Of a stretch of DNA of 33,781 nt, positions 1 to 33,781 are shown in pieces. Origin of the DNA: Nanobdellota archaeon. Lineage in GTDB: Archaea > Nanobdellota > Nanobdellia > Woesearchaeales > GCA-2686295. The position numbers and the translations under genes were made by a program. The stretch covers positions 1-33,781 of the forward strand of contig JAHJQL010000086.1 of NCBI GenBank assembly GCA_018819065.1. The letters are read 5' to 3'. The notes beneath the pieces were generated by a model. The model searched no databases and was not told the DNA's origin. It worked only from the letters and a program-made list of their open reading frames with translations. The number at the start of each line of letters is the position of its first letter. Position 1 is the first letter of the stretch.

Positions 1-10
1 TGCATGAAAT

Positions 11-122
11 TGTTGCCATCGGTTCGCATATAGCACATTTTTCAGAGAGAAAAGTTCTCTCTTGCAATCTCCGAACTTTTCAGGAAGAATTAATCAAGAA
101 TGCTCACAAATTGATGGCAACA
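11..122. other. Nested inverted repeats; possible structured RNA or 3' element of an upstream transcript
   Basis: TGTTGCCATC (11-20) pairs with GATGGCAACA (113-122); GTTCG (22-26)/CGAAC (72-76); AGAGAGAA (44-51)/TTCTCTCT (55-62); alternative GAAAAGTTC (49-57)/GAACTTTTC (73-81). Confidence 0.4.
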
Positions 123-198
123 CATTAAATGGATGAAGCCTAATTTTTAGAAAAATTTATATACTATTTCTTAGAGAGAAAGTTTTAGAGACAACTTG

Positions 199-510
199 AT
201 GGCAGACAAAGAAGCAGAGAACAAAAACCAGGAGTCTGTAGATTTTAAAGTTATTGAAGAGCATAATAAGAAGCTTGATTATTATTTCTTGTTATGGAAA
301 GGAACTGAGTCTGAAGTCTATGGTAACAACCATGTGGCTTTAGAAATGTATGATCATGCATTAGTGATTAACCCTGGCATAAATGGAGCTTTTCATGCTA
401 TGCACTCTCTCCTTAACAGGGATTTTAACAATCTAAAATTATATTTTTCAGAGGAGAAACTTAAAGAATTGCTTACAGTGATTAATACTGCTTATAAACA
501 AACATATTAA
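199..510 (+). CDS. Small TPR-like hypothetical protein
   Basis: ORF of ~103 aa; ATG at 199 preferred over TTG at 196; TATA-like aatttatata about 40 nt upstream; 'YGNNHVALEMYDHALVINPGINGAFHAMHSLL' resembles a TPR repeat. Confidence 0.6.
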   Translation: MADKEAENKNQESVDFKVIEEHNKKLDYYFLLWKGTESEVYGNNHVALEMYDHALVINPGINGAFHAMHSLLNRDFNNLKLYFSEEKLKELLTVINTAYKQTY

Positions 511-527
511 AGACTAGTTTTATAATC

Positions 528-1472
528 TTATAAACTTTCGCTGAGGGCTGAATCAATTATTTTATGTTTGCTTTCCTTTAACACTATTCTGTCAAGCGAC
601 TTTTTCTTTTCTTCAAGATAGGAAATTGCGTTTTTGTATTCTGAATACTTCTCGTCAATATCTGCTGCAAACGACGCTTCGTTTGTGATTGCAATGTGAG
701 TCTTAAAAAGAATATTTTCTGCTAATTTTTCACCATCTGAGACTTTCAGTTTATGAAAAAATAATTTTAGAAATGCATATCCTAAGTTTAGGTATTGTTT
801 TTTATCAATTAAAGCAGTTGATTTTTTGTATGTTCCATACAACTTCTTAAGTAATGGTTCTCCTTTTATTTGTTGGTATAAGAAGCTAGTAAACTCATAT
901 AACTGTTCTGGAATTGCGTTTGTGTTGACTATATAAAAATGGCCTGGTACAACGCTTCGTTTACTACCCAGTTCATCTATTAAGATGGTTGATGGCTTCC
1001 ACTTGGATTCTTTTCTTATATTGGTGCTGTCAACAAACTGAATTATTAGGTCTTTATCATTTAAGTGTTTACTTATCTGATTGTAATAGTTTATCAGGTG
1101 GTGATTTTCAACGTATGGTATGTCAACTGTTGACATGGCAATCGTAGAGCCTTTATACTCTAGAATTCCCCTTTTTATATTCTCACCTATACTCTTGTTG
1201 TAGTTGATATAATAACAACCCTGTATGTCTGCTTCTCTAAATTCAGCCTCTGGGCCTACAACTGTAATTTCAGAAATGAATGGAGTTTCTTTGTATGTGT
1301 CTATAAGCTTTTGCAAGATAGAGTATCCAACTTCTTTTTGTCCTATCAAACCCTTGTTTATACCTTCAAGATATTCTACTCCAAGTTTTCTTTTGAGTCT
1401 TTCACTGTTTTTTTGTATCTTTCTTGGATCAGTCTCATACCCTGCAAGTATAACTACTGGTAAGCGTTTCAA
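528..1472 (-). CDS. NTP transferase (MobA-like nucleotidyltransferase) family protein
   Basis: N-terminal VVILAGYE, internal 'STVDIPYV' acidic motif; Rossmann-like NTP transferase pattern. Confidence 0.6.
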   Translation of the reverse strand: MKRLPVVILAGYETDPRKIQKNSERLKRKLGVEYLEGINKGLIGQKEVGYSILQKLIDTYKETPFISEITVVGPEAEFREADIQGCYYINYNKSIGENIKRGILEYKGSTIAMSTVDIPYVENHHLINYYNQISKHLNDKDLIIQFVDSTNIRKESKWKPSTILIDELGSKRSVVPGHFYIVNTNAIPEQLYEFTSFLYQQIKGEPLLKKLYGTYKKSTALIDKKQYLNLGYAFLKLFFHKLKVSDGEKLAENILFKTHIAITNEASFAADIDEKYSEYKNAISYLEEKKKSLDRIVLKESKHKIIDSALSESL

Positions 1473-1543
1473 TGTTTTAGATGGAAACTAAGTAATTTAT
1501 TTAAATATTTGTTAGAAAATTTGTCTTAAATATTTTTTTAGAA

Positions 1544-1855
1544 TTAAGTGTCAATCATCTCAATTTCGATGTTTAAGCCTTCTGGGATTGGAACCCTCAT
1601 AACAAGCCTAAGTGCTCGCTCGTCAAGACCCATGTCTATGAGCCTCTTATGAACTCTCATCTCGTATCGGTCCCATGTGGCTGTTCCATCGCCGCAAGGA
1701 CTTTTTCTCGTGGTTATCTTAAGCTTTTTTGTAGGCAGTGGTATTGGTCCTCTAATCATTACTCCAGTCTTCTCTGCAACGTTTTTTATATACTCACAAG
1801 TCTGATTAATCTTGTTTATATCTGTACTTGCTAGTTTTATTCTTGCTTTCTGCAT
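1544..1855 (-). CDS. rps10: 30S ribosomal protein S10 (uS10)
   Basis: '[67 protein letters not shown]' type sequence, downstream of EF1A. Confidence 0.97.
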
Positions 1856-1945
1856 TTTTATGTACCTTTTATATTCTTTCTCTGTAGCCTCTGCCTACCA
1901 ACATGATAAAGCTTTAATTTACCATGAAAATAATAGTAAAAAAAT

Positions 1946-3229
1946 TTAAGCTTTTTTGACTAAGTCAATGCACATTCCTGCAGCGACTGTCTGACCTGAA
2001 TCTCTGATTGCAAATCTTGACATGTGTGGAATTTCTTTTTGCTTCTCAATCACTAAAGGTTGTATCGGCTTTATCTTGACTATTGCTGCGTCCCCATTCT
2101 TGATGAAGTCAGGGTTTTCCTGTAATACTTCTCCAGTTGCAGGGTTCAACTTTTTTAATATAGCAGTTATCTGGCATGCAATCTGTGCTGTGTGTATGTG
2201 AAATACTGGTGTGTATCCAACGGTGATGACACTTGGGTGGTTCAAGACAACTATCTGTGCAGTAAACTCACTTGCAACTGTTGGAGGATTATCAGCTGGT
2301 CCTATAACGTCTCCTCTGGCGATGTCTTTCTTTCCAAAGCCTCTCACGTTGATACCAACGTTGTCACCTGGCTCGGCTTGCTGCATTTGTTCGTGGTGCA
2401 TCTCTATTGATTTTACTTCTCCAAGGACTCCTTTTCCTTCTCTTCCTGGAACAGCGATGACTTTTTGTCCAATTTTCATGATTCCAGTTTCGATTCTTCC
2501 AACTGGAACAACTCCTATTCCTGTGATGTTGTATACATCTTGGATTGGCATTCTTAATGGTAAATTTGTTGGCTTGTCTGGTGGTAATAAGTTGTTTATT
2601 GCATCCAGTAATGTTCCGCCTGTAAACCATGGCATTTTTTCAGTCTTTTTGAAGACGTTATCTCCTGGTAATGAAGCAATAGGTACGAATTGTATTTTGT
2701 CTGGAACATATCCTACACTTTTTAATAGTACTGTCATATCTGTTTTTATCTTGTCAAATACCTTTTGGTCATATGCTTTCATATCCATCTTGTTAACAGC
2801 AACTATTAGTTGTGCTACTCCAAGTGTTCTTGATAAGAATACGTGTTCTTTTGTCTGAGCCATGATTCCGTCGTTTGCAGCAACTACTAGTACTCCTGCA
2901 TCTGCTTGGCTTGCACCTGTTATCATGTTTTTGATGAAGTCTTTGTGGCCTGGTGCGTCGATTATTGTGAAGTAGTACTTGTCTGTCTCAAACTTTTTGT
3001 GTGCTAGGTCGATTGTGACTCCTCTTTCTCTCTCTTCTTTTAAGTTGTCCATGATGAAAGCGAATTCAAATCCTCCTTTTCCTAGCTCTTGAGCTTTCTC
3101 TTTGAGCTTTCTCAACGCTTGTTCGTCAATGTTTCCTGAGTCAAATAGTAATCTTCCTACTGTTGTTGATTTACCGTGATCTACGTGTCCAATAAACACA
3201 AGGTTTATGTGTATCTTGTTTTTAGCCAT
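1946..3229 (-). CDS. tuf: Translation elongation factor EF-1 alpha
   Basis: [21 protein letters not shown] GTPase motifs; full-length aEF1A. Confidence 0.98.
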
Positions 3230-3332
3230 TATACTTTTCCTCCTCGATTTTTTTTGTTTAAAATATGATATTCAGGAATAATAGTCTCTTTATAAATATT
3301 GCTGTTTTTTCCTGACCATATTTTTGCGTTAT

Positions 3333-5513
3333 TTATTCGCTTTCCTCCGTCTCAGCTTTCAGTCCTTTCCTATTCCTGATTTGTTGTATTATTTTGTGTT
3401 GTAATTCTTCAGGTAGCTTTTCAAAGTTTTGATCTATTAGTGATGAGATTCCTCTGCCGCCTGTTGCGCTTCTTAGTTCTGAGCTTAACCCAAACATTTC
3501 TCCAACTGGCAATTTTCCTATTACTATTACTGTTTCTCCTTCCTGTTGCATGTCTAGGAGTTGTCCTCTCTTGTTTGCGATTAGTTTGCTTATCTCTCCC
3601 ATGTATTCTATTGGTGCTTCAAATCTCATAGTTTGAACTGGTTCGAAGAGTAGTGGTCTTGATAGATTCATTGCTCCTCTGATACCTAGCCTTACTGCAG
3701 GGTAGAACTGTGCTGGTCCTCTGTGGATTGCGTCTTCGTGTAGCTTCATATCAACGATTGTGACTTTTACTCCTGTGCATGGTTCTCTTGCGATTGAGCC
3801 TGCTTTCATGACGTCTTCATACATGTCCATAATCATCTCTATTACTTCTCCTATGTGGACTATTCCTCTTGTTCCATCCACTAGCATGTTTCCGTTGAAG
3901 ACTTCTTTTACTTTTCTTGTCTCTTTTGAATCCATGCCAGCTTCTTCTAGCACTCTCCAGAGCTCTTCGTCTTTTTTCTTTATTCTTCCTTCTGGAACCT
4001 TGCCGGCTTTGATTGCCGTCATTATCTCTGGGCTTAGTGGCTCTACTTTGAAGTATAGTTTGTTGTGCTTGTTTGGTGATTTTCCTTCAAATGATTGTCC
4101 GCTTGGCTTTGTGACTGTCTCCCTATAAACTACTATTGGTGCTGATGTCAGCACTTCTAAGTGTTTGTTGTCTCTTATCCTGTTTTCTATTATCTCTAAG
4201 TGTAGTTCTCCCATCCCGCTTATTAGGTATTCTCCGGTTTCTTTGTTCATCTCAATTTGTATTGATGGGTCTTCTTTTGATACTTGTACAAGTATTTTTG
4301 CGAGTTCTGGCAGGTCTGATGGTCTCTTTGCTTCTATTGATTTTGTTATTACTGGCTCAAAAATGTGTGTTATCTTTTCAAATGGTTCGTCTTCTTGGTC
4401 TGTTATTGTTTCTCCAGGGTAAGCATCTTTTAGTCCTCCAAGTCCTATGATGTTACCGCATGGTACGTTGTCGACTATTTCTCTTTTTGCACCATTATAG
4501 ATGTATATCTGCTGTGCTCTCAGGGATGTCTTTTTTATGTTCATGTAGATGGGCATTCCTTTCTTAATGGTTCCTGAGTACATTCTTCCAGCGGCAATCT
4601 CCCCTGCTTGAGGGTCAACAACTACCTTGATGACCACAAATGCCAATGGTCCGTTAGGGTCACAGCTCATCAATCCTTTTCCTAGTGGTGATTCTGGGTC
4701 TCCGTGCCATATCTTTGGAATCCTGTATTTTTGAGCAATTGTTGGGTTTGGGTGATGCTTTATAACTACGTTTAGCACGACCTCGTGAAGTGGCGCTTTT
4801 TTTCCAAGCTCTTTCCAAGTGTTATTTTCATATGCGTCTATTATGTTCTTGAATGATATGCCTTTTTTTTGCATGTAATCTATTGATAATGCCCAGTTGT
4901 GAAAGGCTGATCCAAAGCATACTGATCCATCCTGGACGTTGACTTGCCATTTTGAACCGTATCCCTCTTCTGCAATATTTGTTATTAGTCTGTTGACACT
5001 TGCGATTATCTTCATGAATCGCTCCTGCATCATTTCAGGCGTTAGTTTTAGCTCTTTCATCAATCGGTCTACTTTGTTGATGAATAGTATTGGTTTTACT
5101 CTTTCTTTTAGTGCTTGTCTTAAAACAGTCTCTGTTTGTGGCATTATTCCTTCTACTGCGCAGCAGAGCACTACTGCTCCGTCGACTGCTCTCATTGCTC
5201 TTGTGACGTCTCCTCCAAAGTCGACGTGTCCAGGTGTATCTATTAGATTTATTAAGTACTCAATACCTGAAAAATTGTGTACCATACTCACTGATGCTGA
5301 GTCGATTGTTATTCCTCTTGCTTGTTCGTCAGCGTGAAAGTCTAGTGCTAGCTGTTTTCCGGCTAGTTCTTCTGACATCATTCCTGCTCCTGCAAGCAGG
5401 TTGTCTGAGAATGTTGTTTTTCCGTGGTCTATGTGTGCGCAAATAGCTATGTTTCTTATATTGTCAGGATTCTTCATAATCCTCATCACTTTGTCAGCCA
5501 TCTTTTCTCCCAT
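3333..5513 (-). CDS. fusA: Translation elongation factor EF-2
   Basis: AHIDHGKTT, DTPGHVDF, NKVDR; diphthamide-site motif 'DAIHRGPAQ'; no intein. Confidence 0.98.
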   Translation of the reverse strand: MGEKMADKVMRIMKNPDNIRNIAICAHIDHGKTTFSDNLLAGAGMMSEELAGKQLALDFHADEQARGITIDSASVSMVHNFSGIEYLINLIDTPGHVDFGGDVTRAMRAVDGAVVLCCAVEGIMPQTETVLRQALKERVKPILFINKVDRLMKELKLTPEMMQERFMKIIASVNRLITNIAEEGYGSKWQVNVQDGSVCFGSAFHNWALSIDYMQKKGISFKNIIDAYENNTWKELGKKAPLHEVVLNVVIKHHPNPTIAQKYRIPKIWHGDPESPLGKGLMSCDPNGPLAFVVIKVVVDPQAGEIAAGRMYSGTIKKGMPIYMNIKKTSLRAQQIYIYNGAKREIVDNVPCGNIIGLGGLKDAYPGETITDQEDEPFEKITHIFEPVITKSIEAKRPSDLPELAKILVQVSKEDPSIQIEMNKETGEYLISGMGELHLEIIENRIRDNKHLEVLTSAPIVVYRETVTKPSGQSFEGKSPNKHNKLYFKVEPLSPEIMTAIKAGKVPEGRIKKKDEELWRVLEEAGMDSKETRKVKEVFNGNMLVDGTRGIVHIGEVIEMIMDMYEDVMKAGSIAREPCTGVKVTIVDMKLHEDAIHRGPAQFYPAVRLGIRGAMNLSRPLLFEPVQTMRFEAPIEYMGEISKLIANKRGQLLDMQQEGETVIVIGKLPVGEMFGLSSELRSATGGRGISSLIDQNFEKLPEELQHKIIQQIRNRKGLKAETEESE

Positions 5514-5532
5514 TGTCTATCCCTCTAAATTT

Positions 5533-6201
5533 TTAGTTTATTTCTCCGATTTTTTTTGTTTTCCCGCAAAGATAATCGTTGATTTTTGTAATCACTTTTT
5601 CTCTTATCTCGCTTATGGGTTTATTGATTGTGATTTCAACTAGCAAACCTTCTTTTGTGTAGTAGTCTATGAGTGGTTTTGTCTTTTTTTTGTAGATGTC
5701 AAGCCTGTTTTTTACGGATGCTAGTTTGTCATCGTCTCGTTCAAATAATTCTCCACCGCACTTATCGCAGACACCTTCTTTTTTTGGTTTGTTTCCTGTT
5801 TTGTGGTATATCGTACTGCATTTTTTGCAGGTAATCCTTCCCGAGAGTCTTTCTATTATGACCTCGTCGTTTGCTTTGAAGTTAAGCACGTGATCTATTT
5901 TTACTATATCTTTTAATCCTTCTGCTTGGTTTAGTGTCCTTGGAAAACCATCAAGTATGAATCCGTTTTGACAGTCTTTCTGCGACATCCTGTTTTTTAT
6001 AAGTTTAATCATGATGTCATCAGGCACGAGCTCTCCTCTAATCATGATTTCGTTTATGTTCTTTCCTAAAGTTGTTTCTTTCTTTACTTCTTCTCTTAGT
6101 AAGTCGCCAGTTGATATCTGTGGGATTCTTAGCACTTCTGTTAATACCTGTGCATACGTTCCTTTTCCCACGCCTGGTGATCCTAAGAATAATAACTTCA
6201 T
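5533..6201 (-). CDS. adk: Adenylate kinase (zinc-containing LID)
   Basis: 'LFLGSPGVGKGTYA', 'DGFPRT', CxxC...CxxC LID. Confidence 0.97.
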   Translation of the reverse strand: MKLLFLGSPGVGKGTYAQVLTEVLRIPQISTGDLLREEVKKETTLGKNINEIMIRGELVPDDIMIKLIKNRMSQKDCQNGFILDGFPRTLNQAEGLKDIVKIDHVLNFKANDEVIIERLSGRITCKKCSTIYHKTGNKPKKEGVCDKCGGELFERDDDKLASVKNRLDIYKKKTKPLIDYYTKEGLLVEITINKPISEIREKVITKINDYLCGKTKKIGEIN

Positions 6202-6770
6202 CTTTTGTGTCCTCTGAAATGTATTACTTCGTCAGGTTTTTTCCATTTGATTAGTTCTTCTTTCTTAAACCACAACTTTATCTCTTGTTCAGCTGACTCT
6301 TTACTGTCAGATGCATGGATTAGGTTTATCACTGGTCTGTCGGATGCATTTGCAAGGATGTATGTGTCTTGTGAGTAGTCGCCCCTTATCGTTCCTGGAG
6401 CTGAGTTTTCAGGTGATTGCTCTCCAACCATCTTCCTAATTAGCTTTATTGTATTGTGCCCTTCTACAACCATTGCAACTACAGGGTAAATTGTTAAGTC
6501 TCTTGCGAGGCTGTCACAGATTTTTTTTCCGTGGTGCATCGGATTTTCTTTTTTTGGGTTGAGGTTTTGGTTTTTTATGAGCTTGCTGCCAACTCCAAGC
6601 AGCCATTCATCATCTTTCTCATAGTGTTTCTCTGCAAGTTTTTGTGGGACTTGCATCATCTTCATAGCAATTATTTTGAGTCCAATTCTTTCGAATCGTG
6701 TTACTATCTCGCCAATAACTCCTCTGGCGACAACATCTGGTTTTAGGATGATTAAGCTTTTTTCAAACAT
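6198..6770 (-). CDS. ndk: Nucleoside diphosphate kinase
   Basis: 'KSLIILKPDVVARG', 'NLIHASDSKESAEQEI' active-site region; overlaps adk start by 4 nt. Confidence 0.96.
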   Translation of the reverse strand: MFEKSLIILKPDVVARGVIGEIVTRFERIGLKIIAMKMMQVPQKLAEKHYEKDDEWLLGVGSKLIKNQNLNPKKENPMHHGKKICDSLARDLTIYPVVAMVVEGHNTIKLIRKMVGEQSPENSAPGTIRGDYSQDTYILANASDRPVINLIHASDSKESAEQEIKLWFKKEELIKWKKPDEVIHFRGHKR

Positions 6771-6785
6771 CGTTCTTCACCTCAT

Positions 6786-6977
6786 CTATGCTTTCTTGCC
6801 TTTCTTAACTTTGTGATATTCGTTGGTCCACCTGGTTGTTCTTGATTTTCTGCCTAGTTTTAGCATGTTCTTCTCGCATTTGTTTGAGCAGAAATCCAAG
6901 ATTTTTCCATCTTTCTTTATGTACTTCTTTCCAGTTCCTGCGGGAATGCTTTTCTTACAAAAATCGCATATAACCAT
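6786..6977 (-). CDS. rpl24e: 50S ribosomal protein L24e
   Basis: CxxC...CxxxC zinc ribbon '[31 protein letters not shown]'. Confidence 0.95.
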
Positions 6978-6982
6978 TTTGT

Positions 6983-7237
6983 TTACCTCATGCCTCTTCC
7001 AACTTTGTTTAGAGGTCTTGCTTCGATTTCTGTCTCTCTAAGCATTAATATGTCTCCTATCTGGACAGGCCCTTTCACGTTTCGCCTGATGGTCTTATTT
7101 TTATCTCTTCCATCAAGGATTTTGCATCTTACTTGGATTGCTTCTCCTCTCGTTCCTGTTCTTCCGACTACTTCGTCTACTCTTGCAGGAACCGCTTGTG
7201 AAAAGTTTACCTGGCCTTTTACGTCTTGTTCAGCCAT
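6983..7237 (-). CDS. rps28e: 30S ribosomal protein S28e
   Basis: '[54 protein letters not shown]'. Confidence 0.96.
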
Positions 7238-7250
7238 TTTTTAACACCTT

Positions 7251-7553
7251 TTATATTTTTTTAATTATTTCTTTTGCTTCTCCTTCCGTAACTATTGCTA
7301 TTGCTGCTGTTCCTACTGGAAGTCCTGCTGATGCGCCTAGTTGTTCTTTGCTGTCCACATGTACAAATTTTGTGCCTTTCTCTTTGCAAAGCAGCGGTAA
7401 GTGCATGGTTATTTCTGGTGGTTGAACATCCTTTGCGATAACTACAAGTTTTGCTTCTCCTTTCTCAAGAGCCTTTGTTACTTCGTTGCAGCCTTTTCTT
7501 ATTTTTCCCGTCTTTCTTGCTAGTTCGACGGCTTCGTATGCTTCGTCAGCCAT
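7251..7553 (-). CDS. rpl7ae: 50S ribosomal protein L7Ae
   Basis: 'GCNEVTKALEKGEAKLVVIAKDVQPPEI'; start moved from 7568 to ATG at 7553, preceded by GGAGG. Confidence 0.95.
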   Translation of the reverse strand: MADEAYEAVELARKTGKIRKGCNEVTKALEKGEAKLVVIAKDVQPPEITMHLPLLCKEKGTKFVHVDSKEQLGASAGLPVGTAAIAIVTEGEAKEIIKKI

Positions 7554-7586
7554 TTTTAATGCCTCCATTAGCTATGTTTTAATTGT

Positions 7587-7645
7587 GAGGTTACTAAGAA
7601 TTAGTACCTCTCTCAGCTCAAATTTTGAGCTTCATCAATCATAGG
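7587..7645 (-). promoter_or_regulatory. Putative structured 5' leader of L7Ae mRNA with a kink-turn-like element
   Basis: Minus strand UUGAUGA-AGCUCAAAAUUUGAGCU-GAGA (8-bp stem flanked by GA/GA) followed by hairpin GAGGTACTAA/TTAGTAACCTC; TATA-like AATTTATAAACC just upstream. Confidence 0.45.
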
Positions 7646-7690
7646 TTAATATGGAAGAAAAAGGGGTGGTTTATAAATTTTACTCTCAAT

Positions 7691-8386
7691 TTATTCTCTA
7701 TTGGCCCAGTCTATTGCGTCATCGATATCTGATGTTGTGATGTCTAGCCAGTGCTTTCTTGTCTGGTATATCTTTGCGCCTTTAGAATCCCAAAGAAGTA
7801 GTCCTGAGTAGGTCTTGCTTGGCTCTATTATTATCTCTGGTGGTGTGAAGTATGATGTGTAAAGGTTTTCTTTGACTTGCTGGGTGTCTAGCGTTTCAAG
7901 ATCAACCTTTTCAAGTTTTGCTTTTGTGGCAAGGAGCTTTATTACTCCAAGAACCTCTTCCTGACCGTCATACTTTACGCAGAAGTTGAGGAATAAGTTG
8001 TCGTAGTCTTTAGTTTCATCCATCACTTTCTTGAATGCATCGGATAATTCAGGTCCAAGGTCAAACCACCGGCCTATTATAAAAACCCTGACTTTTTTCT
8101 CAATTATATCCTCGTTTGACGACAGTTCCTTGAAGAAATTAGTTAGCTCAAAAACCTCTTTGTCTGTCTCAGCGGATATGCTTAATGTGAGTATTGGAAT
8201 CTCGTTTTTTATCTGGTAGTTCATAAATTTTTTTATCTGTTCAGTGTTTTTTAGGATTGCTTCTTTTTCCTCTTTGCCATTCTTCTCAGCCCAGTCGCTT
8301 ATGTTGCTGCCGTTTATAGCTATGTGGAGAGGTTTTTTCTTCTGCTTTAGAATTCCAAGATCTATCTTTGGTATTTTTAACTCCAT
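7691..8386 (-). CDS. cis-prenyltransferase (UppS)-like protein with degenerate active site
   Basis: 'LHIAINGSNISDWAEKNG' aligns to HIAIIMDGNRRWAKKRG; 'EIIIEPSKTYSGLLLWDSKGAKIYQTRKHWLDIT' aligns to DLLIRTSGExRLSNFLLWQxAYxELYF. Start taken at ATG 8386. Confidence 0.75.
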   Translation of the reverse strand: MELKIPKIDLGILKQKKKPLHIAINGSNISDWAEKNGKEEKEAILKNTEQIKKFMNYQIKNEIPILTLSISAETDKEVFELTNFFKELSSNEDIIEKKVRVFIIGRWFDLGPELSDAFKKVMDETKDYDNLFLNFCVKYDGQEEVLGVIKLLATKAKLEKVDLETLDTQQVKENLYTSYFTPPEIIIEPSKTYSGLLLWDSKGAKIYQTRKHWLDITTSDIDDAIDWANRE

Positions 8387-8475
8387 GAAATATTGAAAGA
8401 TGAAGCGCGTTTTTAAATTTATTGCAAGAGACTTTAATAATAAATTATTTAAATCACCATCTTTAATCAACAATT

Positions 8476-9330
8476 ATGATTCCTGTTAGTTTTGTTTTTG
8501 CATTCTTTGGCTTGTTTTTTGCTTCAATTTTTGACATTAGAACGAGGGAGATTCCTGACTGGCTCAGCTATTCCATGATAGCTCTTGGCTTTGGAACAGC
8601 GCTCATCGCATCAATTCTTTACAAGGATTTTTATCCTATTGTTTATTCAATCATTGGTTTTGCAATTGGCTTTGTGCTTGCATGGATTTTTTACAAAACT
8701 AACCAGTGGGGTGGTGGAGATTCTAAGGCTTTAATGGGTCTTGGAGCATTGGTTGGGTTTAACTTTAATGAAGGACTGCCGTTATTCTTGATTTTGCTGC
8801 TTAACATATTCATCATAGGCGCTTTGTATGGCTTTTTGTGGAGTGTATTCTTGGCGCTGAAAAACTTTAAAATGTTCAAAAGAGCTTTTAGAGATTATCA
8901 ATTGTCTGAGAACATAACTAAAGTTCGCAGGATGGTAGTAATAGCAACTATTGTTGGGCTGGTGGCAGCCATATTTACAGATTCTTTTAATCGATTATTT
9001 TTCATAAGTGTTTCTGCACTCATTTTTTTCATGTTCCACTTCTTTGTATTCACAAAAGCTGTTGAGAAGTCTTGCATGGAGAAAAACATTCCGATTAGCA
9101 AGCTTACAGAAGGTGACTGGGTGCTTGAAACTGTGTCTGTGAATGGAAAAGTTCTTTGCACGCCAAAAAACCCTGTTACAAAAGAAGAGCTTGCAAGCCT
9201 TCTTAAGTTTAAGAGTCAGCATAAGAAGTCAAAGATATTGATGAGAGAGGGCATTCCTTTCCTGCCAAGTTTTTTTATAGCATTCATCTTCACGCTGTTG
9301 CTTGGTAACTGGCTGCTCTTTTTTATCTAA
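8476..9330 (+). CDS. Type IV prepilin/preflagellin peptidase, A24 family (membrane aspartyl protease)
   Basis: 'ASIFDIRTREIPDWLSY' and 'GGGDSKALMGLGALVGF' (GxGD) with multiple TM segments. Confidence 0.88.
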   Translation: MIPVSFVFAFFGLFFASIFDIRTREIPDWLSYSMIALGFGTALIASILYKDFYPIVYSIIGFAIGFVLAWIFYKTNQWGGGDSKALMGLGALVGFNFNEGLPLFLILLLNIFIIGALYGFLWSVFLALKNFKMFKRAFRDYQLSENITKVRRMVVIATIVGLVAAIFTDSFNRLFFISVSALIFFMFHFFVFTKAVEKSCMEKNIPISKLTEGDWVLETVSVNGKVLCTPKNPVTKEELASLLKFKSQHKKSKILMREGIPFLPSFFIAFIFTLLLGNWLLFFI

Positions 9331-9336
9331 GATGTT

Positions 9337-9816
9337 CTAAGGTATTCTTTCTAGTTGTTTTAGAAGGTAGTTTTCTTCGTCATCTGAGAATTTGTCTTGT
9401 GGCTGGTCATCTACTTTTGGAGGGTTTTTTGGCTCTTCTTTAAAAGTTATCTTGCTTGATATTGAGCTTGTGACTGAGTCCATGTCTGGCGCTGAGACTT
9501 GTTTTGGAGTCCATAAAAAATTTAAGCCGTCATCTTGCTTTCTTGCAACTACATTTATGACAAATCCATCTTGCTCATCAGTGATTATGTTTGTTCCTTG
9601 AGCGCCTAATATTTGAAACAAGCTAGTTGCAGACACGTTTGCGAGGTTGAATATGTGTGCAACTTCTTCTTCGCTTAGTTCTTCAATGCTTTTAACGGGC
9701 TTTTTTGGAATTATTAGTATGTGTCCTTTGGCAGCTGGGTTTTTTACTAAGTATGAGAATACTATGTTGTCCTCGTATATTACTCTGCTCTTATCGTTTA
9801 TTAATTCCTGCTTCAT
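9337..9816 (-). CDS. HIT domain-like protein, degenerate active site
   Basis: 'VFSYLVKNPAAKGHILIIPKKPVKSIEELSEEE' typical of HIT; His triad replaced by 'FVINVVARKQDDGLNF'. Confidence 0.8.
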   Translation of the reverse strand: MKQELINDKSRVIYEDNIVFSYLVKNPAAKGHILIIPKKPVKSIEELSEEEVAHIFNLANVSATSLFQILGAQGTNIITDEQDGFVINVVARKQDDGLNFLWTPKQVSAPDMDSVTSSISSKITFKEEPKNPPKVDDQPQDKFSDDEENYLLKQLERIP

Positions 9817-10643
9817 TTTGTAAACATGTTTGTTATGTTGTCCAAGAGGTTTTTGTTCTCTTTCTTTTTATCAGGCAGTGTTTGTTTTGGTGCTTCTTCC
9901 TCTTTTTTTGTGCTTTCTTCTTGTTCTGCAAGCGTCTTTTTTGCTGTTTCTATCTGTTTTAGTATGTCTGATAGCTTGTCAATATTAACGCCTTGAAATA
10001 ACAGTTTTAATTTCTGGTTTGTCTCCATCTCTTTTTTTACTTGTTCAGGGTTGTTTATGATAGCTTCTTTTAGCTGAGGGTTTTGGTCTATTATCTTTGC
10101 AAGGTCGTCTTTGTTTGGTGGTTGAGCTAACACTTTTCCTTCTTGTTGTAATTGTGATTGCATCATCTTTGTAAGGCTTGATTTGAGGGGCTCTAGTAGC
10201 TCGTCTTGAGAAATATTTTTTGTAGGCGGGTTGAAATTGTCTAGTCCATCTCCATTATCTCTAGGTATTATGTGGAATAGGAAGTGTGGGCTTTGCTGGC
10301 CTGCAACCCCTCCGTTTGCTATGAATATAGTGGTTTTTGTTGATGGAACACCCTGCTTTACACCCCTAGACAAGTACTTGACATTTTTAAAGATGTGAGA
10401 AAGAGTTTCTTGAGGGATTAACGGCATTATTTGTGTGTGTTTCTTTGGCATTACAAGAATGTGTCCCTTGACTGCAGGATATATATCTAGTATAGCCATC
10501 ATTTTGTCATCTTCATAGACTTTGTGTGACGGAACTTCTCCTGCCATTATCTTGCAAAAAACGCAGTTCTTCTTTTGTAGTTCTGCAACCTGCTCTGGGC
10601 TCATGTTTTGTTGTTCTTCTTCAGTTGGCTCAGAATCACTCAT
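9813..10643 (-). CDS. HIT domain protein with coiled-coil C-terminal extension, degenerate triad
   Basis: 'CVFCKIMAGEVPSHKVYEDDKMMAILDIYPAVKGHILVMPKKH', 'SPHFLFHIIPR'. Confidence 0.9.
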   Translation of the reverse strand: MSDSEPTEEEQQNMSPEQVAELQKKNCVFCKIMAGEVPSHKVYEDDKMMAILDIYPAVKGHILVMPKKHTQIMPLIPQETLSHIFKNVKYLSRGVKQGVPSTKTTIFIANGGVAGQQSPHFLFHIIPRDNGDGLDNFNPPTKNISQDELLEPLKSSLTKMMQSQLQQEGKVLAQPPNKDDLAKIIDQNPQLKEAIINNPEQVKKEMETNQKLKLLFQGVNIDKLSDILKQIETAKKTLAEQEESTKKEEEAPKQTLPDKKKENKNLLDNITNMFTK

Positions 10644-10742
10644 ATATTTATCTTTTGTGAATTGGTATATAAAATTTTTGCATTGATAAGAATTAATTGA
10701 TTGTTGTGTCTATCTAGAACTAGAAAATGATTTTTTGTTTGT

Positions 10743-10850
10743 TCAGACTTTTCCTGCTACGTGAAAACTTTTTTTTATCACTGCATCCATTGGTAACTCG
10801 TTAAGCTCATCTTCGCTGTATATCTTTCCTGACTCGTCTTTGTAAATCAT
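10743..10850 (-). CDS. Micro-ORF, 35 aa (MIYKDESGKIYSEDELNELPMDAVIKKSFHVAGKV)
   Basis: ATG 6 nt after the stop of the upstream micro-ORF; shares DESGxxY-x-E core with neighbouring micro-ORFs. Confidence 0.5.
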   Translation of the reverse strand: MIYKDESGKIYSEDELNELPMDAVIKKSFHVAGKV

Positions 10851-10856
10851 TTACAC

Positions 10857-10913
10857 TCACTCGTCTTCGTCTTCTTCGTACAGAAAGCCTGACTCATCTA
10901 TTCTCCAAGTCAT
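10857..10913 (-). CDS. Micro-ORF, 18 aa (MTWRIDESGFLYEEDEDE)
   Basis: Paralogous to the 11084-11146 micro-ORF with synonymous codon differences; AGGGG upstream and TATA-like ATATAAATAA at 10961-10970 (minus). Confidence 0.6.
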   Translation of the reverse strand: MTWRIDESGFLYEEDEDE

Positions 10914-11001
10914 ATAATCCCCTTTATTCTTTTAACCCCTAATTTATCTAATTGTTTTTGTTATTTATATTTTTTTTGTTTTCAAAACGTACTTAACTCT
11001 A

Positions 11002-11082
11002 TCATCTTAGCAGCCCTATGTCATTTGGGCTTTCTATTTCTTTATTTGATAGTTGCGGCTTTTCAAGCAAAGGACACTCCAC
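11002..11082 (-). CDS. Micro-ORF, 26 aa, GTG start (MECPLLEKPQLSNKEIESPNDIGLLR)
   Basis: GTG one nucleotide after the stop of the 11084-11146 micro-ORF; uninterrupted frame; plausible composition. Confidence 0.35.
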   Translation of the reverse strand: MECPLLEKPQLSNKEIESPNDIGLLR

Positions 11083-11083
11083 T

Positions 11084-11146
11084 TTAATCTTCATCCTCTT
11101 CAAATTCCTCGTACAAAAAACCACTATTATCTATCTTCCAAGACAT
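11084..11146 (-). CDS. Micro-ORF, 20 aa (MSWKIDNSGFLYEEFEEDED)
   Basis: Strong Shine-Dalgarno GGAGGT 5 nt before ATG; paralog at 10857-10913. Confidence 0.62.
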   Translation of the reverse strand: MSWKIDNSGFLYEEFEEDED

Positions 11147-11270
11147 TTTGTACCTCCTATTTTTTTTTGGGGTAAAAACTAACAAGTTTCTTAATTCTTA
11201 ATCTAATTATCTCCCCCAATTGTGTGATGTAAAACTTTATATATATATTTTTTCCACACCTTATGTATAT

Positions 11271-11290
11271 ATATGTGAATATTCACATAT
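11271..11290. promoter_or_regulatory. Perfect 20-bp palindrome ATATGTGAATATTCACATAT; candidate operator
   Basis: Read directly; lies 5' of TATA-like gatatataaata and ATG at 11331; a second IR ACACCTTAT (11256-11264)/ATAAGGTGT (11308-11316) surrounds it. Confidence 0.6.
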
Positions 11291-11330
11291 TTTCAAAAGA
11301 TATATAAATAAGGTGTCTTTGCCATATTTT

Positions 11331-12302
11331 ATGCTTAGAAAAATAGTTCAACACGGACCGTCGACGATGACTGTTTCTCTCCCGACTAAATGGGTTAAGA
11401 AGAATGGTGTTCAAAAAGGGGATGAAGTAAACCTTGAGGAAGAAAACAACAGAATAATTGTGGGTGTCAACAAAAGCTCAAGGAAAAGACTGGCTGAAAT
11501 AGATATAACAGGGCTTAGCAGATCAGCAATCATGTTTTATCTCAGAAGCATATACAGGCAAGGTTATGATGAGGTAGTTATTCACTTCAAGAATCCGAAG
11601 ACGATTTATTATGATTTGAAAAAAGAGGAGAAGGTCATATCAGTAATTCACCAGGAAATAAACAGGTTGATTGGATTTGAAGTGACGCAGCAAAGAGAAG
11701 ACTTTTGTGTGATAAAAGACCTTTCAGGTCCAAGTGAAGGAAAACTTGACATAATAATAAAGAGGATTTTGTTTTTGTTAAAAGACGCAATTGATGACTC
11801 GGTTGAAGCAATTAAGAATAAGAATTATGATAAACTAGAAACTATTGAAGAGAAGCATGATACAATAACCAAGTTTATAAGTTATTGTCTGAGAATGTTT
11901 AACAAGCGACCAGATTCATCACCTGAGAATATTCACGGCCTGTATCACATCCTGTGCAGCTTAGATGTAGCAACAGACACCATAAAATACTTTGCAAGAT
12001 ATGTTATTCGCCAAAAACCTGCTTTCTCCAAAAAAAGCATCTTAATATTAGAAAACTTAAGAGGACTCAGCAGCTATACTCGCGAAATATTGTTTGACCT
12101 TAATTTGAATAAAGTCATTGAATTCATGAAGTTAAGGGCTGATACAAAGGACTTGCTTGATGAATTGATGATTGAAGGAAAAAAGAAAGATGTCAGCCTA
12201 GTATTTTATTTAGCGTCTATGCTTGAGCTTATGAGAGATTTAATAGAGGCAAAAATGAGTATAACTCCTCCAAAGAATACTAGGGAAATAAGTGAGGAGT
12301 AA
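11331..12302 (+). CDS. AbrB-like DNA-binding domain fused to PhoU domain (phosphate uptake regulator-type)
   Basis: Start set to ATG 11331 (in frame with ORF 11220), 'MLRKIVQHGPSTMTVSLPTKWVKKNGVQKGDEVNLEEENNRIIV' AbrB-type hairpin; helical PhoU-like remainder. Confidence 0.88.
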   Translation: MLRKIVQHGPSTMTVSLPTKWVKKNGVQKGDEVNLEEENNRIIVGVNKSSRKRLAEIDITGLSRSAIMFYLRSIYRQGYDEVVIHFKNPKTIYYDLKKEEKVISVIHQEINRLIGFEVTQQREDFCVIKDLSGPSEGKLDIIIKRILFLLKDAIDDSVEAIKNKNYDKLETIEEKHDTITKFISYCLRMFNKRPDSSPENIHGLYHILCSLDVATDTIKYFARYVIRQKPAFSKKSILILENLRGLSSYTREILFDLNLNKVIEFMKLRADTKDLLDELMIEGKKKDVSLVFYLASMLELMRDLIEAKMSITPPKNTREISEE

Positions 12303-12345
12303 ACTTCTAAAGTTTTTTAAAATAGTAGTTTTTCTCATTAACAGG

Positions 12346-14028
12346 ATGAAAAAGTATTTTGAGGAGCTCATTAGCTTCATAAAAAAAGAGAAGCCAAGTA
12401 AGCGTCAGTTAAACAATGTAAAGATTGCTCTATGTTCTAAATATAAAGTGAAGAAGATACCTACAGATATAGAGGTTTTGTGCAATGCAGAAAAAGATGA
12501 TGTTGAGTTTTTAAACAAGTATCTCATGACGAAACCAACGAGAACTATAAGTGGGGTTGCTGTAATTGCTATTATGAGTGCACCACATGCTTGTCCACAT
12601 GGAAAATGCATATATTGTCCGGGCGGAATAGGCAGTTTTTTTGGAGATGTTCCACAATCATACACTGGAAGAGAACCATCAACTATGCGTGGAATAAGAA
12701 ATGATTATGATTCGTACAGAGTTGTTTTTAATCGATTGGAGCAGTACATTGTTTTAGGACAAAACCCACAAAAAGCAGAAATAATAATTATGGGCGGCAC
12801 GTTTCCTTCTTTTGACAAACAATATAAGGAAGAATTCGTAAATTATATTTTCAAAGCGATGAATGATTTTTCAAGGGAGTTTTACAAAGAGGGAAAAATA
12901 GATATACAAAAATTCAGAGATTTTTTTGAACTGCCAGGAACAGTTAAGGATAAAGAGAGAGAAAACAAGATAAAAAAGAAAGTGTTGGCATTGAAGAAAA
13001 AAAACCTTAAAACTTTAGAGCAGGAAAAAAAGCTAAATGAAACCTCTCAGATAAGATGCGTTGGACTAACTATTGAGACAAAGCCTGACTGGGGTCTTTT
13101 AGAGCAAGGAAATGAGATGCTTGAATTTGGGTGCACAAGGGTGGAGCTTGGAATACAGACAGTTTATGACAGCGTTTTGAAGAAGATAAACCGAGGACAC
13201 GGACTAAAAGAATCTATCCAGAGCATTAGAACATTAAAGGATCTTGGATTTAAACTTAATTTTCACATAATGCCGGGTCTTCCAGGAGTTAGCATTAAAC
13301 AAGACTTGGAATCATTAAAGACTGTTTTTGATAACTCTGATTTTCAGCCAGATATGCTTAAAATCTATCCGACCCTAATTATGGCTGGCACACCACTATT
13401 TGAAATGTACAAAAAAGGATTGTACAAACCAATGGAAACTAAAGATGCTGCAAAATTAATCGTTGAAACTAAAAGATTCATCCCAAAATACTGCAGAATT
13501 ATGAGGATACAAAGAGATATCCCTACAAACGCAACAAAAGGAGGAGTTGACAAAACAAACCTGCGGCAGTATGTTCAAGTTCTTCAAAAAAAAGAAGACG
13601 TAAAATGTAATTGCATCAGATGCAGAGAAATTAAAGGCGAAAAAATAGTTGGCGCTGTTAGTTTTGAAATAATTGAATACAATGCATCTCGCGGAAAAGA
13701 ATTTTTTATCTCACTAGTTGACAAAGCCGATAATCTTGTTGGTTTTTGTAGGCTGAGGTTTCCAAGCCAATCTTTAAGAGCAGAGATTACTAAAACTAGC
13801 GCTATCATAAGAGAACTTCATGTATATGGAACTGCAATTGCACTTGGAGAAACAGGAGTTGTTCAGCACAAAGGATTTGGCAAGCGATTACTGGAAGAAG
13901 CAGAGAAGATTGCAAGAAAACACAAAAAAAACAAGCTTTTAGTCATAAGCGGAGTTGGAGTTAAAGAATATTATAAGAAGTTTGGTTACGTCGATGATGG
14001 ACCTTATGTGAGCAAAAACATTCAGTAG
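12346..14028 (+). CDS. elp3: Elp3 family tRNA U34 modification enzyme (radical SAM plus GNAT)
   Basis: 'APHACPHGKCIYCPGG' radical SAM cysteines; C-terminal GNAT 'VVQHKGFGKRLLEEAEKIARK'. Confidence 0.96.
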   Translation: MKKYFEELISFIKKEKPSKRQLNNVKIALCSKYKVKKIPTDIEVLCNAEKDDVEFLNKYLMTKPTRTISGVAVIAIMSAPHACPHGKCIYCPGGIGSFFGDVPQSYTGREPSTMRGIRNDYDSYRVVFNRLEQYIVLGQNPQKAEIIIMGGTFPSFDKQYKEEFVNYIFKAMNDFSREFYKEGKIDIQKFRDFFELPGTVKDKERENKIKKKVLALKKKNLKTLEQEKKLNETSQIRCVGLTIETKPDWGLLEQGNEMLEFGCTRVELGIQTVYDSVLKKINRGHGLKESIQSIRTLKDLGFKLNFHIMPGLPGVSIKQDLESLKTVFDNSDFQPDMLKIYPTLIMAGTPLFEMYKKGLYKPMETKDAAKLIVETKRFIPKYCRIMRIQRDIPTNATKGGVDKTNLRQYVQVLQKKEDVKCNCIRCREIKGEKIVGAVSFEIIEYNASRGKEFFISLVDKADNLVGFCRLRFPSQSLRAEITKTSAIIRELHVYGTAIALGETGVVQHKGFGKRLLEEAEKIARKHKKNKLLVISGVGVKEYYKKFGYVDDGPYVSKNIQ

Positions 14029-14086
14029 TTACTAATTAGTGGTTAAATTAATAAAATTTATAAATAATTAAGTTCTCTTAAACAAT

Positions 14087-15580
14087 ATGAAACTTATAAA
14101 AGTGTCAACCTCAGGCACAGAATACATTCCAAGAGACCGATTCAACAGAGGAGAAAAAGGCTTGCAGATGCTTGTTTCTAAAAACCTAAAGACTGTTTTT
14201 AATACAAATCTGGTTGGAAACGAGGTATGGATCAACTTTGGAAAGAAGTCAATCAGACGACCTAATTTTAAAAAAATTGATGGACGAATAGATAGTCTTG
14301 GCGTAACAGATAAAGGAGTTCCAGTCATTATAGAATTTAAGGAGCGGAAAGGAAAAAACATTCTAAATCAAGTATTGTCATACTCTACATGGATGTTGTA
14401 CAAGCAAGACAGTGTTGAAAAATACTTTAAGTTTCAGGCAAAAAAAGGGGCTTTTGACCCGTATATAGCACCAAACTTTGATTACAAGCCAAAAATAATA
14501 ATGGTTGCAGAGGATTATAACATTCATGACTTAACAGCTGCATCTATGATAAGGGATGATGTGGAGATAAGCTACAAAAAATATGAGTTGTTCACAACCA
14601 GAAAACAGAGGTTTCTGCACATATTTGACTCTGCACAGCTAAAATGGGTTATGCAAAGTGTGAAGCATTCAAGAGGAAACAAAAGTGACTATCCTGTTCA
14701 CAACATTGGTGACTTGAATGGATTTTTTGTAGAAAATAATGGTATTTTAACTGCGACATCATCTGAACCACTAGACGAACTGCCACTTTCAATTGATGAT
14801 ATAATAGAAAAAGAAGCAAAAAACCTATTTGACCTATCAACACTTGTCAAGCAGAAGAAGACAAAATATGGATGCATACAAGGTTTAGGAGTGGAAAATA
14901 ATGGACGAGCATCATTAATCCTTCATTCCCACGACACTGAGGATCTTATAGACTACGCTCTCATACAGGCGGACTGGCTTTCAAAAAAAGTTGGGCAGAT
15001 AAACGGAAAAGAGATAAACTGGAACAGAAAAGATCACCGATTAATTCTTGTTTGTGATGATGACCTTTCTGAAAGGGAAAAAGACATCATTGACGAGCTT
15101 GAGTATCATAAGGAAGGTGTGATGAACCAATTTGTTTTTGAACCAAGATGGCTGACGCACCAAACAGCAGATGATGAACACTACTTAATAGTTGGAAGGA
15201 CATTCCTGCACAGGATGATGCACACATACCCAGGAATTGGAAACGTCTACAGCATGGACTCATACACCGGAGAATTCAGAGACAGAAAACTAGTGCGTGT
15301 TTTTTCTGTTCTTAGAAAAGAAATCACAAACCTTGGAAAAGAGATAAATGAAGGTTTTTACAATAAGCATGGAGTAACATATGCTTGTCCAAATCAGTTT
15401 GTCATAATAGAGCCAAGAAAAGAATTCATAAGTGTGAAGATACCAAGCGGCTTAAAAAATGCTTCATTACCCGAACATATGCGTGTAGAAGGAAACAATA
15501 GGTTTAGGATATATGATGTTGAAGATATCTCTGAAGGGATGAAAATTATTCAGAAAGCTTACGAGGAGAACTGTCCCTAA
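14087..15580 (+). CDS. PD-(D/E)XK nuclease-like protein (DUF91/NucS-like N-terminus; DUF5655-like C-terminus)
   Basis: 'GRIDSLGVTDKGVPVIIEFKER' gives D...ExK; C-terminus 'FVIIEPRKEFISVKIPSG...YDVEDISEGMKIIQKAYEEN' resembles DUF5655. Confidence 0.6.
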   Translation: MKLIKVSTSGTEYIPRDRFNRGEKGLQMLVSKNLKTVFNTNLVGNEVWINFGKKSIRRPNFKKIDGRIDSLGVTDKGVPVIIEFKERKGKNILNQVLSYSTWMLYKQDSVEKYFKFQAKKGAFDPYIAPNFDYKPKIIMVAEDYNIHDLTAASMIRDDVEISYKKYELFTTRKQRFLHIFDSAQLKWVMQSVKHSRGNKSDYPVHNIGDLNGFFVENNGILTATSSEPLDELPLSIDDIIEKEAKNLFDLSTLVKQKKTKYGCIQGLGVENNGRASLILHSHDTEDLIDYALIQADWLSKKVGQINGKEINWNRKDHRLILVCDDDLSEREKDIIDELEYHKEGVMNQFVFEPRWLTHQTADDEHYLIVGRTFLHRMMHTYPGIGNVYSMDSYTGEFRDRKLVRVFSVLRKEITNLGKEINEGFYNKHGVTYACPNQFVIIEPRKEFISVKIPSGLKNASLPEHMRVEGNNRFRIYDVEDISEGMKIIQKAYEENCP

Positions 15581-16811
15581 TTTTCTTTATCACAATCCTT
15601 TCTATATATTTCTCTCCAACTTCTTCTATGAAGAACGACATTCCATCTATCTTTATTTTTTTCCCTCTGGCAGGCATTCCTTGATTATAATCTATTAAAT
15701 AATCACTTATAGTCTTAAAGTTAATTGGTATATTCACATGAAAAAAAGATTTTATATAAGCAGGAGCTGTTTCTCCATCAACTAGTATCACTTTTTTACT
15801 CAGCCTCATTATTTTGTTAGGAGTCACATCAGATTCGTCAATTATCTCTCCGACGAGTTCTTCAAGTAAATCCTCAATTGTTACAAGTCCAACAACTTTT
15901 TTATGTTTATTTCTAACTATTGCTATGTGTGTATGCATCTCCTGAAATATCTTGAATATGTCATCAAGCATTAAATTTGATTGTATAAATAATGGATTTA
16001 CACCAATCTCTCTTAATTTTAAATCATGATCTTTATCATTTACTGCTTCAAAAATGTCTTTAATATTTACAACACCTATTATTTTGTTGATTGATTTTTC
16101 ATAAAGTGGTATTCTTGAATAAAGACTTCCTGCAACAAGAGGAACAGCTTCTTTTACTTTCATATCACCATTCAAACAAAACATTTCCTTATTTGGCGTC
16201 ATAACTTCTTTTGCAGCAATATCATCAAATTTTAACACGTTTTTTAACAGCTTTTTTTCATCTTTGTCAATGGTCTTATCTTCAAAACCCATGTCAAAAG
16301 CCATCTTTAATTCTTCTTCTGTTAATCGTAGTTTTTTCTTTTTGTGACCTCCAAAAGTTTTCAATAACATGTGTGCAATCCATTCAAGGAATATAACTAT
16401 TGGCGAAAGTATCTTACTAAGAATAAGAATTGGTTTTGCAACATTTAAAGCAATATTTTCATAATGCGTTGTTGCATATGCTTTAGGTGTTATTTCTCCT
16501 ATTACAAGGACTAGAAAAGTCATTACACCTATTGCTATTCCTGCGCCAGTTGATCCAAACAAGCTTATTGCAACAACGCTTGCAAGAACAGATGCAGAAA
16601 TATTCACAATATTATTACCTATCAGAATGGTTATTATCATCTTTCGAGGATCTTTTTTTAATTCCTCAAGAGCAATTGCACCACTTTTTTTCTGTTTAAT
16701 AAGAGTTCTAAGTTTTAAACGACTTACACTAACTAATGCTACTTCAACTCCTGAAAAGAATGCTGAGAGCAACAACAATATTATCAATAAAAAAATAGTC
16801 CAAAAGAGCAT
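15546..16811 (-). CDS. CNNM/CorC (hemolysin C) family protein: DUF21 plus CBS pair plus CorC C-terminal domain
   Basis: 'ALVSVSRLKLRTLIKQKKSGA', 'VMTPNKEMF', 'SRIPLYEKSINKIIGVVNIKDI', 'GLVTIEDLLEELVGEIIDE'. Confidence 0.93.
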   Translation of the reverse strand: MLFWTIFLLIILLLLSAFFSGVEVALVSVSRLKLRTLIKQKKSGAIALEELKKDPRKMIITILIGNNIVNISASVLASVVAISLFGSTGAGIAIGVMTFLVLVIGEITPKAYATTHYENIALNVAKPILILSKILSPIVIFLEWIAHMLLKTFGGHKKKKLRLTEEELKMAFDMGFEDKTIDKDEKKLLKNVLKFDDIAAKEVMTPNKEMFCLNGDMKVKEAVPLVAGSLYSRIPLYEKSINKIIGVVNIKDIFEAVNDKDHDLKLREIGVNPLFIQSNLMLDDIFKIFQEMHTHIAIVRNKHKKVVGLVTIEDLLEELVGEIIDESDVTPNKIMRLSKKVILVDGETAPAYIKSFFHVNIPINFKTISDYLIDYNQGMPARGKKIKIDGMSFFIEEVGEKYIERIVIKKIRDSSPRKLSE

Positions 16812-16869
16812 TTCTTAAAACACCTTAAAGAGTAGTACTTTATCGTTGTATATAAACTTTAGGTATATT

Positions 16870-17214
16870 CTATGCATAAACCATCACTCCTATGATGACT
16901 AGCAAATCTAAAACAATCCAAAGAAGATTCATTATTATTATAGGTTTTTCTTTGTGCAAAAAACCATACATAAGCCAAATAAGAGCACACAACATATAAG
17001 CAATCCATGAAACAACTGATATTCCTTGAGCATTCTTATCAATCCAGATAATCATTACTTGTGGCAATGTCATTATCGGCGCAAATATGCTTGCCGCGTA
17101 GACAAGTTTATCCATTATTCTCTTAGTCTTGTCTGGATGAGGATATTCTTCGTGCTTTTGATGTATTATTTGTCGTCTGTGCAAGTGGTGCATTCCGGAT
17201 GTTTCGTGAAGCAT
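16870..17214 (-). CDS. PQ-loop/SemiSWEET-like small membrane protein
   Basis: Three TM segments, 'TLPQVMIIW..NAQGISVVSWIAYMLCALIWLMYGF'. Confidence 0.75.
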   Translation of the reverse strand: MLHETSGMHHLHRRQIIHQKHEEYPHPDKTKRIMDKLVYAASIFAPIMTLPQVMIIWIDKNAQGISVVSWIAYMLCALIWLMYGFLHKEKPIIIMNLLWIVLDLLVIIGVMVYA

Positions 17215-17301
17215 GATAAAATTATTAGAAATAAATAGTTAATAAACTTATCGAAAAAAATAAACAAATATTTTTAAAAAAACACATTTTATTTCTTAAT
17301 C

Positions 17302-18261
17302 ATGCTTGAATCTATTCCTCAAAGGATTGAACTTAAAGACAAGTTTGTTGAGCGCTACAAGATTATCTTTGGAGCGGATTATGATGAATTCATCAAGTAC
17401 TCTTCATCTTACATAAGAAAATCTGTTCGTGTGAACACTTTAAAGATTTCAGTTTCCGAATTGAAAAAACGACTTAGTGCAAATTGGGATTTAGAGCAAG
17501 TTCCCTGGTGCAAGGAAGGTTTTTGGATTAAATACAGAGATGAAAAAAGGTTTGATATTGGAAACACTCCAGAGCATCAGCTTGGATATATCTACGTTCA
17601 GGACGCTGCAAGCATGATCCCAGCTGTTGTTCTTGCACCAAAACCGGGCGAAGTTGTTCTTGATATGTGCGCTGCACCTGGAAGCAAAACAACTCAGCTT
17701 GCTCAGTACATGAAAAATAAGGGTGTGCTTGTTGCTAATGACATAAAAGGCGACCGTCTTAAGGCTCTTGGTATAAATATTCAGAGATGTGGAGTTAGTA
17801 ATACGGTGGTTACTCAGCAACAAGGTAATTATTACAGGAACTTGGAGTTTGACAGGGTGCTTGTTGATGCTCCTTGTAGTGGTACTGGAACTATAAGGCG
17901 TAGCTTAAAGGTGCTTAAGATGTGGGGTCCTCACCTAGTTCGTAAGATGTCTGGCATTCAAAGACAATTAATAGAGGCTGGCTTTTTGGCTTTAAAGCCC
18001 GGCGGCAACATGGTTTATTCCACATGTACACAGGAACCTGAGGAGAACGAAGCTGTTGTTTCTCACCTGTTAAGAAGGCATCAAAGCGCGAAGCTTGAAG
18101 ATATAAAATTAAACATAAAGAGACGAGAACCGATTCTAGAGTTTGAAAATCTTAACATCAACCCTAAAGTTAAAAAGTGTTTGAGAATAGCCCCGCAGGA
18201 TAATGACACCGAGGGATTTTTTGTAGCAAAGATTACGAAAAACTCTAAAATTAAAACATAA
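17302..18261 (+). CDS. NOL1/NOP2/Sun family RNA m5C methyltransferase
   Basis: 'VLDMCAAPGSKTTQLA', 'DAPCSGTGT', 'YSTCTQEPEENE'. Confidence 0.95.
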   Translation: MLESIPQRIELKDKFVERYKIIFGADYDEFIKYSSSYIRKSVRVNTLKISVSELKKRLSANWDLEQVPWCKEGFWIKYRDEKRFDIGNTPEHQLGYIYVQDAASMIPAVVLAPKPGEVVLDMCAAPGSKTTQLAQYMKNKGVLVANDIKGDRLKALGINIQRCGVSNTVVTQQQGNYYRNLEFDRVLVDAPCSGTGTIRRSLKVLKMWGPHLVRKMSGIQRQLIEAGFLALKPGGNMVYSTCTQEPEENEAVVSHLLRRHQSAKLEDIKLNIKRREPILEFENLNINPKVKKCLRIAPQDNDTEGFFVAKITKNSKIKT

Positions 18262-18295
18262 AACCTTTATACATTCATAAATAGAAGTTATCTTT

Positions 18296-19078
18296 TTATT
18301 TTATATATTTTGGAAGCTTGATTATCAGGTGTGTTCCTTCTTCTTCGCTTGTCTTCATATCTATTGTTCCTTTATGTGCTTCTACAAATAGTTTGGCGTG
18401 GTATGTTCCAAGGCCTGTTCCGCCGACTGTACTGTATGATTCAAAAAAGTTTTTCCTTATTTTTTCTGGAACGGCTCCTTTGTTATGTATATTAAATGCA
18501 TAGTATTCTCCTTCTTCTTTAGCACTGATTGTTATCTTGCTGTTTTCAGGAGCTGCCTTGCACGCGTTACTTATCAGATTTGAAAAAACTGTTTCTATTC
18601 TGACTTCTTCTCCTTTATATTTTTGCATCTCTTCTCTGTTAATGTTTTCATCAAGCTTGTATTCAACAGTTATGTTTTTCTTCTTGAGGTCTGGTATGTG
18701 CAATCTTATGGATGTTTCTACGGTTTTTTCAAGGTTAAATTCAATTGGTCTTAGTTGATATTTTCCTCTTTCTATGGCTGCAACATCTAGTGAATTATTA
18801 ACCATGTATAGCATTGATTTTGTACTGTTTTTTATTATATTATAAAACTCTATTTTTTCATCTGGAGTGAGTTGTTTTTCATCTTCTATAAGAACATCCA
18901 CGTATCCTGCTATGTTTTGCAGTGGTCTTCTGAAGTGGTGCCTGTCTTCTGATATGCTCTCTTTGTACATGGTAACTGTTTCAACTACTTTGTTTACTGT
19001 TTTACTATCTGGGAATTCTTCTTTTAGTTTTTTTAGTAAATCGTTTAAGTTTTCTGTTTCATATGCCACAATAAACAC
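18296..19078 (-). CDS. Soluble histidine-kinase-like protein
   Basis: H-box-like 'DRHHFRRPLQNI', N-box 'VFSNLISNACKAAP', G-box 'GGTGLGTYHAKLFVEAHKG'; no TM segment evident. Confidence 0.85.
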   Translation of the reverse strand: MFIVAYETENLNDLLKKLKEEFPDSKTVNKVVETVTMYKESISEDRHHFRRPLQNIAGYVDVLIEDEKQLTPDEKIEFYNIIKNSTKSMLYMVNNSLDVAAIERGKYQLRPIEFNLEKTVETSIRLHIPDLKKKNITVEYKLDENINREEMQKYKGEEVRIETVFSNLISNACKAAPENSKITISAKEEGEYYAFNIHNKGAVPEKIRKNFFESYSTVGGTGLGTYHAKLFVEAHKGTIDMKTSEEEGTHLIIKLPKYIK

Positions 19079-19151
19079 CTTTGTAACTATTAAGTGATAA
19101 AAAGATGGAGAACTATTATATAAATCCTTCTATAATAAAAAGAAGAATTAT

Positions 19152-19589
19152 TTACTTCCTTGCCTTCTCAAGTCTTCCGGCAAGCAAAGCTTTCAAAGAC
19201 TGATCATTGACCTTTATTACTTGCCATCTAACTCCAGGAATATCTCCTTTGGCCCTACCCATCTTTCCACCAATGCACTCGATAACAACTTCATCGTGCT
19301 CATCAATTAGCTTTGTAGCACCGTCTCCTGGGCAAAAAGCAGTTACTTGCTTAGCATTCTTAACTAGCTGAACCCTTACACACTTCCTCATTGCAGAGTT
19401 TGGCTGCTTTGCTTCAAGCTGCACTTTTTCAAGCACTATTCCTGAAGCTTGGGAAGCTCCCTCTAAAGGATCTGATTTCTTCTTAAGGTTAAACGCTCTT
19501 TTTACAAACCACTTACTAGAATAACGAGATTTCTTCCTTCTGCTTTTCAATTTGCTTGCAGCGTTTATGCCTCTTGATTTCTTACCCAT
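19152..19589 (-). CDS. rps12: 30S ribosomal protein S12 (uS12)
   Basis: '[31 protein letters not shown]'. Confidence 0.97.
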
Positions 19590-19628
19590 ATTAATACTTC
19601 CGAAAACGACAATTATTTATAAATCTTG

Positions 19629-20045
19629 CTAAACAACTTTTATCTCTTTTAAGTCGGGAAAATATTTTTTCACAACCTCTTCTGTCTCTCGAAGATTCTT
19701 AGCTTTTGAACCTATCATCAAACCTTTTGTCTTTGTATCAGGGCCTGTTATGGTCACGACATTGCCCTCTATAGTCATACTTACAACTTTCAAAGGAGCT
19801 ATTAGATTGACTATGAATTGTTTCATATCATTATTGTATTCTATTATCCTTATAGGTTTTTTAAACATGTCTTCTAACTTGATAAGTTTAGACTTGTTTT
19901 TTCCAAGAGCTCGCCCTAGTTGGCCTGACTCGACCATGAATGTGAGCTTCTCCTTGAAGTAAAAACACTCCTTGACGTCAGCTTGCGCTACTCTTTCAAA
20001 CAAACTTATCTGTTGTATTAAATCAACGTCGTATTTTATAGTCAT
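19629..20045 (-). CDS. nusA: NusA-like KH-domain transcription factor
   Basis: Short archaeal NusA-like KH protein between L30e and S12; start moved to ATG at 20045. Confidence 0.9.
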   Translation of the reverse strand: MTIKYDVDLIQQISLFERVAQADVKECFYFKEKLTFMVESGQLGRALGKNKSKLIKLEDMFKKPIRIIEYNNDMKQFIVNLIAPLKVVSMTIEGNVVTITGPDTKTKGLMIGSKAKNLRETEEVVKKYFPDLKEIKVV

Positions 20046-20302
20046 CTTAGAATTCCAATAACTGATACTGAAAAAGGTTTTTTGCAAACAGCGCCTAGTT
20101 CATCGTTAGAGATGTCTAGCTGCACGACTTTTGTACTACAAAGACCTGCGTAATGCTTTATATCTTCTGCAGTTCTAGGTTCACAATTCAAGGCCAAGAA
20201 GACCTTTTCTAGTTTGCTGTTCTTCAAATTCTTCAATGCTCTATCTGTTCCAATCAACAGTTTCTTATTTCCCAATAGTTTCTTTATTTCGTTTGTGCTC
20301 AT
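20042..20302 (-). CDS. rpl30e: 50S ribosomal protein L30e
   Basis: L7Ae/L30e-type fold sequence adjacent to rpoA2. Confidence 0.88.
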   Translation of the reverse strand: MSTNEIKKLLGNKKLLIGTDRALKNLKNSKLEKVFLALNCEPRTAEDIKHYAGLCSTKVVQLDISNDELGAVCKKPFSVSVIGILR

Positions 20303-21432
20303 TTTGTCTTAGTAACCAATCCTGGAAGTCCTGTTCCAACAGGGACCAGCTGGTTAATCATCACGTTTTCAATCACGCTGTTTAAGTAATCAACTTCTCC
20401 AGTCAATGCAGCGTTTATTATGTGTTTTACAGGCGTTTCAAATGATGCTCTCGCAAGCACACTTGGCTTCTCCTTGACAATTCCATACCTGTTTATACCC
20501 ATAAGTGTTCCAGACATAGTCATCGTGTCAGCAACAAGCATTATGTGTCTTATATCAATGTTTATTCCTTGAGTATCCAAGACTTTTAAAACTTCATTGA
20601 TGATGACCTGCCTAACAGCCTCCACGCCAAATATTTTTTCCATCTCGTATAAATCGTTGCTGATTATTCTTTCCGGGTCAACAAAATCGTGTTTTAACAT
20701 GTCTTTTATGTTTGAACCAGCAGTGACTATGACGTACTCGTTTCCTCTCTTAACTGGAAGAACCTGTGTGATTCCTTTAATTCCTGAGATGTACACATCT
20801 TTTATCTTCTCTTTTAGCTTGTATATCTCGTTTAGTGGCTCGTCCTTTGAAGTAGGGGTTATCTCTATAATTCCATCTTTAGTCTTGAATTTAAAACCTT
20901 TCTTGATACCTTTTTCAAGTATCTTTGCAATCTTATCTTCTTTTAAGTTTGCAATCTCTAACTTGCTCTTGTTAAGACTTATAGTCATCTGAAGATTTGT
21001 TATATTAATAGATATCTCTTGTATAAAATCTTCCATCTTTGACTCTTTTATGCTCTCAGCAAGCTTCTTAATATCCTTGCCTTCAGAATAAGGTTTTTTA
21101 AGATAAACTTCCATCATCCCTGTTCCAATGGTTTTTCGACCGTCAAATATCTCTATTATCCTTGGAAGACCAGTTGTTACGTTTAACTCTGATACTCCGG
21201 CAAAGTGGAATGTGTTTAGTGTCATCTGTGTGCCTGGTTCACCGATTGATTCTGCACCGACCAGTCCAACGCTTTCTCCTGGTTCAGCAAATGATTGCCT
21301 GTATTCTTGATACACTTTTTCAAGAATCTTCTTTACTTTCGCATCAGAGCATTTATCCGGCAAGTTTATTTTTACCTCTTCTAAAATGCTTTCTGGAATT
21401 AAATCCTTGTATCCTTTGAATATGTCGCTCAT
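20299..21432 (-). CDS. rpoA2: DNA-directed RNA polymerase subunit A''
   Basis: 'GESVGLVGAESIGEPGTQMTLNTFHFAGVSELNVTTGLPRIIEIFD'. Confidence 0.98.
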   Translation of the reverse strand: MSDIFKGYKDLIPESILEEVKINLPDKCSDAKVKKILEKVYQEYRQSFAEPGESVGLVGAESIGEPGTQMTLNTFHFAGVSELNVTTGLPRIIEIFDGRKTIGTGMMEVYLKKPYSEGKDIKKLAESIKESKMEDFIQEISINITNLQMTISLNKSKLEIANLKEDKIAKILEKGIKKGFKFKTKDGIIEITPTSKDEPLNEIYKLKEKIKDVYISGIKGITQVLPVKRGNEYVIVTAGSNIKDMLKHDFVDPERIISNDLYEMEKIFGVEAVRQVIINEVLKVLDTQGINIDIRHIMLVADTMTMSGTLMGINRYGIVKEKPSVLARASFETPVKHIINAALTGEVDYLNSVIENVMINQLVPVGTGLPGLVTKTK

Positions 21433-21434
21433 TT

Positions 21435-24029
21435 TTATTTCTCCATCACAGAGTTTATTATCTGCTTAACATTAATTTTTCCACCTTCGCTCTTTGAAAC
21501 ATCCATGCTGTCTTCTCCATAGGCAAACTGCACTATCTTTCCTGCAGCGTCTCTGACTGTGTAGTCATACTCTACTTTTATGTCTTGAAGAGCGTTTGCT
21601 AGTCTTCTGTACAAGTATCCTGATTTAGGTGTTCTTAAGGCTGTGTCCATGAGGCTGTCTCTTCCAGTCATGGCCATGAAAAACATCTCATGCGGTCTTA
21701 GTCCTTTGTTAAATCCACTCTTGATAAATCCATGCGCTTCAGGTCCCAAATCGTCTTTCTTAAAAGCAGATATTGTTCTCCTGTTAAATCCTTTATTTAT
21801 CCTTTCCCCTCTGAGAGCTTGCTGTCCTACGCATGCACCCATCTGAGCCAAGTTAATTAGGTTTCCTCTAGCACCAGACCTTACCATCGTCATAGTGTCG
21901 CTTCTCTGATCTGCGTTGTCAGCAATGATTTTTCCAGCTTCGTTTCTCGCCTTGTTTAGCCTCTCAAGTATCCTTAATTCTAAGGTTTCTTTCATGCTTC
22001 GGCCAGGCAATAGCTCGAGGTTTCCTTCCTTGTACTCTTTAATCATGTTGTTAACATCAACGTATGCTTCTTCAATGACTTTATTTATCTGAACAGTTGA
22101 TGCCTCTGAAAGGTCTGCATCTGCAAACTTTGCTGTAAAACCATATTTTAGCAGTACTTCTATTCCAAGTCTGTATATCCTTCCAAGGATCTCTACCATT
22201 TCATCTCTTCCATATTGTTTATGGATGTTTCTTAGAAGCAGTCCTGATCCTTCTCCAAGGTTGCTTTTATCCATTACTCCTGATAATAGTTGTCCATTTC
22301 TAATCTTGACCGTGTGGTCGGGATTATCTGATGGAACAGACCTTGACACTCCGTCAAAGTCAAAATTGTCAGGGATTATTACTGAAAACACTTCTTTTCC
22401 AGAAACTATTTTTTTGTGTGGAAGCTTTTTAAATTCAGTTATGCCTACTGATGCTAGCAAGTCTATTGCTTGTTCTCTTGGTATATCCATAAATCTTGTT
22501 AACAAATAGTTTCCTGATATAGCGTCTTGGTTGCAGCCGATGATGCTTAAACCGTATCTTGGGCTTATGAGTTGTGTTTGTACTTCCATTAGTATTTCTG
22601 CTTCTGCACGTGCTTCTTCTGTTTGTGGGATGTGTAGGTTCATCTCGTCTCCGTCAAAGTCTGCGTTGTAAGGCGCGCATACTGCTGGGTTTAGTCTAAA
22701 TGTTAATCCCGGAAGCACTCTTACTCGGTGGCACATCATACTCATCCTGTGAAGTGACGGCTGCCTGTTAAAAAGGGCGATGTCACCGTTCATCAAGTGT
22801 CTCTCAACTATGAATCCTGGCTGCAACTCTTCTAACAACTGCTCTTTTGTCTCATCAGTTATCTTTTTTCTCTTACCATCTGGTCTTAAGATGTAGTTTG
22901 CTCCTGGATAAGTCTCTGCTCCTCTCTGGATGAATTCTTTTAAGTATTTCATGTTCCACTCAGTCAGCCTTTCTGGAACTGTTAGTTTCATTGCGATTAC
23001 TTGTGGGACTCCTACTTCGTTGATGTTGAGTTTTGGGTCTGGGCTTATAACTGTTCTTGCCGAGAAGTTAGTCCTTTTTCCAGCTAAGTTATGCCTTATT
23101 CTTCCTTCCTTGCTCTTTATCCTCGCAGTTATAGTTTTTAGCGGCTCTCCACTCCTGTGTCTGGCTGGTGGCAGCTGTGCTACTTCGTTATCAAAGAATG
23201 TTGTTACGTGGTATTGAAGCAGGTCCCATAAGTCTTCTATTATTATCTCTGGTGCTCCTGCGTTTATGTTCTCGAATAATCGTTGGTTTATCCTGACTAT
23301 GTCTCCTAATTTGTGTGTTAAGTCATCTTCGCTTCTCTCTCCGCTCTCCAGAGTGATTGAAGGCCTCATAGTTACTGGTGGTATTCCAAGGACTGTTAAA
23401 ACCATCCACTCAGGTCTTACTGCTTTTGGGTTCATACCAAAAACTTCAAGATCATCATCTGGTATTCTCTCAAGCCTAGTCCTTATCTCTATTGGCGAGA
23501 GCCTCTTGTCATCCTCTATGTAAGTTGTTGGTTTCTCAATTATTATCTTTAGCTGTGATTCTTTGCAGTGAGGACATTTCGTTATGGTTTTTAGGCTGAC
23601 CATTATCTCTGCAACCCTTTTTCTTCTTTCAGCAAGTCCTAGCTCTGCACCTATCTTTTCTAGTTCTCCGACGTGTTTTTTTATCTTGTCAGATGGGACT
23701 AGTATCCTTCCGCATGACCGGCAGGTTGACCTTAACAAGTCAAGTATCTCCTTGACAAACTTTATGTGTATCACTGGCCTTGCAAGTTCTATGTGTCCAA
23801 AGTGTCCAGGGCATTCTTTTAGTTTGTGTCCGCAAGTCTTGCATTTTAACCCAGGGTCTATTACTCCTAGTCTGACATCCATTAATCCTCCAACTACAGG
23901 GTATCCTTCTTTATCGTACAGTTCAGGGGTTACTATTTTTGCTGAGGCCATTTCTTTGATGAACTTTGGACTCATCACTCCAAAGGTTATCGAGTGTATT
24001 TTTTTGTAAGTGGGTCTGATTTCTTCCAT
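21435..24029 (-). CDS. rpoA1: DNA-directed RNA polymerase subunit A'
   Basis: 'NADFDGDEMNLHIPQ' catalytic motif; zinc-binding N-terminus. Confidence 0.98.
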   Translation of the reverse strand: MEEIRPTYKKIHSITFGVMSPKFIKEMASAKIVTPELYDKEGYPVVGGLMDVRLGVIDPGLKCKTCGHKLKECPGHFGHIELARPVIHIKFVKEILDLLRSTCRSCGRILVPSDKIKKHVGELEKIGAELGLAERRKRVAEIMVSLKTITKCPHCKESQLKIIIEKPTTYIEDDKRLSPIEIRTRLERIPDDDLEVFGMNPKAVRPEWMVLTVLGIPPVTMRPSITLESGERSEDDLTHKLGDIVRINQRLFENINAGAPEIIIEDLWDLLQYHVTTFFDNEVAQLPPARHRSGEPLKTITARIKSKEGRIRHNLAGKRTNFSARTVISPDPKLNINEVGVPQVIAMKLTVPERLTEWNMKYLKEFIQRGAETYPGANYILRPDGKRKKITDETKEQLLEELQPGFIVERHLMNGDIALFNRQPSLHRMSMMCHRVRVLPGLTFRLNPAVCAPYNADFDGDEMNLHIPQTEEARAEAEILMEVQTQLISPRYGLSIIGCNQDAISGNYLLTRFMDIPREQAIDLLASVGITEFKKLPHKKIVSGKEVFSVIIPDNFDFDGVSRSVPSDNPDHTVKIRNGQLLSGVMDKSNLGEGSGLLLRNIHKQYGRDEMVEILGRIYRLGIEVLLKYGFTAKFADADLSEASTVQINKVIEEAYVDVNNMIKEYKEGNLELLPGRSMKETLELRILERLNKARNEAGKIIADNADQRSDTMTMVRSGARGNLINLAQMGACVGQQALRGERINKGFNRRTISAFKKDDLGPEAHGFIKSGFNKGLRPHEMFFMAMTGRDSLMDTALRTPKSGYLYRRLANALQDIKVEYDYTVRDAAGKIVQFAYGEDSMDVSKSEGGKINVKQIINSVMEK

Positions 24030-24030
24030 C

Positions 24031-25833
24031 CTAGTATTTTCCCTCCAGTTTAAGTTTTGGGTATACTGCCAATGATTTTATCTCATCAAGCATTAGTTTG
24101 AATGCATAGCTCATCTCAACAGTTGATATCTCAGCGTCTTCTCCGCATACTGCGCAAAACGAGCGGTCTCTTCTAGCGTCGTATATTCCTAGCATTCCGC
24201 ATTGCTCGCAAACAGGGACTATCGTGTTGTCTGCGCTAAACCTCTCTTTTAGGACTAGGGCTGTTCCATGGGCTATGAATGTGTCTTTTTCCATCTCTCC
24301 AAGCCTTAATCCTCCTTCGTTTGCTCTTCCCTCTGTGGGCTGTCTTGTTAATAGTTGGATTGGTCCTCTGGCTCTTGAGTGCACTTTGTTTGCTACCATG
24401 TGTTTTAATTTTAGGTAGTACATTTCTCCTATGAAAATCCTTGCCATGTATCTCTCTCCAGTTATTCCGTTATACATTGTTTCTGTTCCGTTCTCTGCAA
24501 AACCCATTTCTAATAATTCTTTTTTTATGTCTTCCTCGTTTTCAGATTCAAACATCGTTGAGTCAATTCTTCTTCCAAGCAACGCTCCAGTCTTGCCAGC
24601 TAATGATTCTAATAAGTGTCCCATCGTCATTCTTGAGGGTATTCCGTGCGGGCTAAATATGATGTCTGGTCTTATTCCAGATGCTGTGAATGGAATGTTT
24701 TCTTCAGGGATGACTATGCTTATTACTCCTTTTTGTCCGTGCCTACTTGTAAGCTTGTCTCCTATTTCTGGTATTCTTTGGTCTCTGACTCTGACTTGCA
24801 CTAATCTGTTTCCTTCAGAATTCTCTGTTAGTACTACAAAGTCAACCACTCCTCTCTCTCCGTGTTTTAGAGCTAGTGACGATTCTCTTCTTGAGCTTGA
24901 TGTTAGGTTGTATTCATCCATTGAACTTAAGAATCTTGGCGGGCTAGACTTTCCAATTATGACGTCTCCTTCAGCGATGACTGCTTCAGGGTGTATTATT
25001 CCGTCTTCTCCAAGCATCCTGTAATCATGCTCAGTCCTAAATCCTTTTACATCTTTGTCTGGAATTGATATCTCGTCTATTAATCCTCCTGAGTATCTTA
25101 GTTCTTCAGCAATCATAGGTCTATAATAAGTGCTTCTTGCAAGTCCTCTGTCAACTGATCCTTTGTTTATGACTATTGCGTCTTCCATGTTATATCCTTG
25201 GTATGACATAACTGCGACTATGATGTTTTGACCTGATGGGTGCTTCTCATAATCTAGCGTGTCGTGCATGAGTGTCTTGACGATTGGGTATTGTGGATAG
25301 TGTAGCAGGCTGACATCCATATCCATCCTTGTGTAGTAGTTAGCTATGTAGAATCCTATTGCTTGCTTTTGATTCTTTGCCCCTTGGCTGAGTCTTACTC
25401 CATGGTTGTAGTTTCCAAAAGGTACAAATGAAGTTGCTATTCCTACAATGCTAAGTGGGCTTATTTCAAGGTGTGTGTGTTCAGTTGTTAAGTCTTCTTC
25501 TTTAAATGCTACTAGTGCGTTTTCTTCCTCTGTACAATCTAGGTATTCTATTACTCCTTGCTTTACCAAGTCAGACCATGTTATCTCGTTTTTCTTTAGT
25601 TGGTCGATATGCTTTTCTGTTATGTATGGCTTTCCATCTTTTACAACTATTAATGGTCTAACTGATCTTCCACTGGCAATCTCAACTTTTACTTCGTCAA
25701 TTTCTTTATTGTAAGCTGCATTCACTGTGATTGGCAGTTTGCCCATTCTCCTTTCTGAAACTATTCGGTCTACAAAATCTTCTGGGTTCTTAATAGTTCC
25801 AACAAATTTGTTATCTAGATATACTTCAGTCAT
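24031..25833 (-). CDS. rpoB1: DNA-directed RNA polymerase subunit B' (C-terminal half of B)
   Basis: 'GYNMEDAIVINKGSVDRG', 'GDKLTSRHGQKGV', C-terminal zinc ribbon. Confidence 0.98.
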   Translation of the reverse strand: MTEVYLDNKFVGTIKNPEDFVDRIVSERRMGKLPITVNAAYNKEIDEVKVEIASGRSVRPLIVVKDGKPYITEKHIDQLKKNEITWSDLVKQGVIEYLDCTEEENALVAFKEEDLTTEHTHLEISPLSIVGIATSFVPFGNYNHGVRLSQGAKNQKQAIGFYIANYYTRMDMDVSLLHYPQYPIVKTLMHDTLDYEKHPSGQNIIVAVMSYQGYNMEDAIVINKGSVDRGLARSTYYRPMIAEELRYSGGLIDEISIPDKDVKGFRTEHDYRMLGEDGIIHPEAVIAEGDVIIGKSSPPRFLSSMDEYNLTSSSRRESSLALKHGERGVVDFVVLTENSEGNRLVQVRVRDQRIPEIGDKLTSRHGQKGVISIVIPEENIPFTASGIRPDIIFSPHGIPSRMTMGHLLESLAGKTGALLGRRIDSTMFESENEEDIKKELLEMGFAENGTETMYNGITGERYMARIFIGEMYYLKLKHMVANKVHSRARGPIQLLTRQPTEGRANEGGLRLGEMEKDTFIAHGTALVLKERFSADNTIVPVCEQCGMLGIYDARRDRSFCAVCGEDAEISTVEMSYAFKLMLDEIKSLAVYPKLKLEGKY

Positions 25834-25882
25834 TGAGAAATCACCCTGTGATTTTGATGTTTAAAAATAATAGTTATTTTTA

Positions 25883-27367
25883 TCATTTTGCTAACTCCAA
25901 TCCCATCATTTTTAATGACGACAATACTTTTTCTTCATTCTCTTCTTGTGTTATGTTTGCTAAAAGAGCTAGATTTTTTCTCAAACCAATGTTTGTTCCT
26001 TCTGGCGTCTCGCTTGGACAGAGTCTTCCAAGGTGTGTTGGGTGTAGTGCTCTTGCCTCAAAGTTTTCTTGGCTTGAGGATAGTGGGCTTACTACTCTTT
26101 GCAGGTGTGATTGTGTCTGCAGGAAGTTTAGTCTTTCAATTCTTTGTGATATTCCTTTTCTTCCGCCAACCCAGTTTCCAGTTGCCATCGAGCTGTATAT
26201 CCTTTGAGTGAGTAGTTTTTCTCTAATAATTACTTTTATGCTTGGAAATTTTCCTCTCTTGACAATTCTTTGAAAGTTGTATAGGAAGTCTCCTATTAAC
26301 ACTTTGAGGTTGACTCTAAAGAGGTCAGCTAGCATGTCTCCTGGAAGTTTTATCCTCTTGTTTGCATAGTTATCCTTATCATCTGTATCCATTTTTTTGT
26401 TTGAAACTAAGATGTATTTTTTGAGTATCTTGCAAAGGTTGTATGACTTCATGACTCTGTCTTTTTTGTCTGTTCCTAGATGTGGAAGCAAGTACTTGTC
26501 AAGTATCTCAGCCATTCTTGTAAGCCTGATATCTCTTGATTGTGTTATTCCAACCCTCTTTGCAACGTAATCTATTGCGTCCTCTTCGTTTTTTATGTCT
26601 AAGAATTCATATAAGTTGATTATAACTTCAGAATTATCTTTTAAGTCTACAAAGTTCATTATCTCCTCGTCTTTTGTCAAGCCTAAGGCTTTTATTATTA
26701 CTATTAACGGAATTCTTTTGACTCTTGTAAATGTGATATAGAATAAACCATCTTTTAGTTTTTCTATCTGGTGAGGTATCTTGTATGAGCCGCTTTCTGA
26801 GAATATCTTCCCAACGTATTTGCTTATTCCAATTGATGCCTCTTCAACCATGAACTTGTTTGAAGCCAAGTCCTCTATGTTTACTATTATTTTTTCTGTT
26901 CCGTTTATGATGAAGTACCCACCTGAGTCGTCAGGGTCTTCACCTTTTTCTATTAGTTCTTTATAATTTAAGCCTTCTAAGTGGCAGTAGTTTGACTTTA
27001 GCATTATTGGCATGTTTCCAATCTGCGTTTTGAAGGTTTCTTTCTGGACGCCATTTATGTGAGAACTGATTTCGATGAATATGGGTGCAGAATAAGAGAG
27101 TTTTCGAAGCCTCGCTTCAATTGGGTATATCGCTCTTTTTGAGCCGTCAGCCTCGGTGATTTCTGGCTTTGTAACCCATATCTTGTCAAGCTTTATCTTA
27201 AACTCGTCGACGTTTGGCGGTATGATTGTTGGTTCAATGTCTTTGTTTTCATCAATGATTTTTTGAAGCTCTTTATCAATGAATAAGTTAAAAGAATTTA
27301 ATGAGGATTTAACAATTGAGTTCTCCTCAAAATATTTTTGTATTAGCACCTTTGAGTATTTACTCAT
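25883..27367 (-). CDS. rpoB2: DNA-directed RNA polymerase subunit B'' (N-terminal half of B)
   Basis: 'LGRLCPSETPEGTNIGLRKNLALLA'. Confidence 0.98.
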   Translation of the reverse strand: MSKYSKVLIQKYFEENSIVKSSLNSFNLFIDKELQKIIDENKDIEPTIIPPNVDEFKIKLDKIWVTKPEITEADGSKRAIYPIEARLRKLSYSAPIFIEISSHINGVQKETFKTQIGNMPIMLKSNYCHLEGLNYKELIEKGEDPDDSGGYFIINGTEKIIVNIEDLASNKFMVEEASIGISKYVGKIFSESGSYKIPHQIEKLKDGLFYITFTRVKRIPLIVIIKALGLTKDEEIMNFVDLKDNSEVIINLYEFLDIKNEEDAIDYVAKRVGITQSRDIRLTRMAEILDKYLLPHLGTDKKDRVMKSYNLCKILKKYILVSNKKMDTDDKDNYANKRIKLPGDMLADLFRVNLKVLIGDFLYNFQRIVKRGKFPSIKVIIREKLLTQRIYSSMATGNWVGGRKGISQRIERLNFLQTQSHLQRVVSPLSSSQENFEARALHPTHLGRLCPSETPEGTNIGLRKNLALLANITQEENEEKVLSSLKMMGLELAK

Positions 27368-27602
27368 TTATAACACCCCTGTAAAAAATTGTTTTTCCTG
27401 CTGTTGGACTTTTTCTGACAATTTTTATTATCTCTCTCTCTTTTGGGTCTAGATGACTTATTGCAGGGTCATTGATTGAGATTTTTGGCAGCTCTTTTAG
27501 AGTAATATTATATTTTTTCATCAGAGCTTCTTTTTCTTTGTCAGACAACTTTGTGTGTTCTGGGATTAAGGCGTGTTTAAGATGGTCTTTTTTAGCACTC
27601 AT
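27360..27602 (-). CDS. rpoH: DNA-directed RNA polymerase subunit H
   Basis: 'HALIPEHTKLSDKEKEALMKKYNITLKELPKISINDPAI'; start at ATG 27602 with AGAGGA upstream; longer track ORF runs into tRNA-Lys. Confidence 0.95.
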   Translation of the reverse strand: MSAKKDHLKHALIPEHTKLSDKEKEALMKKYNITLKELPKISINDPAISHLDPKEREIIKIVRKSPTAGKTIFYRGVINE

Positions 27603-27627
27603 AGTTTTTTCCTCTTTGAATATGAAC

Positions 27628-27815
27628 TGGGTCGGACGAGATTCGAACTCGCGACCACTTGATTGCTTTCCTTGGAATTTCTTTTCCCAGTTAAAAGTCA
27701 AGTGCTCTAGTTGCCTACAACCCTTATCAGCGTTGATGGGGATTGTTGCTCCCTATCGGTCGCGGTGCTTTGCACCAATTGTGCTGAGGATCGTTCCAGG
27801 CTGAGCTACCGACCC
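27628..27815 (-). tRNA. tRNA-Lys(UUU) with two introns (D-loop and 37/38)
   Basis: Exons join to GGGTCGG-TA-GCTC-AGCCTGGCTA-GAGC-A-CTTGA-CTTTTAA-TCAAG-TGGTC-GCGAG-TTCGAAT-CTCGT-CCGACCC-A (75 nt). Introns 27711-27795 (85 nt) and 27664-27691 (28 nt). Confidence 0.92.
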
Positions 27816-27825
27816 GAAATGATTA

Positions 27826-28000
27826 CGCCCTGGCCGGGATTCGAACCCGGGTCGAAGCCTTTCTAAGCAACCGTGAGCTTGAGCCATTAGGCGAAACTCA
27901 CATCGGTCTCGACGGACGAAACCGTCGCTCGACAGGGCTTCATGATAGTTATCGCGTCTAATCTTTTGATTGTTAACGTGCCGAACTACACTACCAGGGC
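27826..28000 (-). tRNA. tRNA-Asp(GUC) with two introns (D-loop and 37/38)
   Basis: Exons join to GCCCTGG-TA-GTGTAGTTCGGCCTATCAT-G-AAGCC-CTGTCGA-GGCTT-CGAC-CCCGGGTTCGAATCCCGG-CCAGGGC-G (75 nt). Introns 27949-27979 (31 nt) and 27861-27929 (69 nt). Confidence 0.88.
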
Positions 28001-28077
28001 AGCATAGGTTCATCTCCACGTGTTTTTTTTGCCTTTTTTATTGGAGAAAACCATTCATTGTGTGTTGAGCTCGCCAT
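27991..28077 (-). CDS. Putative 28-aa leader ORF ending inside tRNA-Asp (MASSTHNEWFSPIKKAKKTRGDEPMLPW)
   Basis: ATG about 35 nt downstream of TATA-like TTTATAAATA (28111-28120, minus); stop TAG formed by G7/U8/A9/G10 region of the tRNA. Confidence 0.25.
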   Translation of the reverse strand: MASSTHNEWFSPIKKAKKTRGDEPMLPW

Positions 28078-28249
28078 TAAATTAATGTAGTGCGTGGAAA
28101 CCGCAGACTATTTATAAACCTTGCGATTTTATAAGAAAATCATCATACTTTTTTTGAAAAGCAATTTTCTAATGTTTTTTTAATGAAAACATTTAAAAGT
28201 TTCAAGTTATTTTTACATTTTATTAATAACTATTTAATGGGGTGGTTTT

Positions 28250-28465
28250 ATGAGATTAGTAAGAGGATTGACCGGGTTGACTTTAACAATATTTGCATCT
28301 TTTATCTTAATATTACTTGGTATAGTTTATTTTATGGCGACTATCTGGATGATTAAGATTGGTGCTAGGTGGGCTGGTTTTCCAGATGTTGAAGGAAGTA
28401 CGGTTGTCATGACTGCTGGAATAGTCTCAGCTGCTGCGATGATTGGATCTTCACTACAAAAGTAA
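28250..28465 (+). CDS. Small hypothetical membrane protein
   Basis: 71 aa with two hydrophobic helices; GGGGTGG-type upstream purines. Confidence 0.6.
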   Translation: MRLVRGLTGLTLTIFASFILILLGIVYFMATIWMIKIGARWAGFPDVEGSTVVMTAGIVSAAAMIGSSLQK

Positions 28466-28475
28466 GCGATTTCAA

Positions 28476-28745
28476 ATGAACAAGACTTCTTTTACAAAAG
28501 ACGAAGCCAAGCAAATCGGTGAAAAACTCGGCGTAAAATGGGATGAGTTTGATGTCGAGGAATTCATGGTTGGTATGAATGTTGAGCTTGAGCATGGAAA
28601 ACGCGATCCAAAAACCAATGTGACCAGTGATGATCCTCTTTTGACTGGAAAGATTGCTTTAGCTCATCTCAACGAGTTCCCAGACTATTATGAGCGTCTT
28701 GAACGATTGGAACGTGAAGCTGAAGAGTATTGGAGTGAAAAATAG
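28476..28745 (+). CDS. DUF5661-like small protein
   Basis: 'FTKDEAKQIGEKLGVKWDEFDVEEFMVGMNVELEHG...DDPLLTGKIALAHLNEFPDYYERLERLE'; start moved to ATG 28476. Confidence 0.75.
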   Translation: MNKTSFTKDEAKQIGEKLGVKWDEFDVEEFMVGMNVELEHGKRDPKTNVTSDDPLLTGKIALAHLNEFPDYYERLERLEREAEEYWSEK

Positions 28746-28746
28746 C

Positions 28747-29553
28747 TTATTTTAAGTTGTTAAGAAAATAATTTATTTCTTCATTTATTTTTTCTGAGTT
28801 CGTGATGTTTGTGTCGTGCGTACCTTTCTTTATTATGACTAGCTTAGATTCTTTTATGTCTTTGTTCATTTCCTTGATCTGGTTTAGCGGGATTATTGTG
28901 TCTTTATCTCCCCAGATTATTAGTGTTGGTATCTTTATTTTATGAAGTATTTTTGTTTCATCAAATTCTAACATCTCTTTTAGGCAGGCTAATAGTGATT
29001 TTGTTGGAGTCACCTCAAGCCCTTTTAGCCAGTAGTAGATGTCTGAGTGTTTCTTAAACTTTGAGAAATCAACGTTTTTAAAATGCTTTTTTTGGATGTG
29101 CTTATGTTTAAAGATGAATTCTATGACTTTCTCTGTTAGTTTTGAGGTTGTTTGGCTGTATCTTCCTTCTAATGGATTTTTGTGGGTTGTGTCTATTAGA
29201 ATGATTGCTTTTGCAGTTTTTGGGAATATTTCTATGAATTTTAGAGTTATCATCCCTCCAAGGGAGTGTCCTATTAGTATTGGTTGTTTTATCTTGTTTT
29301 TCTTTATTATTTCTTCTATGTCTCTTGCGAAGTTCTCGAGTTTGTAGGATGAAATCTCTTCTGGCTTTCCTGATTCTCCGTGTCCTCTGATGTCAAGTGT
29401 TAGCGTTGAGTATTTTGAAGAAAAAAAGTTTGTTTCTTTGTTCCAGACTGTGTGATTGTGCCCCCAGCCGTGTATGAATATGAGTGTTTCTTTTCCTTTT
29501 TTGCTGTGTTCATAGTATATCTTTGTTTTGTCAAATGAGTTTATGGATGGCAC
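28747..29553 (-). CDS. Alpha/beta hydrolase
   Basis: 'IFIHGWGHNHTVW', 'LIGHSLGGMITLKF', 'IIWGDKDTIIP', late 'KGTHDTNI'. Confidence 0.92.
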   Translation of the reverse strand: MPSINSFDKTKIYYEHSKKGKETLIFIHGWGHNHTVWNKETNFFSSKYSTLTLDIRGHGESGKPEEISSYKLENFARDIEEIIKKNKIKQPILIGHSLGGMITLKFIEIFPKTAKAIILIDTTHKNPLEGRYSQTTSKLTEKVIEFIFKHKHIQKKHFKNVDFSKFKKHSDIYYWLKGLEVTPTKSLLACLKEMLEFDETKILHKIKIPTLIIWGDKDTIIPLNQIKEMNKDIKESKLVIIKKGTHDTNITNSEKINEEINYFLNNLK

Positions 29554-29682
29554 GTTCTTCTTTTTGGTTGCTTGTTGTTTTATATTTTTCGATAAAATAC
29601 AAATAATTACTTAATAGTAGTAAAAAACAAAAGATTTAAATATGAGTTAAAGCATCACAACTCTAAAAAGGTGATATTCACG

Positions 29683-30135
29683 ATGAATCTAAGAGAAAAA
29701 CTATACGAAAGCAAGGCAACAAGGCCGCTGATATTAAGCCTAGACCTACTTATAGGAGCAGGAGTAATAGGCGGAATAGCCGGGTGCTCTTCAAACGACA
29801 GGGCAAACGAATCATATGATCATCCAAAAACCATAAATGTTGATGGAAGAAACGTAGAAATACACGACAAGTCAGCAATATTTGACTCGCTCCCAGAAGG
29901 ACTGCAAAAAGAGCTCTACGAACTAGAAGTTGAGGCGAGGCAGCATTTGATTCTTGGCTATGGTCAAACAAGGAGTGCGAATTCAAAGGCGAAAGTTGAT
30001 TCTTTGATTAAAAATAAAAGAAATCCGCTCTTGTCAAGACGAGGAATAGATGCCGAATGGAACTATTTTGACGCGACAGAAGATTTTCCACCTTGCGTAA
30101 CTTTTAAATATAAAAAATCAAGATCATATTACTAA
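29683..30135 (+). CDS. Putative lipoprotein of unknown function
   Basis: Hydrophobic N-terminus with lipobox-like 'GGIAGC'; start at ATG 29683 with GGTGAT upstream. Confidence 0.6.
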   Translation: MNLREKLYESKATRPLILSLDLLIGAGVIGGIAGCSSNDRANESYDHPKTINVDGRNVEIHDKSAIFDSLPEGLQKELYELEVEARQHLILGYGQTRSANSKAKVDSLIKNKRNPLLSRRGIDAEWNYFDATEDFPPCVTFKYKKSRSYY

Positions 30136-30150
30136 TAAACCATTTTTTTC

Positions 30151-30492
30151 TTATTTTGTATTCAAAGGACAGCCAATGAAGTGACAGGGCTTGTTCTTCT
30201 TAAGGCAAAAATAGAGTATCATAGAAGTAGATTCCTTGCCTTTTTTAAACTTACAATTATTCCAGATGTAAGTCTTCCACTCATCAATATGGATAAACTT
30301 GAAGTTATCCTCACCAACAATTTTTCGCTCAAGCTCCAATATCTTTTCATATATGTGCTCGTTCTTAATCACCGTCGCTAGAATCAATTGCTCTATCTTC
30401 TCTTCTTCCTTCTCAATCTTCTCTTCTTCCTTCTCAATCTTCTTTTCTTCTCTAATCAAATCAATTGTTCTTGGATTACGAATCTTTTTCAT
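30151..30492 (-). CDS. Hypothetical protein with Lys/Glu heptad repeat and C-terminal Cys/His cluster
   Basis: 'KKIEKEEEKIEKEEEKIE' and 'CKFKKGKESTSMILYFCLKKNKPCHFIGC'. Confidence 0.55.
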   Translation of the reverse strand: MKKIRNPRTIDLIREEKKIEKEEEKIEKEEEKIEQLILATVIKNEHIYEKILELERKIVGEDNFKFIHIDEWKTYIWNNCKFKKGKESTSMILYFCLKKNKPCHFIGCPLNTK

Positions 30493-30546
30493 ATATCCAC
30501 AATCTTAAAAAAAGGAGTTTAAATATTTTTTGATTAAGAATAAATA

Positions 30547-30792
30547 TCCCCCCACCCAGACTTTCAGAGCATGCATCATTTCTGATGTTGCCTATTTGAA
30601 TTCCCCAACCCTCAGGAGTTTTTATCGTGGGATTTAGCGAGTTTTCACGAGCTAATGTCGCACAGTTCGATAAACCCTGATAAGGGTTTCCGGGGACCTT
30701 TCGGTCTCGACTGGCTGCATTTCATTCATACCCTAAAGGGTTAGTCATGCAGCATCTACAGCCGAACGCTCTAACCGCTGAGCTATGGGGGG
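30547..30792 (-). tRNA. tRNA-Tyr(GUA) with three introns (37/38, 53/54, 59/60)
   Basis: Exons join to CCCCCCA-TA-GCTC-AGCGGTTA-GAGC-G-TTCGG-CTGTAGA-CCGAA-AGGTC-CCCGG-TTCAAAT-CTGGG-TGGGGGG-A (73 nt). Introns 30706-30755 (50 nt), 30601-30689 (89 nt), 30561-30594 (34 nt). TATA-like TTTATAAA at about 30820-30828. Confidence 0.9.
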
Positions 30793-30851
30793 CTATTTGT
30801 TTTTGAAAAAGAGAATTTGTTTATAAAAGTTACGACTGGTTACTGCTGTTT

Positions 30852-31577
30852 CTAAGCAAGTTCTGTTATTATTTTGACAGCGGTTTTTATTGTTGTGTCT
30901 GTTACTTCTTTTTGCGGGTTTACTTCGACTATATCAGCCATTTTAAAGTTTTTTAGAAGTTTTAACCGTTGTATAAAGTATATTAGTTCTCTTGTTGTCA
31001 TCCCGCCTGGCTCTTCGTTGTTTGTAGCGGGTGCAAACGCTGGGTCTAATACGTTGATGTTTATTGTGATGTATGTTGCTTGCAAAGGATTTGCTACGCT
31101 CATCACTGAGTCGCAGAGTTCTTCTTTTCCTTCAAAACTTAACTCTTTCATGCTGTAATATTTTAGGTTTTGCTGTTTTATGAGTGCAAGGTCTTCTTTT
31201 GACCAGTTCCGAATTCCTATCAATATGATGTTTTGTGGTTTTACAAGATTTTCAGCAATCATCTTTTGCAGATATGCAGGTGGTTTTGCACAGAATATGA
31301 TTATTCCAGAATTTGAGCTGTCTTTAATCATTGCTTTAAAGCAAGGAGTGGTTATTTGGTTTGTTCCGCCTATTGCGATTGTGAAGCAGTCTATCTTTCC
31401 TAAAGAGCTTTCTATGATGTGAGAATAATCTTCTGAGTTATTAATAATGATTTCTTCTTTTGATGTTACTTTTAGAATTCCAGACTCGTTTATTATTGTG
31501 TTTGGAATTAACTTAGTTATTCTTTCTGGGGCTTGCTCACACCCGTCGTTTCCAAGCGGTATTTTTACAAGTCTCAT
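30852..31577 (-). CDS. Arginase/agmatinase-fold protein lacking metal ligands
   Basis: 'ITININVLDPAFAPATNNEEPGGMTTREL' aligns to SxDxDVLDPAFAPGTGTPEPGGLT; GGDH and DAHxD motifs replaced. Confidence 0.82.
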   Translation of the reverse strand: MRLVKIPLGNDGCEQAPERITKLIPNTIINESGILKVTSKEEIIINNSEDYSHIIESSLGKIDCFTIAIGGTNQITTPCFKAMIKDSSNSGIIIFCAKPPAYLQKMIAENLVKPQNIILIGIRNWSKEDLALIKQQNLKYYSMKELSFEGKEELCDSVMSVANPLQATYITININVLDPAFAPATNNEEPGGMTTRELIYFIQRLKLLKNFKMADIVEVNPQKEVTDTTIKTAVKIITELA

Positions 31578-31596
31578 CTTTTTTTTAGCTTTAGTC

Positions 31597-33096
31597 TTAA
31601 CTTATTAGTACTTTGCCAGTCATCTCTTTTGGTATTTGCATACCCATGATTTTTAGTATTGTTGGCGCGATGTCTCCAAGCTTGCCGTCTTTTAGCTTTG
31701 TAAATTTTGTTCCAAGTACGCATAGCGGCACAAGGTTTGTTGAATGTGACGTTATTATCTTTCCTCCAATCCCCATCTCTTCAGCGTTTCCATGGTCGCC
31801 AGTTATTAGTAGCACACCTTTTTTTTCAAAAACTTTCTTTACAATCTTTCCGATGCATTCATCAACTGTTTCTACTGCTTTGACTGCTGCTTTAAAGATT
31901 CCTGTGTGTCCCACCATGTCGCAGTTTGCATAGTTCATAATGATAAAATCATACTCTTTTTCATCCATCGCTTTTAGAACTGCGGTTGTTATCTTTGCTG
32001 CTGACATCTCTGGCTGCAAGTCGTACGTTGCGACTTTTGGACTCGGTATTAATATTCTATCTTCTCCAAGGAATGGTTTTTCTATCTCTCCGTTGAAGAA
32101 AAAGGTTACGTGAGCGTATTTCTCTGTTTCTGCGGCGTGCAGGGCTTTCTTGTTGTTCTTTGAGAGGTATTCTGATAATATGTTCTTCATGTTTGGCCTT
32201 TTGAAAGCTATTAATGCAGGCACATCTTTGTAGTACTCTGCCATGCAGACATATGTTATGTCATTCTTTTTTCGTTTGAATTCATTGAATTTCGGCTCTG
32301 TGAATGCTTTTGTTATCTGTCTTGCGCGGTCTCCTCTGTAGTTGAAGAATATTATCGAGTCTTTTTCACTAATACCATCATAGTCTCCTATTATTATTGG
32401 TTTTATGAACTCATCAGTCTCTCCTTTTTCATAGGCGAAGTTTATCGCTTCTCGCCAGTTTTTTACCTTGTTTTTTGACTCTGCAGATTCTAGTGCTTTG
32501 AACGCTTCGTTTATCCTGTCCCAGCGGTTGTCCCTATCCATCGCGTAGTATCTTCCTATGATTGTTTTTATCTGTGCAGGGTATTTCTTCATCTGCTCTT
32601 CTAGCGCTTCTAAATAGACTGATGTTGACTTTGGAAGTGTGTCTCGACCGTCGGTGAATACGTGTATGAATGGTTTTACTCTGTGTTCTGTACACATCTT
32701 AAGCAGTGCGAACAAGTGGTTTTGGTGTGCGTGCACTCCTTGGTCTTGCAAGAGCCCCATTATGTGCAGGTGGCTTTTGTTCTTCTTTACATTGTTTATT
32801 GCTTTTAGAAACGCCTTGTTTCCAAAGAATTCTTCTGTCTCTATTGATTTGCTGATAAGAACTTGTGTCTGGTAAACGACTCGTCCAGCGCCGATGTTTA
32901 AGTGTCCTACTTCGCTTGAGCCTTGGTATCCTGTAGGGAGTCCTACTGCTTCTCCATGTGCTTTTAGTTTTGATAATAATCCTTCTTTGAATAATTTGTC
33001 GAGGTTTGGCGTGTTTGCTGTTGCTATCGCGTTTCCCTCTTTCTCATCTCTAAGTCCAAATCCATCCATCACTATTAGAACTACTGGTTTTCTCAT
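31597..33096 (-). CDS. gpmI: 2,3-bisphosphoglycerate-independent phosphoglycerate mutase
   Basis: 'LIVMDGFGLRDEKEGNAIATANTPNLDKL', 'GSSEVGHLNIGAGRVVYQ', 'HVFTDGRDTLPKS', 'TGDHGNAEEM'. Confidence 0.97.
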   Translation of the reverse strand: MRKPVVLIVMDGFGLRDEKEGNAIATANTPNLDKLFKEGLLSKLKAHGEAVGLPTGYQGSSEVGHLNIGAGRVVYQTQVLISKSIETEEFFGNKAFLKAINNVKKNKSHLHIMGLLQDQGVHAHQNHLFALLKMCTEHRVKPFIHVFTDGRDTLPKSTSVYLEALEEQMKKYPAQIKTIIGRYYAMDRDNRWDRINEAFKALESAESKNKVKNWREAINFAYEKGETDEFIKPIIIGDYDGISEKDSIIFFNYRGDRARQITKAFTEPKFNEFKRKKNDITYVCMAEYYKDVPALIAFKRPNMKNILSEYLSKNNKKALHAAETEKYAHVTFFFNGEIEKPFLGEDRILIPSPKVATYDLQPEMSAAKITTAVLKAMDEKEYDFIIMNYANCDMVGHTGIFKAAVKAVETVDECIGKIVKKVFEKKGVLLITGDHGNAEEMGIGGKIITSHSTNLVPLCVLGTKFTKLKDGKLGDIAPTILKIMGMQIPKEMTGKVLIS

Positions 33097-33173
33097 TTAG
33101 ACTTGTTTAACTTCGTTTGTGTTTTTATAATTTACCATTAAGATTATAAATAATTGATGTTTTCCCTTGAAAA

Positions 33174-33590
33174 ATGGAATTTAAACTTCATCCTGAAAGA
33201 AAATTTAGACATATTATTTCTGTGCCTTTTATCTACATGATGATTATACCAGTTATTATAATGGATTTTTTTATAGAGATATATCATCATATTTGTTTTC
33301 CATTATATGGAATTCCTATTGTTAAGAGGAGTAACTACATACGTATGGACAGGCAAAAGTTAGAATATTTGTCTTTTCGCGAAAAGATAAACTGTGCTTA
33401 CTGTGGATATGTAAATGGGTTTGCAACCTATTTTTTAAGGATTGCAAACGACACAGAAAAGTACTGGTGCGGGATAAAACATAAAAAACAAGAAGGTTTT
33501 ATTGAACAAGCACATCAGAAGAACTTCTTAGAGTATGGAGATGAGAAAGCATACTGTAATCTGGTAGGGGAAGAGAGAAGGAAAAAATAG
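33174..33590 (+). CDS. Conserved hypothetical protein with N-terminal TM segment and Cys motifs
   Basis: 'RKLEYLSFREKINCAYCGYVNG...EKYWCGIKHKK' -type CxxC protein. Confidence 0.7.
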   Translation: MEFKLHPERKFRHIISVPFIYMMIIPVIIMDFFIEIYHHICFPLYGIPIVKRSNYIRMDRQKLEYLSFREKINCAYCGYVNGFATYFLRIANDTEKYWCGIKHKKQEGFIEQAHQKNFLEYGDEKAYCNLVGEERRKK

Positions 33591-33632
33591 ATATAATTTA
33601 AATATTACTTTAAACTTCAACAACGATATAAC

Positions 33633-33710
33633 AAAAATTCGACGATAGTCGGCTATCCCTGACCTAAAGGTCAGGGTATTACGCTCGACTATCTTAAAAG
33701 TCGAATTTTT
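33633..33710. repeat. Nested inverted repeat 1
   Basis: AAAAATTCGAC (33633-33643)+GATAGTCG (33644-33651) pair with CGACTATC (33686-33693)+GTCGAATTTTT (33700-33710); inner perfect hairpin CCCTGACC-TAAA-GGTCAGGG (33657-33676). Confidence 0.8.
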
Positions 33711-33713
33711 GGG

Positions 33714-33779
33714 ATTAAAAATCTCAACCTGAAGGTCGGGGTATTAAACCCCAACAAAATCTCTGTTGAGATTTTTAAT
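33714..33779. repeat. Nested inverted repeat 2
   Basis: ATTAAAAATCTCAAC (33714-33728) / GTTGAGATTTTTAAT (33765-33779) perfect 15 bp; inner GGGG-TATTAAA-CCCC (33738-33752). Confidence 0.8.
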
Positions 33780-33781
33780 AA

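Follow-up and report, generated by a model that had tools for sequence, protein, structure and literature searches.

Conserved micro-genes pep1 and pep2 encode new families of archaeal micro-proteins in Woesearchaeales

Three micro-genes on one strand of the window, pep1a, pep1b, and pep2, were established by sequence comparison as real, conserved, and protein-coding. All results were computed from genome sequences, most of which are MAGs. The window, that is, the whole stretch of 33,781 nucleotides analyzed, is contig C82 of a 1.52-Mb Woesearchaeales (DPANN archaea) genome that is 95.5% complete. The named relatives of this genome are Candidatus Woesearchaeota and DPANN MAGs. The products of pep1 and pep2 form new families within a kind already known, that of archaeal micro-proteins. 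Our preferred reading, to which we give a little less than an even chance, is that they are stress-regulated intracellular binding micro-proteins. For the window's own pair, whose neighbors (HIT, AbrB-PhoU, and Elp3-like) are not stress genes, the link to stress is indirect.

The three ORFs were found on the minus strand at the same coordinates as in the original prediction, and its 6-nt and 1-nt gaps between starts and stops were right (Table 1). The GGAGGT ribosome-binding site assigned to pep1a was recovered as AGGAGGT, and the TATA-like box assigned to pep1b was also located, by consensus only. The predicted cluster had included a 26-aa GTG ORF, which an in-frame ATG extends to 30 aa, overlapping the end of pep1a. 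This ORF had no counterpart at the orthologous loci examined. Furthermore, it did not match the pep2 profile in either its 26- or its 30-aa form, and it was thus rejected as a degenerate pep2. The true start codon of the AbrB-PhoU gene is probably internal to its ORF. No cysteine was found in the window's pep1a, pep1b, or pep2, nor in the consensus, and no hydrophobic segment or signal sequence was detected in pep1 or pep2. Both products are acidic or neutral.

Table 1. Features of the pep1-pep2 locus in the window
Feature	Position	Strand	Basis or remark
pep1a, 20 aa, MSWKIDNSGFLYEEFEEDED	11084..11146	-	ORF read from sequence
pep1b, 18 aa, MTWRIDESGFLYEEDEDE	10857..10913	-	ORF read from sequence
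pep2, 35 aa, MIYKDESGKIYSEDELNELPMDAVIKKSFHVAGKV, of the wider pep2 family	10743..10850	-	starts 6 nt past the pep1b stop
Shine-Dalgarno AGGAGGT of pep1a	11152..11158	-	sequence
TATAAATA, candidate TATA box of the pep1b-pep2 unit	10962..10969	-	consensus only
GTG ORF, 26 aa, outside the conserved set	11002..11082	-	pep2 profile and orthologous loci
AbrB-PhoU regulator gene, divergent neighbor	11220..12302	+	Pfam MazE_antitoxin 5e-7, PhoU 0.0048, below cut-off
HIT-domain gene downstream of pep2	9813..10643	-	Pfam HIT 1e-19
TATA-like TTTTATATA belonging to the HIT gene	10674-10666	-	sequence
20-bp perfect palindrome ATATGTGAATATTCACATAT	11271..11290	.	intergenic, divergent AbrB-PhoU/pep1a

Selection was analyzed with eight pep1 and six pep2 sequences, some of the comparisons being between paralogues. 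The pooled pS/pN values were 0.79/0.185 for pep1 and 0.74/0.26 for pep2. The resulting pN/pS ratios of 0.24 and 0.35, respectively, are rough because synonymous sites are near saturation. The differences cluster at third codon positions, and amino-acid conservation runs along the peptides. Ungapped DNA identity was 0.73 (pep1) and 0.67 (pep2) within the frames but dropped to 0.29-0.38 over 60 nt of flanking sequence. By these measures, the pep1 and pep2 frames are under purifying selection and clearly maintained as protein, and the change is mostly synonymous, as expected from the selection on protein rather than DNA that had been proposed. The frames are also kept in relatives across the GTDB family, a check that the original prediction had named. 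Its paralogy of pep1a and pep1b held: 11 of 14 N-terminal residues are identical, whereas short ATG ORFs from 40 Markov-resampled windows reached at most 8 for any pair. Paralogy of the third member, pep2, was not supported. The likeness of pep1 to pep2 is limited to D-x-x-G-x-x-Y, profile comparison gave a probability of 3.4%, and pep2 belongs to a much wider family of its own.

In the same genome, contig C46 carries a further pair, pep1 MTWKIDNMGFLYEDYEEEI followed by pep2 MVYEDLFGKKYTDEDLNNIDPLWLDCLEIHISE, which brings the totals to three pep1 and two pep2 genes. Near this pair is a highly acidic ORF of 51 aa that has a start and spacing of its own (L002:2919-3074, minus strand; MSEYSYMDEDDFEQDDDFEEEEEEEGDEDDDDDNF...). 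Pairs of pep1 and pep2 were found in five genomes of the GTDB family. A pep1 DNA pattern, whose reversed control gave no match, detected pep1 in four of the eight genomes of this family; outside the genus, it had no match among 147 genomes of the order. In the named collection, the pattern gave four loci in three Woesearchaeota/DPANN MAGs, plus one match in Paenibacillus (L014), which sits inside a longer frame and was rejected as chance. HMMs added pep1 in G006 (MTWKIGSEGVLYEDCEEEEE), G005 (MAWNKSYAGFLYEDNDDEEEDE), and G007 (MTWKVHANGMISEEEDEES...). The final E-values of these three are inflated because all are rows of profile A4; before inclusion, the values were 1e-4 for G006 and only 0.05 for G005, and what identified the G007 gene was that a pep2 gene directly follows it.

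In the window, G002, and G003, the genes run pep1-pep2-HIT, and an AbrB-PhoU gene lies upstream in divergent orientation; G004 keeps pep1 and HIT without pep2. The pair occurs without HIT at three loci (C46, G004 C15, and G007 C15), and pep1 is alone at G004 C22 and in G006. Since pep1 is absent from most pep2-family loci, the pair is not obligatory. A kinship of pep1 to the acidic GY family was not supported. In another family, a pep1-like ORF, M[TA]WNVDPNGDLVEEDEELEKE, was observed at L145/L146 (G341 and G339). Its match is weak (E 0.004-0.016), and its kinship to pep1 is unproven. The gene preceding it is small and zinc-ribbon-like, and its sequence looks like that of ribosomal protein S27ae.

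For pep2, profiles were built stepwise (A2, A3, and A5). Relatives were detected in 37 of 359 Woesearchaeales genomes at E<=0.01 and in 29 of 359 at E<1e-5, members already in a profile matching by construction. The family spans 20 families of the order. In a 360-genome sample of the phylum, whose out-of-order share is unlisted, every match fell within the same order. Thirty-seven pep2-family genes were taken from outside the window, and most possess a GGAGGTGA-type Shine-Dalgarno sequence. The consensus is M-[LIV]-[YF]-E-D-x-x-G-x(5)-E-E-[VL]-[DN]-x-L-S-x-x-E-I-E-E-x-x-[IL]-H-V. In Pfam and NCBIfam, neither the pep2 family nor single pep1 or pep2 members gave a match beyond chance. The PDB sequences matched by the pep2 profile were Myc-tag stretches and similar, and nothing specific was found in the literature on DPANN micro-proteins. 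At the level of sequence, pep2 is established as a new, undescribed family, absent from Pfam, NCBIfam, and PDB.

AlphaFold2 with four sequences predicted a strand-strand-helix-helix-strand arrangement for the window pep2 (pLDDT 81), and the L012 orthologue alone gave the same fold (pLDDT 92.3). The pTM of the pep2 predictions was 0.43-0.55. Foldseek searches of PDB and viral models with the pep2 models detected no significant fold relative; weak RING/U-box matches recurred among the non-significant results. The fold is confidently predicted as a small module of two strands, two short helices, and a third strand, and pep1 probably consists of one hairpin plus an acidic tail. The idea of a short binding peptide, raised in the original prediction, is at most compatible with the predicted pep2 fold and with the genomic context.

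Neighbors of pep2-family genes were annotated by Pfam for those scanned and by clustering or reading for the others. Clustering gave 15 loci with Lrp/AsnC-like regulators, of which the one member run against Pfam matched MarR below threshold; 10 with AbrB-PhoU proteins, as in the window; and 5 with an HTH protein of the ArsR-like type, about 134 aa long. Of 75 nearest ORFs on either side of the pep2-family genes, 23 were such regulators; among 322 ORFs lying farther away in these stretches, the figure was 10 (Fisher p 2e-11). The counts are not phylogenetically independent because orthologous loci are included. Hsp20 genes lie upstream of pep2 in three families (L113, L118, and L122), and GroES and/or GroEL adjoin three of the loci (L122, L129, and L132). 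Rubrerythrin was found near pep2 at L125 and desulfoferrodoxin at L124, and many pep2-family loci possess neither a chaperone nor a redox gene. Taken as gene adjacency, the non-random context of the pep2 family is established.

Other small genes were observed in these surroundings. Of 350 Woesearchaeales genomes, 297 carry one to seven copies of an acidic micro-protein family, EEAFMKGY (about 43-72 aa; consensus ..EDDEISPEEEAFMKGYDEA..), that has no Pfam or NCBIfam match. One copy is in the window's own genome (G000 C76:287-388), others are at L149-L178 and in many other genomes, and a member lies upstream of pep2 at L121 and L137. Apparent micro-protein families beside pep2 genes are YxxGYNRKLxGxLYDF (31-35 aa; L113, L119, L122, and L107) and ITIxGxRxKMTVDxxKML (32-38 aa; L109 and L119). 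Another apparent family, YWEHALGKIENRM, coiled-coil-like and of about 50 aa, also occurs beside pep2 genes (L134, L136, L138, L139, and L130).

At the second pair (pair B, at the three loci without HIT), the palindrome TTAACTATAGTTAA is located just downstream of the TATA box. Within the family, this 14-mer is also found at the promoters of genes for Fe/Mn SOD, an MsrB-MsrA fusion, hemerythrin, and a DoxX protein, as well as at an MscS-like gene divergent from pair B and at the promoter of a 340-aa protein. The latter (about 340 aa; TFGPGTF..QG.LNCIILTK) has no Pfam match; three genomes of the genus (L074, L064, and L065) have TTAACTATAGTTAA where its gene starts. At an independent locus in another family (L128), a pep2 gene directly follows TTAACTATAGTTAA. 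Six copies of TTAAC-N4-GTTAA were counted in the 377 kb of sequence fetched, and five of them are upstream of pep2, four of those at related pair-B loci. It also follows the TATA box in 6 of the 27 acidic EEAFMKGY family promoters checked. Pair B and oxidative-stress genes thereby share TTAACTATAGTTAA as an operator-like palindrome. The window contains no exact or one-mismatch copy of TTAAC-N4-GTTAA. Its own palindrome TGTGAATATTCACA, found only in the window, was rejected as a regulon marker; across eight genomes of the family, the 14-bp core of the 20-bp palindrome had no second occurrence.

In the preferred reading, pep1 and pep2 are real intracellular micro-proteins, for the most part encoded side by side in a compact pair. 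Their production would be controlled by stress-responsive repressors and induced by stress. They may work together and would exert their effect by binding to a stress-response protein, such as chaperone, redox, or regulatory machinery. An unlikely but serious contender is that pep2, with pep1, is an effector or inhibitor of the adjacent transcription factor, a feedback partner binding the Lrp-like or AbrB-PhoU product. A regulator lies next to or near the gene in 17 of the 20 families that have pep2, and the regulators are of three kinds. However, a single family of micro-proteins would then have partners from three unrelated families of regulators, and pair B and several other loci have no adjacent regulator.

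Short ORFs lie upstream of HIT in four genomes, as would be the case if they were leader peptides that regulate HIT through their own translation. We regard this as improbable because a separate TATA-like box lies shortly before the HIT start and the pair also occurs without HIT; the pair thus lacks the fixed position before a controlled gene, on a shared transcript, that characterizes leader peptides. Amino-acid sequence is conserved along pep1 and pep2, and no run of regulatory codons was found. A toxin-antitoxin or secreted two-peptide system would fit two tiny, tightly packed, and sometimes duplicated genes, but it is very doubtful, given acidic or neutral products with no hydrophobic segment or signal sequence. 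Each family also has solitary members (two pep1 genes and most pep2 loci), and pep1-pep2 is thus not the obligatory two-gene unit of toxin-antitoxin systems. A further reading is that of chance ORFs or decayed gene fragments, in favor of which most gene callers do not accept ORFs this short. The probability of this verges on the negligible: the frames are conserved across genomes with mostly synonymous change, resampled sequence gave no comparable pair, and Shine-Dalgarno sequences precede most pep2-family genes. Chance or decay was refuted for pep1a, pep1b, and pep2, but not for the 26-aa GTG ORF.

Returning to pep1 and pep2 as stress-regulated binding micro-proteins, several archaeal systems can be compared. 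The zinc-finger micro-proteins of Haloferax volcanii (C(P)XCG, e.g., HVO_0758) are <70 aa, folded, and soluble, and several are needed for stress adaptation (PMC6562870, PMC10716476, PMC11241148). They possess two C(P)XCG motifs, whereas the window's pep1 and pep2 are without cysteine and differ in predicted fold; pep1a, pep1b, and pep2 are thus not members of that group. Brz of Halobacterium salinarum, a small protein with a zinc-finger motif, is encoded beside the gene it regulates (PMC2253796). The likeness is that of a small archaeal protein encoded beside another gene; the zinc finger of Brz is a difference, and for pep1 and pep2 a regulatory role would be hypothetical. In the HSR1-hsp20 operon of Archaeoglobus fulgidus, which includes a small Hsp, the operator CTAAC-N5-GTTAG is proposed to block the transcription machinery (PMC9133787). 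Pair B resembles this archaeal stress locus in having a palindromic operator-like element. In contrast, its palindrome is TTAAC-N4-GTTAA rather than the HSR1-type sequence, and the product of interest is a micro-protein.

Archaeal small proteins have received little study, and Nanoarchaeota ranks among the top phyla in small-ORF density (PMC11364881). A 34-residue protein predicted to fold without cysteines would be of structural interest. The pep1 and pep2 genes are too short for standard annotation, yet they have a specific context of regulators, chaperones, and a defined palindrome. It is possible, though we lean against it, that Woesearchaeales use a layer of stress control built from several families of undescribed micro-proteins. 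These would include pep1, pep2, and the acidic EEAFMKGY family, which is near-universal, with genes next to chaperones and stress regulators and in part governed by a single TTAAC-N4-GTTAA operator.
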